Both the position numbers and the translations under genes were made by a program. Under the pieces are notes generated by a model, which saw nothing but the letters and a program-made list of their open reading frames with translations, ran no database searches and was not told the origin of the DNA. A stretch of 64,000 nt of DNA from a virus: IMG/VR virus record IMGVR_UViG_3300030380_006811, positions 1 to 64,000 of that record; one strand, written 5' to 3'. Of the stretch, positions 1 to 64,000 are shown one piece after another; the first letter of the stretch is position 1, and each line of letters opens with the position of its first letter.

Positions 1-795
1 GAAGAGATAGAAGACAAAGACGATGTCAAAGAAGAAATGAAAGACAAAGACGATGTTAAAGAAGACGCTCGAACTGATGCCGAAGAAGAAGGCTATTTAG
101 ACGGTATGAAGGACGAAAAAGAAGATATGGACGACGAAGATGTTGATCTTGAGGACATGTCTGAAGACGACCTAAAAGGATTCATCGAAGATGTTATTAA
201 AGATATGGTATCTGATGGCACAATCGAAGCTGGAGAGGATTTCGAAGAGATGGACATAGAAGATTCTGTTGATGTTGATGTTGAAATAGACGAAGAAATG
301 AAATCTAAAAAAGATGAAATGGACGAAGAAATGAAAGACAAAGACAAAATGGAAGAAAGAAAAAGCAGAGTAAAAGGTGAAAAAGGTCCTGGAAACGAAG
401 ATGGTGACAAAGATGACACTAGAATCGAAAAAGAGACTGAAAAAATGAGATTCAAAGAAGCAATGGAAGAAATTCAGGAGCTTAAAAAAGAATTGAATGA
501 AGTAAACCTTTTAAATGCTAAACTTCTTTACACTAACAAAATCTTTAAGTCTAAAAATTTGACTGAAGACAAAAAAGTTAAAGTGCTTAAAGCATTTGAC
601 AAAGCGTCAACAGTAAAAGAAGCTAAAGTTATTTTTGAAACATTAAATGAAGGTTTAATGTCTAAAACAGAAGCCCCAGCAAGACCAAAAGGTAGTGCCT
701 CAAGAGCAACTGGAACAATAACGGAAGCTAAAAAACCTATTATTGAAAGCAATGATGTATACAATCGTATGCGTAAACTTGCTGGACTAATTTAA
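1..795 (+). CDS. Prohead core/scaffold protein, gp22-like (5' end outside window)
   Basis: The frame is open from base 1, so the gene starts upstream of the window; the first internal ATG is at 37. The visible N-terminal half is extremely acidic and lysine-rich, with a short tandem repeat (KDKDDVKEE-type units at the very start). The C-terminal half is a predicted helical/coiled-coil segment followed by a basic Ser/Ala linker and a short tail ending RKLAGLI. Charged, low-complexity, helical proteins directly upstream of the major capsid gene are typical of T4-like scaffolds. The capsid gene follows 34 nt later. Position and composition support the call; I see no catalytic motif of the gp21 protease, which would be expected further upstream. 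Confidence 0.68.
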   Translation, partial: EEIEDKDDVKEEMKDKDDVKEDARTDAEEEGYLDGMKDEKEDMDDEDVDLEDMSEDDLKGFIEDVIKDMVSDGTIEAGEDFEEMDIEDSVDVDVEIDEEMKSKKDEMDEEMKDKDKMEERKSRVKGEKGPGNEDGDKDDTRIEKETEKMRFKEAMEEIQELKKELNEVNLLNAKLLYTNKIFKSKNLTEDKKVKVLKAFDKASTVKEAKVIFETLNEGLMSKTEAPARPKGSASRATGTITEAKKPIIESNDVYNRMRKLAGLI

Positions 796-829
796 AAATA
801 ATTAATTAACCCTATTAAAACTTAAAAAA

Positions 830-2491
830 ATGAGCTTAAATACTCTTTTAGAAAGCGCAAACCCATATCACTCAATGCAGAGTGATGCAGCCAAATTGGC
901 ATCAAAATGGGAAAAAACAGGTTTATTAGAAGGTTTAGAAGGAGCAAATAAATCCAATATGGGTATTATCCTTGAAAACCAAGCTAAGCAACTTGTTGTA
1001 GAGGAATCTAACACTGGTGGTGGTGCTGGAGCAGGTAATTTTACACCTGGTACTGGTGCACAGTGGGCTGGAGTAGCTTTACCATTGGTAAGAAAAGTAT
1101 TTGGTCAAATTGCAGCGAAAGAATTCGTTAGCGTTCAACCAATGAACTTACCTTCTGGTCTAGTATTCTACCTAGATTTCCAATATGGAACTGGAAAAGT
1201 TCCATTTTCAGCAAATTCATCAGTATATGGTGATGCTGGAACAAATCCATCAACTGCTCCTTTCGGGAACACTAATTCAGGTGGTCTTTATGGAGAAGGA
1301 AGATATGGATATTCTATTAACACTACTGCATCGGTATTCACTGCTGAAGCACAAATTACTACAGGATCAGCTACTTTACACTCAATCAATTATGATTCAG
1401 CATTCTCAGCTTCTGTAGCAAGTGGTGCTGTTGTAACTGCATCTGTAGCTATTGCTGCTTTAGATGGTCAGTATGATGCTGAAGCAATTAGAAGTTTCTA
1501 CTTAGTAGGTGACTCTAATGCTCCTTCATTATCACAACAATACCCACAGTTTACACAGCTTAATGCTGCTGGTGACAGAATTGAATTCGTAATTGATCAA
1601 AATTCTATTGTACCAGATCAGTATGCTGCTTCAAACCTTGGTGTATCTTACTCATTAGCTCCAACGGATGCTGATAGAGGTGATTTTGAAGATGGAAATA
1701 ATAACCTAAATGGAAATAACACTCCAATTAGTATTCCAGAAATCAATGTACAGATGCAATCATCTGCTATTGTTGCTAAAACTAGAAAATTAAAAGCTGT
1801 TTGGACTCCTGAGTTCGCTCAAGATCTTAACGCTTATCATGCTCTAGATGCTGAAGCGGAATTAACTTCTATTTTAAGTGAGTACATTTCATTAGAAATT
1901 GACTTGGAAATCTTAGACATGCTACAAGAATCAGCTGCTGCTGGAACTGAAGTATGGTCAGCCGTAAACAACAGAGCAATTATTGATAATGGTGTAAATG
2001 GTACTGTAGATACTTTAGGTTTCTACAATAGCCAAGGACAGTGGTTCCAAACTTTAGGAACTAAAATCCAAAAATTAAGTAACATCATCCACCAGAAAAC
2101 TCTACGTGGTGGTGCTAACTTTATGGTAATTTCTCCAACAATCGGTACAATCCTAGAATCAATTCCTGGATATGCTGCTGATGCTGATGGTGATGTATCT
2201 AAATCAACTTACGCCTTTGGTGTACAAAAAGTTGGTGCGTTCAACGGAAGATATAAAGTGTACAAAAATCCTTACATGACTGATAATTTAGTATTACTAG
2301 GATTTAGAGGTTCACAATTCCTTGAAACGGGTGCTGTATTTGCTCCATACATTCCATTAATCATGACTCCACTTATCTACGATCCATCTACATTCACTCC
2401 AAGAAAAGGATTGATGACTAGATATGCGAAGAAAATGGTACGTCCTGAATTCTATGGTAAGATCTTAATTAATGGTTTAGATACTATCTAA
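830..2491 (+). CDS. gp23: Major capsid protein, gp23-like
   Basis: A 553-residue HK97-fold capsid subunit that forms the head shell. The N-terminus shows the family pattern of a short helical propeptide (LLEG near residues 32-35, ILENQAKQ near 48-54). A Gly-rich linker follows, then the conserved block with APLxRxVxGxIAAKEFVSVQPMNLPSGLVFYLDF character around residues 80-120. The Glu-rich stretch near residue 58 is a plausible prohead-protease cleavage site, as in T4 gp23 (cleaved at residue 65). The C-terminus (RYAKKMVRPEFYGKILINGL) is typical of gp23 relatives. A strong hairpin terminator follows immediately, in line with very high expression. Confidence 0.93.
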   Translation: MSLNTLLESANPYHSMQSDAAKLASKWEKTGLLEGLEGANKSNMGIILENQAKQLVVEESNTGGGAGAGNFTPGTGAQWAGVALPLVRKVFGQIAAKEFVSVQPMNLPSGLVFYLDFQYGTGKVPFSANSSVYGDAGTNPSTAPFGNTNSGGLYGEGRYGYSINTTASVFTAEAQITTGSATLHSINYDSAFSASVASGAVVTASVAIAALDGQYDAEAIRSFYLVGDSNAPSLSQQYPQFTQLNAAGDRIEFVIDQNSIVPDQYAASNLGVSYSLAPTDADRGDFEDGNNNLNGNNTPISIPEINVQMQSSAIVAKTRKLKAVWTPEFAQDLNAYHALDAEAELTSILSEYISLEIDLEILDMLQESAAAGTEVWSAVNNRAIIDNGVNGTVDTLGFYNSQGQWFQTLGTKIQKLSNIIHQKTLRGGANFMVISPTIGTILESIPGYAADADGDVSKSTYAFGVQKVGAFNGRYKVYKNPYMTDNLVLLGFRGSQFLETGAVFAPYIPLIMTPLIYDPSTFTPRKGLMTRYAKKMVRPEFYGKILINGLDTI

Positions 2492-2519
2492 TCAGATAAT
2501 TAATATTTCTTAATAAATT

Positions 2520-2545
2520 AACCCGGCTTTATGCCGGGTTTTTTT
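2520..2545 (+). terminator. Rho-independent terminator after the capsid gene
   Basis: An 8-bp GC-rich stem (AACCCGGC at 2520-2527 with GCCGGGTT at 2533-2540), a 5-nt loop and a T run to 2545. It lies 29 nt after the capsid stop codon. Confidence 0.92.
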
Positions 2546-2555
2546 ATGTTTTTAA

Positions 2556-2570
2556 TATGTATAATAAAAT
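2556..2570 (+). promoter_or_regulatory. Late-type promoter motif (TATG variant)
   Basis: TATGTATAATAAAAT, one base off the recurrent late motif of this genome. It sits just after the capsid terminator and 117 nt before the phoH start, so a phoH transcript from here would have a long leader. Confidence 0.5.
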
Positions 2571-2687
2571 GCGTTGTATTAGAACTATATTTATCTTTTT
2601 ATATAGCTATATTAAAATTACCCTGTCTTTTAACGTATTTACTTCGGTTTTATCCAATTATTGTATAATCCCTAATTTCAAGAATTT

Positions 2688-3425
2688 ATGGCAAGTAAAC
2701 ACCATACGGACGAAGTTTATCGTCCTAAGAGAATTCCTAAGAACCCAATTAAGTTTAAACTACAACTTAATGCCGAACAAAAAGAAGCTAAATCATCTAT
2801 CCTCGATAATACAATCACACTCCTTGGAGGGAGTGCAGGTAGTGGTAAAACATTATTAGCATGTAATGTTGCATTAGACGGACTGTTACGAAGACAATAT
2901 GATAAAATTATTATCACCAGACCTACAGTATCAAAAGAAGAAATAGGATTTCTACCTGGTGATTTAAGAGAAAAAATGGATCCTTGGGTTCAACCTATAT
3001 ATCAAAACTTTTTTGCTTTATATGATAAGGTTAAAGTAGAAAAATTAATTGAAGATGGAAAAATAGAAATTGTACCCGTATCTTTTATGAGAGGTAGAAC
3101 ATTTTTAGACTCAATGATTATTGTGGATGAAGCACAAAATGTTACCCACGAACAAATGGAAATGATTACTTCACGTTTAGGATTAAGAAGTAAAATGATG
3201 ATATGTGGTGATCAACACCAAACAGATTTAAAGAAAAAATCTGATTCTGGGTTTAAATTTTTATATGCTGCAGCCAGAAAAATAAAAAACCTAGAAGCAA
3301 TCACATTAATCGCTAATCATAGAAATGAAATTGTTGAAGATTTATTAGATTATTATAATGAAGCAGTAGATAAAGGAGCAAGCATTACTGTTTCTGGTTC
3401 ATATATTTATAATAATAAAAATTAA
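2688..3425 (+). CDS. phoH: PhoH-like P-loop ATPase
   Basis: A 245-residue cytoplasmic PhoH-family NTPase with Walker A GGSAGSGKT (about residues 48-56), the family block RPTVSKEEIGFLPGDLREKMDPW, Walker B IIVDEAQN (about 145-152) and a CGDQHQTDL sensor motif. It has the usual length for the family, without extra domains. PhoH genes are very common in marine T4-like phages; the role is unsettled, with RNA metabolism or phosphate-stress response proposed. It lies between capsid and structural genes. An overlapping ATG at 2557 in another frame runs into this gene and is not credible. Confidence 0.9.
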   Translation: MASKHHTDEVYRPKRIPKNPIKFKLQLNAEQKEAKSSILDNTITLLGGSAGSGKTLLACNVALDGLLRRQYDKIIITRPTVSKEEIGFLPGDLREKMDPWVQPIYQNFFALYDKVKVEKLIEDGKIEIVPVSFMRGRTFLDSMIIVDEAQNVTHEQMEMITSRLGLRSKMMICGDQHQTDLKKKSDSGFKFLYAAARKIKNLEAITLIANHRNEIVEDLLDYYNEAVDKGASITVSGSYIYNNKN

Positions 3426-3430
3426 TTTCA

Positions 3431-3445
3431 TATTTATAATAAAAT
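3431..3445 (+). promoter_or_regulatory. Late-type promoter motif
   Basis: TATTTATAATAAAAT, a perfect copy of the recurrent motif, ending 6 nt before the ATG at 3452. Confidence 0.65.
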
Positions 3446-3451
3446 TATAAA

Positions 3452-3994
3452 ATGGCAAAATGTGTAACTAGTGGATCTTTAAAGGTCCTTATACAAGAAA
3501 GTATAACTCTACCTAATAAAAATGAAGAAGTTTGTATTAATGAAGTTACAATACCTGGTATTAACCAAACAGTAAGAAGAGTAGATACAATTTCAACTAC
3601 ATTTAGTGGTAGCGGAATAGAAATTTTAAGATTTGTTGATTCTGAAGAACAACAAGTAGCTGGTTCATTTGTTAGAGATACAGTTAAATATATGAGGTTT
3701 ACTAATTTATGTACAACTAATTATTTATCTCTTTATTTAATTCAAGATAGCCCTGATGCTCAAAACCCAAACACAGATGATGTTGGTTCAGGTGATGATG
3801 GTTTATTTAAAATAGACCCAGGCAAATCAATGGTATTTTCTAATGGACAATTTGATAGTAATAATTTTTATGATTATGTAGTTGAAGGGTATGTTGATGA
3901 ACAATATTTTGCTGGATTTGCATCATTAACTTCAATTAAGGCAAAAGCAGATACTAAAGACGTTCAAATAGAATATTTTGTAGCTTCTTCTTAA
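3452..3994 (+). CDS. Putative virion structural protein, unknown function
   Basis: A 180-residue soluble protein without signal peptide or membrane segment and with no family I can name. The sequence looks beta-rich: alternating hydrophobic strands, a Gly/Asp-rich turn region around residues 105-125 (DDVGSGDDG), and C-terminal strands ending IEYFVASS. It has its own late-type motif just upstream and sits between phoH and the neck genes. A minor virion, head-decoration or fibre-attachment protein is therefore likely, but this is inference from context only. Confidence 0.5.
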   Translation: MAKCVTSGSLKVLIQESITLPNKNEEVCINEVTIPGINQTVRRVDTISTTFSGSGIEILRFVDSEEQQVAGSFVRDTVKYMRFTNLCTTNYLSLYLIQDSPDAQNPNTDDVGSGDDGLFKIDPGKSMVFSNGQFDSNNFYDYVVEGYVDEQYFAGFASLTSIKAKADTKDVQIEYFVASS

Positions 3995-4009
3995 TATTTA
4001 TAATAAAAT
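3995..4009 (+). promoter_or_regulatory. Late-type promoter motif
   Basis: TATTTATAATAAAAT, a perfect copy, overlapping the end of the 3452 gene region and ending 16 nt before the ATG at 4026. Confidence 0.65.
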
Positions 4010-4025
4010 TAAATTTAAATAAAAA

Positions 4026-4346
4026 ATGGCATTAACATATAGATCAGTAAAAGGTTCAGCATTAACAATAACTGAATTAGATGACAATTTTAGATACTTT
4101 ACAGGTTCTCATAGTGTAACAGGATCATTAGATATAAATGGTGGTTTAATAGTAACTGGATCAATTGAATTAGTTGATGGTGGGTCTCTAGTTGGAGGAG
4201 GAGTAAATCTTACAGGTTCCTTTTCGGGATCATTTTCTGGATCAATAGATGGAGCTGAATTATTTGTAGGCAATTTACCATCAGCAGACCCAGGTGTTGC
4301 TGGTCAACTTTATAATGACAGTGGAACAATAAAAATATCTTTATAA
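4026..4346 (+). CDS. Small fibre-like virion protein
   Basis: A 106-residue protein opening with the motif SVKGSALTITELDDNFRYF, a common start of phage tail-fibre and appendage proteins. It continues with short Gly-Ser-Thr beta repeats (TGSLDINGG, TGSIELVDGG, TGSFSGSFSGS) and closes with an AGQLYNDSGTIKISL strand segment. The repeats suggest a trimeric beta-helical fibre or collar whisker. It is short for a receptor-binding fibre, so it may be a truncated or accessory fibre. A terminator follows, so with its upstream motif it may form a single-gene late unit. Confidence 0.55.
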   Translation: MALTYRSVKGSALTITELDDNFRYFTGSHSVTGSLDINGGLIVTGSIELVDGGSLVGGGVNLTGSFSGSFSGSIDGAELFVGNLPSADPGVAGQLYNDSGTIKISL

Positions 4347-4374
4347 AATTTATTAATTTTTAAAGTAAAAAATT

Positions 4375-4400
4375 AGACCTCAATTTGAGGTCTTTTTTTT
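4375..4400 (+). terminator. Rho-independent terminator
   Basis: Stem AGACCTCA (4375-4382) with TGAGGTCT (4386-4393), 3-nt loop, and a run of T to 4400. Confidence 0.9.
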
Positions 4401-4402
4401 CA

Positions 4403-4417
4403 TATTTATAACAAAAT
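4403..4417 (+). promoter_or_regulatory. Late-type promoter motif
   Basis: TATTTATAACAAAAT, one base off the consensus. It sits directly after a terminator and 7 nt before the ATG at 4425, as expected of a promoter opening the neck operon. Confidence 0.65.
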
Positions 4418-4424
4418 ATAAATT

Positions 4425-5597
4425 ATGAATGTACCTATTTGGCCTGGTTCAAGTTCATTCGCACCTGGAGAAACACCATTTGGCTTTTATGATAATGATC
4501 CCGAATTTAGACAAGATGCAGATAAAGTAGCAACTTTTTGTGCTAATAGAATGGGATATCCTTTAGTTGACATAGAATTACAATCAGGATCCTTTTATAC
4601 AGCATTTGAAGAAGCTGTAACCATATACGGAAATGAAATTTGGGCATATATTATTAGGGATAATTTTTTAGATTTAGAAGGTCTTTCTATATTTGAAGAA
4701 TTAAATGAAACTATTGTTACTCCTAGTATGAAAACAATAGTTAGGTTAAGCCAACAATATGCAGATGAAGCTGGAGTAGGAGGAACAATTCCATGGTACT
4801 CGGGTTCATTTGATCTTGTTGATGGTCAACAAAATTATAATTTTGAAACTTTTATGACAGCTAGTGGATTTACAGGATCTGCATACTCAGAAGGTATTGA
4901 AGTAAAAAGAGTATTTTGGCAAAGACCAATCCCAGCATCAGCACAATATTTAGATCCTTATACAGGATTTGGATTTGGAGGAGCAATAGCTGCTGGTTTA
5001 GTTGGTGTAGGAGGATTTGGTGGTGATATGGGATATTTAATGATGCCACTTAGTTATGATATGCAAGTAATCCAATCTATTGAAATGAATGAAATGGTTA
5101 GGTTTGCAGATTATAGTTTTGAAATACATGCTAATGAATTAAAAGTATTCCCTATACCCAGAAAAAGAGATGTTGGGGGAGATGGATTAGGTAAAATTTG
5201 GTTTCAATATATTTTTGAAAAAGATAGAGGAACTATAAAATGTGCTGAAGATAAGGTTAATAATGTTGGAAATGCTAATTTTAAAAATCCAAAATATTCA
5301 TTAATTAATTCAATTGGTAGACAATGGATATTTGAAATGACTTTAGCAATAGCAAAAGAAATGTTAGGGTATGTTAGAGGTAAATACTCTAGTATCCCAA
5401 TACCAAATTCAGAAGTTAATTTAAATCAAGGAGACTTATTATCAGCTGCAACAGCAGAAAAAACAGCTTTAATAGAAAGATTAAGGGCTTACTTAGATGA
5501 AACTTCTAGGGCTGCTTTATTAAACAGAAAAGCACAAGAAGCGGAATCTAAAATGGTTGAATTACAACAAGTTCCTTGGACAATTTTTATAGGATAG
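4425..5597 (+). CDS. gp13: Neck protein, gp13-like
   Basis: A 390-residue protein that fits the T4-like neck/head-completion family. The N-terminal region (about residues 30-75) has the family pattern of a short helix with GYPLVDIEL followed by an EEAVTIYGNEI helix. The C-terminal segment is a long helix of LLSAATAEKTALIERLRAYLDE type followed by a VPWTIFIG ending that resembles the end of other gp13 proteins. A Gly-rich loop lies near residues 180-210. It is followed at 2-nt spacing by gp14- and gp15-like genes, the T4 order. gp13 and gp14 bind the portal and join head to tail. Confidence 0.65.
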   Translation: MNVPIWPGSSSFAPGETPFGFYDNDPEFRQDADKVATFCANRMGYPLVDIELQSGSFYTAFEEAVTIYGNEIWAYIIRDNFLDLEGLSIFEELNETIVTPSMKTIVRLSQQYADEAGVGGTIPWYSGSFDLVDGQQNYNFETFMTASGFTGSAYSEGIEVKRVFWQRPIPASAQYLDPYTGFGFGGAIAAGLVGVGGFGGDMGYLMMPLSYDMQVIQSIEMNEMVRFADYSFEIHANELKVFPIPRKRDVGGDGLGKIWFQYIFEKDRGTIKCAEDKVNNVGNANFKNPKYSLINSIGRQWIFEMTLAIAKEMLGYVRGKYSSIPIPNSEVNLNQGDLLSAATAEKTALIERLRAYLDETSRAALLNRKAQEAESKMVELQQVPWTIFIG

Positions 5598-5598
5598 T

Positions 5599-6129
5599 AT
5601 GGCAATGTTTACAGGACAGAGAGATGTTTCTCTGGTAAGAAAGCTTAACAGAGAATTGATGGGTAATATTATTACCCAACAATGTGCATTGTATCAATTT
5701 AAATTAGAAGAAACTAAGGTTAATATCTATGGGGAAGCTGCAGAATCAAAATTTTATAATGGTCCTTTTTTATTTAATGTTTTAATAAATAGGTCAAATG
5801 AAGAATATGGTGAAAACGAAGAAGGTATTCAATTTGGACAACCTATAGAATTTTACTTTTTAAGAGCAGATTTAGTAGATGCCGATATAGTACCTGAAGT
5901 TGGAGATATTATATTATACCAAGAAGGGTACTATGGAGTACAAAGCACAGTATCAAACCAATATTTTGGGGGCAAAAACCCAGATTACCCTAATAATAAC
6001 TCAGACGGCACTCCAAACCCATTAAATCCGGGATTAGAAAAGTTTGGAAGTAATTTATCTGTTTTAGTTTCTACGTATTATATCCCAGCAGATAAAGTAG
6101 CAATATCACCTTATATAGAAAGAATGTAA
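5599..6129 (+). CDS. gp14: Neck protein, gp14-like
   Basis: A 176-residue protein one base after the gp13-like stop. It starts with the typical RKLNRELMGNIITQQCALYQFKLEETKVNIYGEA block, like the helix-then-IYGE start of gp14 relatives. A middle section (INRSNEEYGENEEGI, then EVGDIILYQEGYYGVQS) looks like a small beta-barrel. The stop codon overlaps the next start (AATGA arrangement), indicating translational coupling. The head-tail connector role is inferred from order and pattern; it is shorter than T4 gp14 (256 residues). Confidence 0.58.
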   Translation: MAMFTGQRDVSLVRKLNRELMGNIITQQCALYQFKLEETKVNIYGEAAESKFYNGPFLFNVLINRSNEEYGENEEGIQFGQPIEFYFLRADLVDADIVPEVGDIILYQEGYYGVQSTVSNQYFGGKNPDYPNNNSDGTPNPLNPGLEKFGSNLSVLVSTYYIPADKVAISPYIERM

Positions 6130-7070
6130 TGAGTAAAATTAGAAAACCTATACCAAAAACACAGCGACAATTAAGTGTTGAACAACAAAAAGCTTTTGAC
6201 ACTAGAAGAGGTAATCCTAATGCTCGTATAAACCCTAATGAATCTGAAACAGGAATACCTTTTAATAGATCTACAAAATTAAGTTATAGAGAGGATGGTG
6301 TTAAACCCTTTTCTATTGGTATACAAGATTTAGATGAAGCTGTGTTTTTTTATTTTGAAAATGTTATTAAACCTTTTGTTTATCAAAATGGAGAAAGAAG
6401 AAACGTTCCCATAATATATGGTGCCCCTGAAAGATGGAAATCTTTTCAAAGAGATGGGTATTATAGAGATAAAAAAGGTGCTATAATGTTGCCTATTATA
6501 GTATTAAAAAGAGATACTATATCAAAAGATAGATCTGTGTATAATAAGTTAGATGCTAATGGAGTAAATTTATATGGTTCATTCCAGAAAAAATATAGCC
6601 CCGATAATTTTTATAATAATTTTTCTGTATTAAATAATAAAAAACCCGTAAAAGAACATTATGCCGTTGCAGTTCCCGATTTTGTAACATTAGAATATAG
6701 TTGTCTAATACAAACTTATTACATGGAGCAATTAAATAAAATTATTGAAGCATGTGAATATGCTTCTGATGCATATTGGGGTAACCCTGAAAGATTTAAA
6801 TTTAGAGCTTTTATAGATAGCTTTACAACTGCAACAGAATTAACCACAGGCAAAGATAGATTAGTAAAAGGTACATTTAATATTAGTTTGCGTGGTTATA
6901 TTATTCCTGATACTATACAAAAGGAAATGAATTCTATTTCTAAATTTAATAGTAAATCTAAGGTTACAATTAATTTTGAAACTACAAGTAATAGTGATAA
7001 TTTTAAACCTGGTGTTCAATCTGTCCCAGCTAATAGAACATTTCCTAACGGGCAAACAAGACAAGAATAG
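6129..7070 (+). CDS. gp15: Tail completion / sheath stabiliser, gp15-like
   Basis: A 313-residue protein coupled to the gp14-like gene by a 1-base overlap. After a disordered basic N-terminus (about 55 residues) it has a globular domain with a NVPIIYGAPERWKSF block and a long C-terminal half (LEYSCLIQTYYMEQLNKIIE, FKFRAFIDSF, RLVKGTFNISLRGYIIPD). This resembles the terminator protein that caps the sheath in T4-like phages (T4 gp15 is 272 residues). A Ser/Asn-rich tail follows. The call rests mainly on gp13-gp14-gp15 order and overall pattern. An alternative is a generic tail completion protein. Confidence 0.55.
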   Translation: MSKIRKPIPKTQRQLSVEQQKAFDTRRGNPNARINPNESETGIPFNRSTKLSYREDGVKPFSIGIQDLDEAVFFYFENVIKPFVYQNGERRNVPIIYGAPERWKSFQRDGYYRDKKGAIMLPIIVLKRDTISKDRSVYNKLDANGVNLYGSFQKKYSPDNFYNNFSVLNNKKPVKEHYAVAVPDFVTLEYSCLIQTYYMEQLNKIIEACEYASDAYWGNPERFKFRAFIDSFTTATELTTGKDRLVKGTFNISLRGYIIPDTIQKEMNSISKFNSKSKVTINFETTSNSDNFKPGVQSVPANRTFPNGQTRQE

Positions 7071-7125
7071 CTTGGATTAATAAATATAATTACTTATATT
7101 ATGGTTGTATTTAAAATAACGTTAT

Positions 7126-7638
7126 ATGATATATTGGTTTACGGGTCAACCCTGTTCGGGAAAGACCGTTTTAGCAAACATGCTTAAAGAAAAATATCTT
7201 CCTCATGCTTATCGCATAGATGGAGATGAAATGAGAGAATTATTTACAAATAAAGATTATTCTATAAAAGGTAGAATAACTAATGTAGATGCTGCTCAAA
7301 AAATTGCCCATTATTTACATAATCAAGGAAAAGATGTAATTGTATCCTTAGTTTCTCCCTATTTAGATCAAAGAGAAGAATTTAAAGATATAATGAAATG
7401 GCAATTACATGAAATTTTTGTACATTATGATGTAGAAAAAGGAGCTAGAGGTAGAGAAAATTATCACGTTATGCAATTTCAAAAACCAGATTTAGATTAT
7501 ATTGATATTGATACTACTAACCAAACACCAGAAGAATCATTAAATATAATAGCTAAAAAAGCTGGTTTGGATGTAGTATATCCTAAAGGATCATTACTAA
7601 ATGAATTACCACCTTCAGATTACCAATTAGATAATTAA
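7126..7638 (+). CDS. cysC: Adenylylsulfate kinase-like P-loop kinase (CysC family)
   Basis: A 170-residue P-loop kinase. Walker A is GQPCSGKT (residues 7-14), and the family motif RIDGDEMRELF follows (about 30-40), like the LDGDxxR motif of APS kinases. In bacteria CysC phosphorylates APS to PAPS, the sulfate donor of sulfotransferases. The protein is somewhat short and its C-terminal half diverges, so another small phosphate acceptor such as a sugar phosphate or nucleotide is possible. It opens the sugar island and is followed 1 nt later by a HAD phosphatase. A DUF2061 gene, often found beside cysC, lies three genes downstream. A sulfotransferase-like protein is encoded at 54801. Confidence 0.75.
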   Translation: MIYWFTGQPCSGKTVLANMLKEKYLPHAYRIDGDEMRELFTNKDYSIKGRITNVDAAQKIAHYLHNQGKDVIVSLVSPYLDQREEFKDIMKWQLHEIFVHYDVEKGARGRENYHVMQFQKPDLDYIDIDTTNQTPEESLNIIAKKAGLDVVYPKGSLLNELPPSDYQLDN

Positions 7639-7639
7639 T

Positions 7640-7984
7640 ATGGAGAAAAAAAATACATATTTTTGTGATATAGATGGTACTATATTCAAATATCGTAAAT
7701 TTGAAACATATGAAAATGTAAAAGCTGAAGGAATAAAATCTACTATAAATTATTTAGACAAAGCAATAGAAGAGGGGCATATGGTTATTTTAACAACTGC
7801 TCGTCCTGAATATCTTAGAATGCATACCGAAATAGAATTGTATGAAAATGAAGTACCTTATCATAGATTAATTATGGGAATAGAAAGAGGACCTCGTTAT
7901 TTAATTAATGATATGGACCCAAATAAACCAGGAAAAAGAGCAATAGCAATAAATTTAGAAAGAGATGGCGGAATTAAAAGCTAA
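7640..7984 (+). CDS. Small HAD-superfamily phosphatase
   Basis: A 114-residue HAD hydrolase with the nucleophile motif CDIDGT (about residues 9-14), motif II in ILTTARPEY (about 50-58) and an acidic motif near LINDMDP (about 92-98). It is a minimal core without cap, like HADs found in capsule and sugar-nucleotide gene clusters. The substrate is unknown; a sugar phosphate is likely given the neighbours. Its 3' end overlaps the nucleotidyltransferase gene by 20 nt, so the two are probably translationally coupled and act in one pathway. Confidence 0.8.
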   Translation: MEKKNTYFCDIDGTIFKYRKFETYENVKAEGIKSTINYLDKAIEEGHMVILTTARPEYLRMHTEIELYENEVPYHRLIMGIERGPRYLINDMDPNKPGKRAIAINLERDGGIKS

Positions 7985-8366
7985 AGCAGACAAAGAAAGT
8001 TCAAGTACAGAAGTAAAATATTCATTTTTTGCTGGGAGATGGCAACCTTTACATAAGGGTCATTTATGGTTAATTAATGAAAGATTAAAAGAGGGTTATA
8101 ATGTTTGGTTAGGTATTAGAGATGTAAAACCAGATGAAAAAAATCCTTGGACTGCAGAACAGATATTAGAAATGGTTAAAGAAGGTGAATTAAAAGAACT
8201 TATAGAAGCTGGTAAAGTGTTACCAACAATTATTCCAGATATTGAATCTATTAATTACGGTAGAGGAGTAGGATATGATATTATAGAACATATCCCCCCA
8301 AAAGAGATTGGTAATATATCTGCTACTTCTATTAGGGAACAAATGAAAAAAGATGGTAAGTTATAA
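7965..8366 (+). CDS. Cytidylyltransferase-like nucleotidyltransferase
   Basis: A 133-residue HIGH-superfamily nucleotidyltransferase. The catalytic motif is HKGH within FAGRWQPLHKGH (about residues 22-33), and the second signature is ISATSIR (near 121-127). GIRDV and IPDIESINYGRGVGY are similar to NadM-type adenylyltransferases. It would join a phosphorylated small molecule to AMP or CMP with release of pyrophosphate. The first 15 residues are variable; the ATG at 7965 overlaps the HAD gene by 20 nt. The kinase, phosphatase and nucleotidyltransferase order parallels routes that activate heptoses or alditols, but the actual substrate cannot be read from the sequence. Confidence 0.75.
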   Translation: MAELKAKADKESSSTEVKYSFFAGRWQPLHKGHLWLINERLKEGYNVWLGIRDVKPDEKNPWTAEQILEMVKEGELKELIEAGKVLPTIIPDIESINYGRGVGYDIIEHIPPKEIGNISATSIREQMKKDGKL

Positions 8367-8571
8367 AAGACATATTGCAAAAACAATTTCATGGAGAATA
8401 ATAGGAACACTAGATACAATAATACTTTCAGGAATAATAACGGGTTCATGGGAGATAGGATTGGCTATTGGAGGCGTAGAAGTAATTACCAAAATGGTAC
8501 TATATTTCCTACACGAAAGGGCTTGGTATAAATTAAGTAAGTTTGGAATAAATGGTAAAAAACAAACCTAA
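8353..8571 (+). CDS. DUF2061 small membrane protein
   Basis: A 72-residue protein with two predicted membrane helices and the DUF2061 signature: a KRHIAKTISWRIIGTLDT start, a GGVEVITKMVLYFLHERAWYKL centre. DUF2061 proteins are frequent neighbours of cysC and cell-surface glycan genes; their function is unknown. The gene overlaps the nucleotidyltransferase by 14 nt and the next gene by 20 nt, so it is firmly part of this operon. Confidence 0.82.
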   Translation: MVSYKRHIAKTISWRIIGTLDTIILSGIITGSWEIGLAIGGVEVITKMVLYFLHERAWYKLSKFGINGKKQT

Positions 8572-11500
8572 AATTTTTGCCCATGGTAGTTACATTGGGA
8601 CTACAGGTTATGCTAATCATACAAGGTCTTTTTATAGAGAACTTTCCCACTATTATGATTTAAAAGTTAGAAATTTTACTATAGGCAAATCATGGGATGG
8701 TTTTAATGATGAACCCCACAATAGTGAAAACTATATTAATGATTTAGATAAAAAATTATTAGTAGAACAATCTTTATGGAATAATGATAATGAATTAAAT
8801 CACCATTCGTTTTATTCTGAATATCCTAACAATTTTAATCATAATGTAAATATTGTTTTAAATGAAACAAACCACCATTTTTTCTACCAGAATTATGATG
8901 GCCCTAAAATAGCATATAATGTTTGGGAATCAACAAGGCAACCAGAAGGATTTTTTAACCAATTAAAAACTTTTGATCAAGTTTGGGTAGCATCTAAATG
9001 GCAAAAAGAATGTACAATAGAACAAGGAATAGAAGCCGATAAAATCAAAGTAATACCCGAAGCAGTAGATGGATCAATTTTCCAACCAAATGATAATGCT
9101 ACTCTCCCAGAATATAATGATAAAAGGTTTAAGTTTGTATTATTTGGGAGATTTGATTATAGAAAAGCAACTAAAGAAATTATAGAATCTTTTTTAAAAG
9201 AATTTAATAAAGATGAACCTGTAGATTTAATAGTATCAATTGATAACCCATATGCTAAGGATAAATTTGAATCCACAGAAGATAGATTAAAACATTATAA
9301 ATTAAATGACCCCAGAATTAAAATTAAACACTTTCCTACTAGAAAAGAATATATAAAATATTTACAAAAAGGTCATGTATTTCTGTCATGTGCTCGAGCT
9401 GAAGGGTGGAATTTACCTTTAATTGAAGCTATGGCCTGTGGTACACCTTCAATATACTCTAATTGTAGCGCCCAGCTGGAATTTGCAGAAGGGTTAGGAT
9501 TACCTGTAGATATTAAGTCTATGTCAGAAGCTAAACAGGGAGAATATAGTAGCTTTTCTCAATCCTTATTAGCTGGAGAATTTTATGAACCAGACTTTGA
9601 TCATTTAAGAAAAGTAATGAGGGATGCTTATAAAAATTATAAACACCACAAAAAACAAGCATTAAAAGAATCAAAAATAATCAGAAAAAAGTTTACATGG
9701 AAAAATGCAGCTAAGTTAGCAGGTAAAGAAATAGAATCTTTACTAAATAATCTACCAAAGAATAAAATAGAAATAAGCTTTAATTTAGGACCAAAAGTAG
9801 AAGTATTAGGACATCATAATAATAATTATTTTATTGAATTTATAAATGGCGATACTAATGAAGTAATACATAGTGATACTATAAGTAATAATATGTGGAC
9901 TAAATGTAGTAAATCTTATTATATACCCTGGATAATTAAAGTAAATGGTAAAATTGTACATAGATTTAACCTTACAAATAATAAAGTTAGAATTAACTTT
10001 GAATCTAAATCTATTGGAGATACAATAGCATGGATCCCCCAAGTTTTAGAATTTTATAAAAAACATAAATGTGAAGTTGTCGTAAGCACCCACCATAATA
10101 GTTGGTTCCAAACACTACCAGAATATAAAGATTTAACTTTTATAAAACCTGGATCAGCATATGATGCTTATGTTATATATGAAATTGGTTGGTTTAGAGA
10201 TGAAGATGGTGGGTGGAAAAATTTTAATAATCACCCAACTCAAGTAAATACTATTCCTCTAATTCAAGCTGCATCTGATATTTTAGGTTTACCTTATAAA
10301 GAATTACATTATGGTATTAACTTTACCCCTAAAAAAAGGCCTATAAAAAACAAATATATTTGTATAGGTCCAAGATCAACAGCTGGGTTAAAAGAATGGC
10401 CTTATGAAAGTTGGAAAAAATTAGTAAAAAAATTACATAGTAAGGGGTATAAAGTAGTTAATCTATCCAAAGAAGGATTTAAAGGAACAAATATAATAGA
10501 TAAAAAAAATCTAAAATGGGAAGATACATTAAACTATCTGCATCATGCTGATTTATTCATAGGATTAGGCTCAGGTTTATCTTGGGTAAATTGGGTATTG
10601 GATAAACATACTATAATGATTAATAATTTTATTCCTTATGGGTATGAATTTACTCATAATTTAACTAAAATAGAAAATCATAGTGTATGTAATAATTGCT
10701 GGGTAAGTAAAGAATTAGTATTTGATGCTGGTGATTGGGATTGGTGTGGAAAACACCAAGGAACAGATTTACAACATATATGTCAAAAATCAATTACAGT
10801 TGATCAAGTTTATAATGAAGTTATAAATTACCTTTACCCAAAAAACAATAATAATTTTATATGGATAACAGGAGGTGATAAATCTTATCTTCCTATGATA
10901 AAAGTATTAGCTAAAAGTTTATTAAAATATTCTAAACATAAATTAATAGTGTATGGATTTAACTGTGATTCGAATATAGAATTGCCTAATGTTATAAACA
11001 AAAGAATAAATTATAGACCAAAACCTAAAACTCAACCTACGGGTGAACTTGATTTATTTAATAAAGATTATTCTATTTATTTTGCTAAATATTTAGCCAG
11101 CATAGATTCTTTAAACGAACCTTATGATAAATTTGCTTGGATAGATGGAGATGCCTTTGCAACAGAAAATATAGATAAATCTATAAAATATATAAATAAT
11201 TTAAAGGATTATCCTTTATTTATGACTTATTATCATCAAGATATAAATCATTGGAGAACCCATAAGGATATAAGATTAGAAGGTAATTATGGGGGCGAAT
11301 TAGCAGCATTAAAGGGTATTCAAAGAAACCCTAATGGTAAACTAATTGCTACTGGTTTTTATTTTTATGATAAACGAAGTAAATCATTTTTTGAAAAATG
11401 TATTCAATGGAATAAAGATTTAAATAAATATAGTGTAAAAATATATGCTGATGATAATGCATTTTCAGAGGAAAGAGTAGCTAATAACATCCTATGGGAA

Positions 11501-12286
11501 GAAAACAAAAAATTAGATTTGCCTATAACTTGGAATAATTATTATAGTTCTGAGGATGAAACTAAAGTTAATCCTTATTTTTTAAAACAAGGATTTGACG
11601 TAATGTATGACAAAAGCAATCTTGACCCCTATTTTATTCATGGGCCTGACCCCTCAGTAAAACAAAAAAACGCAGATATTTTAAATAATTCTTTTAAGGA
11701 TTATCAAACAACAAAACTAATGATAGTTGCTCATCCTGATGATGAATTAATTTTTGGAGGTGCAGAACTAATTAACCATGGCCCAAAATATAAAGTAGTC
11801 TGTATAACAAATAAAAATAATGAAATTAGAAGTAAAGAGTTCCAGAACGTAATGAAAGCTTTAAATATAGGCTCTTATGAAATGTGGGACTTTAAAGATT
11901 CACTTTATGATGAAAGTGAAATTTATGATTTAAATCTTTTTAAAAACTTACTATCCAAAAATTGGGAAAAAATTGTAACCCATAATCCTATAGGGGAATA
12001 TGGCCACCCTAAACATAAAAGATTATTTGAAACTATTAAAAAATTAGCTACTGAATTTTATGTTTTTAGTAAAAATTCTACAAAATTACCAAAAAATATC
12101 TTAGATAAAAAATTAAAATTATTAAAATTATATAAATCCGAACAGCCTGTTATTAATCAATTATTAACTAAAAATGGTGATTGGTTTAAAAGTAATTCTA
12201 ATACTAATTATATAGAGTATGAATCCATTACTAAGTATGATAAAAATAAAGACATAACCCCTTATATCGCATGTTATGATAAATAA
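8552..12286 (+). CDS. Four-domain glycosyltransferase: GT4 + O-heptosyltransferase-like + GT-A + PIG-L deacetylase
   Basis: A 1244-residue soluble protein. Residues about 1-400 are a GT4/GT-B glycosyltransferase (VLFGRFDYRKATKEI; ARAEGWNLPLIEAMACG near 285-300). Residues about 410-765 match the Aah/TibC-type O-heptosyltransferase pattern: SIGDTIAWIPQVLEFYKKH, a Rossmann half with GPRSTAGLKEWPYESWKKL, GLGSGLSWVNW, and a cysteine finger (CNNCW, GDWDWC, C in HICQKSI, about 713-750) like the metal-binding finger of TibC. Residues about 770-1020 form a GT-A-like domain with IDGDAF as DxD. Residues about 1050-1170 are a PIG-L/LmbE deacetylase (AHPDDE near 1059, GEYGHPKH near 1148). This suggests stepwise assembly and deacetylation of a glycan on one polypeptide. 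The acceptor is unknown; virion protein or host surface are both possible. Confidence 0.85.
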   Translation: MVKNKPKIFAHGSYIGTTGYANHTRSFYRELSHYYDLKVRNFTIGKSWDGFNDEPHNSENYINDLDKKLLVEQSLWNNDNELNHHSFYSEYPNNFNHNVNIVLNETNHHFFYQNYDGPKIAYNVWESTRQPEGFFNQLKTFDQVWVASKWQKECTIEQGIEADKIKVIPEAVDGSIFQPNDNATLPEYNDKRFKFVLFGRFDYRKATKEIIESFLKEFNKDEPVDLIVSIDNPYAKDKFESTEDRLKHYKLNDPRIKIKHFPTRKEYIKYLQKGHVFLSCARAEGWNLPLIEAMACGTPSIYSNCSAQLEFAEGLGLPVDIKSMSEAKQGEYSSFSQSLLAGEFYEPDFDHLRKVMRDAYKNYKHHKKQALKESKIIRKKFTWKNAAKLAGKEIESLLNNLPKNKIEISFNLGPKVEVLGHHNNNYFIEFINGDTNEVIHSDTISNNMWTKCSKSYYIPWIIKVNGKIVHRFNLTNNKVRINFESKSIGDTIAWIPQVLEFYKKHKCEVVVSTHHNSWFQTLPEYKDLTFIKPGSAYDAYVIYEIGWFRDEDGGWKNFNNHPTQVNTIPLIQAASDILGLPYKELHYGINFTPKKRPIKNKYICIGPRSTAGLKEWPYESWKKLVKKLHSKGYKVVNLSKEGFKGTNIIDKKNLKWEDTLNYLHHADLFIGLGSGLSWVNWVLDKHTIMINNFIPYGYEFTHNLTKIENHSVCNNCWVSKELVFDAGDWDWCGKHQGTDLQHICQKSITVDQVYNEVINYLYPKNNNNFIWITGGDKSYLPMIKVLAKSLLKYSKHKLIVYGFNCDSNIELPNVINKRINYRPKPKTQPTGELDLFNKDYSIYFAKYLASIDSLNEPYDKFAWIDGDAFATENIDKSIKYINNLKDYPLFMTYYHQDINHWRTHKDIRLEGNYGGELAALKGIQRNPNGKLIATGFYFYDKRSKSFFEKCIQWNKDLNKYSVKIYADDNAFSEERVANNILWEENKKLDLPITWNNYYSSEDETKVNPYFLKQGFDVMYDKSNLDPYFIHGPDPSVKQKNADILNNSFKDYQTTKLMIVAHPDDELIFGGAELINHGPKYKVVCITNKNNEIRSKEFQNVMKALNIGSYEMWDFKDSLYDESEIYDLNLFKNLLSKNWEKIVTHNPIGEYGHPKHKRLFETIKKLATEFYVFSKNSTKLPKNILDKKLKLLKLYKSEQPVINQLLTKNGDWFKSNSNTNYIEYESITKYDKNKDITPYIACYDK

Positions 12287-13232
12287 AAATTTAATAATTA
12301 TTTTAAGTCATTGTGACACTGAAGAAAAAATTAAGATATTAGATGATAATATTAAACAATTAAAATCTAATGGTTTTGATATACTACTTACATCTCATGT
12401 TCCTTTACCTAAAAGTATCCAATCCCAAATAGAATATTTTATTTATGATAAAAGTAATCCTATATTACATTGGCCTCAAAGGGGAATGGTATATTGGAAA
12501 ACTATTACATTAGGCCAAGAAAATTATGATTTAGTTAACATACTCCCAGACTATGGGTGGACAGCCTTTAATCAATTTTTGACTTCAAGTCATTTGGGAT
12601 TATCTTTAGATTATGACCAATACAGTTTTATTAATTATGATACTATACTTACACCTTTAATGTTTGAAACTTTAAAATCACCTCAAAGTTTTGTTACAAG
12701 TAAAGTTTATGCTAAAGAAAATGAAAAAGGTTTTCGTTTCCCTAGCTTTATGCTTAATATTCTAAATAAAGAAAATCTAAAAAAATTACTTCCTTTAATA
12801 TCACAAGAACAATATATTGATGGGTCAATTACTACAGAACATCATGATTTTAAAGATGCTGAAACTTATTTAGGGCATTTAATATCTGTATTTAATTATG
12901 AAATTTATCCCGAAGTAGTTAAGGATCAAATTATGTATATAGACTTCCAGGATGCTTTTAATTTTAATATGGATAATAATTTATTTAAAGTATTCTACCA
13001 AAGTGTTACAGATCCTAAGGTTTACAAAACAGAACCTTCTATTTTAATTTATGATATAAAAGAAAACCTTAAAGTAAATATCAATGATAAAGAAATCTTA
13101 ATAACGGACCCATTTTTTAATTTAAAATACTCAGAAATAAATTCATTTGGATATTATTTAAATGATTCGTATATTGACCTAACCTATATATTTAAGGAAA
13201 AAAGAACAACATCTATAGATACTAATGATTAA
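12276..13232 (+). CDS. Putative glycosyltransferase-like protein
   Basis: A 318-residue protein overlapping the previous gene by 11 nt. The start (NLIIILSHCDTEEKIKILDDNIKQLKSNGFDILLTSHVPLP) looks like the first Rossmann-like unit of GT-A enzymes, with a DYDQYSFINYDTILT segment (about residues 111-125) where an acidic metal motif is expected. I do not see a clear DxD, so activity is uncertain. There are no membrane segments. Context between a glycosyltransferase and sugar SDR enzymes favours a glycan-modifying role. Confidence 0.5.
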   Translation: MINKNLIIILSHCDTEEKIKILDDNIKQLKSNGFDILLTSHVPLPKSIQSQIEYFIYDKSNPILHWPQRGMVYWKTITLGQENYDLVNILPDYGWTAFNQFLTSSHLGLSLDYDQYSFINYDTILTPLMFETLKSPQSFVTSKVYAKENEKGFRFPSFMLNILNKENLKKLLPLISQEQYIDGSITTEHHDFKDAETYLGHLISVFNYEIYPEVVKDQIMYIDFQDAFNFNMDNNLFKVFYQSVTDPKVYKTEPSILIYDIKENLKVNINDKEILITDPFFNLKYSEINSFGYYLNDSYIDLTYIFKEKRTTSIDTND

Positions 13233-14157
13233 AAATAAAAAAATATTCATAACTGGAGGAGCAGGATATTTAGGTAAAAATTTAGTTAAACGTTACTATA
13301 ATGATAATGAAATAACTATTTACTCTAGAGATGAAGCCAAACATTATTATTTAAAAAAATATTTCCCAAATATAAAATGTATAATTGGAGATATTAGAAA
13401 TTTTGATTTATTAAAAAGAGCATCTATAGGTCATAACATTGGTATATTTGCTGCTTCACTAAAACAAATTAGTGCCGTAGATGAAAATGTAGAAGAAAGT
13501 GTTAAAGTGTTAATTGATGGGGCTCTTAATTCAAGGAGGGCAGCGGAAGAAAATAATTTTGAAGCTGCATGTTTTATATCGTCTGATAAATCTAGGGCTG
13601 CTACTACCTTATATGGGGCAATGAAATTTATAGCTGGCGAATCATTTATAGTAAACTCAGATAAATCTAATGTAAAATTATCTTCTGCTATATATGGAAA
13701 TGTTTTAAACTCTACAGGTAGTATAATTCCTTTAATTTGGGATTCTATTAATAAAGGATATGAATTAACTTTATACTCTGAAGAAATGACTCGATTTATG
13801 ATTGATATAGAAGATGCTATGGATTTAATTGAGTTAGGGTTAAAAGTAGATGGATATAATGTAATACCTAATTTACGTTCTTTTTTAGTTAAAGATTTAT
13901 TTGAAATATATGCAGATAAATTTGGATTAAAATACAAAAAAGGCACACCTAGAGTATCAGAAAAAACCCATGAAATAATGGTTAGTAAAGAAGAATCTCC
14001 TAGAACATTTTATAATAAAATAGATGATACTTATTATATGCATTATGAAAAAATATTTGATAATAGTTTAAATAATGAATTTAGTAGTTATGAAACAACT
14101 GTATCAAAACAAGAATTAATTAAAATTTTAAATCATTATAATTTTTTTAAACCATGA
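13225..14157 (+). CDS. Extended SDR nucleotide-sugar enzyme (PseB/FlaA1/CapD-like)
   Basis: A 310-residue short-chain dehydrogenase/reductase. The NAD(P) motif is TGGAGYLG (about residues 9-16), and GDIR follows at about 55. SSDKSRAATTLYGAMKF (about 113-129) corresponds to the STDKAxxPxxxxGATK region of UDP-GlcNAc 4,6-dehydratases and contains YxxxK. NLRSFLVKDLFEI and a C-terminal EESPRTFYNK segment also fit polysaccharide-biosynthesis SDRs. The likely reaction is dehydration or epimerisation of a UDP-sugar in the cytoplasm. The gene overlaps both neighbours by 4-8 nt. Confidence 0.78.
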   Translation: MIKNKKIFITGGAGYLGKNLVKRYYNDNEITIYSRDEAKHYYLKKYFPNIKCIIGDIRNFDLLKRASIGHNIGIFAASLKQISAVDENVEESVKVLIDGALNSRRAAEENNFEAACFISSDKSRAATTLYGAMKFIAGESFIVNSDKSNVKLSSAIYGNVLNSTGSIIPLIWDSINKGYELTLYSEEMTRFMIDIEDAMDLIELGLKVDGYNVIPNLRSFLVKDLFEIYADKFGLKYKKGTPRVSEKTHEIMVSKEESPRTFYNKIDDTYYMHYEKIFDNSLNNEFSSYETTVSKQELIKILNHYNFFKP

Positions 14158-14885
14158 AAGTATTAATATTAGGACATAAAGGGATGTTAGGTCATATGGT
14201 TCATAAATTCTTTCAAGATAAAGGAATAGAATGTGTAACTACTGACTGCAGATGGCCTTCAACTTGTTTTAAACAAGTAGTACAAAATTTTGATGGGGCT
14301 TATATTATTAATTGTATAGGAGCTATACACCAGAGATCAACAGATTTTCAAGTAAATTGGGAATTACCTAAATGGCTAGAAAATAATTCTTCAAAATATG
14401 TAGAAAATTTCACAGCTAAAATAATCCACCCAGGAACTGATTGCGAAATAGACGATGATGATTATGGTAATTCTAAAAGAATAGCTGCTGAATGGATTAA
14501 AAAAAAGTCAAAAAATACTAAGATCATTAAAACCTCTATATTAGGTCCTGAATTGAATACTAATGCAAGCTTAATGGAATGGTTTTTATCTCAACAGGAA
14601 GAAATTAATGGGTACTCAGATTGTTATTGGAATGGGAATACTACTTTAACTTGGGCCCAATATTGTCTTTATTTAATGTATCATTGGGAAAATTTACCTA
14701 TTGAAAATATATTAGAGGGAGAATGTATTTCTAAATATGAATTACTTTTGTTATTAAAAGAAATATATAATAAAAATATTACTATTAACCCCGTTAATTT
14801 TCCTTCAATAAATAAATGTTTAAAGGGAACAATAAAAACTTTACCCTTAAGAGAACAATTAGTGGCATTAAAAGAATTTTATTAA
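14154..14885 (+). CDS. SDR sugar reductase, RmlD-like
   Basis: A 243-residue SDR with an N-terminal nucleotide motif LILGHKGMLGHMV (GxxGxxG, residues 4-16), an NCIGAIHQR segment and YGNSK (YxxxK, about residue 103). It resembles RmlD-type dTDP-4-keto-sugar reductases but is shorter (typically about 290). ATGA-type overlap with the upstream dehydratase-like gene suggests the pair acts in sequence: a 4-keto sugar is made and then reduced. This is the last gene of the sugar island; the next gene restarts the tail module behind a late-type motif. Confidence 0.75.
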   Translation: MKVLILGHKGMLGHMVHKFFQDKGIECVTTDCRWPSTCFKQVVQNFDGAYIINCIGAIHQRSTDFQVNWELPKWLENNSSKYVENFTAKIIHPGTDCEIDDDDYGNSKRIAAEWIKKKSKNTKIIKTSILGPELNTNASLMEWFLSQQEEINGYSDCYWNGNTTLTWAQYCLYLMYHWENLPIENILEGECISKYELLLLLKEIYNKNITINPVNFPSINKCLKGTIKTLPLREQLVALKEFY

Positions 14886-14900
14886 TATTTATAATAAAAT
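14886..14900 (+). promoter_or_regulatory. Late-type promoter motif
   Basis: TATTTATAATAAAAT, a perfect copy starting 1 nt after the upstream stop codon and ending 4 nt before the ATG at 14905. If it is a promoter, the transcript would be almost leaderless. Confidence 0.65.
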
Positions 14901-14904
14901 AAAA

Positions 14905-15156
14905 ATGAAAAAAATAAAGTTATCACAAGAAGAGTTGCAACAATTAAAAGATTTTCAAAAGAAAGATAATGAAATTACTTTTACTTTAGGTCAAATTGAG
15001 TTAAGAAAGATTTATTTAGAAAAAGAAAAACAAAATCTTCAAACCCAATACCAAACCCTTCTTCAAAACCAAGAGAAAGTAGGCAAAGAACTACAGGAAA
15101 AATATGGAGACGGTAATATTGATCTAGAAAAGGGAGAATTCATTAGTTCAGAATAG
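14905..15156 (+). CDS. Small coiled-coil protein, unknown function
   Basis: An 83-residue Glu/Gln/Lys-rich, almost entirely helical protein; a coiled coil is likely between residues 5 and 65, followed by a KYGDGNIDLEKGEF tail. No enzymatic motif. It sits between the sugar island and the sheath gene with its own upstream late motif, which suggests a structural or assembly role. Confidence 0.6.
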   Translation: MKKIKLSQEELQQLKDFQKKDNEITFTLGQIELRKIYLEKEKQNLQTQYQTLLQNQEKVGKELQEKYGDGNIDLEKGEFISSE

Positions 15157-15176
15157 TTCTTTGAGAAAATCTTTAA

Positions 15177-15191
15177 TATGTATAATAAAAC
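15177..15191 (+). promoter_or_regulatory. Late-type promoter motif (TATG variant)
   Basis: TATGTATAATAAAAC, 23 nt before the sheath ATG. Confidence 0.55.
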
Positions 15192-15214
15192 AATATTAAA
15201 AATAACATATAAAG

Positions 15215-17560
15215 ATGGCAGAAACATTATTATCTCCAGGTGTATTAGCTAGAGAAAACGACCAATCATTTATCCAACAACAACCAGCAGAAGTTGGTGC
15301 AGCTATTATTGGACCAACTGCTTTAGGTCCTGTTGAAGTGCCTACATTGGTTACTTCTTTTAGTGAATACTCAGCAATCTTTGGTACTACAGTACAGAGT
15401 GCTTCAGTTGCTTATTCATATTTAACTTCATTAGCGGCAAATAATTATTTTCAAAGTGGTGGAACAAGTTTATTAGTTACTAGAGTTGTACCTGAAACAT
15501 TCACACCCGCTTCAAGTTCATTTATTCAAACAGTAGATGATTCTGCTATTAAAGCTGACGTTGGAAGTGAAGCTGATTTATTTGCAGCAGGGGTAAACAC
15601 AGGAACTACTTGGGTTGATGCAGATTACACTAGTGCTACATTTACTACGAATGGAAGCGGTACAGGAGCTACATTTAATCTTACAGCAGCTTCAAACGCT
15701 ATTACAAAAATAACAGCATCTGCAGGAGGTGAGGGTTATGCAATTGGAGAACAACTTACTTTTTCAAGTGGAAATAATGGTGGTTCCCCTTTAGTAGCAA
15801 CAGAATTATCAGCATCAGCTACGTTTTCGAATAGTGATACTTATGATGCAGCTACTATAACATCAAACCCATCTTCAACAACATCTACATCAGCAACAGG
15901 CCAAGCTTGGTCTTTAACATTTGCTGGAGGAACAGGAGCTTCATCGTTAACTACTATAACAGCTACTACAGCTGGAACTGGAGTAGTAATTGGTGACACA
16001 TTTACATGGACAGCAGCAGATTTAAATACTGCAATTGATGTTGCAGCAGGAGGGGCTTCAGCAGGAACAACAGACGTAGTACTTACGGTAGTAGCCGCGG
16101 ATTTAAATAGTAGTACTTTTGTAGTTACTTTAACCGCCGGAACTTTAGAAGATGGTGATTCACCTTTTGTACTTGAAACAATTTCAGAAGGTGAAGTAAT
16201 GAATACAGGTACAACTGAATTAACAGGAGGTGCTTTAGAAACGGGATCAGCAGAAAATGTTCGTTGGTCAATCCCTTCAGTAAATACAGCTTCAGGAACA
16301 TTTAGTTTACTAATTCGTAGAGGTGATGATAACACAAACCAACAAACAGTATTAGAACAATATAGTAATCTATCATTAGACCCTTATTCACCAAATTATA
16401 TATCAGCACAAATTGGTGATGTTACTAAAAATTTAGTTAATGAAGGAAGTGATTATTACATTCAAGAATCAGGATCTTATGCTAACTTATCAAGATATGT
16501 AAGAGTAAAATCAGTAAATTTAAAAACACCAAATTATTTTAATAATAATGGTCAAGCAAAATCAGAATTTACAGGATCTTTACCATCAGTATCTTCAGGT
16601 TCATTCAATGGAGCAGTTGGTAAAATGATAACAACAGCAGATTCTGGAAGAGTTGCTAATTTTTATGATAAAATTGGAGAAGGATCAGCATTTGATACTC
16701 AAGGATTAACTGGAAGTAGTTATGATAACGCGATTGCTTTACTAGGAAATGTAGATGAATATAAATATAATGTAATTAGTGCTCCGGGTATAATTAACTC
16801 AGTACACGCAACTCAAGCAACAAATATATTATCAAATACAATTCAAAGAGGAGATGCAATTGCAGTATTAGATTTAGTACAATATGGAAGCTCAGTATCA
16901 GCAGTATCTTCAGCAGCAGGAGCATTTGATAATAGTTATGCTGCAACATACTGGCCATGGGTTCAATTAATAGATCCTCAAACTGGAGAATTAGTATATT
17001 CACCAGCATCAACAGTAATCCCAGGAGTTTATGTATTTACAGATGCTTCAAGTGAACCATGGTTCGCTCCAGCAGGATTAACTAGAGGAGCTTTAGGACA
17101 AGTAGTTAGAGCTGAAAGAAAATTAACAGCAACAAACAGAGATACTTTATATGAAGCAAATGTTAACCCATTAGCTACTTTCCCTCAAAGTGGAGTAGTA
17201 GTATTTGGTCAAAAAACACTACAGAAAAGAGCTAGTGCTTTAGATAGAGTAAATGTTAGAAGATTATTAATTGCTCTTAAAGGATTTATTTCAGGAGTAT
17301 CTGATAACTTAGTATTTGAACAAAATACTATTGCTACTAGAAATAATTTCCTAAGTGTAGTAAACCCATATTTAGAAGGAGTACAACAAAGACAAGGATT
17401 ATTTGCATTTAAAGTTGTAATGGATGATACCAATAATACACCAACTGTAATAGATAGAAATGAGTTAGTAGGACAAATATTCTTACAACCAACTAAAACA
17501 GCTGAGTTTATTATATTAGATTTCAATGTATTACCAACTGGAGCAACTTTCCCAGCATAA
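15215..17560 (+). CDS. gp18: Contractile tail sheath protein, gp18-like, with inserted repeat domain
   Basis: A 781-residue sheath subunit, longer than T4 gp18 (659). The N-terminus (LLSPGVLARENDQSFIQQQP, AAIIGPTALGPVEVPTLVTSF) and the C-terminus (NVRRLLIALKGFISG to PTKTAEFIILDFNVLPTG) are classical sheath regions. Residues about 110-345 are a Ser/Thr/Gly/Ala-rich insertion with two related beta modules (about 145-185 and 225-265, each with a GTG.../xAITKITA...G.G..IG..xTF pattern). This insert probably protrudes from the sheath surface. The tube gene follows. Confidence 0.92.
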   Translation: MAETLLSPGVLARENDQSFIQQQPAEVGAAIIGPTALGPVEVPTLVTSFSEYSAIFGTTVQSASVAYSYLTSLAANNYFQSGGTSLLVTRVVPETFTPASSSFIQTVDDSAIKADVGSEADLFAAGVNTGTTWVDADYTSATFTTNGSGTGATFNLTAASNAITKITASAGGEGYAIGEQLTFSSGNNGGSPLVATELSASATFSNSDTYDAATITSNPSSTTSTSATGQAWSLTFAGGTGASSLTTITATTAGTGVVIGDTFTWTAADLNTAIDVAAGGASAGTTDVVLTVVAADLNSSTFVVTLTAGTLEDGDSPFVLETISEGEVMNTGTTELTGGALETGSAENVRWSIPSVNTASGTFSLLIRRGDDNTNQQTVLEQYSNLSLDPYSPNYISAQIGDVTKNLVNEGSDYYIQESGSYANLSRYVRVKSVNLKTPNYFNNNGQAKSEFTGSLPSVSSGSFNGAVGKMITTADSGRVANFYDKIGEGSAFDTQGLTGSSYDNAIALLGNVDEYKYNVISAPGIINSVHATQATNILSNTIQRGDAIAVLDLVQYGSSVSAVSSAAGAFDNSYAATYWPWVQLIDPQTGELVYSPASTVIPGVYVFTDASSEPWFAPAGLTRGALGQVVRAERKLTATNRDTLYEANVNPLATFPQSGVVVFGQKTLQKRASALDRVNVRRLLIALKGFISGVSDNLVFEQNTIATRNNFLSVVNPYLEGVQQRQGLFAFKVVMDDTNNTPTVIDRNELVGQIFLQPTKTAEFIILDFNVLPTGATFPA
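15640..16020 (+). repeat. Duplicated beta module in the tail sheath insert
   Basis: Two related segments (about 15650-15770 and 15895-16010) code for Gly/Thr/Ala-rich units with a G-x-F/W-x-L-T...I-T-x-I-T-A...G-G-x-G...I-G-(E/D)-x-(L/F)-T-(F/W) pattern. The similarity is at protein level. Confidence 0.6.
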
Positions 17561-17576
17561 AAATTTAAAAATAGAA

Positions 17577-17591
17577 TATTTATAATAAAAT
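17577..17591 (+). promoter_or_regulatory. Late-type promoter motif
   Basis: TATTTATAATAAAAT, a perfect copy ending 11 nt before the tail-tube ATG at 17603. Confidence 0.65.
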
Positions 17592-17602
17592 AAGAAAATA
17601 AA

Positions 17603-18091
17603 ATGGCAGTATTAGATCCAAACGAAATATTTTTCACAGCTTTTGAGCCAAAACAAGCAAATAGGTTTATCCTTTATGTAGACGGTATTCCTGCTTATGT
17701 AGTAAAAGGAGTTGGAGCTGTATCAGTAACACAAGGTACAGTTGAATTAAATCATATTAATGTATCAAGATATGTAAAAGGTAAAACAGTTTGGGATCCT
17801 ATCTCATTAACATTATTTGACCCAATCACCCCATCAGGTGCTCAGGCAGTAATGGAATGGGTACGTTTACATCATGAATCAGTAACTGGTAGAGATGGTT
17901 ATAGTGATTTCTATAAAAAAGATCTTACTTTTAATGTACTTGGCCCAGTAGGAGATATTGTATCAGAATGGATTATTAAAGGTGCATTTATACAATCAGC
18001 TACATTTGGTGATTACAATTGGGATTCTGTAGATACTGCTCAAAATATAGAATTAACGGTACAACCAGATTATTGTATCTTAAATTTCTAA
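17603..18091 (+). CDS. gp19: Tail tube protein, gp19-like
   Basis: A 162-residue protein matching the T4-like tube family: PKQANRFILYVDGIPAYVVKGV near the N-terminus, a KGKTVWDPISLTLFDPI strand, a helix with GAQAVMEWVRLHHESVTGRDGYSDFYKKDLTF, and a terminal strand LTVQPDYCILNF. Length equals T4 gp19 (163). It polymerises into the inner tail tube. A terminator follows. Confidence 0.93.
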   Translation: MAVLDPNEIFFTAFEPKQANRFILYVDGIPAYVVKGVGAVSVTQGTVELNHINVSRYVKGKTVWDPISLTLFDPITPSGAQAVMEWVRLHHESVTGRDGYSDFYKKDLTFNVLGPVGDIVSEWIIKGAFIQSATFGDYNWDSVDTAQNIELTVQPDYCILNF

Positions 18092-18120
18092 AAATTTTAC
18101 CCACCCCTGATTTAGAAAAT

Positions 18121-18144
18121 AGCTTGGCTCCGGTCAAGCTTTTT
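18121..18144 (+). terminator. Rho-independent terminator after the tube gene
   Basis: 8-bp stem AGCTTGGC (18121-18128) with GTCAAGCT (18133-18140, one G.U pair), TCCG tetraloop, T4 tail. Confidence 0.85.
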
Positions 18145-18154
18145 CTTATCTTAA

Positions 18155-18169
18155 TATTTATAAGAGTAA
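18155..18169 (+). promoter_or_regulatory. Late-type promoter motif (degenerate)
   Basis: TATTTATAAGAGTAA, matching the first nine bases of the motif, between a terminator and the ATG at 18194. Confidence 0.5.
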
Positions 18170-18193
18170 AAACGTTATTATTAAATAAAGATT

Positions 18194-18928
18194 ATGGCCG
18201 AATTTAAAATACCCACAGAAACAGTATCACTTCCCTCAAAAGGACTTTTATATCCTAAAGACCACCCATTAGCAAGTGGAACAATTGAGATGAAATACAT
18301 GACAGCTAAAGAAGAAGATATCCTTACTAACTCAGCTTATATAACTGATGGGTCTGTAATTGACAGGGTATTAAAAGCATTAGTAGTAACTAAATTTAAT
18401 TGGAGTGAATTATTAATTGGAGATAAAAATGCTGTAATGGTAGCTGCTAGAGTTTTAGGTTATGGTAAAGATTATACCTATGAATATAATGGGAAAGAAT
18501 ATAGTGTAGATTTATCTAAATTAGAAGATAAAGAATTAGATGAAAGTCTATATACTAATGGAAATAATTTTAATTTTACATTGCCTCACTCAGGTAATGT
18601 GGTTACTTATAAATTACTTACTAATGGAGATGAAATTAAAATTCAAAATGAATTAAAAGGTTTACAAAAAATTGATAAAAATAATGTACCTGAAGCTACT
18701 ACTAGACTAAAATATATGATTCAATCCGTTGAAGGAGATTCTGAAAGAAAAACAGTAAGGGATTTTATTGATAATTATTTATTAGCTCGAGATGCTCGGG
18801 CATTAAGAGAAAATATTCTTCAAACCCAACCAGACATAGATCTGACTTTTTTTCCCGAAAACGGAACTAAGCGGGTTAACATCCCCATTGGGATTAAGTT
18901 TTTTTGGCCTGACGTTGATCTCGGCTAG
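18194..18928 (+). CDS. Baseplate/tail assembly chaperone, T4 gp26-like family
   Basis: A 244-residue cytoplasmic protein with the pattern of the T4 baseplate (gp26-type) family: TVSLPSKGLLYPKDHPLASGTIEMKYMTAKEEDILTN at residues 9-45, VIDRVLKALVV, LLIGDKNAVMVAARVLGYG, and an ARALRENI segment near residue 200. It directly precedes an overlapping gene and then the tape measure gene, the standard place of tail-assembly chaperones. The 3' end contains a T7 run (18899-18905) a few codons before the stop, where a +1/-2 shift would lead into the next frame. Confidence 0.72.
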   Translation: MAEFKIPTETVSLPSKGLLYPKDHPLASGTIEMKYMTAKEEDILTNSAYITDGSVIDRVLKALVVTKFNWSELLIGDKNAVMVAARVLGYGKDYTYEYNGKEYSVDLSKLEDKELDESLYTNGNNFNFTLPHSGNVVTYKLLTNGDEIKIQNELKGLQKIDKNNVPEATTRLKYMIQSVEGDSERKTVRDFIDNYLLARDARALRENILQTQPDIDLTFFPENGTKRVNIPIGIKFFWPDVDLG

Positions 18929-19181
18929 TGAAAAAAGACAATCTTTATTTAGACAAATACATGAAATAGTATTCCATGGTAAAGGTGGGTATGATTGGCC
19001 TACTGTTTATAATATGCCTATTTGGCTTCGTAAATATACTTTTAAATTAATTTCTGATTTCTATAAAGAAGAAACAGAATCTCTTAAAAGAGCAAGGGAA
19101 GGGAAAGGCAAAAAATCCTTAATTGGAAAAGATGGTAAAGTATCTTCCCCCCAATTCCAAAATAAAACTAGTTATAAATAA
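18888..19181 (+). CDS. Second tail assembly chaperone ORF (gp51-like), possibly made by frameshift
   Basis: About 97 residues, overlapping the upstream gene by 41 nt in the +1 frame. The conserved part is QIHEIVFHGKGGYDWPTVYNMPIWLRKYTFKLI followed by a basic KK-rich tail, as seen downstream of gp26-like genes in other T4-like phages. There is no ATG before this region: only TTG codons (18888, 18915) are available and no ribosome-binding site is visible. The T7 run at 18899-18905 in the overlap allows slippage. The protein is therefore either started from TTG or produced as a C-terminal extension of the 18194 product. Confidence 0.7.
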   Translation: MGLSFFGLTLISASEKRQSLFRQIHEIVFHGKGGYDWPTVYNMPIWLRKYTFKLISDFYKEETESLKRAREGKGKKSLIGKDGKVSSPQFQNKTSYK

Positions 19182-19197
19182 AAATATAATTGTTTAA

Positions 19198-19212
19198 TAT
19201 TTATAACAAAAT
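19198..19212 (+). promoter_or_regulatory. Late-type promoter motif
   Basis: TATTTATAACAAAAT, one base off consensus, ending 6 nt before the ATG at 19219. Confidence 0.65.
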
Positions 19213-19218
19213 ACCTCT

Positions 19219-21234
19219 ATGGCTATAGGAGATGGCAAAGCTAAAAAAGAAGCACAAGATATAAATAAGGAATTAGGATTTATTCTTGATGCCGTTTCTT
19301 CTATTGGAGACCAATTAGTTGGTTCTTTCCAAGATGCAGTAGACTCTGCTTCTGACTTAGATAGTAAAGTAGATATTGTAGGTAAAACAATGCAACGTGG
19401 TTTAGTAGCCGATTTAAAACAATCAGTTAAAAATACCGAATCCTTAATTGATCTCCAATCCAAAGTAACACGAGGGGTTGCTACTCAAAAAGACATAGCT
19501 AAAGAACAAGAAAAAATAGCTTTAAATAGAGCTCGTTTAGAAGCTAAAAGAGATATTTTAGGTAAAAAGTTAACTAAAAGACAAAAAACTTTACTAGCCC
19601 AAGAAGAGGAACAATTAGATTTTCAAGAAGAAGCCCTTGGTAATATTAAAAAACAAAATACTGAGCAACAAAAGAATAAAAGTCTACTTTCAATTGGAAA
19701 TGAAAGTCTTAAGGGCATGGTTGATAAACTGGATAAATCCGGAACTTTATCAGCAATATTAGAAGGTAAATTTTCAGAAGTTGTAACTTTATCTAGGTTA
19801 GGTGAATTATCCTTGTTTGCTATAGGTAATGCTATTCTTAAGGGTAGTGAAAACATGGCTAAATTAGCCAAAACAACAGGGATATCGAAAGATGCTGCAT
19901 TTGAACTCCAAAAATCATTAAACCAATCAGCTATTGATTCGGGAAATGTAGCATTTACAGGAGAAAAAGCTACAAAAGCTTTTGTTGCATTATCTAAAGA
20001 AACAGGTTTAGTTGCTGACTTTGGTGGTCAAACATTAGAAACCTTTACAATGCTAACCACTAAACTTGGTTTAGCAGAAAAAGAAGCTAGTTCATTAACT
20101 ACAATGGCTAGACTACAAGGTAAAGAAACTGAAGATATTTTAAGTGATACTGTAGCAACAGCTAGTTCATTAGCAAAACAAGCAGGAGTTGGGATTAATG
20201 TAAAAGGTGTTTTAGAAGATGTTGCTAATTCAAGTAATTCAATAAAAATTTCTTTAGGGTCTAATCCTGAACTCTTAGCTGAAGCCGCCGCTAATGCAGC
20301 TTTATTAGGTACTAATTTAGAAGGTGTTGATGCTATAGCTAGTAGTTTATTAGATTTTGAACAATCTATAAAAAATGAACTTGCAGCAGAAATGTTGCTT
20401 GGTAAGGATATTAATTTAGAAAAAGCTAGACAATTAGCCTTAAATAATGATTTAGCTGGTTTAGCAGAAGAAATTGCAAATCAAGAAGAAATTACTGCCT
20501 CATTTGCATCCGGAAATAGAGTACAACAAGAGGCTGCAGCAGCAGCTTTAGGAATGAGTAGAGATGCTTTGTCAGATATGGTAATGAAGCAACAATTAAA
20601 TGCCTTATCAGCTGAAGAATTTAAAAATACCTATGGAGAAGCTACATATGAACAAATGCAATCTGTTAGTGCTCAAGAAAAATTAGCTTTATCTGCGGGT
20701 AAAATGAAAGATTCAATTGCCCAAATAGGTTTAGCATTTGCTCCTTTTCTAGATGGTTTAGCAAAAGGTGTTGGTTATTTAGCTGAATCTAAAACCTTTT
20801 TAGCTATTATGGGGGGTTTAATGGCGGGCTTAGCGGCTAGACAGGCAGTTTTAGCTACAATAAGTTTTGCAACTGCAATCCCGAAAATATTTTCATCTTT
20901 TTCAGCAATTCCCTTTGGATTAGGAATACCAGGAGCAATAGCAGCAATTGCAGGAATGGCAGCTGCTGTGAAAGGGGCTTCATCTATAGTAGGAACAGTT
21001 GATGATATGGTTGCACCCCCAGGATATGGTGATAGAATATTATCAACCCCTGCAGGTTCTTTAGCTTTAAATAATCAAGATACTGTTGTAGCTGGAACTA
21101 ACTTAGGAGGTGGTGGGGATATGAAAGAAACAAATGCTTTACTTAATAATATTCTCAATAAACAAGGAACAGTAAAAATGAATGCTACCAGTGTAGGTAC
21201 AGCATTTAGTGTTAATTCACGACAAATACAATAA
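19219..21234 (+). CDS. Tape measure protein candidate
   Basis: A 671-residue, strongly helical, Ala/Leu/Lys-rich protein. The N-terminal 180 residues are charged coiled coil. A long helical middle follows. A hydrophobic segment at about residues 530-595 (ESKTFLAIMGGLMAGLAARQ, PGAIAAIAGMAAAVKGASSIVG) is typical of the membrane-active part of tape measure proteins. The Gly-rich C-terminus suggests a flexible end. It comes right after the two chaperone-like ORFs. T4 gp29 is 590 residues, so the length fits a T4-sized tail. Confidence 0.75.
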   Translation: MAIGDGKAKKEAQDINKELGFILDAVSSIGDQLVGSFQDAVDSASDLDSKVDIVGKTMQRGLVADLKQSVKNTESLIDLQSKVTRGVATQKDIAKEQEKIALNRARLEAKRDILGKKLTKRQKTLLAQEEEQLDFQEEALGNIKKQNTEQQKNKSLLSIGNESLKGMVDKLDKSGTLSAILEGKFSEVVTLSRLGELSLFAIGNAILKGSENMAKLAKTTGISKDAAFELQKSLNQSAIDSGNVAFTGEKATKAFVALSKETGLVADFGGQTLETFTMLTTKLGLAEKEASSLTTMARLQGKETEDILSDTVATASSLAKQAGVGINVKGVLEDVANSSNSIKISLGSNPELLAEAAANAALLGTNLEGVDAIASSLLDFEQSIKNELAAEMLLGKDINLEKARQLALNNDLAGLAEEIANQEEITASFASGNRVQQEAAAAALGMSRDALSDMVMKQQLNALSAEEFKNTYGEATYEQMQSVSAQEKLALSAGKMKDSIAQIGLAFAPFLDGLAKGVGYLAESKTFLAIMGGLMAGLAARQAVLATISFATAIPKIFSSFSAIPFGLGIPGAIAAIAGMAAAVKGASSIVGTVDDMVAPPGYGDRILSTPAGSLALNNQDTVVAGTNLGGGGDMKETNALLNNILNKQGTVKMNATSVGTAFSVNSRQIQ

Positions 21235-21239
21235 TTTAA

Positions 21240-21254
21240 TATTTATAATAAAAC
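21240..21254 (+). promoter_or_regulatory. Late-type promoter motif
   Basis: TATTTATAATAAAAC, one base off consensus, ending 7 nt before the ATG at 21262. Confidence 0.65.
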
Positions 21255-21261
21255 AATAATT

Positions 21262-21465
21262 ATGGGACTTTTAGATAAATTAGAACAAGGTAAATCTAAC
21301 TTAACTGGGTTAAATGGAGGAACACCTCAAACACCTGATTTTGCATTATCAAAATTACATGATACATATTCAGCTGATGGTATTCCAAATTTAAATGGTA
21401 AACCTGCCCCAACAAATTTGGCAGACGGTGACCCAGTAAAATATTTAGACAACTTACCAAGATAA
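21262..21465 (+). CDS. Small protein of the baseplate operon, unknown
   Basis: A 67-residue Pro/Gly/Asn/Asp-rich, probably extended protein (GLNGGTPQTPDFALSKLHDTYS, LADGDPVKYLDNLPR). No recognisable domain. It opens the baseplate operon behind a late-type motif and is followed after 4 nt by a large structural gene. A peptide-like baseplate or tail-tip component is plausible. Confidence 0.5.
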   Translation: MGLLDKLEQGKSNLTGLNGGTPQTPDFALSKLHDTYSADGIPNLNGKPAPTNLADGDPVKYLDNLPR

Positions 21466-21469
21466 AAAT

Positions 21470-23431
21470 ATGGCTCTTTTGGATTTAACAACCGACCTTA
21501 AATCTTTAAGGTATGGTAAAGACCGCATAGGTGGAGGAAGTAGCAAAGAACCTTTTGTTACAGATTCCGTTAACAGTACCCCTGGGGATACTGGTGGTCC
21601 TGACTTCCTTTTAAGAGCTAATACTTTAAGTAGAACAGGAGATGACTTATCTAGAATAGGTCAATTTATGTTAACACCAAAAGGATTACAATTTGCAGCT
21701 AAGCAAAATTTATTATCACGTACTAGTGTAAAAATCCAAACAAAAGGAGATATTAGTTTTAATCCTATTAATGATGGAGTTTATTTACCAACATCAACTT
21801 TAGCTCAAATAGCGGTTAATGCTGAAGGTGGACATTTATTAAAACAAGGAATTAACCCTTTTAGAAATACTACTGCAGCTGGAGCCAATACTGGAATTGG
21901 GTTTCTTGATAATATATTAGATGCTGATTTACCTTTGGATCAAGCATTATATGTAAAACAAGTTCCTCAATATCAATCTATAAGTGAAAATAGATTAGTT
22001 GAATTAAGAGATACTAAAATAGCAATTGGCCAATCAAATGCTGCTAATAACCCTGTAGAATCCTTTTTAGATAAAATTACAAGTAGCGGAGTAGGAGGAT
22101 TTTTTGGAGGGGTACTTAATAATTTAATTAAACCAATTAATGGTAATAATGGTTTAAATATTTCTCAAAATCCTAACGAAATACTTAGATACACGGGAGG
22201 ACCTGGTTCCTTTGCAGGAGTTGGAGAAACAGGAATTGGAAGAACAATATTTTCTCAAGATTATAAAACTCCAAATAGTTATGTTTTAAATATGTCCAAT
22301 ATTATATCAAGAGCAGGTGTAAATACTACTGATGAAAGATATGGGGTTTATACTTCAAAAGGACAAACACAATCAGATTTTAGAAAATCTTTAATTGGAA
22401 CCCAAACAAGTGGTGGTGGTCCTAAAGATATTTTATCTACCTCTTTAAATTATAATGAGCCAAATCAAACCATAACAGGAAGGGTAAATATGGGAGACCC
22501 TGGTAGAAAAGGCAGAAATCTTATTAATTATAATATTGGTGTACAAGAAGGAGGAAAACCCTCTGGTCCATTAGATAAAATTAATGCTTTACCCCTATAC
22601 CAAGGCACTCAGATGAATTCTGATACTGCCGAAATTAATGATTTAGTTAAGTTTAGAATTGGAATAATGGATAATAATAAATCATACCCATCTCCTCCTA
22701 ATGAAGAAACTAATGTTTCTACTCCATATAAAACTTATATTCATTTTAGATCTTTTATAGATTCATTCTCAGATAATTATTCCGCTAATTGGAGCAAACA
22801 AAATTTTATGGGTAGAGGTGAAGCATTTCATAGATATGGTGGTTTTGAAAGAACAATATCTATGGCTTGGACAGTTGCTGCTCTATCAATTGATGAATTA
22901 ATCCCAATGTATCAAAAATTAAATTATTTAGCTTCTAGTTTAGCCCCAAATTATAGTAAAGAAGGTTATATGCAAGGAAATATTGCATATTTAACTATGG
23001 GAGGTTATTGTTATGAACAACCGGGAATAATTACTGGTTTAAATATATCACCTATAAAAGAATCCCCATATGAAATTGATATAGATAGCCAGACAGGTGT
23101 AGAAGATGGAGGACTTAAAACTAAAGAATTAGCCCATTATGTAAGTGTAACCGGATTTAATTTTATACCAATACATAATTTTGTTCCTAAATTACAAAGT
23201 AACACATACTTTGGGGAAAAAGTAAAAGGAGGAGGAAATTATATTTCGAAATTTGGACAAGAAAGATTTATAGCATTAAAAAATGCTAAAAATAATAATT
23301 ATGCTTCTAATAATTTTGTAAGACCCCAACCAAAAGAAGAAAAACAAGAACAACAAGTTAATAATAGTGAGCAATCCCAAGGCGTTAATAATAGTAATAT
23401 GGAAAGTTACATGGGTATAGGTGGGATGTAA
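21470..23431 (+). CDS. Large baseplate/tail structural protein, unknown
   Basis: A 653-residue protein without signal or membrane segments. It contains LSRIGQFMLTPKGLQFAAKQ near residue 70 and a long variable middle. A conserved-looking C-terminal half follows (FRSFIDSFSDNYSANWSKQNFMGRGEAFHRYGGFERTISMAWTVAA region, about 425-470), then a GGYCYEQPGIITGLN strand set and a Gln/Asn-rich tail. The FMGRGE...Y...RTISM pattern resembles hub-type or tail-associated proteins of marine phages, but I cannot assign a T4 equivalent. Cotranscribed with LysM and hub genes. Confidence 0.6.
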   Translation: MALLDLTTDLKSLRYGKDRIGGGSSKEPFVTDSVNSTPGDTGGPDFLLRANTLSRTGDDLSRIGQFMLTPKGLQFAAKQNLLSRTSVKIQTKGDISFNPINDGVYLPTSTLAQIAVNAEGGHLLKQGINPFRNTTAAGANTGIGFLDNILDADLPLDQALYVKQVPQYQSISENRLVELRDTKIAIGQSNAANNPVESFLDKITSSGVGGFFGGVLNNLIKPINGNNGLNISQNPNEILRYTGGPGSFAGVGETGIGRTIFSQDYKTPNSYVLNMSNIISRAGVNTTDERYGVYTSKGQTQSDFRKSLIGTQTSGGGPKDILSTSLNYNEPNQTITGRVNMGDPGRKGRNLINYNIGVQEGGKPSGPLDKINALPLYQGTQMNSDTAEINDLVKFRIGIMDNNKSYPSPPNEETNVSTPYKTYIHFRSFIDSFSDNYSANWSKQNFMGRGEAFHRYGGFERTISMAWTVAALSIDELIPMYQKLNYLASSLAPNYSKEGYMQGNIAYLTMGGYCYEQPGIITGLNISPIKESPYEIDIDSQTGVEDGGLKTKELAHYVSVTGFNFIPIHNFVPKLQSNTYFGEKVKGGGNYISKFGQERFIALKNAKNNNYASNNFVRPQPKEEKQEQQVNNSEQSQGVNNSNMESYMGIGGM

Positions 23432-23442
23432 AGATAATAAAA

Positions 23443-23745
23443 ATGAGTAGATATAATAATACAAGAATATTTAAAACATCAAGAGGAAGGGAATTTTATG
23501 GGTCAACCAAATACCCAGTACCCCCTTTAAGTTCGGATGATATCTATGTTATTACACAAGAAGGAGATAGATATGATCAATTAGCCCAACAATACTATGG
23601 GGATTCTTCTTTATGGTGGGTAATTTCTACATCAAACCCTGCACTAAACCAAAATTCATATTTTCCACCTATTGGAGTACAGATTAGAATTCCAACAAAT
23701 ATAGCTGGGGTAATGGCACAACAACAAGTAATAAATGCAAGATAG
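23443..23745 (+). CDS. LysM-type baseplate protein (gp53/tail protein X-like)
   Basis: A 100-residue protein with a single LysM-like module: DIYVITQEGDRYDQLAQQYYGDSSLWWVI, then NPALNQNSYFPPIGVQIRIP (about residues 27-83). The YG(D/N)xxLWW motif is typical of baseplate wedge gp53 and of tail protein X in other contractile systems. It lies between a structural gene and the hub gene, the usual baseplate context. Confidence 0.75.
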   Translation: MSRYNNTRIFKTSRGREFYGSTKYPVPPLSSDDIYVITQEGDRYDQLAQQYYGDSSLWWVISTSNPALNQNSYFPPIGVQIRIPTNIAGVMAQQQVINAR

Positions 23746-23747
23746 TT

Positions 23748-26700
23748 ATGACAGGAAATTTAATTGGAGAACCATTTTTCCCATTTGTTTTTAACCAAAT
23801 AGAACAAAGACAAATCCTTCAAGGTAAAGGATATAAAGGAAATAGAAGTGATTTAGACATACAAATGTTAAATTCATCTACTTCCTTTTTAAAATTAGCT
23901 TCTGGGGTTGACATTTTTCAACCTTCACCTGAAGTTACACAAGAAGAGTTTGTGGCAGGGGAAGGGGTTACAATAGGAGATGAAACTATTACCCCTGTAG
24001 ACGAAACCTTAGTAGGCCCTTTAACTGAAGAACAATCTTCTGCATCAAATGGTTATGTAGGTGTTTCCACTGGTGATGATGATGTAAATGTTGTTGTTAA
24101 AAATAATGAAGCAGTAAAGGCTAATAAAGAAAAACTAAAAACCATTAATGAACAAATAAAAGCTAATAACAAACTCCAAGCAAAATCAGCTAAGAATAAG
24201 TTAAAAAGATTAGGGTTTACAAATACAGAAATTAAAAGATTCAAAAATACTAATACTTTAGCTAAAAATGCTGTTTTATTTAATGGTTTATCTTCCTTAT
24301 CAGGTGGAAAATTAAACCAAAGATTTGGAATTAGTGGTGGTGGAAAAACTGTTTGGGATGAAACATCAGCTTATGGATTAGGAGGCAGTAAATTTGGAAG
24401 ACAACCTATGCCCGGTATAATATCTGCTGAAATAAAATGTGTAAATAGAGGTTCTATTAGAAGTGCTACAGTTGAAATAAAGGCTTTTAACCAATTCCAA
24501 TTTGAATTATTAGAGCTATTATATATGAGACTAGGGTTTACTATGTTACTAGAATGGGGCCATAGTATTTATGTAGATAATAATGGAAAAAAGCAAAATA
24601 TGGGGACAACACTTGTAGAAGGGAATCACTCTAAACGCGCTCCCTCTTTTTTTCAAAACCAAGTCCGTGATCAAAGAGAGGTATTAGATAGTATTAATTT
24701 TTTAAGAGCAAAATATAATGGAAATTATGATGGGTTTTTTGGAAGAGTAACTAATTTTAGTTGGTCTTTTTCACCTGATGGTACCTATGATATTACTTTA
24801 GAATTATATACATTAGGGGATGTAGTTGAATCTTTAACAGTAAATGTACCAGCAGATAAAGTAGGCACTACCTATAATGAAGATGGTACTAGCAATGTTA
24901 CCCCTACTGGATATACTGTTCTTGATAAATGGTTAGATTCTTACATAGCAACTTATGGAAATAATGCAGTAACAGGAAATGGCAGATATATAAATTTATG
25001 TTCAATTAATTATAATGGGGGTAGTTATGTTATAAAAAAAGAATTTATTACTGGTTGGGGAGGTGAAGGGAAACAACTTACTAAAAATTTCTGTACTGTT
25101 AAAGAATTATTAGAAAAAATTGTTGAATATACTATTCCTTTAGTAGTAGGTAAAACCACCTATCCCTTAGTTGATTTTAACCTAGATGAAAGTACTAATA
25201 TAGTAAGTGCTCAACCAAACCAAATATCTTACGATTTAGGAACTTGTTTTATTAAACCCTCTTTCCTTGGGTTAATACAAGATGATGTAGGCAGACCAGC
25301 AACTTTTAGTAAATCCTATATAAAAGATTATTTTGTATTAGAAACAGAAAATGGTGCTGACTTATATTATGGGCAATTTATGAATATATACTTGAATTTT
25401 AAATTCATAAAACAACAACTTAAAAAAAATATAAATGATAAAGGAGAATTAACTCTTTACAAATTTTTAGTAGGAATATGCGATGGGATAAACTCAGCTT
25501 TAGGGGATGTCAATCAAATCCAACCTATTATCAAAAATGGAAACCAAATAGTATTTATTGATCAAGTACAACCTAAAGGTAATAATAGTATTTTAAATAA
25601 ATTAATCCCTGCTATACCAAAAGTTAAAAAAGTACCTTTTGAATTGTTTGGGTACAATACCAGTGGCAAAGTAAAAAAATCAAATTTTGTTTATAATTTT
25701 TCTTTTGAAAGTAAAATTGATTCTTCATTAGCAACTTCATTAGCTATAGGTTCTACAGCAGGGAAATCAAATACTGCTTTAACAGATGGAACAGCTTTTT
25801 CAACTTGGAATGCAGGATTACAAGATAGATTTACTCCCCAAATAATTTCTCCTAAAGTAGATATAGACACAACACAACTACAAGAAGAAGAAGAAAAAAT
25901 TGATGATGCTGAATTAGAAAAGTATTGGAAAGGAGAGTATGATAGTGATGAAGGAAAAGATACTGAAACAGATTGGAATGTAGATGGAGAACTCTTTGGA
26001 TATGAGGAAACTAGAGACGTAAGAATTGGAAATTACACGGGAAATGATTTAACTCTTGGAGATTTTAAACGTGACTACAGACAATGGTTAAATTCTAATA
26101 AAAATATTCAAACTAAAACACAATTTGAATCTAGCTTTAAAGGAACGGGATATAAAGAATTATTAGCATATGCTTTTGGTGGTATAGCAGGAGGGGGTCA
26201 ACCTGTATTTTTAGAAAGTGAAGCAAAATATCTTGATTTTGAAAATAAAAATTTCTATACTTCTTTAAAACAAGCTTTTAGAAGTTATATTCAAAAAAGA
26301 GATGAAAAAATATTTAAAGTAACAAATACATCATCCCAAAGAGAAGGATTTATCCCCTTAAGTTTAACAATTGATATGCTAGGACTATCGGGTATAAAAA
26401 TATATAATAAATTACCTGTTGTAACTCGTTTTTTACCAAGTCAATTTACTCAAGGAAATAGTACTTCTTTAGATTTTATTATAGAGTCTGTAGACCATAA
26501 AATATCGGATAATAATTGGGAAACTTCAATAAGTACTTTAAGTATACCACCTTCACAACCTACAGAAGTAAGGGTTATAGATGAAGGCTTATTTGCATTC
26601 TTAAATATTAATGTAACATTACCTGATGTAACAAATGTAGCTGCATATTCTGTTTATGTAGTAAAACAACCTTGGAGTGCTTGTTTTATTTCTTATTTAT

Positions 26701-27479
26701 CTAGATCAAATGGTATCCAATTTAGATATTCATCCGCTCATAGAAAATTTATGACTTATTATAAACAAAATTCTACAAAAGCAGATTTAGAAGTAAAACC
26801 TGCAGGTGATGGTTTTGTTGCCTTTGATCCTAGAGAGGGAACAACATATCAATATGGAGATAAAAAAACTATAAATTCAGATCTAAATAAAAGAACAATA
26901 TATTCATATAGTAAATTTAATGTTGATACAGTTTATAATGATGGTACAAGTGGTTTTAGTGATTTTAAGGGAATACAAGTAGGTGATATTATAGTCTATA
27001 ATAGAAAAAATAAAGATGGTGTTATGAATGATAACTATTATTCAGAAGTTTCCTTTCAAGATTCAACAAAAGAATATAAAGGTTCTACTCATAGTGATAT
27101 AGTAGTGGAAATAAACGGTGAGGATGTATATACTATAGGTGGTAATGTTGGAAATAAAGTATCAAGGGTATTAAGATATAAATTATCAACTAAACCCATC
27201 ACAATTTCTGTTGGAAGCCAATTTTCTACAACATATAAAACAAATGGGGCAATAAGAGCAGATTATGGATTTGGTAAACATGTATTTGGAGCAATACGCC
27301 CTCCAGCTGATAAAATATCACAATTAATTGCAACAGCTCAGGCACAATATCAAATTTGGAAATCAAATGGGTGGAAAGAAAGTGATCCTCCTTCGTATCC
27401 TTATACTGCAGCCTATTATAAAGCTGGTGGGATGAGAGCACCAACAGAAGGAGGGGAATCATCAGAAGCAAATGTTTAA
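23748..27479 (+). CDS. Baseplate hub protein with C-terminal DUF2272/cell-wall hydrolase-like domain
   Basis: A 1243-residue protein starting 2 nt after the LysM gene. Residues about 220-350 (KCVNRGSIRSATVEIKAFNQFQFELLELLYMRLGF, EWGHSIYVDN, FFGRVTNFSWSFSPDGTYDITLEL) look like a hub core analogous to gp27. A charged linker with many Glu/Asp lies near 700-740. From about residue 970, PWSACFISYLSRSNG, AHRKFMTYY, VGDIIVYNRK, THSDIVVEI and IGGNVGNKVSRVLR match the DUF2272 pattern. That family relates to NlpC/P60- and CHAP-type peptidoglycan enzymes, with Cys and His as candidate catalytic residues. It would act as the tail lysin during DNA injection, the job done by gp5 in T4. Confidence 0.72.
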   Translation: MTGNLIGEPFFPFVFNQIEQRQILQGKGYKGNRSDLDIQMLNSSTSFLKLASGVDIFQPSPEVTQEEFVAGEGVTIGDETITPVDETLVGPLTEEQSSASNGYVGVSTGDDDVNVVVKNNEAVKANKEKLKTINEQIKANNKLQAKSAKNKLKRLGFTNTEIKRFKNTNTLAKNAVLFNGLSSLSGGKLNQRFGISGGGKTVWDETSAYGLGGSKFGRQPMPGIISAEIKCVNRGSIRSATVEIKAFNQFQFELLELLYMRLGFTMLLEWGHSIYVDNNGKKQNMGTTLVEGNHSKRAPSFFQNQVRDQREVLDSINFLRAKYNGNYDGFFGRVTNFSWSFSPDGTYDITLELYTLGDVVESLTVNVPADKVGTTYNEDGTSNVTPTGYTVLDKWLDSYIATYGNNAVTGNGRYINLCSINYNGGSYVIKKEFITGWGGEGKQLTKNFCTVKELLEKIVEYTIPLVVGKTTYPLVDFNLDESTNIVSAQPNQISYDLGTCFIKPSFLGLIQDDVGRPATFSKSYIKDYFVLETENGADLYYGQFMNIYLNFKFIKQQLKKNINDKGELTLYKFLVGICDGINSALGDVNQIQPIIKNGNQIVFIDQVQPKGNNSILNKLIPAIPKVKKVPFELFGYNTSGKVKKSNFVYNFSFESKIDSSLATSLAIGSTAGKSNTALTDGTAFSTWNAGLQDRFTPQIISPKVDIDTTQLQEEEEKIDDAELEKYWKGEYDSDEGKDTETDWNVDGELFGYEETRDVRIGNYTGNDLTLGDFKRDYRQWLNSNKNIQTKTQFESSFKGTGYKELLAYAFGGIAGGGQPVFLESEAKYLDFENKNFYTSLKQAFRSYIQKRDEKIFKVTNTSSQREGFIPLSLTIDMLGLSGIKIYNKLPVVTRFLPSQFTQGNSTSLDFIIESVDHKISDNNWETSISTLSIPPSQPTEVRVIDEGLFAFLNINVTLPDVTNVAAYSVYVVKQPWSACFISYLSRSNGIQFRYSSAHRKFMTYYKQNSTKADLEVKPAGDGFVAFDPREGTTYQYGDKKTINSDLNKRTIYSYSKFNVDTVYNDGTSGFSDFKGIQVGDIIVYNRKNKDGVMNDNYYSEVSFQDSTKEYKGSTHSDIVVEINGEDVYTIGGNVGNKVSRVLRYKLSTKPITISVGSQFSTTYKTNGAIRADYGFGKHVFGAIRPPADKISQLIATAQAQYQIWKSNGWKESDPPSYPYTAAYYKAGGMRAPTEGGESSEANV

Positions 27480-27489
27480 AATATAGATT

Positions 27490-28410
27490 ATGTATTATCC
27501 AAAATCCCAAATAACAACTAATTTATATACTAATGGTAATGAATTTATAATAGCCTCAACTAGTAAAGTATATATTGGGCCTTATTATATAACTTCTAAT
27601 GGAGATGCTTATTCAAACAAATCCCCTAACGATAGACCAACTGAAAAACTATCTCGAATTAGTGTATCTAATTCTATAAAACCAAAACTACCAAACACCA
27701 CACTATCCCCAGCAAGTGAATTTACTCCTTCTGATGATGATAATAGGAATAGTTACTATGAGATAGAAAAAGGAGGTATTTATTCTGTAGTACCAGACCA
27801 ACCAACAGCACCATCCCCACCAAGATCTATTGCCCCAACTCCAACAGATGAAGAATATGAGTTAGGAGAATTTACTAGGTATTTTGGGTATAAAAACTCT
27901 ACACAACAAACAATAGAAACAAATAAATTTGATTTTGATTCTTTGAAAGACCAATCATCTTTAATTCAACATGATTTATTCACCCCAATTTTCCTAACAT
28001 GGATGATTAGTGGGGATAAAGAAAAATGTTCTAAAACAAATTTTAACTTAGTTAGATTAAAACAATCTAAAGAAAAACTCCCAGGATTTTCAAAATATTT
28101 TGAAGGTAAATATGATAAATATTTTAAATATGGAAGTAATGAAAATTTATATAGTGATGGCACTGAATTAAGATTTTCTAAAAGTAAAAAACCATATATT
28201 GGGTTTTACCACATCCATCCAGAAAAAGGACCTATGGTAGGGGCTCAACATGTTCCAACACCTCATGAATTTTTAGAATTTATAACAACAGGTTCAATAT
28301 TAAACCCAATAGAACCAACAATTCAAACAGGTTCTGTAGATGATACGCCTTCACTTGCACCACCTGTAAATTATTCTGGAGGATCTATAGGAGGGGGTGG
28401 AGGTTACTAA
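27490..28410 (+). CDS. Tail/baseplate structural protein, unknown
   Basis: A 306-residue protein starting 10 nt after the hub gene. The N-terminus (TTNLYTNGNEFIIASTSKVYIGPYYITSNGDAYS) appears beta-rich. A Pro-rich linker follows near residues 95-115, then a globular part with a PYIGFYHIHPEKGPMVGAQHVPTPHEFL segment (about 237-265). The terminus is Gly-rich (GGSIGGGGGY), a flexible end often seen in virion proteins. It is the last gene before the replication module. No assignable family. Confidence 0.55.
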   Translation: MYYPKSQITTNLYTNGNEFIIASTSKVYIGPYYITSNGDAYSNKSPNDRPTEKLSRISVSNSIKPKLPNTTLSPASEFTPSDDDNRNSYYEIEKGGIYSVVPDQPTAPSPPRSIAPTPTDEEYELGEFTRYFGYKNSTQQTIETNKFDFDSLKDQSSLIQHDLFTPIFLTWMISGDKEKCSKTNFNLVRLKQSKEKLPGFSKYFEGKYDKYFKYGSNENLYSDGTELRFSKSKKPYIGFYHIHPEKGPMVGAQHVPTPHEFLEFITTGSILNPIEPTIQTGSVDDTPSLAPPVNYSGGSIGGGGGY

Positions 28411-28427
28411 ATAGTTTCGTATATTTA
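28411..28427 (+). promoter_or_regulatory. Early/middle-type promoter motif (TTCGTATATTTA)
   Basis: TTTCGTATATTTAGAG, 17 nt before the ATG at 28444, at the switch from tail to replication genes. No clear TTTG box at the -33 position, so weaker than the other copies. Confidence 0.45.
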
Positions 28428-28443
28428 GAGCAAATTAGGTTAT

Positions 28444-29715
28444 ATGTACTGGCTTGTAGAAAACGAGGAACAGTTAAGTGTTTTAATAAATAGTGGTTAT
28501 AAAGAAGCTTTTGTAGAGATAATTCCCTATAATGACATTATACATCCTGCATTAAATAACGTAAGTTTAGTGTATATTAGACCGATTAAAGCAAGCAAAG
28601 GCTATATGGTATGTATTTCACATAGTGAAGCTTTAAATGCATTAAATACGCGTATAAACGAGATATTAAATAAATTTGAAAAACTATATTGTAGAGATAA
28701 AAAAGAAATATTACATTATTTCCCACTAAAAGCTCTCTATGACATTAATTTACCCCCTACTACGTATATACGACCTACAACTCCAACACATGAATTGTAT
28801 TATAGAAAATATAGTGATAATAAAGAATTAAATAAAATAATCCCAATTGTAAAGCATTATGAAGTGTGTGAGATGATTTGGGGAGATCTAAAAAACAATA
28901 TAAATTATGAAACAACAAAATATAATGACTTCTTTAACAATAGAGTATCCGTGGTGTTCAACTCCATCGAGAGAAGTGGAATTCGAATACATAAACCAAC
29001 CTTCGAAGAATACTTCCATCCCATTGATAGTGAATACACTTACACTCAGTTCAACTTAAAAACAACTACTACTAGACCTAGTAATAAATTTAAACATGTA
29101 AATTATGCCGCACTTAATAAAGAAAATGGTTGTAGAAAAAGTTTTCTACCACGTAATAATAGGTTTGTGGAAATCGATATTAGTGCTTACCACCCTAGCT
29201 TGTCTGCTCGTCTTATTAATTATGATTTTGCCAATGTTGATATTCACGCTCATTTTGCTTCCTTATATGGAGTGGATTATAAAAAATCGAAGGAACTTAC
29301 CTTCAAACAGCTCTATGGAGGCGTTTTTGAAAATTATAAAAGCCTGGAGTTTTTTAAAAAAATCGAAAAATACGTAGGAGAAATATGGAGTAAATTTCAA
29401 AACGAGGGGTTTGTAGAGTGTAAAATATCTGGGTACCGATATGAAAAAGAAAAATTAAGTAATATGAAACCACAAAAATTATTTAATTATATTTTACAAA
29501 ATTTAGAAACTTCTATGAATGTGTTGATATTATGGGATATGCTTTGTATATTGAGGGGATGCAAAACAAAACTTGTATTATATACTTATGATTCGTTTTT
29601 GTTAGATGTTGATGATGAAGAGGTAGAAGCATTAGAAAAGATTAGAGAAATATTCAAAAAATATAAATTAAATATTAAAGAAATAGAAGGTTATGACTAC
29701 AGTTTTACAAAATAA
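28444..29715 (+). CDS. Divergent family A DNA polymerase-like protein
   Basis: A 423-residue protein whose C-terminal half has the order of family A polymerase motifs. Motif A-like is VEIDISAYHPSLSARLI (about residues 242-258), like DxSxIExR regions. DIHAHFASLYG follows, then motif B-like KKSKELTFKQLYGG (about 280-293) and motif C-like LYTYDSFLLDV (about 380-390), where a canonical HD would be YD. There is no 3'-5' exonuclease domain and the fingers region is small. The metal-binding aspartates of A and C appear present, so catalysis is possible. A family B replicative polymerase is also encoded (52527 and 55924), so this may be a specialised or repair polymerase. Confidence 0.6.
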   Translation: MYWLVENEEQLSVLINSGYKEAFVEIIPYNDIIHPALNNVSLVYIRPIKASKGYMVCISHSEALNALNTRINEILNKFEKLYCRDKKEILHYFPLKALYDINLPPTTYIRPTTPTHELYYRKYSDNKELNKIIPIVKHYEVCEMIWGDLKNNINYETTKYNDFFNNRVSVVFNSIERSGIRIHKPTFEEYFHPIDSEYTYTQFNLKTTTTRPSNKFKHVNYAALNKENGCRKSFLPRNNRFVEIDISAYHPSLSARLINYDFANVDIHAHFASLYGVDYKKSKELTFKQLYGGVFENYKSLEFFKKIEKYVGEIWSKFQNEGFVECKISGYRYEKEKLSNMKPQKLFNYILQNLETSMNVLILWDMLCILRGCKTKLVLYTYDSFLLDVDDEEVEALEKIREIFKKYKLNIKEIEGYDYSFTK

Positions 29716-30160
29716 TCCTAATATGTATAATACAGAATATGATGTCATTACAGACCTCAAAATATTAGGAGATTTGAATAATAAACTTTTTTGTACGTTT
29801 ACCGATTTAGACGGTTTAGATGAACTAATTAAAGATATAAGGGCTAAATATGATATTATTTATAATAAGCTTTTTGTTTTAGAGATTGTTGGTAAAAATG
29901 AATATGTTATTACATATAACGTTGATCAGACCAATTTAAATTCAATTCCTGAAAATACTATATTAGTCCATCGTAAAAAAGAATCTAATACTTTATATAC
30001 TATTAATGCATTAAACGAGCTTATTAAGAAATTAAATGGAGGAGTAGTTGATACAAGTTATAAAATAGATTGGCAGCATTATAGAAATTGTGTTTTACTT
30101 ACCCAACACAATGAATTAAATCAATTAAATACAAAAATTTACAAAATTATTGAACTATAG
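29693..30160 (+). CDS. Unknown protein coupled to the polymerase-like gene
   Basis: A 155-residue protein overlapping the previous gene by 23 nt. It appears alpha/beta, with no cysteine clusters or P-loop. Motifs such as LFVLEIVGKNEYVITYNVDQTN and NTLYTINALNELIKKLNGG suggest a small globular domain. Tight coupling to the polymerase-like gene points to a DNA-metabolism role. I do not recognise the family. Confidence 0.55.
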   Translation: MTTVLQNNPNMYNTEYDVITDLKILGDLNNKLFCTFTDLDGLDELIKDIRAKYDIIYNKLFVLEIVGKNEYVITYNVDQTNLNSIPENTILVHRKKESNTLYTINALNELIKKLNGGVVDTSYKIDWQHYRNCVLLTQHNELNQLNTKIYKIIEL

Positions 30161-30192
30161 TTTGGCCCCCCGAATTATGGTTCGTATATTAG
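30161..30192 (+). promoter_or_regulatory. Bacteroidetes-like promoter, TTTG-N20-TATATTAG
   Basis: TTTG at 30161-30164, 20-nt spacer, TATATTAG at 30185-30192 within TTCGTATATT. It lies 27 nt before the gp32 ATG at 30220. The geometry matches the Bacteroidetes -33 TTTG / -7 TAnnTTTG promoter. Confidence 0.65.
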
Positions 30193-30219
30193 AGTTACAT
30201 TTAAAAATTAGTTATAATT

Positions 30220-31065
30220 ATGGATTTATCATTACTTAAACAGAAGTTGGACGGACTCCAACAGAAAACAAGTTCGAATTCACAAAAAACAGATTACACT
30301 AAAATTTTTTGGAGACCTACAGTAGGTAAACAACAAATTAGAATTGTACCATCTGCTTTTGATAGTAAAAACCCATTTAAAGAACTTAAGTTCTATTATG
30401 GTATTACAAATAAGGTTATGATTTCACCTTTAAATTTTGGTGAAAAAGACCCTATTCATTTATTTGCCCAAAAGCTAAGGGAAGAATATAATAAAGAAAA
30501 TTATATACTTGCTAAAAAGCTGGATGCTAAAAACCGTATTTTTGTCCCTGTAGTAGTTAGAGGAGAAGAAGATATGGGTGTTAGATTATGGCAATTTGGA
30601 AAATTAGTATACGAAGAATTATTAGCACTAGCTGTTGATGATGAAATTGGAGACTACACAGATATTGTAAATGGTAGAGATCTTACTGTAGAAACAGTAG
30701 GACCTGAAGCAACAGGAACCCCTTATAATAAATCATCAGTAAGAGTTAGATTGAAAACTTCACCACTTAGTGAGGATTCTACTACTGTAGATACTTGGTT
30801 AAAGGAACAACCTAATCCCGAAGAATTATTTAAGCGTTATACATTTGATGAAATGAAATCTGCATTGGAAAAATGGCTAGCACCTGAAGATGCTGGAGAT
30901 GAAGGAGATATCATTTCAGAACCTGCTGAATCATTTGATACTGATTCTAAGCCGGCTTCAAATTTTAGCTTAGATACTTCAAAAGTAAAACAAACTAAAA
31001 CAGATGAATTTGATAGTTTGTTTGATGACAAAAAGGAAAATAAAGTTGATGACTTACCATTTTAA
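30220..31065 (+). CDS. gp32: Single-stranded DNA-binding protein, gp32-like
   Basis: A 281-residue protein. The basic N-terminus (LLKQKLDGLQQKT) is followed by an OB-fold core with IFWRPTVGKQQIRIVPS (about 29-45) and KNRIFVPVVVRGEEDMGVRLWQFGK (about 100-125). The Ser/Asp-rich linker ends in an acidic tip DDLPF, like the protein-interaction tip of SSB proteins. It coats ssDNA and recruits the replisome. It has its own promoter candidate and directly precedes uvsX. Confidence 0.88.
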   Translation: MDLSLLKQKLDGLQQKTSSNSQKTDYTKIFWRPTVGKQQIRIVPSAFDSKNPFKELKFYYGITNKVMISPLNFGEKDPIHLFAQKLREEYNKENYILAKKLDAKNRIFVPVVVRGEEDMGVRLWQFGKLVYEELLALAVDDEIGDYTDIVNGRDLTVETVGPEATGTPYNKSSVRVRLKTSPLSEDSTTVDTWLKEQPNPEELFKRYTFDEMKSALEKWLAPEDAGDEGDIISEPAESFDTDSKPASNFSLDTSKVKQTKTDEFDSLFDDKKENKVDDLPF

Positions 31066-31067
31066 TT

Positions 31068-32141
31068 ATGCCAAGAAAAAGCAAATCACTATCAGCAGCA
31101 GTGTCTGCTGAAATAAAATCGAACTTTGATTTATCTAAATTTAAATCTAAAAAAGGTTTAGATAAAAATATTAAGTTTAAAGACCAAGAATGGATCCCCC
31201 TTTCACCTGCCTTTAGTGAAGTCACTTCCGTACCCGGAATACCAATGGGACATATTGTTTTACTTAGAGGCCATTCTGACACAGGTAAAACAACAGCAAT
31301 GATAGAAGCGGCAGTATCCGCTCAAAATAATGGGGTACTGCCAGTTTTCATCATTACTGAGATGAAATGGAATTGGGAACATGCTATTCAAATGGGATTA
31401 GATATTAATATTGAACGAGATTCAAATGGTGAAATTACAGATTATAGTGGTAATTTTATTTATGTTGACCGTGAAACAATTAATTCTATTGAAGACGTAG
31501 CTGTATTCATTTTAGATTTAATGGACGAACAAAAGAAAGGTAATTTACCTTATGACTTATTATTCTTATGGGATAGTATAGGTTCAGTGCCTTGTGAAAT
31601 GTCACTTAAATCAAATAAAAACAATAATGAATGGAATGCAGGTGCTATGTCAACTCAATTTGGAAATAATGTAAACCAAAAAATTACATTATCTCGAAAA
31701 GAATCTTCACCCTTTACTAATACATTAGTTTGTGTTAATAAAGTATGGACACTTAAACCAGAATCACCTATGGGTAGACCAAAACTTATGAATAAAGGTG
31801 GTTATGCTATGTGGTTTGATTCAACATTTGTAGTTACCTTTGGTAATATTATGTCTGCGGGTACATCTAAAATTAAAGCAATTAAAGATGGCAAACAGGT
31901 AGAATTTGCTAAACGTACTAATTTACAAATTGATAAAAATCATATTAATGGTGTTACTACAAGAGGAAAAATTGTTATGACCCCTCATGGATTTATTGAG
32001 GATGATCCTAAACAACTTAAAACTTACAAGGATGCACATGCAAAAGATTGGGCTAAAGTATTAGGTGGGACAGATTTTCAAGTAGTAGAAGAGGACCAAG
32101 AAGTAAACGATATTTCACAGTTCGAGAAAGAACCAGAATAG
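31068..32141 (+). CDS. uvsX: RecA-like recombinase UvsX
   Basis: A 357-residue recombinase with Walker A GHSDTGKT (about residues 68-75), a Glu-containing VFIITEMKW strand and Walker B LLFLWDSIG (about 163-171). DNA-binding loop regions (GAMSTQFGNNVNQK, NKGGYAMWFDST) are in the expected order. It starts 2 nt after gp32. It catalyses strand exchange and recombination-dependent replication. Confidence 0.92.
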   Translation: MPRKSKSLSAAVSAEIKSNFDLSKFKSKKGLDKNIKFKDQEWIPLSPAFSEVTSVPGIPMGHIVLLRGHSDTGKTTAMIEAAVSAQNNGVLPVFIITEMKWNWEHAIQMGLDINIERDSNGEITDYSGNFIYVDRETINSIEDVAVFILDLMDEQKKGNLPYDLLFLWDSIGSVPCEMSLKSNKNNNEWNAGAMSTQFGNNVNQKITLSRKESSPFTNTLVCVNKVWTLKPESPMGRPKLMNKGGYAMWFDSTFVVTFGNIMSAGTSKIKAIKDGKQVEFAKRTNLQIDKNHINGVTTRGKIVMTPHGFIEDDPKQLKTYKDAHAKDWAKVLGGTDFQVVEEDQEVNDISQFEKEPE

Positions 32142-32148
32142 AATCATT

Positions 32149-33189
32149 ATGAAGCAAAAAGAATTATTTGCGTTGCTGGACGAAGTCCAGGAGCAAGGGG
32201 AAGAGACTGTATTAAAAAAACATGATAAAGTATTATTAATAGATGGGTTAAATCTATTTTTTAGAAACTTTGCAATGATGAATATGGTTAATCCTGATGG
32301 AGTTCACATTGGTGGGTTAGGTGGGTTCTTTCGTTCTTTAGGTGCAATGATTCGTCAAACCCAGCCAACCTCTGTTTATGTAGTATTCGATGGAGCGGGT
32401 TCAACAGCCAACCGAAAGAACCTGCTCTCCGAATACAAGGGAAGTAGAAATTTACAACGTATTACTAATTGGGATGCTTTTGATTCATTAGAAGAAGAAC
32501 ACGACTCAAAAGTTGACCAAATAGTACGTGTAATTCAGTATTTAAAATTATTACCTGTTAAAACAACTATAATTGATAAAGTAGAAGCAGATGATATTAT
32601 AGCTGTATTAGCAGAAAAATTAGTAAAAAAACATAATTCAACTTGTTTTATTGTGTCATCAGATAAAGATTTTGTACAATTAGTTACTGATAAAATTATT
32701 TTATACAGACCAATGGAAAAAGAATATTATACACCTAAAGCAGTAAAAGAAAAATTCGGTGTATCTCCTCAAAATTTTATAATATATAAAACGTTACTAG
32801 GGGATAATTCAGATAATATACCGGGAGTTAAAGGATTAGGTGAAAAGGGTATATTTAAAAAATTCCCTGAGTTGAAAGAAAAAGATTTATCATTAGAAGA
32901 TATTTTTGATATAGCTACTAGGAAATTTAAAGACCATGTTGTATATTCAAGAATATTACAAGATGAGGACAAATTAAGGACAAGTTTTAAGGTAATGGAT
33001 CTAGGAACCCCTATGATAGATGAAAGAGAAAAGGAGTACCTAGACCAACTAATTACAGATAATTTTCCTGATTTTAACCCTGAAATGTTTATTCAATTTT
33101 ATAATGAAGATAAATTAGGGGGAATGATTAGAAATTTAGATATTTGGTTAAAAGATATATTTTCACAATTTAAAGGTTATAAAGATTGA
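32149..33189 (+). CDS. 5'-3' exonuclease / flap endonuclease (RNase H-like)
   Basis: A 346-residue member of the PIN-like 5'-nuclease family: VLLIDGLNLFFRNF (about 28-41), VYVVFDGAGSTANRK, EYKGSR, KVEADDIIAVLA, FIVSSDKDFVQL and the helix-hairpin-helix LLGDNSDNIPGVKGLGEKG (about 217-235). All main acidic metal ligands are visible. In T4 the related enzyme removes RNA primers. It overlaps the helicase start by 4 nt. Confidence 0.9.
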   Translation: MKQKELFALLDEVQEQGEETVLKKHDKVLLIDGLNLFFRNFAMMNMVNPDGVHIGGLGGFFRSLGAMIRQTQPTSVYVVFDGAGSTANRKNLLSEYKGSRNLQRITNWDAFDSLEEEHDSKVDQIVRVIQYLKLLPVKTTIIDKVEADDIIAVLAEKLVKKHNSTCFIVSSDKDFVQLVTDKIILYRPMEKEYYTPKAVKEKFGVSPQNFIIYKTLLGDNSDNIPGVKGLGEKGIFKKFPELKEKDLSLEDIFDIATRKFKDHVVYSRILQDEDKLRTSFKVMDLGTPMIDEREKEYLDQLITDNFPDFNPEMFIQFYNEDKLGGMIRNLDIWLKDIFSQFKGYKD

Positions 33190-34556
33190 CATTAAATAGC
33201 ATAAATCAATACGGGCATGAATTCCAGATAAAGATTTTATCATCTTTATTAACTCATAAAGAATTTTTAACTAATATTCATGATATAATATCAGAAGAAT
33301 ATTTTGAAAACCCAGCTCAAAAGTGGGCTATTAAAGAAATTTTAAAGTATTATGATAAGTATCATACTACTCCTTCATTAGATATACTTAAAGTTGAATT
33401 ACAAAAAGTAGATAATGAAGTATTGCAAATATCAATTAAGGAACAATTAAAAGAAGCATATGTAACTTCGGATGAAGATTTAGAATATGTACAAGAAGAA
33501 TTTACTAATTTTTGTAGGAATCAACAATTAAAAAAGGCCCTAATGTCTTCAGTTGATTTACTTAAAGGTGGAGATTTTGATGGTATTCGTTTTTTAATTG
33601 ATAATGCATTAAAAGCTGGTCAAGATAAAAATATAGGACATGAATATATTAAAGACATTGAAGAAAGATATAGAGAAAACTCTAGAACGACTATACCTAC
33701 GCCTTGGGAACGTATTAATGGATTATTACAAGGTGGACTTGGAAACGGAGATTTTGGTATTATTTTTGGTAATCCTGGAGGTGGTAAATCGTGGTCTCTT
33801 GTTGCGTTAGGAGGATATGCAGTTAGATTAGGATATAATGTACTTCATTATACACTTGAATTAGGAGAAGATTATGTTGGTAAAAGATATGACGCTTTCT
33901 TTACTAAAGTACCTGTTAATAAAATAGATTCATTTAGGGAAAAAGTAGAAGAAACAATACCACAATTGCCAGGTCAACTAATTATTAAAGAATTCCCAAC
34001 AGGTAGGGCAACTGTTTCAACTATTGAATCACATATTAGTAAATGCTCAGGAATGGGTATAAAACCTGACATGGTAATTATTGATTATGTGGACTTACTT
34101 TCATCAAGACGTAAAAATAGAGAGCGTAAGGACGAGATTGATGATATTTATACTAGCACAAAGGGATTAGCTAGACAACTTAATATTCCTATTTGGTCTG
34201 TTTCTCAAGTGAATCGTGCAGGAGCACAAGATAAAATAATTGAAGGGGACAAGGCAGCAGGGTCATATGATAAAATGATGATTTCTGATTTCGCAATGTC
34301 TCTTTCTCGTAAGAAAGAAGATAAAGTTAATAACACAGGTAGATTTCATATTATGAAGAATAGATATGGGATGGATGGTCTCACTTTTTCAGTTAATGCA
34401 GATACTTCAACAGGACATTTTGAAGTGTTTGATTATCAGGATAGTGAAGATTCGGAGCAACTAGCACCCCCTTCTAGAGCTAATAAATTTGATACTGATG
34501 TTGATACTTTTGATAAACAGTTACTTAGAAAAAAGTTTTTCGAATTAGAAAAATAA
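33186..34556 (+). CDS. gp41: Replicative DNA helicase, DnaB/gp41-like
   Basis: A 456-residue hexameric helicase. The N-terminal domain (about 1-150) has a DnaB-like helical pattern. The RecA core has Walker A GNPGGGKS (about 197-204), Walker B MVIIDYVDLL (about 296-305), a WSVSQVNRAG sensor motif and an arginine region KNRYGMDGL. The start is TTG at 33186 overlapping the upstream TGA stop (TTGA); no nearby in-frame ATG exists, so the non-ATG start is well supported. Confidence 0.9.
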   Translation: MTLNSINQYGHEFQIKILSSLLTHKEFLTNIHDIISEEYFENPAQKWAIKEILKYYDKYHTTPSLDILKVELQKVDNEVLQISIKEQLKEAYVTSDEDLEYVQEEFTNFCRNQQLKKALMSSVDLLKGGDFDGIRFLIDNALKAGQDKNIGHEYIKDIEERYRENSRTTIPTPWERINGLLQGGLGNGDFGIIFGNPGGGKSWSLVALGGYAVRLGYNVLHYTLELGEDYVGKRYDAFFTKVPVNKIDSFREKVEETIPQLPGQLIIKEFPTGRATVSTIESHISKCSGMGIKPDMVIIDYVDLLSSRRKNRERKDEIDDIYTSTKGLARQLNIPIWSVSQVNRAGAQDKIIEGDKAAGSYDKMMISDFAMSLSRKKEDKVNNTGRFHIMKNRYGMDGLTFSVNADTSTGHFEVFDYQDSEDSEQLAPPSRANKFDTDVDTFDKQLLRKKFFELEK

Positions 34557-34581
34557 TAATAACAAATTAAACCGAATTAAA

Positions 34582-35568
34582 ATGGCAAAAAAATCATTAT
34601 TGCAGGAAAGAATAGTTTATAAACCCTTCGAATATCCGGAGGCTTTTGATTTTTATATGAAACAACAACAAGCTCATTGGTTATGGACCGAAGTACCTAT
34701 GATGGCTGATGTAAATGATTGGAAACAAAACCTATCAGAAACAGAAAAAAATATTATAGGTTCTATACTTAAAGGGTTCGCCCAAACAGAAACTGTAGTA
34801 AATGATTATTGGTCAACTTTAGTTACTAAATGGTTTAGAAAACCTGAAGTGATAGCAATGGCTGTTACTTTTGGTTGTTTTGAAACTATTCATGCCGAAG
34901 CTTATTCATTATTAAATGAAGAATTAGGATTAGATAATTTTGCCGAATTTTTAGAAGATGAAACAACAATGGCTAAAATTGATGCTTTAATGCAAGTTAA
35001 AGATTCTCATGATGGTACTCCTGATTGGCATGAAAGAGCTAAATCATTAGCTATTTTTTCTGCTTTTACTGAAGGTGTTAACTTATTTTCTTCATTTGCT
35101 GTTTTATTATCTTTTAAATTACAAAATAAACTTAAAGGAGTAGGCCAGATAGTAGAGTGGAGTATTAGAGATGAATCATTACACTCAAATGCGGGTTGTT
35201 GGTTATTTAGAACATTACTAAAAGAACACCCAGAATATGATACACCAGAATTAAGGGCACAAATTGAAGAAGCTGCTCATTTATCTCTAAAATTAGAATT
35301 AGATTTTATTGATAAAGTTTATGAAATGGGTGATTTAGAAGGTTGTACTAAATATGATTTAACTTCTTTTATTAAACATAGATTAAATACAAAAATGGGT
35401 GATTTAGGTTATGGTCCTATAGTAAATGGTATAGATGAAGAAGCAGTACAAAGAATGAGTTGGTTTGATAATTTATCAGCAGGAAAACAACACACAGATT
35501 TCTTTGCAAATAGAGTAACAAATTATAGTAAAGGTGTTCAAAATTGGGACGCAGCAGCATTATTTTAA
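34582..35568 (+). CDS. nrdB: Ribonucleotide reductase small subunit
   Basis: A 328-residue class I beta subunit with all metal-ligand positions visible: Glu in FAQTETVVNDYW, FETIHAEAYSLL (Glu, His and the radical Tyr at the +7 position), FTEGVNLFSSFA and RDESLHSNAG. It makes dNDPs for phage DNA together with NrdA, which starts 3 nt downstream. The order beta before alpha is reversed relative to many hosts. Confidence 0.94.
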   Translation: MAKKSLLQERIVYKPFEYPEAFDFYMKQQQAHWLWTEVPMMADVNDWKQNLSETEKNIIGSILKGFAQTETVVNDYWSTLVTKWFRKPEVIAMAVTFGCFETIHAEAYSLLNEELGLDNFAEFLEDETTMAKIDALMQVKDSHDGTPDWHERAKSLAIFSAFTEGVNLFSSFAVLLSFKLQNKLKGVGQIVEWSIRDESLHSNAGCWLFRTLLKEHPEYDTPELRAQIEEAAHLSLKLELDFIDKVYEMGDLEGCTKYDLTSFIKHRLNTKMGDLGYGPIVNGIDEEAVQRMSWFDNLSAGKQHTDFFANRVTNYSKGVQNWDAAALF

Positions 35569-35571
35569 AAT

Positions 35572-37287
35572 ATGGAAAACAACGCATTACAAGTAGATTA
35601 TACAAATTGGGAAGCTGGAAAACAGTATCCTGAATGGATGGATGAAATTTCTTTAGCAACAGTATCAAAAGGATACTTATTGCCTGGGGAAACAGTAAAA
35701 ACAGCTTATAGGAGAGTAGCAACTGCAGCAGCTAATAGATTAAAAAAACCAGAATTAACAAATAAATTTTTTAAATTATTTTGGAATGGGTGGGTTGGAT
35801 TAGCATCTCCTGTATTATCAAATATGGGAACTGACCGTGGTTTACCTATTTCTTGTTTCGGCATTGATACACCTGATTCTATACGTGGAATTGGTTTAAC
35901 TAACGCGGAACTAATGAAATTAACAGCATCTGGTGGAGGTGTAGGTATATCATTATCACGCATTAGAAAACGAGGAACAAGTATATCAGGTAATGGTAAA
36001 AGTGAAGGTGTAGTTCCTTGGGCTAAGATTTATGATTCAGCTATTATCGCTACTAACCAAGGTAATGTTCGTAGAGGAGCTGCTTCAGTAAATTTAGATA
36101 TTAATCATGGTGATATTGATGAATTTTTGCAAATTAGAAGACCTAAAGGAGACCCGAATAGACAATGTTTAAATCTACATCAGTGTGTAGTAGTTGATGA
36201 TTTTTTTATGCGTAAATTAGAAGCAAGAGATCCTGAAGCATTAAATACATGGGCAACTATTTTAAAAGCAAGAATGGAAACAGGTGAACCTTATGTAATG
36301 TATAAAGATAATGTTAATAAAGATAATCCTATTGCCTATAGATTAAATAACTTAGATGTAACAATGACAAATATATGTTCAGAAATTACATTATTTACAG
36401 ATGAAGAACACTCATTTATTTGTTGTTTATCTTCTATGAATTTAGCTAAATATGATGAATGGAAAGATACAGACTCAGTAGAGTTAGCTACTTGGTTTTT
36501 AGATGGAGTAATGCAAGAATTTATTGATAAATCGTCTGGTAGGGAATCATTAAAAAGGACCCACAAACATGCTTCTAAAGGTAGAGCATTAGGGTTAGGA
36601 GTAATGGGGTGGCATACATTTTTACAACAAAAAGGATTACCATTTAATTCAATATCCTCTACTGCTCATACACATAATATTTTTAGTAATATTAGAAATA
36701 AAGCAGAAAAAGCATCAATGGAATTAGCTCAAGAATATGGAGAACCACTTTGGTGTAGAGGTACAGGAATGAGAAATACACATTTATTAGCTATAGCCCC
36801 TACAGTATCAAATTCTGTAATTACAGGTGGTATTTCTGCGGGTATTGAACCTCTTCCTGCTAATGTATATACTTTTAATGGTGCTAAAGGTACTTTTATT
36901 AGAAAAAATAAAGTATTACAAAACTTATTACAAGGAAAAAAAGAGGATAAAAATAAATGGTGGGACCAAATGTTGCAAGATGGAGGATCAGCACAAAATC
37001 TTCCAGATACTGTATTAAGTCCCGATGAAAAAGAATTATTTTTAACATTTTCTGAGATAAATCAATTGGAACTTGTGCGCCAAGCTGCAATAAGACAAAA
37101 ATATATTGATCAAACCCAATCTCTGAATTTGTCATTTGATCCTAATGATTCGCCAAAATGGATAAATCAAGTTCATATGGAAGCATGGAAACTTGGGATA
37201 AAAACATTATATTACCTAAGAACTGATAGTGTGATAAAGGGTGATCTTGGCTCAAGAATGGCAGATTGTGTATCTTGTGATGGATAA
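35572..37287 (+). CDS. nrdA: Ribonucleotide reductase large subunit (short form)
   Basis: A 571-residue class I alpha subunit, shorter than E. coli NrdA (761) because the N-terminal ATP-cone is missing. Catalytic features are visible: LPISCFG, TNICSEI (active Cys and Glu), FICCLSSMNLAKYDEW, KTLYYLRT (radical-transfer tyrosine pair) and a C-terminal CVSCDG redox pair. Loss of the ATP-cone suggests relief from dATP feedback, which would suit a lytic phage. A thioredoxin at 48508 could be the reductant. Confidence 0.94.
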   Translation: MENNALQVDYTNWEAGKQYPEWMDEISLATVSKGYLLPGETVKTAYRRVATAAANRLKKPELTNKFFKLFWNGWVGLASPVLSNMGTDRGLPISCFGIDTPDSIRGIGLTNAELMKLTASGGGVGISLSRIRKRGTSISGNGKSEGVVPWAKIYDSAIIATNQGNVRRGAASVNLDINHGDIDEFLQIRRPKGDPNRQCLNLHQCVVVDDFFMRKLEARDPEALNTWATILKARMETGEPYVMYKDNVNKDNPIAYRLNNLDVTMTNICSEITLFTDEEHSFICCLSSMNLAKYDEWKDTDSVELATWFLDGVMQEFIDKSSGRESLKRTHKHASKGRALGLGVMGWHTFLQQKGLPFNSISSTAHTHNIFSNIRNKAEKASMELAQEYGEPLWCRGTGMRNTHLLAIAPTVSNSVITGGISAGIEPLPANVYTFNGAKGTFIRKNKVLQNLLQGKKEDKNKWWDQMLQDGGSAQNLPDTVLSPDEKELFLTFSEINQLELVRQAAIRQKYIDQTQSLNLSFDPNDSPKWINQVHMEAWKLGIKTLYYLRTDSVIKGDLGSRMADCVSCDG

Positions 37288-37354
37288 ACATATGTATTAA
37301 CGTTATTCTTCATAGTTGTTAGTTACATTTTGTTTAACTAAAATCATATATTTT

Positions 37355-37585
37355 ATGGAAATTTTAACTAAGATTGGCTCTTGGGCCAACAAACTGACTG
37401 AAATAGGAATTTCAGTTATTGCACTCGGAGTAGTACTTGAAGTATTATTCGGAGGAGTAGGTATCCCCTTTTGGAAAGATATATCTGTAGTGGATAATAT
37501 TATGGGAATATTAGGTAATCTAGATGGCAAAGGTCTACTGGGATTAGTAGGTGCTTTTGTTCTTATTCATATACTTAAAAAATAG
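37355..37585 (+). CDS. Small membrane protein (holin candidate)
   Basis: A 76-residue protein with two hydrophobic segments (about 18-35 and 55-75) and a charged KK C-terminus. The ATG at 37355 is preferred because the longer reading from 37316 adds a segment starting with a non-ATG codon. Size and topology resemble class II holins, but other small membrane proteins in this region look similar. A strong terminator follows. Confidence 0.55.
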   Translation: MEILTKIGSWANKLTEIGISVIALGVVLEVLFGGVGIPFWKDISVVDNIMGILGNLDGKGLLGLVGAFVLIHILKK

Positions 37586-37610
37586 TAAATAGATTACGTA
37601 GAAAGATAAA

Positions 37611-37638
37611 AAGGGGTGCACTAGCGTCCCTTTTTTTT
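37611..37638 (+). terminator. Rho-independent terminator
   Basis: Stem AAGGGGTGC (37611-37619) with GCGTCCCTT (37624-37632, two wobble pairs), ACTA loop, T8 tail. It separates the nucleotide genes from the envelope island. Confidence 0.88.
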
Positions 37639-37639
37639 A

Positions 37640-37654
37640 TATTTATGATCAAAT
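37640..37654 (+). promoter_or_regulatory. Late-type promoter motif (degenerate)
   Basis: TATTTATGATCAAAT, 12 of 15 bases as consensus, between a terminator and the T9SS-cargo ATG at 37674. Confidence 0.5.
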
Positions 37655-37673
37655 TATTAAATAAAATTTTATA

Positions 37674-40574
37674 ATGAAAAAATTATTACTATGGTTATGC
37701 TTAGCCTTACCTTTTCTAGGTATAGCCCAAGAAACAGCCCCAGTTGCCTTTAGATTAGATACTGAGCAACTTAATGTTCCCAACCCTGATCAAATGCAGG
37801 TATTTATCCAAACTAATGTTTCTAACTGGGTAGATATTCCAATGGAAGATGTTGGGGGAAATGGAATATGGAGAAAAGTTATTAATATAAATCATCCTAC
37901 AGACGAAAACATAGATGTATTTTATAGATTTAAAATTACATCCTTTGGCAATAATGGATTACCCTGGACAGCTTGGGAAGGAGGATCAAATGTAGATTTA
38001 GAAGACTGTACTATCCCACCAAGTGAATTTGGCCTCGCAGGAGGTTTGGTAAGAGATATAGTAGTACCACAAGAATTAATAGATAACGGTACTTACGTTA
38101 ATCCAACAGGAGAATATAAATTAACTCATTGTTTTAATATATGTGGTAATGCCCCTTGCCCCCCAGAACCTTGTGTAGATGGTTTAACTTCAACTAATGC
38201 TTACCAACAATGTTTAGATGGAGGTCAAGCTTTAATAGTTTTTGAATGGGGAACTGAATGTGAAATTCAATCTGTTGAATATTCTAATGTAGAGGGAGCA
38301 GGTCCATTCACATACCAAGTAGCCCCTGATGCAGTAAATTTTGGGGTTTATGCAGGTTATGGACAAATGCCTCCTAATTGGAGTGTAGAACATCAATTAA
38401 TAGTTAACTTTGTAGATGGTACCCAATCAGAGCCAATAATTTATACACCTGAACCATGTATAGAAGGCTGTACAGATCCAAATTCTGAGTCTTATAATCC
38501 ATGGGCAAACGTAGACGATGGTTCATGTTCTGGTACTACTTGTGATACAGAAGTAACAGATCAAATTACAGTAGAAATTACATTTGATAATTGGCCAAGT
38601 GAAACAGGATGGTCTTTGACAAGTGGTGTTTATGGTGTAATTGGAGAGGAACAAGATGGAACTTATGATTATAATGATATAGGTCAAACTTATACTTATA
38701 ATTTCTGTGTTGACAAAAACGCAGGATTTGAATTTATAATTACAGATACCTATGGAGATGGTTTAGCTGGTTCTACTTCAGGTGGAACTTTAGATGGTTC
38801 AGTAAGAATTTATGATTGTAATGGGGATTTAATTTGGGAATTGGATCCTGATTTTGGAGAAGTAGCTTACTCAGGTCAACAGTTTGGAGTTGAATGTGAA
38901 GGAGTAGAAGAAATTTATGGTTGTACAGACCCAGCATACCAATCTTATAACCCAGAAGCTACTATAGATGATGGTTCATGTACTGAGCTTCATATTGTAG
39001 GGTGTACAGATGAAAATTCAATTAACTACAATCCAGATGCTACAAAACAAGAACTAATTCCTGTTTGTGATTATACTTTAATAATTAAAGATGCAGCTGG
39101 AGATGGTTGGGGTAATTCGTATTTAGGTGTATCTCAAGGTGATGTTCCACTAGGTACTTATACTATGGGACCTGGAGAGTATGAACAAACATTCCCACTA
39201 CAATTATCTTCCTCTGAAGAAATTAAAGTTTATTATTTCCAAGTAGGAGGTCCACAATCAACACCTCAAGAAGTACAATTCCAAACTTGGCATAATTCAT
39301 TTATTATAGAAGGTGCAGATGGAGAAATTTTAATTAGTGAAGGAGAAAATCCATTTGAAAATAATGGACAAGGTGCTTTACAAAATTTTGAATCGCCATT
39401 CTTTATAACATATACAGCTCTACCTTATTGTGGTGATATTTGTATCCCAATAGTAGAAGGGTGTATGACTGAAGGTTCATTAAACTATAATCCTGAAGCT
39501 AACGTAGATGATGGTTCTTGTATACCTTATATTGAAGGTTGTATGAATCCATTAGCATTTAATTACAATCCAGATGCTACAGTAGATGATGGTTCATGTG
39601 AAGAAGTAGTAGTAGGATGTATGGACCCAGAATCATTTAATTACAACCCAGAAGCTAATACAGCGGGAGATTGTATTCCAGTTATAGAAGGTTGTATGAA
39701 TGAATTAGCATTTAACTATAATCCAAATGCAAATACAGCTGGAGAATGTATACCAGTAGTTCAAGGATGTACTGACCCAACTTCATTTAATTATAACCCA
39801 GATGCTAATACGGATGATGGTTCTTGTGAACCAGTAGTTTATGGCTGTACAGATCCTAATTCATTTAATTATGATCCTGAAGCAAATACAGATAATGGAT
39901 CATGTCAAGAATTTGTTTATGGGTGTATGGATCCGGAATCATTCAATTATAACCCAGAAGCAAACGTAAATCAAGTATCAGCTACAGATTTTACAAATCC
40001 TTGTATACCAATAGTATATGGATGTACAGATCCAGAATCAGTAAATTACGATCCTGAAGCAAATGTAGATAATGGTAGTTGTATTACTGCAGTAGTAGGT
40101 TGTACAGATCCTAATTCTTATAATTATGATCCAGCAGCAAATGTTTCAGATCCTGAAGCTTGTTTATATGATGCTGGTTGTATAACAGGTCCAGGTGAAC
40201 CATATTGGTTAAACGATCAATGCTATGCTTGGGTAATTGATGTAGATAATTATTGTTGTGATAACGATTGGGATCCAGTTTGTCAAGAAATGTATAATTA
40301 CTGTGAAAACGGATGGCCAGATGGATTTGATATAAATGGAATGTTTAATAGATCATTTACAAGCATTGTAGTTTATCCAAACCCAACAGATGATATTTTA
40401 AATATTGGTACTACTTTAGATGTAACTTATTCATTAACAGATGTTACTGGTAGAACTATAATTAACAATTCAAATAAAAAAACAGTTGACATGTCAGGTT
40501 TAGAATCAGGAGTTTATTTCCTAACAATAAATCATGAAGGTCAAGTATTTAATAAAAGAATAATTAAACAATAA
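37674..40574 (+). CDS. Secreted repeat protein with T9SS C-terminal sorting domain
   Basis: A 966-residue exported protein. The signal peptide (MKKLLLWLCLALPFLGIA) is followed by Gln. Two beta-rich regions come next, then at least twelve cysteine-framed repeats of GC(T/M)xPxSxNYxPxAxxDDGSC type (first near residue 263, most between about 600 and 840). The last about 75 residues are a Por_Secre_tail/T9SS sorting domain (VVYPNPTDDILNI, YSLTDVTGRTI, VDMSGLESGVYFLTI, KRIIKQ). Such proteins are translocated by the host type IX system and anchored or released at the cell surface. The repeats are common in marine Bacteroidetes secreted proteins. The role in a phage is unknown: surface masking, adhesion or superinfection exclusion are possible. 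Confidence 0.85.
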   Translation: MKKLLLWLCLALPFLGIAQETAPVAFRLDTEQLNVPNPDQMQVFIQTNVSNWVDIPMEDVGGNGIWRKVININHPTDENIDVFYRFKITSFGNNGLPWTAWEGGSNVDLEDCTIPPSEFGLAGGLVRDIVVPQELIDNGTYVNPTGEYKLTHCFNICGNAPCPPEPCVDGLTSTNAYQQCLDGGQALIVFEWGTECEIQSVEYSNVEGAGPFTYQVAPDAVNFGVYAGYGQMPPNWSVEHQLIVNFVDGTQSEPIIYTPEPCIEGCTDPNSESYNPWANVDDGSCSGTTCDTEVTDQITVEITFDNWPSETGWSLTSGVYGVIGEEQDGTYDYNDIGQTYTYNFCVDKNAGFEFIITDTYGDGLAGSTSGGTLDGSVRIYDCNGDLIWELDPDFGEVAYSGQQFGVECEGVEEIYGCTDPAYQSYNPEATIDDGSCTELHIVGCTDENSINYNPDATKQELIPVCDYTLIIKDAAGDGWGNSYLGVSQGDVPLGTYTMGPGEYEQTFPLQLSSSEEIKVYYFQVGGPQSTPQEVQFQTWHNSFIIEGADGEILISEGENPFENNGQGALQNFESPFFITYTALPYCGDICIPIVEGCMTEGSLNYNPEANVDDGSCIPYIEGCMNPLAFNYNPDATVDDGSCEEVVVGCMDPESFNYNPEANTAGDCIPVIEGCMNELAFNYNPNANTAGECIPVVQGCTDPTSFNYNPDANTDDGSCEPVVYGCTDPNSFNYDPEANTDNGSCQEFVYGCMDPESFNYNPEANVNQVSATDFTNPCIPIVYGCTDPESVNYDPEANVDNGSCITAVVGCTDPNSYNYDPAANVSDPEACLYDAGCITGPGEPYWLNDQCYAWVIDVDNYCCDNDWDPVCQEMYNYCENGWPDGFDINGMFNRSFTSIVVYPNPTDDILNIGTTLDVTYSLTDVTGRTIINNSNKKTVDMSGLESGVYFLTINHEGQVFNKRIIKQ
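37880..40160 (+). repeat. Cysteine-framed amino-acid repeats inside the T9SS-cargo gene
   Basis: At least twelve in-frame copies of a 60-66 nt unit coding GC(T/M)xPxSxNYxPxAxxDDGSC. The first is near 38466, most lie between 38920 and 40160. The copies differ at synonymous and a few variable sites, so they are old rather than recent duplications. In host proteins the unit is a probable calcium-binding surface repeat. Confidence 0.8.
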
Positions 40575-40575
40575 G

Positions 40576-41643
40576 ATGAGAAAACTATTAATACTACTTT
40601 TAGTTATACCCTTTTTAGGTTTTAGCCAAGAATCTGAATCAAAATTTAAAAAGGAGTTAAAGAAAACACTTAAATTCTCTACTTTTTATGGTGCCATAAA
40701 TGGTGGAACATCTTTATCAGATCAAAATTCGTTTTCAGTTAACACAGGAACCTTAATATCAGATGTAATAGAAACCCCTTTCGACTATTCAGTTGCTTTA
40801 GGAATAAGAAAAATTGCAAGATTTGATTATGAAAATAGAGCTAATGTATTTTATAATGGTACAGAAGAATCTTTTTCGGATAATGCTACAATTGGTAAAA
40901 TAAAAGGATTTGAATTTTTATTTGAAGGTGATTATAGAAGAATTCAAGGTGAAACCTATTTAGATCAACACCACTTTATAAGATATGTTGCTGAAGATTG
41001 GGTTGCTAAAGTTGAATATCTTGTTGGTGGTTTTATTGATATTGAATATTTTCAAGCATCTCAAAGATATAGACATAACATAAATAAAGAATTTTCTATT
41101 AATATAGGAGCAGCTCAAAGATTATCTCAACCTTATGGGTATGATCCTTTAGCTGAATGGATGTTAGATAATGGCAACTTACATTATACTTGGTTAGCTA
41201 TTCAAGAAGGATATACAGTTGACTTTGATGGTCAAGGAGGACAGACATATTACAACCCAGGAGGAGATGTTGTTGCTACAAGCACAGCGGTTTGGGAAGA
41301 GGTTATTATTCCTCAAGTTTTAGTTAATTATGTAGAAAAGAAACAGGATGAAGCTCCGCTTAGATTTGAATATTCTTTGATTGCTGGGTTTGATTACTAC
41401 AAATATTCAAAGAATTTTTGGTTACATGCTTGGGGAAATATAATGCCCATTCATATAAACACCAATAATGAATTTTCTTTCCATAATTATAATGGAGGCC
41501 AATGGACTGATTACTCAGCAGGTTTAATTTTTGGTCATAAATTGACAAAATCACTTGGGTTATTTGCCGAAGGTACTTACAGTAAATATTGGAATAGAAA
41601 TTGGCATAAATTTTCAATGGGAATAAATTATATAATATTTTAA
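40576..41643 (+). CDS. Outer-membrane beta-barrel-like protein
   Basis: A 355-residue protein with a signal peptide (MRKLLILLLVIPFLGFS, Gln next). Many amphipathic strands ending in aromatic residues follow. The last strand SMGINYIIF ends in Phe, as required by the barrel assembly signal. No soluble enzymatic domain is visible. It begins 1 nt after the T9SS-cargo stop codon, so the two are probably made together late in infection. It may insert in the host outer membrane; a virion role is less likely because of the signal peptide. Confidence 0.7.
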   Translation: MRKLLILLLVIPFLGFSQESESKFKKELKKTLKFSTFYGAINGGTSLSDQNSFSVNTGTLISDVIETPFDYSVALGIRKIARFDYENRANVFYNGTEESFSDNATIGKIKGFEFLFEGDYRRIQGETYLDQHHFIRYVAEDWVAKVEYLVGGFIDIEYFQASQRYRHNINKEFSINIGAAQRLSQPYGYDPLAEWMLDNGNLHYTWLAIQEGYTVDFDGQGGQTYYNPGGDVVATSTAVWEEVIIPQVLVNYVEKKQDEAPLRFEYSLIAGFDYYKYSKNFWLHAWGNIMPIHINTNNEFSFHNYNGGQWTDYSAGLIFGHKLTKSLGLFAEGTYSKYWNRNWHKFSMGINYIIF

Positions 41644-41649
41644 TTAAAG

Positions 41650-41940
41650 ATGGCAAAGTCAAAAGAATTAAGCGAAAGTACGAGTTTTACAGTTAGTATT
41701 CAAACACTAATAGGTATTGCATTTGGTATTGCTACTGTGGTAGGTATGTGGTTCGCTCTACAAGCAGATATTGCAGAGGCTAAAGAACTACCCATTGCCC
41801 CGCCACCAGATGTTACAAGAATGGAATATGATATGAAAGATCAATTAATCCGTCAAACTATTATGTCAACTCAAGAAGATGTTCAGGAGTTAAAAGAAGA
41901 CATGAAACGTATTGAGGACAAGATTGATAAATTAAGATAA
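41650..41940 (+). CDS. Membrane-anchored coiled-coil protein
   Basis: A 96-residue protein with one transmembrane helix (about 17-40) and a C-terminal coiled coil rich in Glu/Lys (QEDVQELKEDMKRIEDKIDKL). This layout resembles small phage holin/antiholin-like or spanin-like proteins. No lipobox or signal cleavage site. It lies between envelope genes and upstream of the putative endolysin. Confidence 0.55.
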   Translation: MAKSKELSESTSFTVSIQTLIGIAFGIATVVGMWFALQADIAEAKELPIAPPPDVTRMEYDMKDQLIRQTIMSTQEDVQELKEDMKRIEDKIDKLR

Positions 41941-41946
41941 TTTATT

Positions 41947-42276
41947 ATGAAAAAATCTATACTAAGTGTTTTACTTTTTATAACCAGTTTACCTTTATTA
42001 GGGCAAATAGAAGTTAAATACTTTAACGCAGCTTGGAATGCAGCTAATGAAATAGAATGGGTAGATAAATTAACTGACTGTGAAATAAAAAAGTATGATA
42101 TAGGGGCTAATCCCGCAGACGCAGGAAAATTTAAAGTAGTAGTTGTACCAACTATATTAGTCTTCCAAGATGGAGAAGAAGTTGAAAGATATCAAGCAGA
42201 TATTAGTTTTAAAATGAGTGCAACTAGAGAAGAAGTACAGGACGAAATAGATGAACTTATAATGAGTGCATTTTAA
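41947..42276 (+). CDS. Exported thioredoxin-fold protein lacking the CxxC pair
   Basis: A 109-residue protein with a signal peptide (MKKSILSVLLFITSLPLLG, Gln next) and a thioredoxin-like core: VKYFNAAWNAANEIEW where WCxxC is expected, KYDIGANPADAGKFKVVVVPTILVFQDGEEVERY including the cis-Pro of VPT. Both redox cysteines are replaced (AAWNAAN), so it cannot act as an oxidoreductase. It may be a periplasmic chaperone or binding protein. The only Cys is in DCEIKKY. Confidence 0.72.
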   Translation: MKKSILSVLLFITSLPLLGQIEVKYFNAAWNAANEIEWVDKLTDCEIKKYDIGANPADAGKFKVVVVPTILVFQDGEEVERYQADISFKMSATREEVQDEIDELIMSAF

Positions 42277-42281
42277 TTCAA

Positions 42282-42296
42282 TATTTATAATTGACG
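42282..42296 (+). promoter_or_regulatory. Late-type promoter motif (first half only)
   Basis: TATTTATAATTGACG, first ten bases as consensus, 28 nt before the ATG at 42325. Confidence 0.4.
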
Positions 42297-42324
42297 AATT
42301 AGTTATTAATTAAATTGTTATTTT

Positions 42325-42591
42325 ATGTTAAACAAATTAAAACAAAAATGGATGGCATTTAAAGATATTTTTAATGACAAAAATGATATCAACGAAAAAT
42401 CAGTAGTTGGTTTCGCAGCATTTGCAATTATGACTATTTTTGCAATAGTAGATTTAGTTACAGGATATGTAGGAAAAGATTTAGTAATTAATGAATTTAT
42501 TTACGATTCATTTTTATTTATTACTTTAGGTTGTTTTGGAATTGCTGAAATTGGACAAATTTTTGGTAAGAAAAACGACAAAGGAGAATGA
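42325..42591 (+). CDS. Small two-helix membrane protein, holin candidate
   Basis: An 88-residue protein with a charged N-terminus, two hydrophobic helices (about 28-47 and 60-80) and a charged KKNDKGE tail. It is two genes upstream of the putative endolysin, in a run of membrane proteins, so it is one of the best holin candidates of the window. It overlaps the next gene by 4 nt (ATGA). Confidence 0.58.
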   Translation: MLNKLKQKWMAFKDIFNDKNDINEKSVVGFAAFAIMTIFAIVDLVTGYVGKDLVINEFIYDSFLFITLGCFGIAEIGQIFGKKNDKGE

Positions 42592-42950
42592 GGAAATTAT
42601 TTTTTATAATCCCACTACTACTATGTTTCTCTTTATCTAACGCACAATTATTAACCGAAAATGATAAACAAAAACACTTTGCTGTTGGTGCAGTTATTGG
42701 TAGTGTGGCATACGGAATAATATTAGAAGAAAGCCAAAATAAAAAAACAGCTTTTATAGCTAGTGTAGCTACTGCTTTTGCTGTTGGATATTTAAAAGAA
42801 ACCTACGACAAAAAAAATGGGTATGGGTTTGATAATAGAGATTTACTAGCAAGTACTTACGGAGGATTAACTATAGGTATTACTTTAGATATCTTTGCTA
42901 AAGAGGGTAAAAAAGGTAAAGGTATATTTAGGTTTAAAAAAAGAAAATAA
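42588..42950 (+). CDS. Exported/membrane protein with DKxKHFxxG motif
   Basis: A 120-residue protein with a signal peptide (MRKLFFIIPLLLCFSLSNA, Gln next). The motif NDKQKHFAVGAVIGSVAYGI follows, as in YfiM/DUF2279-like small envelope proteins, with two further hydrophobic helices and a very basic C-terminus (KKGKGIFRFKKRK). ATGA coupling to the holin candidate and 3-nt spacing to the putative endolysin suggest a lysis-related role, for example spanin-like, but this is inference. Confidence 0.6.
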   Translation: MRKLFFIIPLLLCFSLSNAQLLTENDKQKHFAVGAVIGSVAYGIILEESQNKKTAFIASVATAFAVGYLKETYDKKNGYGFDNRDLLASTYGGLTIGITLDIFAKEGKKGKGIFRFKKRK

Positions 42951-42953
42951 ATT

Positions 42954-43562
42954 ATGAGTTGTTATACTAGAAAACAAATTAAAGACACAGTAATCACTAA
43001 AGGATATAAATGGTTTGAAAGTGGTAATTATAATCTAAATATTGTAGGAGTAAGAAACTCAAGCACGCTAGGAGTAGTTACTAATAAATTTGATGACTGT
43101 CTAACAGTATCTTATAATTTAGATGGAGAAGAAAAGTTTTATTGTTTTGATGCTACTACTGACCCAGGTTCACATTGGGAAAAAAATATATTGAATAAAA
43201 ATGGAGTAGCAATTTTAAAACCTGGTCAATATAGGGGGTCACATAAAGTTGGACTTCATCAAGGTAAATATGAAGCATTAAGACAACAAAAACCAGTTAA
43301 AGTATATAGAGACAAAAACAAAGACGGTAAGTATGATCTACTAGAAGAAAATGTTTATGAAGGGATTTATGGAATTAATATTCATAGAGCAACAAAATGG
43401 GAAGGTAAAAAATCTACACAAATTGATAAATGGTCTGCAGGGTGTCAGGTAATAGCAGCTAATAACGATTTCAAATTATTTATGGAAATTGTAAATGAAG
43501 CTAAACATACTTGGGGTAATTCCTTTACATACACCCTAATCGAAAGTAAAGATATAGTATAA
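42954..43562 (+). CDS. YkuD-like peptidoglycan enzyme, putative endolysin
   Basis: A 202-residue protein without signal peptide. INIHRATKWEGKK...KWSAGCQV (about residues 141-165) has the His-(about 17)-S-x-G-C arrangement of L,D-transpeptidase/YkuD-fold enzymes. The conserved Gly of SxGC is present, and a final Arg/Asn is less clear. Upstream HWEKNILNKNGVAILKPGQYRGSHKVGLHQGKYEAL resembles phage-type members of this fold. Its position behind three small membrane proteins argues that it is the endolysin and that these form the lysis cassette. It could instead be a peptidase of unknown specificity. Confidence 0.68.
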   Translation: MSCYTRKQIKDTVITKGYKWFESGNYNLNIVGVRNSSTLGVVTNKFDDCLTVSYNLDGEEKFYCFDATTDPGSHWEKNILNKNGVAILKPGQYRGSHKVGLHQGKYEALRQQKPVKVYRDKNKDGKYDLLEENVYEGIYGINIHRATKWEGKKSTQIDKWSAGCQVIAANNDFKLFMEIVNEAKHTWGNSFTYTLIESKDIV

Positions 43563-43565
43563 TTG

Positions 43566-43597
43566 TTTGGCTCTTAACTAATCTCTTACTATATTTA
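43566..43597 (+). promoter_or_regulatory. Bacteroidetes-like promoter, TTTG-N20-TATATTTA (also overlaps late-type TATTTATAA)
   Basis: TTTG at 43566-43569, 20-nt spacer, TATATTTA at 43590-43597, 5 nt before the ATG at 43603. It could be read by either promoter class because TATTTATAA overlaps it. Confidence 0.55.
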
Positions 43598-43602
43598 TAA
43601 TT

Positions 43603-44811
43603 ATGCTTAAGAATATTAAACAAGGAATGTTCCCATTCCTAATTGCATTTTCTGCCCTGTCAGTTTCAGCTTCGGCTGCTTTCTATTCAGTTAGTGGCCT
43701 TAGCAAACTTTTTGCGGGAGCAAGTTTAGAAGTTATTATAATGGCGGGTTCATTAGAGTTTGCTAAATTAGTTACAGCTTCACTTTTATACCAGTATTGG
43801 GATACAATTAATAAAACATTAAGAACTTATTTATCAATAGCTACAATTATATTAGTATTAATTACTAGTATGGGTATTTATGGTTTTTTAAGTGCTGCCT
43901 ATCAAGAAACTTACAATAAATTATCTATTGTTAAAAATGAAAAGGCATTTATCCAACAAAAAATAAACTTTTATCAAAATGATGTTACAAGATATGATGA
44001 AGAACTTAAAAGAATTTCTAATAATATTAGTACTCTTTCCAATGCTAGGTCTCAACAAATCCAGGTACGAGACACCTCGGTGGTTGGAGGCGTTAGAACC
44101 ACAATATCAACTTCCGAACTTAGATTGGCAGCAAGCCGTATCAAAACTGAAGAAGAAAATCGTAAAGGTGTTCAGTTTAAAAGAGAAATAGCAGCTGATA
44201 GCTTACAAAAATTTCAATTACAAGTATTAGAATTAGATAACAACACAGAAGTTGCAGGAGAATTAGGACCTCTTCAATACCTATCTGGGCTTACAGGTAC
44301 CCCTATGGATAAGATTATTAATATACTTTTATTAATTATTATTTTTGTATTTGATCCTTTAGCTATTTCTTTAGTTGTAGCAGCAAACTTTGCTTTTGAT
44401 AAAGCATATCCTAAAAGAAAAACCAGAAAAAACCTATATGGGGAAAATATTCCATTAAAAGAAATAAAAGTAAAAGATTCCGAAGAATTAAAAACACAAA
44501 AGGAATTTATGGAAAATTTAGATAATCTTGAAAAGAAAAAGGGGATGTTTCCTAAAAACTATAATGAAGAAGATGAAAAAAGAATGGACATTATAGGGCA
44601 AAACGGAAATGATGGTGAACATTATGATAAATTAGATGTAAATAAAGATGGAATTATTAGTAATGTAGACCAAGAAATAGCCAGAAGAAGAATTACTGAA
44701 ATAGAAAGAATTCAAAAAGAAAAACCATTAACTCAAGAATGGATGAAAAATTTAAAAAAAGAAAAATCCCAACTTGAAAATAAATTAGATGAGTTAACTA
44801 AAAGATACTAA
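43603..44811 (+). CDS. Polytopic membrane protein with coiled coil and EF-hand-like loop
   Basis: A 402-residue protein. Three to four N-terminal helices (about 10-35, 45-65, 78-100) precede a periplasm- or cytoplasm-facing coiled coil (about 105-225). Another hydrophobic hairpin lies near 245-275. A charged C-terminal part contains DVNKDGIISNVDQE, a 12-residue EF-hand-type calcium loop (Asp1, Asn3, Asp5, Gly6, Ile8, Asp12). No family assigned. It could be a host-membrane remodelling or superinfection-immunity protein. Confidence 0.6.
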   Translation: MLKNIKQGMFPFLIAFSALSVSASAAFYSVSGLSKLFAGASLEVIIMAGSLEFAKLVTASLLYQYWDTINKTLRTYLSIATIILVLITSMGIYGFLSAAYQETYNKLSIVKNEKAFIQQKINFYQNDVTRYDEELKRISNNISTLSNARSQQIQVRDTSVVGGVRTTISTSELRLAASRIKTEEENRKGVQFKREIAADSLQKFQLQVLELDNNTEVAGELGPLQYLSGLTGTPMDKIINILLLIIIFVFDPLAISLVVAANFAFDKAYPKRKTRKNLYGENIPLKEIKVKDSEELKTQKEFMENLDNLEKKKGMFPKNYNEEDEKRMDIIGQNGNDGEHYDKLDVNKDGIISNVDQEIARRRITEIERIQKEKPLTQEWMKNLKKEKSQLENKLDELTKRY

Positions 44812-45002
44812 TGAAAAATTTTTTAAAATTTGCATTAATTTGGTATAGTCAACAAATGGCAATCCCTTTTTGGGTTGTAGGGCATATTCATTTATCAATC
44901 CACACTTATCATAATGTAATAGAAATTTTATCTTCTTTAAGTTTAAATTTAGTTGTAGCAGCTGGGTTTTTTATAGATTATCAAGAAAATGGAAAAAAAT
45001 AA
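44811..45002 (+). CDS. Small membrane protein
   Basis: A 63-residue protein with two hydrophobic stretches; its ATG overlaps the stop of the preceding gene by one base and its end overlaps the next gene by 14 nt. It is histidine-rich in the loop (GHIHLSIHTYHN). No family recognised. Coupling suggests it belongs with the polytopic membrane protein. Confidence 0.55.
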   Translation: MKNFLKFALIWYSQQMAIPFWVVGHIHLSIHTYHNVIEILSSLSLNLVVAAGFFIDYQENGKK

Positions 45003-45363
45003 AATAATACAAATAGCAAATAAAGTGTATCCTAATATTAGAGCATATTATGGTTTGGGTAAAAAAGAATACCCACCAATTGAAGTGCATAAAAATATTT
45101 TAGCTAGATTAAGTGGCGAACCAGATGCTCAAGGTGAACCCGCCGATGCTGAATATGATCGTGAAACAAATAAATTATTTATATATTCAGATTATAATAA
45201 TAGTGTTGAAGACGTAATACGAAGTATTATTCATGAGTATGTTCATTATTTACAATCTGGTTCTTGGATGAAAAGATACTACAGTATGGGCTACAAATAT
45301 GGTAATCACCCATATGAAATCTCAGCTAAAAAGGCTGAAGAAAATTGGAAAATGTTCGCGTAA
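44989..45363 (+). CDS. HExxH metallopeptidase-like protein
   Basis: A 124-residue protein with a zinc-binding helix IIHEYVHYLQSG (HExxH, about residues 83-94) and a downstream Glu in HPYEISAKKAEENW (about 110-118) as probable third ligand, a gluzincin-type layout. It is very small for a full peptidase. Role unknown; host protein cleavage or peptidoglycan processing are possible. No signal peptide. Confidence 0.68.
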   Translation: MEKNKIIQIANKVYPNIRAYYGLGKKEYPPIEVHKNILARLSGEPDAQGEPADAEYDRETNKLFIYSDYNNSVEDVIRSIIHEYVHYLQSGSWMKRYYSMGYKYGNHPYEISAKKAEENWKMFA

Positions 45364-45366
45364 AAA

Positions 45367-45398
45367 TTTGGCTATCAGGGATAGGGTTCGTATATTTA
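45367..45398 (+). promoter_or_regulatory. Bacteroidetes-like promoter, TTTG-N20-TATATTTA
   Basis: TTTG at 45367-45370, spacer of exactly 20 nt, TATATTTA at 45391-45398 within TTCGTATATT, 18 nt before a small ORF at 45417 and just upstream of the modification module. Confidence 0.65.
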
Positions 45399-45416
45399 CG
45401 TGTTAAAATTTAGGTT

Positions 45417-45524
45417 ATGTTTAAAAAGTACAAAAAAGAGATCGATACAGTAGCAAGTTTTTTGTTTATTGCAGCAATATTTTATACATTATACTTCGCC
45501 CTTTGGGTGTTTTGTCCTTGTTAA
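45417..45524 (+). CDS. Small membrane peptide (35 aa)
   Basis: ATG at 45417 to TAA at 45524: a charged N-terminus (KKYKKEID) followed by one hydrophobic helix and a CPC end. It has a promoter candidate immediately upstream and the next ATG one base after its stop, which supports it as a real gene. Function unknown. Confidence 0.5.
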   Translation: MFKKYKKEIDTVASFLFIAAIFYTLYFALWVFCPC

Positions 45525-45525
45525 T

Positions 45526-46026
45526 ATGTTTAAAGTACATCTTAGTAAAAAAGCTATACAAAAAAGACTAGACGAGAACTACCAAAAACTAAATTATAAT
45601 CAGTTTAGGTGGTGGCGTTGGTATGAATCACGAAATAAATCATTACCATATAAGTCTAGTTTTAGGGATAAAATACTAAATGGTGATTATGATACTTCAC
45701 CCTATATGCTTCAGTCACAGTTGTGTGAGCATATGTTGAATGAATTATTAGAAGAATGTGATTCTGATTATCAAAAATATTTAGAAAAAGGTAAGTTATT
45801 AATAGCTCGAAGAAAAAGATTATTAGAGGATTATGAAAAGGATGAATTTAATAAACTAGAGGAAATTTATTCCCAATTTCAAAAAAATTTTGATATTACT
45901 AGAGAACAAGTAGAGGAAGAAGCTATAGAATGCCGTGATGGTCTAATAGATCTTTATTATATTATAGAAGAAAAATATAGAAAAAAACATTATGTCTCCA
46001 AAAGGGGGCGTCCAAGAAAAATATGA
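45526..46026 (+). CDS. Unknown helical protein
   Basis: A 166-residue, highly charged helical protein (LSKKAIQKRLDENYQKL; RWWRWYE near residues 28-34; long Glu/Lys-rich helix about 90-140; basic KRGRPRKI end). The ATG at 45526 is preferred over the longer TTG-initiated reading because it follows the 35-residue ORF. It overlaps the DpdA-like gene by 4 nt. The basic AT-hook-like ending (RGRPRK) could contact DNA. Family not recognised. Confidence 0.55.
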   Translation: MFKVHLSKKAIQKRLDENYQKLNYNQFRWWRWYESRNKSLPYKSSFRDKILNGDYDTSPYMLQSQLCEHMLNELLEECDSDYQKYLEKGKLLIARRKRLLEDYEKDEFNKLEEIYSQFQKNFDITREQVEEEAIECRDGLIDLYYIIEEKYRKKHYVSKRGRPRKI

Positions 46027-46829
46027 AAGTAAGTCACGAAGTACCTAGTTGTTTATTAACCGCATCCCCTGAATTTAATGATTACGATTATTGTCTTCCC
46101 CATTTATTAGATCAAGATGAGGATTATTTACAATATTTTAGGAATGCTAAAGAAGCTGGTCGTTATATTATTATGGATAATTCGCTTCACGAATTAGGTA
46201 AAGCATACAACCATAAAAGATTATTACATTGGATTACAGAATTAGAACCAAATGAATTTATAGTACCAGATGTTTGGATGAAATGTTCCCAAACTGCGGC
46301 TCAAGCAAAATATTGGTTGCAGTACAAATACCCTAAAAACACTAAAATAACAGCCGTAATTCAGGGTGAAAATAAAAATCAAGCTTATTTATGTGCTAAT
46401 TTATTAGCTAATTTGGGTTATAGTAAATTATGTGTATCTTATGGTGCTACTTGGTATAATGATTTCTTCCCACACACTAACCCAGATATGGGAAAAGCAT
46501 TAGGTAGAGTACGATTTGTACAGGGATTACTAAATTTAAAACAATTAAAAGATATTAAGTTTCATTTACTAGGTTGTTCAATACCACAAGAATTTGGTTG
46601 GTATGATAATGATCCTAGAATTGAATCAATTGATACTTCAAATCCAATTATGGCTGCTTTAGAAGGTACTTTGTATTCTGAACATGGTTTAAATAGTAAA
46701 CCGAAAGCAAACATGAATGATCATTTTAATATGGATTGGGAAGATATCGAATATGAAAGTATTTTACACAACACAACATTATTTAGAGAAATTAATAATA
46801 TTAAAAAGAGAGATATATGGCCAAATTAA
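46023..46829 (+). CDS. dpdA: DpdA-like DNA 7-deazaguanine transglycosylase
   Basis: A 268-residue TIM-barrel protein of the tRNA-guanine transglycosylase-like group used by phages to exchange guanine in DNA. Visible pattern: YIIMDNSLHELG (about 48-59), FIVPDVWMK (about 79-87), KITAVIQGEN (about 105-114), GYSKLCVSYGA (about 128-138), FHLLGCSIPQEFGWY (about 180-194), IESIDTSNPI (about 199-208). The two Asp-containing motifs are where catalytic aspartates lie in the family. Together with QueC/QueD/QueE/FolE downstream it would insert preQ0 or a derivative into phage DNA and protect it from restriction enzymes. It overlaps both neighbours. Confidence 0.78.
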   Translation: MKVSHEVPSCLLTASPEFNDYDYCLPHLLDQDEDYLQYFRNAKEAGRYIIMDNSLHELGKAYNHKRLLHWITELEPNEFIVPDVWMKCSQTAAQAKYWLQYKYPKNTKITAVIQGENKNQAYLCANLLANLGYSKLCVSYGATWYNDFFPHTNPDMGKALGRVRFVQGLLNLKQLKDIKFHLLGCSIPQEFGWYDNDPRIESIDTSNPIMAALEGTLYSEHGLNSKPKANMNDHFNMDWEDIEYESILHNTTLFREINNIKKRDIWPN

Positions 46830-47017
46830 CAAGAAATGTAAATTATTGTAATTATAGATGGGAAGAATATGTGCTAACAGAAGAAGAATTAGCACAGTGG
46901 AAAACAGGTGATGAAGATCTTCAACAAGAAATCATAGATAATGCAGATTGGGACCTAGTAAGAGATAAACCAATTGATGATTATAGTGACGTAGAATTTG
47001 TAGACGACGAAGAATAA
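46817..47017 (+). CDS. Small acidic protein, unknown
   Basis: A 66-residue protein, strongly acidic in the C-terminal half (DDYSDVEFVDDEE). It overlaps dpdA by 13 nt and the next small ORF by one base. The composition resembles DNA-mimic or regulatory proteins, but nothing specific can be assigned. Confidence 0.5.
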   Translation: MAKLTRNVNYCNYRWEEYVLTEEELAQWKTGDEDLQQEIIDNADWDLVRDKPIDDYSDVEFVDDEE

Positions 47018-47181
47018 TGAAAATACCTTTAGATTTATATTATTGGACAGCAACAGTCAACCATGAAGTATGGTTAATTGATGCAGCTACAGAAAAAGAA
47101 GCTTACGAGAAAATAGAGCTTGAAGAACCTGGAGCTGATATAGAAAATTTAGTTAAAACAAACATAATAAAAGTCATATAA
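47017..47181 (+). CDS. Small protein (54 aa), unknown
   Basis: ATG at 47017 overlapping the upstream stop (TAATG), stop TAA at 47179-47181, followed one base later by the next start. Acidic with WTATVNHEVWLIDAATEKEAYEKIE, a short beta-alpha pattern. Coupling on both sides makes it a credible gene. Confidence 0.55.
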   Translation: MKIPLDLYYWTATVNHEVWLIDAATEKEAYEKIELEEPGADIENLVKTNIIKVI

Positions 47182-47182
47182 T

Positions 47183-47380
47183 ATGGTAGAAGCAGTAAAA
47201 CATGCATTAGGATTTTGTGGTGAACATTGGCACCCAAATCTTTGGACTCTTTTAATAGGAGGGTTTGGAATTGGTACTATTTATTCGTATATTAAATTAT
47301 ATTTTAAGTGTAAACTTAAACAAATAAAAACAGCGTTTGCCTATACGCTTAATAATACCTGGCAAAAATTTAAATTATAA
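47183..47380 (+). CDS. Small membrane protein
   Basis: A 65-residue protein with one clear hydrophobic helix (LWTLLIGGFGIGTIYSYIKLYF, about 20-41) and a basic C-terminus. Unknown family. A promoter-like TTTG-N20-TATATT lies inside this gene (47264-47295) and would serve queC. Confidence 0.5.
   Translation: MVEAVKHALGFCGEHWHPNLWTLLIGGFGIGTIYSYIKLYFKCKLKQIKTAFAYTLNNTWQKFKL
47264..47295 (+). promoter_or_regulatory. Bacteroidetes-like promoter inside a small ORF, upstream of queC
   Basis: TTTG at 47264-47267, 20-nt spacer, TATATTAA at 47288-47295 within TTCGTATATT; 89 nt before the queC ATG. Confidence 0.55.
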
Positions 47381-47384
47381 TAAC

Positions 47385-48179
47385 ATGGCAAAACATTGTG
47401 TAGTTTCGTTAAGTGGTGGAATGGATAGCAGCACCCTATTGTTAAGAGCTATCAACGAATATGATACTGTAACAGGTATCTCATTTGACTATGGTCAAAA
47501 ACACAGAGTAGAATTAGAAAGAGCTCAATCGTTAATTAATTATCTAGCAGATAATGGTCATAAAGTAAATTATAGACAAATTAAACTAGATGGATTAGTA
47601 GATTTATTAGATTCAGCATTAACTGAAGGAGGTAAAGATGTACCTGAAGGTCATTATGAGCAAGATAATATGAAGGAAACAGTTGTACCTAATAGAAATA
47701 AAATGTTTGCTTCTATAGTTCAAGCAGTAGCATTATCTGTAGCTAATAAAACAGGAGAGACTTGTGATATTGCCTTAGGTATTCATGCAGGTGATCATGC
47801 TGTTTATCCTGATTGTAGACAAGAATTTAGAGATGCAGATGATGCTGCTTTTAGAATTGGAAATTGGGATGCTGATAGAGTAGGTTATTTTACTCCATAT
47901 TTAGATACAGATAAATTTGGTATATTACAAAATGGAGAAATTTTATGTGCAAAACTAAAAATTGATTTTGATGATGTCTATTCTAGAACTAATACTAGTT
48001 ATAAGCCTTTTCCTAGTGGGAACAGTGATTATAAATCTGCTTCATCTGTTGAGAGGATTGAGGCGTTTATTGCTTTGGGTAGGAAAGATCCTGTGCAGTA
48101 TGAAGATGAAACTGGTCCTGTGGATTGGGAAATTGCAAAATCAAGTGTTGAAGAAGTTTTAGCTGAACACTCAGCTTAA
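47385..48179 (+). CDS. queC: QueC-like 7-cyano-7-deazaguanine (preQ0) synthase, zinc cysteines substituted
   Basis: A 264-residue PP-loop ATPase with SLSGGMDSS (about residues 8-16), FDYGQKHRVELERA, VPNRNKMFASI, GIHAGDH(A)VYPDCR and the C-terminal TNTSYKP...SDYKSASSVERIEAF block. In normal QueC this block reads TxSCYxP...CGxCxSCxxR and binds zinc. Here all four cysteines are replaced (Ser, Asp, Ser, Ser by position), so zinc binding is lost. QueC converts CDG to preQ0 through an amide (ADG) intermediate; the changed site may alter folding or product. The ATG at 47385 is chosen over an upstream TTG. Confidence 0.85.
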   Translation: MAKHCVVSLSGGMDSSTLLLRAINEYDTVTGISFDYGQKHRVELERAQSLINYLADNGHKVNYRQIKLDGLVDLLDSALTEGGKDVPEGHYEQDNMKETVVPNRNKMFASIVQAVALSVANKTGETCDIALGIHAGDHAVYPDCRQEFRDADDAAFRIGNWDADRVGYFTPYLDTDKFGILQNGEILCAKLKIDFDDVYSRTNTSYKPFPSGNSDYKSASSVERIEAFIALGRKDPVQYEDETGPVDWEIAKSSVEEVLAEHSA

Positions 48180-48184
48180 AAATA

Positions 48185-48299
48185 TGCCCCGTGGAGCAGT
48201 AGGTAGCTCGCTTTGGCTTAACTCGGCGCAAAATAAATACGATCGTGAAAAGCAAAGAGGTCAAGGAGGTCGCAGGTTCGAGTCCTGTCGGGGTCAGCA
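48185..48299 (+). tRNA. tRNA-like sequence with interrupted anticodon arm
   Basis: Acceptor 5' TGCCCCG (48185-48191) pairs with CGGGGTC (48289-48295), with an unpaired U1.C72-type end. The D arm is perfect (GAGC 48194-48197 / GCTC 48206-48209, loop with GG). The T arm is GCAGG TTCGAGT CCTGT (48272-48288). The anticodon stem can be CTTTG (48211-48215) with CAAGG (48262-48266), but about 46 nt lie between instead of a 7-nt loop. The body (TGGAGCAG...GGTAGCTCG) resembles initiator tRNA, as does the mismatched first pair. No normal anticodon can be read. It is either a decayed tRNA, an unusual intron-like insertion, or a tRNA mimic. Confidence 0.45.
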
Positions 48300-48310
48300 A
48301 AATTAAGTAT

Positions 48311-48508
48311 ATGGAAGATTTTAATAATATTGAAAAAGATAGAAAAAACTTAGAACACATGCCTGATCAGAGGTTACATCAGGTTATTAGTTTTATTAAA
48401 TCAGGAATTAGAATAGTTGGATATGGACTTTTACTATATAACGTGCCAATTGCAGTAGGAGTTCTTATATTAAGTGAAGCAATTGGTATAATTGAAGAAT
48501 TAGTATAA
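48311..48508 (+). CDS. Small membrane protein
   Basis: A 65-residue protein (ATG at 48311; the longer reading would run into the tRNA-like element). N-terminal charged helix followed by two hydrophobic stretches (VISFIKSGIRIVGYGLLLY, VAVGVLILSEAIGI). The stop overlaps the thioredoxin start by one base. Function unknown. Confidence 0.5.
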   Translation: MEDFNNIEKDRKNLEHMPDQRLHQVISFIKSGIRIVGYGLLLYNVPIAVGVLILSEAIGIIEELV

Positions 48509-48756
48509 TGAAGAAAATTTTATATTTTAGTGCTCCTTGGTGTGGTCCTTGTCAAATGCTAGGTCCAACTATGGATTCTGTAGCCAATGAAGTAAATTTT
48601 ACTAAAATTAACGTAGATGAAGACACAAATACCTCAGTTAAATATGGTATTCGTAATGTTCCTACTCTAGTTTTAGTAGATAAAAGTGGTAAAGAAATTA
48701 ATAGATTAATAGGAAATGTTTCCAAACAACAAGTAATAGATTTTTATAATGGGTAA
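48508..48756 (+). CDS. Thioredoxin
   Basis: An 82-residue small thioredoxin with active site APWCGPC (residues 9-15) and cis-Pro motif NVPTLVLVD (about 50-58). It lacks the first beta-alpha unit of the usual 105-residue protein, as in T4-like phage thioredoxins. It probably reduces the phage ribonucleotide reductase. It overlaps queD by 8 nt. Confidence 0.9.
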   Translation: MKKILYFSAPWCGPCQMLGPTMDSVANEVNFTKINVDEDTNTSVKYGIRNVPTLVLVDKSGKEINRLIGNVSKQQVIDFYNG

Positions 48757-49213
48757 ATTTCAATCAAGTAAAGTATTTGACGGATTTAGTACAGTGTTTC
48801 GTCAATGGAAGGCAACAACAACACACTGTAGATTTGTTCATGGTTATGGAATTTCATTTAAAGTTTATTTTGAAGGAGAACTAGATGACAGAAATTGGGT
48901 TTGGGACTTTGGAGGAATGAAAAGAGCTAAAACTAAAATAGATGGTAAGTCTCCTAAAGAATGGATGGATTATATGTTTGATCATACTTTAGTGGTAGCA
49001 GAAGATGATCCTGAAGTAGAAGCATTCAAACAAATGGATACTGCGGGTGTAGCTCAAGTAAGAGTAATACCAGCTACTGGTGCGGAAAAATTTGCTGAAT
49101 ATATTTATACCAAATTAAATAGTTTTGTTAAAGCTGAAACCGATAACAGAGTAAGAGTAACGAGAGTGAAATTTATGGAGCACGGTAAAAACGCAGCAAG
49201 CTATAGTGAATAA
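48749..49213 (+). CDS. queD: 6-carboxy-tetrahydropterin synthase QueD-like
   Basis: A 154-residue T-fold protein. TTTHCRFVHGYGISFKVYFEGELDDRNWVWDFGGMK (about residues 22-59) carries the catalytic Cys and the zinc His residues, with HGY where most QueD have HGH. MFDHTLVV has the catalytic Asp-His, and MEHGKNAASY the terminal Glu. It converts 7,8-dihydroneopterin triphosphate, the FolE product, to CPH4, the QueE substrate. The third zinc ligand substitution may be compensated by the His before the Cys. Confidence 0.82.
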   Translation: MGKFQSSKVFDGFSTVFRQWKATTTHCRFVHGYGISFKVYFEGELDDRNWVWDFGGMKRAKTKIDGKSPKEWMDYMFDHTLVVAEDDPEVEAFKQMDTAGVAQVRVIPATGAEKFAEYIYTKLNSFVKAETDNRVRVTRVKFMEHGKNAASYSE

Positions 49214-49256
49214 AAGTATAATAGTGAATGAAAAACCACTTTAAAAAATTAACAAT

Positions 49257-50042
49257 ATGCATAAGCAACTAAAAAGGGTTACAGACTACAATAAAAGACT
49301 ACCTATTGTAGAAATATACACAGCAGTACAATCAGAAGGAAGCAGAGCAGGATACCCAACAGTAGTAATTAGAACTACAGGGTGTACTCATAGATGTTAT
49401 TTTGGTGAAGGAGGATGGTGTGATAGTTGGTATACAAGTATTCATGCAGAAAAAGGTAAATTTACCTTTAATGATATTATTGCAATGTATAAAAAGAACC
49501 CCCATATATCAGAAATGATGTTAACTGGAGGTTCACCTACTATGCATGGAGCATTAGTAAACGAATTAACACACTTTGCACATGAAAATAATATATTTAT
49601 TACTATCGAAACTGAGGGAAGTCATTTTCTACCCACAGATTACCCTATTAATTTGCTATCTATTAGCCCTAAGTTTTCTAATTCTATACCAGTATTGGGT
49701 GTAAAAACACCACAAGGTGAAGTTACAACTGAAAAAATGATTAAAACACATAATAGGCTAAGGTGTAATTGGGATGCCATTAAAAAATCCATAGCTTACC
49801 ATTCAGATTTTCATTTAAAACCTGTTTGGGATGGAAAAGATCAAGGGGCATTAGCTGAAATTATGGATGCAATAGCTCAATTAGAAATTAAACCTGAAAA
49901 AGTTTGGTTTATGCCTGCAGGTGATTCAAGAGAAGCATTATTTAAATCTTATCCTGTATTATTTGATTGGGTTAGAGATAATGGATATAGAATGACTTGG
50001 AGGCCTCACATTATTGCTTTTGAAGATCAAAGAGAGGTATAA
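49257..50042 (+). CDS. queE: 7-carboxy-7-deazaguanine synthase QueE-like (radical SAM)
   Basis: A 261-residue radical SAM enzyme: VEIYTAVQSEGSRAGYPTVVIRTTGC at the start, cluster motif CTHRCYFGEGGWCDSWY (Cys-x3-Cys-x7-Cys, about residues 43-56), EMMLTGGSPTMHG, FITIETEGSH and LLSISPKFSNS. The third cysteine is set further apart than in CxxxCxxC enzymes, a known feature of some QueE proteins. It makes CDG from CPH4. A flavodoxin gene lies close downstream and could supply electrons. Confidence 0.87.
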   Translation: MHKQLKRVTDYNKRLPIVEIYTAVQSEGSRAGYPTVVIRTTGCTHRCYFGEGGWCDSWYTSIHAEKGKFTFNDIIAMYKKNPHISEMMLTGGSPTMHGALVNELTHFAHENNIFITIETEGSHFLPTDYPINLLSISPKFSNSIPVLGVKTPQGEVTTEKMIKTHNRLRCNWDAIKKSIAYHSDFHLKPVWDGKDQGALAEIMDAIAQLEIKPEKVWFMPAGDSREALFKSYPVLFDWVRDNGYRMTWRPHIIAFEDQREV

Positions 50043-50045
50043 GAG

Positions 50046-50216
50046 ATGTCTAAATGGGATGAAATAAATGAAAAATTAGAATTTATTTATCTTAATACTG
50101 ATAGATGCTGTCAAGATTTATGCGAAGGTCAAGAATGTAAATATAGGGTAGAAGAGATAATGGAGTTATTAGTAGATATAAAACAAAAATATGATAAAGT
50201 TAATTTATGGAAGTGA
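50046..50216 (+). CDS. Small cysteine-containing protein (56 aa)
   Basis: ATG at 50046 (3 nt after the queE stop), stop at 50214-50216, overlapping the flavodoxin start by 26 nt. Four cysteines in a short segment (CCQDLCEGQEC, residues 21-31) could bind a metal. Otherwise helical and acidic. Function unknown; position suggests a partner of QueE or flavodoxin. Confidence 0.5.
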   Translation: MSKWDEINEKLEFIYLNTDRCCQDLCEGQECKYRVEEIMELLVDIKQKYDKVNLWK

Positions 50217-50718
50217 TACAGGTAATACTGAACACGTTATAGATAATATACTATTAACAGAGTTAGAAAATAAGGGTTTTGAAATTAATGTAACTTGCGT
50301 TAATGAAGTAACTGAAGAAGATTGGAATCATAATAAATTTATATTAGGTATTCCTACTTGGTATGATGGTGAATTACAAAGTGATTGGGAAGATTATTTT
50401 GATACCTTTAAAGAAATAGACTTTACAGATAAAACAGTAGCTATATTTGGTTTAGGAGACCAAATTGGCTATGAAGAATGGTTTTGTGATGGTATTGGAA
50501 TATTAGCTGAGGTAGTTCTAAAAAACGGAGGTAAAGTTATTGGTTATACTGAAAACGATGATTCGTATGAATTAGATGAAACCCCTAAGTCTTTAGTTAA
50601 TGAAGATACTTTCTATGGGTTATGTTTAGATGAAGATAATCAAGATGAACTAACTGAAGAGAGAATAGAAAATTGGGTTGATAAATTAAAAAAAGAATAT
50701 TATATTAACAATAAATAA
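50191..50718 (+). CDS. Flavodoxin
   Basis: A 175-residue flavodoxin: FMN phosphate loop IYGSDTGNTEHV (about 5-16), LGIPTWYDGELQSDWEDYFD (about 50-70) and IFGLGDQIGYEEWFCDG (about 85-103), full family length. It is a low-potential electron carrier. QueE and NrdA-type systems elsewhere use such carriers, and its place two genes after queE suggests it feeds the radical SAM step. Confidence 0.9.
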   Translation: MIKLIYGSDTGNTEHVIDNILLTELENKGFEINVTCVNEVTEEDWNHNKFILGIPTWYDGELQSDWEDYFDTFKEIDFTDKTVAIFGLGDQIGYEEWFCDGIGILAEVVLKNGGKVIGYTENDDSYELDETPKSLVNEDTFYGLCLDEDNQDELTEERIENWVDKLKKEYYINNK

Positions 50719-50729
50719 AAGTTATATAC

Positions 50730-51425
50730 ATGGAGAATAAACGTAGAAAAAACCACACAGACTTAGAGGTGGTGCAAGAAGGATTTGCAAATGGTGTTGC
50801 CCCCGGCTTTCCTTTTACGGATAAACAAAAACAAAAAATGATTAATAATGCAGAAAAAGCTTATGGAAAGTTTTTAGATGCATTAAAATGTGATTGGAGA
50901 AATGATCCCAATTCAATGGAAACACCTCGACGAGTAGCTAAAGCTTATGTTAATGATTTATGGGCTGGTAGATACACAGCAATGTCTCCTATTACATCAT
51001 TCCCATCAGATGGTTATGATGGTATTGTTATTGAACGTAATATACCATTAACTTCAATGTGTTCTCACCACCACCAAACAATTGGGGGAGTTGTTCATAT
51101 TGGTTATATAGCAGGAGAAGGTGGACAAGTAATTGGATTATCTAAATTAAATAGAATTGTAGAATTATTTGGTAGAAGAGGAGCAATTCAAGAACAACTT
51201 ACATCAGCTATACATAATGCTGTAGATAAAATTACAGATGGAAATAAAGGTGTAATTGTTACTATTGTAGGAACTCATAATTGTGTAAGTTGTAGAGGAG
51301 TTAAACATCAAGGAGCAGCAATGGTTACAACAAAAGCATCAGGTGTATTTAGAAAAAATGAAAATTTAGCTCGTAAAGAGTTTTTTGATAGTTTAAAAAT
51401 TAATAATGGTGGACACAATATTTAA
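50730..51425 (+). CDS. folE: GTP cyclohydrolase I
   Basis: A 231-residue FolE. Zinc and active-site motif SMCSHHHQTIGGVVHIGYIAG (about 109-129), VIGLSKLNRIVELFGRR, QEQLTSAIHNAV and THNCVSCRGVKHQGAAMVTT (about 190-209) are all intact. It converts GTP to dihydroneopterin triphosphate, the first step of the 7-deazaguanine route, so the module encodes the pathway from GTP on. Confidence 0.95.
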   Translation: MENKRRKNHTDLEVVQEGFANGVAPGFPFTDKQKQKMINNAEKAYGKFLDALKCDWRNDPNSMETPRRVAKAYVNDLWAGRYTAMSPITSFPSDGYDGIVIERNIPLTSMCSHHHQTIGGVVHIGYIAGEGGQVIGLSKLNRIVELFGRRGAIQEQLTSAIHNAVDKITDGNKGVIVTIVGTHNCVSCRGVKHQGAAMVTTKASGVFRKNENLARKEFFDSLKINNGGHNI

Positions 51426-51428
51426 GTT

Positions 51429-51983
51429 ATGTTAAAAATAGAAGAGAAAAAAATAAAAGTTAGTTGGGATGATGTTGAGGAAGCAGTAAAAAAATTATGT
51501 GATATTATCAAACCTGAAATAGATAATGTTTCCTCTATACATGGAATATCTAGAGGTGGGTTAATTCCTGCTGTTATGGTTTCACATAGATTAGGCCTTC
51601 CTTATGTAGATGTTCCTATTAAAAATACAATGGTAATAGATGATATTTGTGATAGTGGAGTTACATTAAGAGATTATAAAGCAACTTGGAAAGGAGCTTT
51701 ATGGTTTAAACCTAATACCTCATGTTTTACCCCAACTTGTTGGGCAGAAGAACATTTAGGAGATGAGTGGTTAATTTTTCCTTGGGAAAAGTCCAACTCA
51801 GAACCAATTCAGGATTATCTAAAAACAAAGGAATTTAAGGAATTTGCTGAAAATGAAGACAATTCTGTGGTTTGGCCCGAAGAAGATAGTAAATTACACA
51901 CTGTAGGAGGTTTAACTAACGATAAAGAAGGTTCTTTTATGGAATTTTTAAATAAAATTGATAAAAAAAATAAAAATGGGTAA
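51429..51983 (+). CDS. Phosphoribosyltransferase
   Basis: A 184-residue PRTase-fold protein: HGISRGGLIPAVMVSHRLG (about residues 38-56), PRPP motif TMVIDDICDSGVTLRDY (about 68-84), then a WFKPNTSCFTPTCWAEEHLGDEWLIFPWE segment typical of hypoxanthine/xanthine-type enzymes. It may salvage a purine or deazapurine base. Overlaps the MazG-like gene by 8 nt. Confidence 0.85.
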   Translation: MLKIEEKKIKVSWDDVEEAVKKLCDIIKPEIDNVSSIHGISRGGLIPAVMVSHRLGLPYVDVPIKNTMVIDDICDSGVTLRDYKATWKGALWFKPNTSCFTPTCWAEEHLGDEWLIFPWEKSNSEPIQDYLKTKEFKEFAENEDNSVVWPEEDSKLHTVGGLTNDKEGSFMEFLNKIDKKNKNG

Positions 51984-52527
51984 ACAATTAGAATTTTCAT
52001 ATCAATGGGAAAAATTAAAAGATGTCCCATTTGTAAACGAAGTAGAACAATTTAATGCCACATTTGGCAAACCAAATAATTATGAACCAACAATACCAGA
52101 AAAAAAGGAATGGCAATTCGTATACGACTTTGTACTTGAAGAACTGGAAGAATATCGACAGGCATGCGAAAACGGAAACATCGTGGAAGTTTTGGATGCT
52201 TTGTGTGATATTACTTATGTTTCCCTTGGGAACGGTACTATGTTACACGGTCTTAAGGATAAGATATGGCCAGCGTATCAAGAAGTACAAGCATCAAATT
52301 TATCGAAGTCTTGCAGCACTGAGAAAGAAGCCATGGAAACTGTCTCCGTCCGCTCTAAAGAACAAAATGAGCCATGTCACTATGAGAAAGTGGAGGAAAG
52401 ATTTGTAGTGTATAGAACACGAGATAAAAAAGTAATGAAATCAATTAATTATTTTAGACCTGACCTAACCCAATTTTTCACAGGAGATGAATTACAGAAA
52501 TTTCATAATACAAGCGCAGGGATCTAA
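51976..52527 (+). CDS. MazG-like nucleotide pyrophosphohydrolase
   Basis: A 183-residue protein (ATG at 51976 preferred over an upstream ATT/ATA-type start). All-alpha NTP pyrophosphatase motif EELEEYRQAC...EVLDALCDITYV (about 52-80: EExxE plus ExxD). The HYEKVEERFVVYRTRDKKVMKSINYFRPDL C-terminus is seen in phage relatives. It would hydrolyse non-canonical or excess dNTPs. Its stop overlaps the polymerase start by one base. Confidence 0.8.
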   Translation: MGKQLEFSYQWEKLKDVPFVNEVEQFNATFGKPNNYEPTIPEKKEWQFVYDFVLEELEEYRQACENGNIVEVLDALCDITYVSLGNGTMLHGLKDKIWPAYQEVQASNLSKSCSTEKEAMETVSVRSKEQNEPCHYEKVEERFVVYRTRDKKVMKSINYFRPDLTQFFTGDELQKFHNTSAGI

Positions 52528-54236
52528 TGTATAAAAAATGTTATGCCACTAGATTAGGAAGTAATAAATATAAGATTCATTTATGGGACGAAGGTGGCTA
52601 TGATGAAATCGAATGGTATAATTGTGCTTATCAGGAATGTTCTAAAGAAGATAAACTATACACAGGTTTAGGAGGAGAACCACTTAGAAAAATTTATAAA
52701 TGGGATAAAAATACTCCTAATTTACACTTTCATGATATACCCCCTTATCAAAAATTTCTTATTGAAAAATATGGTATTGATGATAAACCATCTATAGGCC
52801 ATAGAGAATTATTTTTTGACATTGAGTGTGAAATTGGAGGAGCCTTAACAGAAGAATATATTGAAAGGGCTCCTATGCCTATTACAACAATAGCATATTG
52901 GGATAAAACTCCTGATAGTTGGGTTATTTTAGTTCGCGATGATAAAAATGAATTAAAACGAACTAAAGCAAAAAACAAAGAAATAGTCCCATGCAGAACA
53001 GAAAAAGAACTATTAGCTAAGTTTTTAGAACGTTTTAAAGAAATTGATCCTGATATTTTAATTGGATATAATAGTGACTTTTTTGATATACCCTACTTAT
53101 ATTATAGAATGTGTAATGTATTAGGTAAAGAGTGGGCTGATCAATTATCCCCAATTGGTAAAGTAAATGCTAAAAAGAATAATGAATATTTTTTTAAAAG
53201 AAATCAATTTGTAGATATTATTGGGGTCGAATCTCTAGATTATATTCGTTTACATAAAAAATACAGTTGGAAAGATGAACCAAGTTGGAAATTAGATGCT
53301 ATTGGTGAAAAATATGTAGGTGTAGGCAAAGTAGAGTATGAGGGAAATTTAGATCAGTTATTTAAAACTGACCTCCAAAAATATATTCAATATAACTTTG
53401 TTGATGTTGAAATATTAAAACTACTAGACGAAAAACTCCAGTACATTGCTTTAACTAAAAACTTATCCCATAAAGGAAAACATAATTATAGTGAAGTTTA
53501 TGCAAATAGTAAAACCCAAGATGGTGCAATTTCAGCTTATTTATTATCCCAAAATATAATCCCACCAGGTAAGGATCCTAATCCTAGAAGTAAAAAAGGA
53601 TATGCTGGTGGTTACCTTTTTTGCCCTAAAGCTGGATTGTACAAATATATGTTTGATGAGGATTTAACTTCACTATATCCATCTATTATAATGTCTTTAA
53701 ACATTGGTCGTGAAACATTTAAGGGACGTATCATAGATGCTGATGACCGCAATAATAGATTGGGTCTTAATGATTTAAAAGAACGTGATCAAGATGAAGA
53801 ATTATTAGTTGAAAATGTTAAAGGACAACAAACTAGAGTTAATGTTAGAAGATTAATTCGAATGGTTGAAGAAAACAATCTAACATTATCTGCTAATGGT
53901 TCTATGTTTACTACTGATAGACAATCAACTCTATCCACAGTATTAGATAAATGGTTTTCTGAACGTAAACTATATAAGGGCAAAATGAAAGAGGCATATA
54001 AAGCAGGTGATAAAGAAAAAGGTGCCTATTATCATTTAATGCAATATACAATGAAAATTTTACTTAATAGTTTATATGGTGCTACAGCTTTACCATCATT
54101 TAGATATGGATTAAGTTTATCTATATTAAGTGAAGCAATCACACTATCTGGTCACAGAATTATACAAGAATCGGCTCTATGCGCTAATAGACATATGAAT
54201 AAAGTTATGCGTGGGGATATAAAATTAAAAATATAA
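52527..54236 (+). CDS. gp43A: DNA polymerase family B, N-terminal part (exonuclease, palm motif A, fingers)
   Basis: A 569-residue first half of a gp43-type polymerase. Exo I LFFDIECE (about 92-98), Exo II LIGYNSDFFDIPYL (about 180-193) and Exo III YNFVDVEILKLL (about 288-300) are complete. Polymerase motif A DEDLTSLYPSII (about 375-386) and motif B KILLNSLYGATALPSF (about 508-523) follow. The protein then stops (RHMNKVMRGDIKLKI) before motif C. The missing part is encoded at 55924-56880. Both products must associate to form an active enzyme. Confidence 0.92.
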   Translation: MYKKCYATRLGSNKYKIHLWDEGGYDEIEWYNCAYQECSKEDKLYTGLGGEPLRKIYKWDKNTPNLHFHDIPPYQKFLIEKYGIDDKPSIGHRELFFDIECEIGGALTEEYIERAPMPITTIAYWDKTPDSWVILVRDDKNELKRTKAKNKEIVPCRTEKELLAKFLERFKEIDPDILIGYNSDFFDIPYLYYRMCNVLGKEWADQLSPIGKVNAKKNNEYFFKRNQFVDIIGVESLDYIRLHKKYSWKDEPSWKLDAIGEKYVGVGKVEYEGNLDQLFKTDLQKYIQYNFVDVEILKLLDEKLQYIALTKNLSHKGKHNYSEVYANSKTQDGAISAYLLSQNIIPPGKDPNPRSKKGYAGGYLFCPKAGLYKYMFDEDLTSLYPSIIMSLNIGRETFKGRIIDADDRNNRLGLNDLKERDQDEELLVENVKGQQTRVNVRRLIRMVEENNLTLSANGSMFTTDRQSTLSTVLDKWFSERKLYKGKMKEAYKAGDKEKGAYYHLMQYTMKILLNSLYGATALPSFRYGLSLSILSEAITLSGHRIIQESALCANRHMNKVMRGDIKLKI

Positions 54237-54237
54237 T

Positions 54238-54531
54238 ATGGAAGATTTTTTAATAGGTTTAGGTTTATTACCAATTTTAATTTTAGTTAATTATGTTATT
54301 TTAACTTTATGTAAGTTTTTTCCTAAACATATCTTAGCAATGAGTGGAGTTATGATAGGATTAGATACTATTATGACTTTAGGTTATACTTTTACGGCTA
54401 AGACTTTTATTACTGACATTAAATTAATGGTAGGAGGAATAGGCCTGTCTATATTTGCAGCGTTAGCACATAAAGTTTTAACTTTTATAAAACAATTAGG
54501 TGAATTAAATAAACATGAAATAGGTAACTAA
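54238..54531 (+). CDS. Small membrane protein inserted between polymerase halves
   Basis: A 97-residue, very hydrophobic protein with three predicted helices (about 6-27, 30-55, 60-85). It starts one base after the stop of the polymerase N-half. Unknown function; no similarity to homing endonucleases. Overlaps the next ORF by one base (TAATG). Confidence 0.55.
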   Translation: MEDFLIGLGLLPILILVNYVILTLCKFFPKHILAMSGVMIGLDTIMTLGYTFTAKTFITDIKLMVGGIGLSIFAALAHKVLTFIKQLGELNKHEIGN

Positions 54532-54797
54532 TGGCTTTAAGTAAACAATCAATAAGAAAATCAATGCATATTACTGCAAATGGTGATGAAATTCATAAAG
54601 ATGAACTTATCTTAATAAGTGAAGATTGGACTGAAGTCCAAGAGAATTTTTTTAGGAAAATGTTAAAACAAGGAGGACATTTTAGATTAAAAGGGGTTAA
54701 ATATATAGTAGAACTAGATAGATCCGCTGATACAAGATCAGATGGAAGTAGAGATAGTGGAGTCATTCAAATCCCTGGGGAAGACAGCAAATTTTAA
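54531..54797 (+). CDS. Unknown small soluble protein
   Basis: An 88-residue basic protein (SKQSIRKSMHITANGDEIHKDELILISEDWTEVQENFF, then RLKGVKYIVELDRSADTRSDGSRDSG). Mixed alpha/beta, no known motif. Part of the four-gene insert between polymerase halves. Confidence 0.5.
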   Translation: MALSKQSIRKSMHITANGDEIHKDELILISEDWTEVQENFFRKMLKQGGHFRLKGVKYIVELDRSADTRSDGSRDSGVIQIPGEDSKF

Positions 54798-54800
54798 GGT

Positions 54801-55547
54801 ATGAAAATAATTGAAATACAAGCCATAAGAAGATCAGGACATCACGCCTTCGCTAATTGGTTAATTAATAATTTATTAGACACAGATGGCAGTATTGGTT
54901 ATTGTACTGATAAGTATAATATTATTAATGATGGTGAAGTATTATGGGTTAATGAAGCTGAATATGATTTGAATCAAACTAAAAAAGTAATTTCAATAAA
55001 TAAACCAAATTATGTTTTTCTTACTTATGAAGTATTTCTTTATAAACATAATAGTAATTCCAAACCACATGTTAAGGATAATATAAATAGTTTAATATTA
55101 ACCCCTTATTTAGAAAAAAAATGGGGAGTAACAAGTTATCATAACTATTCATTTGTTAGAGAATTTTGGAATAATTTTGCTTCATTATTTACATTATTTC
55201 CTTTTTATCAAGAAGGGAATAAAAATGATGAAGTTCAACAGTGGGTTAATTACTATAAAACTTCTTTAAAGTATAATTATGAAACTAATGGTGGTGTTTT
55301 TGATTTGTGGATTCAAAATAGCGAATATGCCAATGAAATTTCTAATTACCTAATTAATAAAGACAATAAATTAAACCCCTTAAACATAACAGGAACGAAA
55401 TCATCATTTAAAAATTCTGAATTAACAGTAAAAAATTTGTTAAATAGAAGCCAACTTATTACCTTCCCAGATTGGTTTATAGAAATGGTTAACTCAGATG
55501 AGGAATTATTAGAACTTTTAAGTAAACAACAATTATTAATATGCTAG
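54801..55547 (+). CDS. Sulfotransferase-like P-loop protein
   Basis: A 248-residue protein that begins with a beta strand and a phosphosulfate-binding-like loop IEIQAIRRSGHHAFANWLI (about residues 4-22), as in sulfotransferase-family proteins (RSGS/RSGHH loops). The later part has FVREFWNNFASLFT (about 116-129) where the 3'-phosphate motif is expected. No membrane segment. If active it would use PAPS, the product of the CysC-like enzyme at 7126. The acceptor is unknown. The family is divergent and activity is uncertain. Confidence 0.55.
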   Translation: MKIIEIQAIRRSGHHAFANWLINNLLDTDGSIGYCTDKYNIINDGEVLWVNEAEYDLNQTKKVISINKPNYVFLTYEVFLYKHNSNSKPHVKDNINSLILTPYLEKKWGVTSYHNYSFVREFWNNFASLFTLFPFYQEGNKNDEVQQWVNYYKTSLKYNYETNGGVFDLWIQNSEYANEISNYLINKDNKLNPLNITGTKSSFKNSELTVKNLLNRSQLITFPDWFIEMVNSDEELLELLSKQQLLIC

Positions 55548-55927
55548 TAGAAATATCAAATGGAGAGTTATTAGATAAAGTTTCAATATTAGAGCTAAAA
55601 ATGCTTAAAATTGAAGATAAAGAAAAATTAGTCAATATTCAAAAAGAATTTGATACATTAAATCCTTTAGCTAAAGAATTATTTGAGCAATTTGGAGGTC
55701 AACTACAAAATCATTATCTTGAGTTGGCTCGTATAAATGGGTTATTATGGGATATAGAAGATTGGATTAGAGATTGTGAACGTGAAAAGAGATTTGATGC
55801 AGAATTCACTCAGTTAGCTAGATCAGTTTATGTTACTAATGACCAAAGAAGTGAAGTTAAAAAACTTATTAATATTATGACTAAATCAGGTTTAGTAGAA
55901 GAAAAATCATATAAAGATTATAAATGA
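55541..55927 (+). CDS. DUF6165-like protein
   Basis: A 128-residue helical protein with the pattern EISNGELLDKVSILELK (residues 3-19), NGLLWDIEDWIRDCER and FDAEFTQLARSVYVTNDQRSEVKKLIN, ending EEKSYKDY. This matches a small uncharacterised family often beside glycosyl- and sulfotransferase genes. It overlaps its neighbours by 7 and 4 nt, so it probably works with the sulfotransferase-like protein. Confidence 0.65.
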   Translation: MLVEISNGELLDKVSILELKMLKIEDKEKLVNIQKEFDTLNPLAKELFEQFGGQLQNHYLELARINGLLWDIEDWIRDCEREKRFDAEFTQLARSVYVTNDQRSEVKKLINIMTKSGLVEEKSYKDYK

Positions 55928-56880
55928 AGCATTTAGAGGAAACACCTTGGTTTATTTGTGATAAGAATGATGAGAATTATTGTGCTTATGTAGATACTGA
56001 TTCTAATTATTTTAATGCAGAGCCTATTCTAAAACATTTATATCCTGATTTTGAATCACTCTCAGATGAAGAAAAAGATAAGAAATTAGAAGGTGTAGCC
56101 TTAGCATATCAAGATATTATTACTGAACATTATGATAATTTAGCTACTAATTGTTTTAATGTTAAACAATTTGAGTGGTTTGATAAACCTCATTGGCTTG
56201 AAATGAAAACTGAATGTGTAATCAGATCAGCTTATTTTAGAGCAACTAGAAGATATGCCCAATGGATTACTAAACAAGAAGGTATTGCTAAAGAAACTTT
56301 AGATATTAAAGGTCTAGAGTTTATGAAAGCAAATTTTCCACCTATTTTAGGAGATTTCTTTAATAATATTTTACAACAAGTACTTAAAGGAGAACAACAT
56401 AAAAGCATCATTGACCAGATTAAAGTATTTAAAACTCAAATTTTAGATGGAACTATCCCCTTGGCAAAACTAGGTAACCCTACTGCTGTAAAAAAACTAG
56501 ATAAATATAGTGGCAAAAGTGCCCGTGCAGGTGAAATGTTTACTGAAATATTAAAAGGTGCCCCTGCTCCAGTAAGGGCAGCTATTCGTTATAATGATTT
56601 ACTTAGATTATGGCAATTAGATAGAAAATATAATCTAATTACAATGGCTGATAAAGTAAAATGGATCTATTTAAAAGATAACCCCTATAAAATAGAGGCA
56701 TTAGCATTCTTTGATTATGAAATGCCAGATAAAGTAGTTGATTTTTTAGATACTTATGCTGATAGACAAAAAGTATTTGATTCAATATTATTAAATAAAC
56801 TAGAGGGATTTTTTAGTGATTTAGGTTGGTCATTAAATTTAAATCCTTATGTAAACGCTTTAAAATCGTTTGAAATTTAA
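55924..56880 (+). CDS. gp43B: DNA polymerase family B, C-terminal part (palm motif C, thumb)
   Basis: A 318-residue second half of the replicative polymerase. Motif C YVDTDS lies at residues 22-27. Then come palm/thumb segments including KTECVIRSAYFRATRRYAQW (about 94-113), KLDKYSGKSARAGEMFTEI and a C-terminal region of gp43 type (LEGFFSDLGWSL near the end). The first 20 residues (MKHLEETPWFICDKNDENY) cover the sequence missing from the N-half, so the two pieces together account for a complete polymerase. It is not preceded by intein sequences. Confidence 0.9.
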   Translation: MKHLEETPWFICDKNDENYCAYVDTDSNYFNAEPILKHLYPDFESLSDEEKDKKLEGVALAYQDIITEHYDNLATNCFNVKQFEWFDKPHWLEMKTECVIRSAYFRATRRYAQWITKQEGIAKETLDIKGLEFMKANFPPILGDFFNNILQQVLKGEQHKSIIDQIKVFKTQILDGTIPLAKLGNPTAVKKLDKYSGKSARAGEMFTEILKGAPAPVRAAIRYNDLLRLWQLDRKYNLITMADKVKWIYLKDNPYKIEALAFFDYEMPDKVVDFLDTYADRQKVFDSILLNKLEGFFSDLGWSLNLNPYVNALKSFEI

Positions 56881-56899
56881 AATAAAATTCGTATATTAT
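56869..56899 (+). promoter_or_regulatory. Promoter-like TTTG-N19-TATATT before the clamp operon
   Basis: TTTG at 56869-56872, 19-nt spacer, TATATT at 56892-56897. The motif runs directly into the ATG of a 28-residue ORF at 56898, so a transcript would start inside that ORF and would serve mainly the clamp gene at 56981. Confidence 0.5.
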
Positions 56900-56984
56900 G
56901 TTAGGATTATGGGATGCAGTAGTAGTGGTTATATTTGTAATATCATTACCAAAAATAATTGAAGCATTTAAAAAAAGAAAATGA
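56898..56984 (+). CDS. Small membrane peptide (28 aa)
   Basis: ATG at 56898 to TGA at 56984. The peptide MLGLWDAVVVVIFVISLPKI continues with a basic end. Its stop overlaps the clamp start as ATGA, a coupling that supports translation. Single-pass membrane peptide of unknown function. Confidence 0.45.
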   Translation: MLGLWDAVVVVIFVISLPKIIEAFKKRK

Positions 56985-57706
56985 TAAGTAAACAACAATT
57001 AAGTTCAGTTATTTCAAAGTATTATTTAAATGGTTTGAATAATCAAGTAAAGTGGAGAATTAAAGATAATACACTTACAATTTATGCTGGTGAAGCAGGT
57101 AGAGTGTGTAGGGTAGTAGCTAATAATTTCCCTTTAGAAGACTCAGAGTTAGGGGTATTTGATACAAATAAATTAAATAAATTATTATCTATTACAAATG
57201 GTGATTTATTAGTATCATTAGAAAAAATGAAGGCAATTTATACTAAAATGCACATTCAGGATTCTAATTTTGATTTAACTTATTCACTAGCTGATACTTT
57301 AATTTTAGGTAAAAATACTTGGTATGATGACCCCGATACATGGGATATAGATCTAAAATTAGAAAATGAAGATGTAGATTCATTAATTAAAGCTAAAAAT
57401 GCTTTAGGTGATGTGAATTCAATGTTAATCACTACAACTAATGATTTTGATGGTAATAATATTTGTGAATTTATTTTTGGTGATAATACAGGATTTTCTA
57501 ATAAAATTACTTACCAAGTAAATGGAGGGGAAATAAAAGACAATACCTTAAGTATTCCATTTAATTCTGATATATTTAAAGATATATTAAATAATAATAA
57601 AGATATGGATAGTTGTTCTTTAAAACTATCAAATACGGGGATATTAAAAATAGAATTTGAATCCGAAGATATTAAAAGTGAATATTTTGTCGCAAGAAAC
57701 GAATAA
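56981..57706 (+). CDS. gp45: Sliding clamp, gp45-like
   Basis: A 241-residue DNA clamp subunit (T4 gp45 is 228). Pattern of two related halves: SVISKYYLNGLNNQVKWRIKDNTLTIYAGEA, ELGVFDTNKLNKLLSI, FDLTYSLADTLIL, and in the second half DVDSLIKAKNALGDVNSMLI, ITYQVNGGEIKDNTLSIPF, CSLKLSNTGILKIEFESEDIKSEYFVARNE. It tethers the polymerase and in T4 also activates late transcription. Located directly after the second polymerase half. Confidence 0.88.
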   Translation: MISKQQLSSVISKYYLNGLNNQVKWRIKDNTLTIYAGEAGRVCRVVANNFPLEDSELGVFDTNKLNKLLSITNGDLLVSLEKMKAIYTKMHIQDSNFDLTYSLADTLILGKNTWYDDPDTWDIDLKLENEDVDSLIKAKNALGDVNSMLITTTNDFDGNNICEFIFGDNTGFSNKITYQVNGGEIKDNTLSIPFNSDIFKDILNNNKDMDSCSLKLSNTGILKIEFESEDIKSEYFVARNE

Positions 57707-57716
57707 AAAACCTGAT

Positions 57717-58082
57717 ATGTATGCTGAAGATAAGGCAATTATGCCTTATGGTGATAGTGTAGCTGCTCCCAAAATAGAATTAGAAGATACTAATTCGTGG
57801 GTTGCAAAACAAACCGTTGATGTAAATAATTATTTAGCAACCAAATTCAAAGAATTAAAAGAAGAATATGCTAAACTTATTGCTTTATATAAGTGGAATG
57901 AACTTGTAAATAAAGCAGATTTTAGTTTTATCCCCGTTAAGGGGCATATTTATTTTCTTTATCAAAGAGAAAATGGAAATTTATTCTTATCATTAATTGA
58001 ACCTGAATTCTGGAATCAACTTTATGTAGGATCAGTAAAATTAGATTCAGATAATAAATGGATAAAAGTTGAAGATAGGTAG
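57717..58082 (+). CDS. DUF2452-like protein
   Basis: A 121-residue protein, ATG at 57717 (a TTG at 57687 would add ten residues that fit the family start). Pattern YAEDKAIMPYGDSVAAPKIE, then VNKADFSFIPVKGHIYFLYQRENGNLFLSLIEPEFWN (about 67-103), as in DUF2452. The family is uncharacterised and widespread in bacteria and phages. Confidence 0.68.
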   Translation: MYAEDKAIMPYGDSVAAPKIELEDTNSWVAKQTVDVNNYLATKFKELKEEYAKLIALYKWNELVNKADFSFIPVKGHIYFLYQRENGNLFLSLIEPEFWNQLYVGSVKLDSDNKWIKVEDR

Positions 58083-58109
58083 GAATATCAATTTTCCTTT
58101 TTTATATTA

Positions 58110-58124
58110 TATGTATAATAAATA
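58110..58124 (+). promoter_or_regulatory. Late-type promoter motif (TATG variant)
   Basis: TATGTATAATAAATA, 76 nt before the hsp20 ATG. The 117-nt intergenic space also holds a pyrimidine-rich stretch (58091-58103) but no clear terminator. Confidence 0.45.
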
Positions 58125-58199
58125 AACACTTGTAGCTAGGGCACATTGTTATATTTTTGTTTAATCGAGTTAGCTTAGGCGCTCACAATATAAAATGAT

Positions 58200-58622
58200 A
58201 TGAGTACATTAGAAATCTTTGAAAGGCATATAAGTCCTTTCGATATCCTATTTAGGAATCACTTTAAATCTGACAGCGTATTTAATCCTGTCGCCAATTC
58301 AAAACAACCACACCCCCTTAATATATTCTTTGATGATCAAGGACTTCACTTTGAAGTTGCCTGTACTGGGTTAACTAAAAAAGATGTAATTTTAGACATT
58401 GAAGGCGATATATTAAAAATAAGTTATAAAAAACCAGAAGAAGAAAAGTTTCATGAAGGAACTATTCATAATGGTTTATCTAAAAAATCATTTGATTTAA
58501 GATACAAAATTGCTCCTAAATTTGATTTAGGACAAACCGATGCATCTTTAACAAATGGATTATTAGAAATTTTTATACCTTTAGCTGAGGAAGCTAAACC
58601 AAAAACAATCAAAATTAAGTAA
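58200..58622 (+). CDS. Small heat shock protein, Hsp20 family
   Basis: A 140-residue alpha-crystallin-type chaperone: HPLNIFFDDQGLHFEVACTGLTKKDVILDIEGDILKISY (about 40-80), LSKKSFDLRYKIAPKFDLGQTDASLTNGLLEIFIPL (about 95-130), with the conserved NGLLEIxIP ending. Such proteins are frequent in marine T4-like phages and hold virion proteins soluble. Near the GroES/GroEL genes. Confidence 0.92.
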   Translation: MSTLEIFERHISPFDILFRNHFKSDSVFNPVANSKQPHPLNIFFDDQGLHFEVACTGLTKKDVILDIEGDILKISYKKPEEEKFHEGTIHNGLSKKSFDLRYKIAPKFDLGQTDASLTNGLLEIFIPLAEEAKPKTIKIK

Positions 58623-58660
58623 TAAGTTTTATTAAAATATGTGTCCTAGCACATTGTTTT

Positions 58661-58671
58661 TCGTATATTCA
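58661..58671 (+). promoter_or_regulatory. Early/middle-type promoter motif (TTCGTATATTCA)
   Basis: TCGTATATTCA after TTTT, 27 nt before the ATG at 58699. No clear TTTG box at the -33 position. Confidence 0.42.
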
Positions 58672-58698
58672 CGTTACAAATTATAAACTAAGTTATAT

Positions 58699-59016
58699 AT
58701 GACTACTAAAAGAAAATCTATCCAAACTATAAAGGATCCATTATTAGAACCTTATTTCATTACTAAAGATGAATATAGCTATACAGTTAAAGAAACGGTT
58801 ACCTCAAATGTTGATCACTTTAGATCTAATGGTAAAAGTAAAACTTATGAAAAATCTTTATACTACTTCCCTCAGTTTGATCAGGCTGTAAATAAAATTG
58901 CAGAATTAAAAAATACAAAAAAGGATTTTAATAGTCTTAATGAATATATTGAAAATTACAAATTAATAAGAAACCAAATTAAAAATTATACAAATGGAAT
59001 TAGAAGCACTGTTTGA
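58699..59016 (+). CDS. Unknown phage protein
   Basis: A 105-residue basic protein: KDPLLEPYFITKDEYSYTVKETVTSN (about 12-37), Lys/Asn-rich helical C-terminus. Proteins with the DPLLEPxFIT start are frequent near chaperonin or replication genes of marine T4-like phages, without known function. It overlaps groES by 23 nt. Confidence 0.6.
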   Translation: MTTKRKSIQTIKDPLLEPYFITKDEYSYTVKETVTSNVDHFRSNGKSKTYEKSLYYFPQFDQAVNKIAELKNTKKDFNSLNEYIENYKLIRNQIKNYTNGIRSTV

Positions 59017-59362
59017 TGCAGTTATAGTTAAACCTCAAGAAATAGAAGAAACCACTTATGGATCTATTATTGTTCCTGATATTGGGAAGGATAGAAATGA
59101 GCACGGTACAGTAATAGCTGTTGGTCCAGGAAGACCAACCCAAATGGGGGGATTTATAGAAACCACAGTTAAACCTGGGGATAAAGTAATATTACCTACT
59201 GTTGGTTTTACAAAACTTCAACATGAAGGAGACGAATATTATATAGGCCCAGAAAACCAAATTTTAGCCAAAGTAAAACAAAAAATACAAGTTTCGGAAT
59301 TATTGGAAGAAACTAAAGAAACATTAACTGAAGAAGAAATTAAAGATTTATCAAATGAGTAA
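58994..59362 (+). CDS. groES: Co-chaperonin GroES
   Basis: A 122-residue GroES. LFDAVIVKPQEIEETTYGSIIVPD (about 6-29) with the mobile loop region, GTVIAVGPGRPTQMGG, VKPGDKVILPTVGFTKLQHEGDEYYIGPENQILAKV. An extra acidic C-terminal tail of about 25 residues is unlike host GroES (97). It caps the GroEL ring and is analogous to T4 gp31. Confidence 0.93.
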   Translation: MELEALFDAVIVKPQEIEETTYGSIIVPDIGKDRNEHGTVIAVGPGRPTQMGGFIETTVKPGDKVILPTVGFTKLQHEGDEYYIGPENQILAKVKQKIQVSELLEETKETLTEEEIKDLSNE

Positions 59363-60977
59363 ACAAGTTGTTTTAGGTTCTGAAGCAAGAACCAATTTAG
59401 TAAAAGGAATTGATATATTAGCAGATGCGGTAGTATCAACATTAGGCCCAAATGGTAGAAATGCAGTTATAGCAAACGATCAGGGTGCTCCACAATCTAC
59501 TAAAGATGGAGTTACAGTTGCAAAATCAATTTCATTAAAGGATCCTAACCAAGAATTAGGAGTTCAATTAGTAAAACAAGCTGCAATTAAAACAGCTGAA
59601 AAAGCAGGTGATGGTACTACAACATCTACTTTATTAGCTAGAGAAATGATTAAAGCAGGATTAACAGCTTTAAATAATAATGAAAATGCAGTTCAAATTA
59701 AAAGAGATATAGATGCTACTGTTAAAGAGGTAGTCAATAATCTAAAAAATAATATTGCGGAAGATATTTCAGGTGAGGAACAATTAGAACAAATCGCTAC
59801 AATATCAGCAAATAATGATCCTGAAACTGGAAAATTAATTGCTACTGCAATAGAAAAAGTTGGAATGGAAGGGGTTGTCCACATAGAAGAATCTCGTACA
59901 GGTGAAACCTACTTAGAAACTGTTGAAGGGTTACAGTTTGATCGAGGTTATAAATCACCTTATTTTGTTACAAATAACAATACTATGACTGCCACACTGG
60001 ACAATCCCTTAATTCTAATAGCAGATCAAAAAATAACCCAAGTAAAAGAACTATTGCCTATTTTAGAGAGTGTATCTTCACAAGCAAAATCTTTATTAAT
60101 TATTGCTGAAGATATTGATAATGAAGCACTAGCAACTCTTATTGTTAATAAAATGAGAGGTACAATGAAAGTATGTGCTGTTAAAGCTCCTGATTTTGGT
60201 GATAGAAGAAAATTAGTTCTAGAAGATATAGCAATTACAACTGGTGGTCAAGTCTTTAGTAAAGAAAAAGGAATGAGGTTTGATAAATTTAGTTGGGAAT
60301 GGTTTGGTGAAGCTAGAACAGCAACAATAGGTAAAGAACAAACAACAATAGTAGATGGAAAAGGAACAGTTGAATCAATTGAAACACGTATTGAAGAACT
60401 ACAGCAACAAATCGACAAAGCAACAACGCCGTTCGAAGTCGAAAAACTCCAAGAAAGACTGGCAAAATTCGTCGGAGGAGTAGCTATAATTCATGTAGGA
60501 GGAAATACAGAAACTGAAATGAAAGAGAAAAAAGATAGAGTTGATGACGCATTACACGCAACAAGAGCTGCTATCGAAGAAGGAATAGTGCCCGGAGGAG
60601 GAACGGCATTATTATATGCCTCTAGTGGCATAAAAGCTAATACAACAGGTGCACAAATTGTAGTTGAAGCATGTGCTAAACCTTTTAACCAAATTTTAGT
60701 TAACGCTGGATATGATGAAGTAAAAGGACAAATTTTAGCTGATAATTTAGTTAATTCTGGTAATGATACTTGGGCAGGATTTAATATTAAAACTGAAGAA
60801 GTAGTTGATATGAAAGAAGCAGGTATTATTGATCCTACTAAAGTAGCTAGAACAGCATTACAAAATGCAGCATCAGTAGCAGGTACAGTTTTATTAACTG
60901 AATGTACAGTAGTAGATGAACCAAGTGAAGATTCAAAACAACCACAAATAGATCCATCAATGATGGGGATGATGTAA
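59355..60977 (+). CDS. groEL: Chaperonin GroEL
   Basis: A 540-residue GroEL. ATP-binding TLGPNGRNAVI (about 29-39), KDGVTVAKSI, AGDGTTTSTLLARE (about 83-96), ASANNDPETGKLI-type segment, KAPDFGDRRK, RLAKFVGGVAIIHVGG and VEEGIVPGGGTALLYA-type equatorial motifs, with a GMM end. Complete. Unlike T4, which uses host GroEL, this phage encodes both chaperonin components. It overlaps groES by 8 nt. Confidence 0.97.
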   Translation: MSKQVVLGSEARTNLVKGIDILADAVVSTLGPNGRNAVIANDQGAPQSTKDGVTVAKSISLKDPNQELGVQLVKQAAIKTAEKAGDGTTTSTLLAREMIKAGLTALNNNENAVQIKRDIDATVKEVVNNLKNNIAEDISGEEQLEQIATISANNDPETGKLIATAIEKVGMEGVVHIEESRTGETYLETVEGLQFDRGYKSPYFVTNNNTMTATLDNPLILIADQKITQVKELLPILESVSSQAKSLLIIAEDIDNEALATLIVNKMRGTMKVCAVKAPDFGDRRKLVLEDIAITTGGQVFSKEKGMRFDKFSWEWFGEARTATIGKEQTTIVDGKGTVESIETRIEELQQQIDKATTPFEVEKLQERLAKFVGGVAIIHVGGNTETEMKEKKDRVDDALHATRAAIEEGIVPGGGTALLYASSGIKANTTGAQIVVEACAKPFNQILVNAGYDEVKGQILADNLVNSGNDTWAGFNIKTEEVVDMKEAGIIDPTKVARTALQNAASVAGTVLLTECTVVDEPSEDSKQPQIDPSMMGMM

Positions 60978-60987
60978 AATAATTTCG

Positions 60988-60995
60988 TATATTAT
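60988..60995 (+). promoter_or_regulatory. Early/middle-type motif (TTCGTATATT) abutting an ATG
   Basis: AATTTCGTATATT directly followed by the ATG at 60994; no TTTG box at the expected distance. A transcript from here would begin after that ATG. Confidence 0.3.
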
Positions 60996-61263
60996 GGCTA
61001 CAAAGATTGAAGAAAAAAACATATTAATTGCTAGGAGAGTACCACCTGGTGATAAATGGAGATTAGTCGCAAATGAACCAGATGGTCCTGTACATAAGTC
61101 TTTAACTGATACTTTAGAGGCTTATATGGTAAAAACTGGATTTAAAGGGCATTATAGATTAGAACCATTAAAAAGTAGTTTATATGCAATTGATTCTAAG
61201 GAAACAGAAGTAATACCAGAACCAGAAAAGAAATATAGCATTTATGGAGAATATGGATCATAG
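60994..61263 (+). CDS. Unknown small protein
   Basis: An 89-residue basic, soluble protein (LIARRVPPGDKWRLVANEPDGPVHKSL near 9-35). No known motif. It overlaps the clamp-loader gene by 20 nt, so it belongs to the replisome operon. Confidence 0.5.
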   Translation: MATKIEEKNILIARRVPPGDKWRLVANEPDGPVHKSLTDTLEAYMVKTGFKGHYRLEPLKSSLYAIDSKETEVIPEPEKKYSIYGEYGS

Positions 61264-62170
61264 TTTATTAGTAGAGAAATTTAGACCTAAAACATTAAAT
61301 AACTACGTTGGTAATGAAAATGTTAAAAAGGCTATAGCATCCTACTTAAACCAAAATGATATACAAAATTTTATATTTTATGGACCTGCAGGTACAGGAA
61401 AAACAACATTAGCAAAGATTATTGTTAATAGCTTAGATTGCGACCATTTATACATTAATGCTTCTGATGAACGTGGTATTGAAACTATTAGGGATAAAGT
61501 CTCTAGTTTTGCATCGGTTGCTTCATTTAAACCCCTTAAAGTAGTTATTTTAGATGAAGCTGATTTTCTTACAATTCAAGCCCAAGCATCACTTAGAAAT
61601 ATAATTGAAACATTTTCACGTACTACAAGGTTTATTATGACTTGTAATTTTATAGAACGTATTATTGATCCTTTACAATCTAGATGCCAAGTACTTAAAA
61701 TTGTACCTCCAACTAAAAAAGACGTTGCTAAACATTTAAGTTGGATTTGCAATGAAGAATCAATTACACATGAAATAAGTGAGTTAGTACCTCTAGTTAA
61801 TCAATATTACCCTGATTTACGTAAATGTATTAATACTATACAGTTGTCAACTGTAGATGGTGGTGCAAATGATTTATATCTTAAATTAGATCAATCAATA
61901 TTAGTATCATCTAATTACATAGATAAAGTTATTACTGCTTTAGCCAATAAATCTAAATTTAATAATATTCGTCAAATTATAGCTGATGCTAATGTAGATG
62001 ATTTTGACGAATTATTTAGGGCATTATATGAGAGAGCATCTGAATACTTACCAGGTAAAGAGGGTACAGTTGCTATTTTAGTTAATGATCACCAATATAA
62101 AGCAAATTTCCGAATCGACAAGGAAATAAATATCATGTCGCTAATTTCAAATTTAATAAATAATAAATAA
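61244..62170 (+). CDS. gp44: Clamp loader large subunit, gp44-like
   Basis: A 308-residue AAA+ ATPase. LLVEKFRPKTLNNYVGNENVKKAI (about 5-28), Walker A YGPAGTGKTTLAKI (about 44-57), Walker B VVILDEADFLT (about 98-108), arginine-containing SRCQVLKI motif (about 143-150) and sensor-2-like LRKCINTIQ. It loads the gp45 clamp with the gp62-like subunit encoded downstream. Confidence 0.93.
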   Translation: MENMDHSLLVEKFRPKTLNNYVGNENVKKAIASYLNQNDIQNFIFYGPAGTGKTTLAKIIVNSLDCDHLYINASDERGIETIRDKVSSFASVASFKPLKVVILDEADFLTIQAQASLRNIIETFSRTTRFIMTCNFIERIIDPLQSRCQVLKIVPPTKKDVAKHLSWICNEESITHEISELVPLVNQYYPDLRKCINTIQLSTVDGGANDLYLKLDQSILVSSNYIDKVITALANKSKFNNIRQIIADANVDDFDELFRALYERASEYLPGKEGTVAILVNDHQYKANFRIDKEINIMSLISNLINNK

Positions 62171-62172
62171 TT

Positions 62173-62415
62173 ATGGAACAACCGGTTCAACAACCTAAAA
62201 TTGATTTATCAAACACTACTGCCTTAAAAAATTTTGATGGTGGTGATACTTTTAAACAAGCATTTATAATCAGAAAAGTCTCTAGATTTGTAACAGGTAC
62301 AGATGAAGACGCTATGATGCCAATTCCAGTGTTTGTATGCACAGAATCAGGAAAAATTGTAGGAGAAGGATTACCACCTGAATTAAGAGAAGAATATAAG
62401 GATCAACTTCTTTAA
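62173..62415 (+). CDS. Small protein between clamp loader genes
   Basis: An 80-residue protein (FDGGDTFKQAFIIRKVSRFVTGTDEDAMMPIPVFVCTESGKIVGEGLP). Beta-rich, unknown. Proteins of this type lie in the same position in other marine T4-like phages. Its stop overlaps the gp62-like start. Confidence 0.6.
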   Translation: MEQPVQQPKIDLSNTTALKNFDGGDTFKQAFIIRKVSRFVTGTDEDAMMPIPVFVCTESGKIVGEGLPPELREEYKDQLL

Positions 62416-62831
62416 TGAAAAATATTTTTGATTGGTTAAAAGCAATTAATACTACAAAACCTCCCGTAGAGTCCTTTACAGATAAAGATTGGGAGGTTTG
62501 GAATAGTTATATGATTCATAGATTTATTAGTATGAATCTTGATTATTTAGATATAGTAAATTATGTTCAAGAATTTCCTCCACAGGAGAAAAAAATGATT
62601 TATAATATCTATAAAGAATTTATTCCTAAAAACAGTAAATGGAATAAATATATTAAATCAAGCAATAAAGAACCAAATAAAGATTTAGTAGAACACATTA
62701 AAAACTATTACGAATGTTCAGTAAGAGAGGCAAAAGAATATTTATGTATATTAGACCAAATAGATATAAAAAGTATATTATCTAGTATGGGATTAGAAAA
62801 AAAAGAAATAACTAAATTAATTAAATTATGA
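62415..62831 (+). CDS. gp62: Clamp loader small subunit, gp62-like
   Basis: A 138-residue helical protein: NIFDWLKAINTTKPPVESFTDKDWEVWNSYMIHRFISMNLDYLDIVNYVQ (from the start), ending in lysine-rich helices. The NSYMIHRFISMN pattern and position after gp44 identify gp62; T4 gp62 is 187 residues, so this one is shorter. Confidence 0.82.
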   Translation: MKNIFDWLKAINTTKPPVESFTDKDWEVWNSYMIHRFISMNLDYLDIVNYVQEFPPQEKKMIYNIYKEFIPKNSKWNKYIKSSNKEPNKDLVEHIKNYYECSVREAKEYLCILDQIDIKSILSSMGLEKKEITKLIKL

Positions 62832-63055
62832 ATTTACAAGTGTATAAATTTTTAAAATCTGAAGCTGAAGCTGATAAAAATAAAGCTTTAGCAAGTATAG
62901 AATTACTAACTAACCATCCAGCGGGAATAGGTGATCATTCAACTAAAGACTATTGGGATAATTGCACTGAAGCATTAAAATTATTATCTTCTGCAGATGA
63001 AAGGTTAGAAATTTTAGAAAAATATTTTCAAATTAAAGATCAAGTTAATGGGTGA
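62828..63055 (+). CDS. Unknown helical protein
   Basis: A 75-residue helical protein (ATGA overlap with gp62): AEADKNKALASIELLTNHPAGIGDHSTKDYWDNCTEALKLLSSADERLEIL. The pattern is common in marine phages; function unknown. Confidence 0.6.
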   Translation: MNLQVYKFLKSEAEADKNKALASIELLTNHPAGIGDHSTKDYWDNCTEALKLLSSADERLEILEKYFQIKDQVNG

Positions 63056-63518
63056 TAGTGTAAGTAAGTACTATGAATTAGTTAGTGAAGAAGAATTTGA
63101 TAAATTAGTTGAAAATGATAAAGCTGATTTGGGAGCATCTTTAGAAAAACAAGCTAAGCATACTAATTGGGAAGAAGAATATATGGATGTTATAACTCAC
63201 TTTGAAAAGGAATACCCAGAATTATCATCTGAATTTAAATTAATCCAAAAAGAAATGTATGATATGTTTGCTCGCAAACATATGGATTATGGTTTAAATA
63301 ATATTGCTTTAGGTGGTGATTTAACTAATGCGGAAGATAAAAAATTTTCACTTACTGGTTTAGCAATTAGATTAACTGATAAAATTAGTAGATTAAAAAA
63401 CCTCCTTATTAACGGCAAAAATTTTGTTGAAGGTGAAGGAATGGAAGATACGTTTATTGATATAGCCAATTATGGAATAATTGGATTGTTAGTAGGACGT
63501 GACAAATGGAAAAAATAA
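63048..63518 (+). CDS. DUF1599-like nucleotide-modification-associated protein
   Basis: A 156-residue protein. The C-terminal two thirds carry MYDMFARKHMDYGLNNIALGGDL (about residues 70-92), GLAIRLTDKISRLKNLL and EDTFIDIANYGIIGLLVGRDKW, the pattern of the DUF1599/Nmad family linked to modified-base phages. A link with the 7-deazaguanine module is possible. It overlaps the preceding gene by 8 nt. Confidence 0.7.
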   Translation: MGDSVSKYYELVSEEEFDKLVENDKADLGASLEKQAKHTNWEEEYMDVITHFEKEYPELSSEFKLIQKEMYDMFARKHMDYGLNNIALGGDLTNAEDKKFSLTGLAIRLTDKISRLKNLLINGKNFVEGEGMEDTFIDIANYGIIGLLVGRDKWKK

Positions 63519-63521
63519 ATT

Positions 63522-64000
63522 TTGGCTAGAAAAATACCTAGAATAGTTAGGGAAATTAGAAATAATCCACCCCAAGAGATTAATTTTGCTTATCAAAAAA
63601 ATGTCTCTTATTCGCAAATGTCTATATTTCGTAGTTGTCCCCATCGTTGGAAATTACAATATAAAGATAAAATTAGGGTATTTACATCTTCAATTCATAC
63701 TGTATTTGGGACAGCCATCCATGAGGTATTACAACATTATTTAGATATAATGTTTGATACTAGTGCTGCTAATGCCGATAGAATTGATTTAGAAGAATTA
63801 TTCCAAGAAAAATTTATTGGCGAATACCAAAACCAATATAAAAGAAATAATAATCAACATTTTTCATCTGCTGAAGAAATGAGGGAATTTTTTGAAGATG
63901 GAGTTGGGATCCTAAATTGGTTTAAAAAGAAAAGATCTAGATATTTTTCAAGAAGAGGTTATCATTTAGTAGGATGTGAGTTACCTATAATAATTTCTCC
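63522..64000 (+). CDS. PD-(D/E)XK nuclease, RecB/Cas4-like (3' end outside window)
   Basis: An open frame from TTG at 63522 (three bases after the preceding stop) to the window end, about 159 codons. SYSQMSIFRSCPHRWKLQYKDKI (about residues 30-52) and TVFGTAIHEVLQHYL (about 62-76) match the N-terminus of Cas4/AddB-like exonucleases. The catalytic Asp/Glu/Lys motifs would lie beyond the window. In T4-like phages such nucleases take part in recombination and host DNA degradation. Confidence 0.72.
   Translation, partial: MARKIPRIVREIRNNPPQEINFAYQKNVSYSQMSIFRSCPHRWKLQYKDKIRVFTSSIHTVFGTAIHEVLQHYLDIMFDTSAANADRIDLEELFQEKFIGEYQNQYKRNNNQHFSSAEEMREFFEDGVGILNWFKKKRSRYFSRRGYHLVGCELPIIIS

Follow-up and report, generated by a model that had tools for sequence, protein, structure and literature searches.

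The cassette and its insertion site

The locus carries an optional gene cassette that is inserted in the morphogenesis block, with a neck-like gene on one side and the tail sheath gene on the other, in a T4-like phage whose host is probably found among marine Bacteroidetes. The window, i.e. the whole stretch of DNA that was analysed, comprises 64,000 nucleotides, and the features of the locus described in this section are all located on the plus strand. Upstream, the cassette is bordered by an ORF (6129..7070) that is neck/head-completion-like by position, and downstream by a conserved 83-aa ORF (14905..15156), which adjoins the tail sheath gene (15215..17560; PHROG 23, E 2e-61) with and without the cassette. 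The sheath contains a variable Ser/Thr-rich insert at about residues 100-320. In more than 20 relatives the flanking genes are joined directly without a cassette, and in TibC-negative relatives the upstream ORF is followed directly by the 83-aa ORF and the sheath gene.

The cassette starts with an ORF of 1244 aa (8552..12286) in a single uninterrupted frame, and the four domains that the preliminary description had assigned to this polypeptide were borne out by profiles, structure model and motifs. The N-terminal GT4 (GT-B) glycosyltransferase domain (residues 1-398; 8552..9745) matches Pfam PF00534 and PF13692 (Glycos_transf_1, E 1e-10; Glyco_trans_1_4, E 8e-10; best stretches 189-310) as well as PHROG 2170 (E 1e-30), and its E-x7-E motif at 284-292 is present in 62/62 homologous domains. 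It is followed by a TibC-like domain (residues 401-762; 9752..10837) and a GT-A domain (residues 765-1048; 10844..11695), whose DGD motif is invariant in an alignment of all 27 such domains. The GT-A domain had no Pfam match and profile searches against solved structures found nothing, so that its GT8/GT6-like fold is a prediction: in Foldseek, the AlphaFold2 model (pLDDT 84.8) resembles glycogenin-like (GT8) and blood-group-like (GT6) GT-A enzymes (E 9e-8, but with a TM score of only ~0.4), and no GT family is assigned. The C-terminal PIG-L-type de-N-acetylase domain (residues 1049-1244; 11696..12283) was recognised by Pfam PF02585 (E 7e-11, residues 1056-1162) and by a weak profile match to MshB (E 0.003). 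It carries the zinc motifs AHPDDE and GHPxH, and HPDDE...GHPxH is found in 32/32 PIG-L domains. Catalytic motifs are retained in all four domains, and the polypeptide is very probably an active glycan-building enzyme.

Three further ORFs complete the cassette. The first (12276..13232) encodes a 318-aa protein of no known family, for which a GT-A-like fold is likewise predicted, since its profile gave a single weak match to solved structures (E 0.06); the best Foldseek hit of the model (pLDDT 90.4) was the histo-blood-group-type glycosyltransferase 4ayl (E 5e-6, TM 0.41). The second (13225..14157; Pfam Polysacc_synt_2, E 5e-39) is a UDP-GlcNAc 4,6-dehydratase-like sugar-nucleotide enzyme of the PseB/CapE/FnlA type (PseB, E 3e-47; FnlA, E 1e-32; both under the equivalog cutoffs). 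The third (14154..14885) is an RmlD-like sugar-nucleotide reductase with a visible YxxxK motif (YGNSK) and a Pfam match under the gathering cutoff (E 7e-5). The PseB/FnlA-like dehydratase and the RmlD-like reductase point to a 6-deoxy amino sugar. A second glycan cluster is located at 64.7-73.8 kb of the same genome.

The four-domain ORF is neither a chance fusion nor an assembly artefact, because homologues recur on independent contigs: we found 16 further complete ones with identical domain order and several partial ones. The TibC-like domain is not unique to this phage either. Relatives are common in IMG/VR, where at least 588 stretches encode the domain alone, as GT4-TibC or in the four-domain form. 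The earlier statement that no described T4-like phage has this combination held for the exact fusion, which was found in 0 of the 50,697 phage records searched at a coverage of at least 80%, and a literature search for O-heptosyltransferases and phages returned no relevant paper. It did not hold in a wider sense, given these relatives and a deposited protein of Microcystis phage Mel-JY01 (WWT39291.1, annotated as methyltransferase FkbM) with the architecture GT4-X-methyltransferase-TibC. Here, X is the 318-aa module, common to both phages and in Mel-JY01 fused between the GT4 and the methyltransferase-TibC part. Mel-JY01 is the sole isolate in which we found a TibC-like enzyme.

The TibC-like domain and its sugar donor

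Searches linked residues 401-762 to the TibC/Aah family both by profile and against solved structures, as anticipated in the preliminary description, and not just to generic GT9 enzymes. The NCBIfam model TIGR04414 (hepto_Aah_TibC) matched residues 404-757 with E 9e-60 and 202.5 bits (205 in a second run), which is marginally above the curated cutoff of 200. Using phmmer against solved structures, TibC (4rap) was matched by residues 423-763 (E 9.4e-35), and a 14-sequence profile of the domain found the two TibC entries as sole matches (E 3.5e-60). Pfam Glyco_transf_9 covered residues 595-689 (E 1e-6), and the LPS heptosyltransferase model TIGR02193 remained far under its cutoff (E 5e-5). On these sequence comparisons, residues 401-762 are assigned to the TibC type.

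The predicted IGDTIAW entry (residues 488-494) and the Cys finger (C713, C716, C732, C744) are both in place; the catalytic Asp lies in SIGDTIAW, and the domain also has an STAGLK donor motif and the Trp of GLSW. In TibC numbering, with residue roles taken from PMC4358343, Asp-110, Thr-226, Lys-230 and Trp-305 are kept here and in 89/89 viral members, and the four-Cys iron finger is complete here and in 86/89. At the position of the adenine-contacting Arg-286, the alignment has Thr in this phage and T, L, V, I or S in 89/89 viral members, and R in 24/33 members from the genome collection. By alignment, the thumb segment comprises 18 residues in 88/89 viral members and 23 in one, versus 27 in TibC, so that the beta-hairpin thumb appears to be absent from the phage domains. 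In TibC, this thumb with its hydrophobic tip is required for the active dodecamer (PMC4358343). In a phylogenetic tree, the phage sequences form their own clade apart from TibC (support 100/100).

Heptose is not established as the donor, because Arg-286 and the thumb are missing and the phage sequences form a separate clade, and we regard it as doubtful. Phage-made ADP-heptose was rejected, as no gmhA or rfaE-domain-II homologue was found in this phage genome. Another record (G030) had a nucleotidyltransferase match only, under the cutoff, and a strong gmhA match was detected in about a third of the sampled Flavobacteriales. For these reasons of residues, clade and missing heptose genes, the term O-heptosyltransferase of the preliminary description was right about the fold family and overreached about the sugar. 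More generally, the label 'autotransporter O-heptosyltransferase' in viral genomes denotes a fold and not a proven donor or acceptor.

Candidate acceptors

In TibC, heptose is transferred to Ser residues in the repetitive passengers of adhesins, the iron finger contacts the protein substrate, and genes of this family (BAHT) often adjoin their substrate gene (PMC4358343). No autotransporter was found near the TibC-like gene, whose neighbours are tail genes, and we slightly favour a virion protein as the acceptor.

A rather unlikely alternative is that the cassette remodels a glycan of the host surface (LPS, O-antigen or capsule) and thereby excludes competing phages, with the TibC-like domain being a GT9-type enzyme for a lipid-linked glycan. 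Pathways for surface polysaccharides typically involve GT4, PIG-L and PseB/RmlD-type enzymes, the genome has its second glycan cluster, and glycosyltransferases of Pelagibacter myophages were read in this way by their authors (PMC7029224). On the other hand, the domain is far closer to TibC than to LPS heptosyltransferases and has retained the iron finger. The cassette occupies a site within the tail-assembly block, and neither a flippase nor a membrane-spanning part was recognised among its own products. That the enzymes glycosylate bases of the phage DNA, as happens in T4 and other hypermodified phages, would fit a T4-like phage, and DNA-hypermodifying glycosyltransferases encoded by viruses are known (cited in PMC12619734). 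This is nevertheless very improbable, as the cassette is located among structural genes and TibC, the closest relative with a characterised function, modifies Ser in proteins and contacts its protein substrate through the iron finger.

Among the proteins, the preliminary description had pointed to the sheath insert and to a T9SS cargo. The position of the sheath gene speaks for it, as the cassette ends just upstream of the 83-aa ORF and the sheath gene in nearly all T4-like relatives and substrate genes are often adjacent in this family. However, the Ser/Thr fraction of the insert was much the same in 81 enzyme-positive and 26 enzyme-negative relatives (0.303 vs 0.301, p 0.88) and the length difference was not significant (p 0.21). 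The enzyme also occurs with sheaths almost without insert, and Mel-JY01 has no annotated sheath in the stretch examined around its enzyme. The sheath insert was rejected on this comparison and is an improbable acceptor. Slightly less probable still is a secreted protein of the phage or a surface protein of the host, such as the product of 37674-40574, which ends in a T9SS sorting domain (PF18962) and would suit the probable Bacteroidetes host. Only 4 of the 21 records searched contained such a protein, and one of these was from an isolate that is enzyme-negative. In this phage, the Ser/Thr content of the protein is ordinary (0.126); being absent from most enzyme-positive records, T9SS cargo was dismissed as a general acceptor.

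A better candidate than either is a collagen-like tail fibre with Gly-Ser/Thr-Ser repeats at 117.4-119.1 kb, outside the 64-kb window, because it is encoded in the same genome, because many relatives carry such fibres alongside the cassette, and because Ser/Thr-type repeats occurred in 19/39 enzyme-positive versus 1/11 enzyme-negative records (Fisher p 0.03, with shared ancestry ignored and only 11 negatives). Of the 58 loci of relatives for which 3 kb or more of upstream sequence was available, 21 had Gly-X-Y ORFs at a distance of 0.5-6 kb upstream of the enzyme, and none had them downstream; most of these ORFs have a repeat Ser/Thr fraction of 0.37-0.62. The distant phage Mel-JY01 has the same neighbourhood, with a Gly-Ser/Thr repeat ORF next to the enzyme. 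Within the clade of this phage, cassette and fibre gene lie far apart. Many of the enzyme-positive contigs are fragments in which no fibre is visible, and one enzyme-positive record of 636 kb (W04) has no such fibre. At loci of relatives with proline-type fibres, the cassette also contains GT25 and 2OG-Fe(II) oxygenases, the enzyme types of collagen glycosylation and hydroxylation. TibC, as a dodecamer, recognises beta-helices. Collagen-like fibres are not beta-helices, unlike TibC acceptors, and the phage domains seem to be thumbless, which counts against the fibre; as the virion acceptor, it is proposed tentatively.

Proposed function and known systems

Our reading of the locus, to which we give somewhat less than even confidence, is a phage enzyme that builds a glycan in several steps and, during assembly, modifies a protein of the virion. 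Its TibC-like domain would attach a sugar to Ser or Thr in an acceptor of repetitive sequence, most likely the Gly-(Ser/Thr)-(Ser/Thr) collagen-like fibre. Extension of the glycan from host-made and phage-made nucleotide sugars would fall to the GT4 and GT-A domains and to the separate GT-A-like protein of 318 aa, and the PIG-L domain would expose a free amine by cleaving off an N-acetyl group. We infer a protein rather than lipid or DNA as acceptor, the fibre as this protein, and the order of the steps.

Glycans on virion proteins are known from mycobacteriophages and are thought to be added by phage glycosyltransferases (Freeman et al., 2023, as cited in PMC12619734). In those phages the modification affects the C-termini of capsid and tail-tube proteins, and no TibC-like domain is reported in the text consulted. 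The closest enzymes are the TibC/Aah BAHTs (TIGR04414; PDB 4rap, 4rb4), to which the phage domain aligns in the N-terminal barrel region, the catalytic Asp, the donor Thr/Lys/Trp and the four-Cys finger, with a score above the cutoff. It differs by the loss of Arg-286, by Gly in place of Pro/Ser-300 and by a thumb that is 9 residues shorter; furthermore, it is phage-borne, fused to other enzymes, without an autotransporter partner and in a separate clade. The Mel-JY01 protein likewise is a fusion that contains a GT4 and a TibC-like module, but has a methyltransferase in place of GT-A and PIG-L, a thumb segment of 23 residues and a TibC part that is ~41% identical.

The collagen-type system of GT25 and lysyl hydroxylases is resembled by some relatives' cassettes, with GT25 and a 2OG-Fe(II) oxygenase beside Gly-X-Y fibres, whereas this cassette contains neither and its fibre repeat is of the Ser/Thr and not of the proline type. 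It is conceivable, if speculative, that a widespread thumbless TibC-like clade in modular chains uses a sugar other than heptose to O-glycosylate Gly-Ser/Thr-Ser fibres in marine T4-like phages. If so, TibC-type protein O-glycosylation would be common in environmental phages, beyond bacterial adhesins, and would be tied to repetitive tail fibres, offering a testable reason for Ser/Thr-rich Gly-X-Y fibres. Such a 'sugar-coated' fibre would be the phage counterpart of both adhesin and collagen glycosylation.

Anatomy and setting of the four-domain enzyme

The open reading frame at 8552-12286 (plus strand) is uninterrupted over its full length and encodes a 1244-aa protein. It consists of a GT4 glycosyltransferase domain (residues 1-398), a TibC-like domain (401-762), a GT-A-like domain (765-1048) and a PIG-L de-N-acetylase domain (1049-1244). 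Each of the four domains retains its catalytic motifs in the homologues examined, and the four-domain reading of the preliminary description stands. The TibC-like domain narrowly passed the curated cutoff of TIGR04414, the family of the bacterial O-heptosyltransferase TibC (202.5 against 200 bits), and TibC was the sole match among solved structures for a family profile built here (E 3.5e-60). No known family was found by sequence for the GT-A domain. A structure model of this domain (pLDDT 84.8) is similar to those of glycogenin and blood-group transferases (E 9e-8), but the TM near 0.4 limits the claim to a predicted fold.

The window belongs to a virus record of 119,075 bases (G000). A Bacteroidetes host is likely, which we infer from the major head protein, nearest to Flavobacterium phage immuto (57%), and from a T9SS sorting domain (PF18962) at the C-terminus of a 966-aa protein (37674-40574). 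The latter has a signal-like N-terminus and is apparently meant for export via the host type IX system; the L001 record contains a comparable, equally long ORF (969-aa open frame).

The enzyme gene is followed by genes for a 318-aa protein, predicted to be GT-A-like, a PseB/FnlA-like dehydratase and an RmlD-like reductase. This cassette is flanked by a neck-like gene (6129-7070) upstream and an 83-aa ORF and the tail sheath gene downstream. In more than 20 relatives the flanking genes are directly joined and the enzyme is absent, so the cassette is an optional insertion at this site. A small block at 7126-8571 (APS-kinase-like, HAD phosphatase-like, NMNAT/cytidylyltransferase-like, DUF2061 membrane protein) adjoins the cassette in some relatives and is missing in others. 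A second glycan cluster lies at 64727-73790 of the whole record (L217), with two GT4, two GT2, a sugar epimerase/dehydratase and a methyltransferase.

The TibC-like domain and its donor

In TibC, Asp-110 is the base, Thr-226, Lys-230, Trp-305 and Arg-286 contact the donor, residue 300 determines stereoselectivity, four cysteines form the iron finger, and the active dodecamer needs a beta-hairpin thumb with Phe-265/Val-266 at its tip (PMC4358343). We aligned the window protein with 89 viral and 33 genome-collection members. Every one of the 89 viral members, like the window protein, keeps the Asp, Thr, Lys and Trp equivalents, and 86 of the 89 have an intact iron finger. In contrast to TibC, none of the 89 has an Arg-286 equivalent (present in 24/33 genome-collection members), and the thumb segment is shorter in every one (18 residues in 88 and 23 in one, against 27). 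In a maximum-likelihood tree, the IMG/VR sequences form one clade (support 100/100, stem 0.72), separate from TibC and its Burkholderiaceae/Selenomonad relatives; the sequence of Microcystis phage Mel-JY01 falls outside it. Two loci filed under bacterial MAGs (L018, L020) look like T4-like phages, with the TibC-like gene adjoining sheath and tube genes. Both Arg-286 and the long thumb segment are retained in L020, a Winogradskyella-binned contig with an adjoining T4-like tail sheath. The window domain is most sensibly read as a TibC-like glycosyltransferase, possibly with another donor and quaternary structure than TibC itself.

Heptose is a possible donor, but less safe than the family name implies because the adenine contact is lost. 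ADP-heptose could come from the host: the gmhA cutoff was passed in 17/148 sampled Flavobacteriales genomes, and about 47/148 had a gmhA match above 170 bits among the matches listed. The proposed O-heptosyltransferase identity is partly supported: the relationship to TibC stands, and heptose as donor is weakened by the loss of the adenine-contacting Arg-286 and by the search of the phage, in which neither a gmhA nor an rfaE-domain-II homologue was found.

Candidate acceptors

We favour a virion-directed O-glycosylation enzyme. The data show the domain layout, its conservation, the clade and the genomic association, whereas acceptor, donor and order of steps are inferred. In a repetitive tail protein, Ser/Thr would be primed by the TibC-like domain; GT4, GT-A and the 318-aa protein would extend the chain, the dehydratase/reductase pair would supply an unusual sugar, and PIG-L would leave a free amine. 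The main rival is that the cassette remodels host surface glycans, a role also proposed for Pelagibacter myophages (PMC7029224).

For virion-directed glycosylation, the Ser/Thr-rich sheath insert had been suggested as acceptor. Such inserts do not differ in Ser/Thr fraction between phages that have the enzyme (0.303) and those that lack it (0.301), which removes the argument for this acceptor, although the sheath may still act as one. A collagen-like, tail-fibre-like ORF with abundant Gly-(Ser/Thr)-(Ser/Thr) triplets lies outside the window at 117,364-119,073 of G000 (loci L127-L139, L219) and runs off the contig end, where the repeat probably broke the assembly. Among 58 loci of relatives with at least 3 kb of upstream sequence, 21 have a Gly-X-Y ORF at a distance of 0.5-6 kb upstream of the enzyme, and none has one downstream. 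Ser/Thr-type repeats occur in 19/39 enzyme-positive and 1/11 enzyme-negative records (Fisher p 0.03), an association that is no more than suggestive, given the relatedness of the records and the many fragments among them. In Mel-JY01 (L016), a long plus-strand Gly-X-Y open frame overlaps an annotated CDS on the opposite strand (739-2298).

Six of the 21 Gly-X-Y loci have repeats of the proline type, and genes for 2OG-Fe(II) oxygenases and GT25-type enzymes are present in these six as well. Relatives at L110 and L113 (and L105-L120) have GT4, GT25 and 2OG-Fe(II) oxygenase fused near Gly-Pro-type collagen-like fibres, a set resembling that for collagen hydroxylation and glycosylation.

Occurrence in other phages

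Two things make the TibC-like enzyme noteworthy: how often it is encoded by environmental phages, and its association with collagen-like fibres. In an IMG/VR scan, at least 588 stretches encode relatives of the domain. In the loci read, it occurs alone (~360 aa), as a GT4-TibC form (~760 aa) and as the four-domain form (~1240 aa; 16 complete copies besides the window), and in some loci the last two domains are encoded as a separate gene. At L005 (IMGVR_UViG_3300046167_000884), a frameshift within GT4 apparently splits the four-domain ORF into pieces of 290 aa and 967 aa, through sequencing error or real inactivation.

Among deposited phages, TibC-like relatives occur in uncultured megaphages and Mel-JY01. 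The claim that no described T4-like phage is known to have this combination holds in that no deposited phage record covers at least 80% of the window protein, but it has to be qualified by the different TibC-containing fusion of Mel-JY01. The latter (PP395634.1, 4750-8430) is annotated as 'methyltransferase FkbM' and actually comprises GT4, a 318-aa-type module, a methyltransferase and a TibC-like domain. Both proteins share GT4 and the TibC-like domain, and that of Mel-JY01 has a methyltransferase instead of GT-A and PIG-L.
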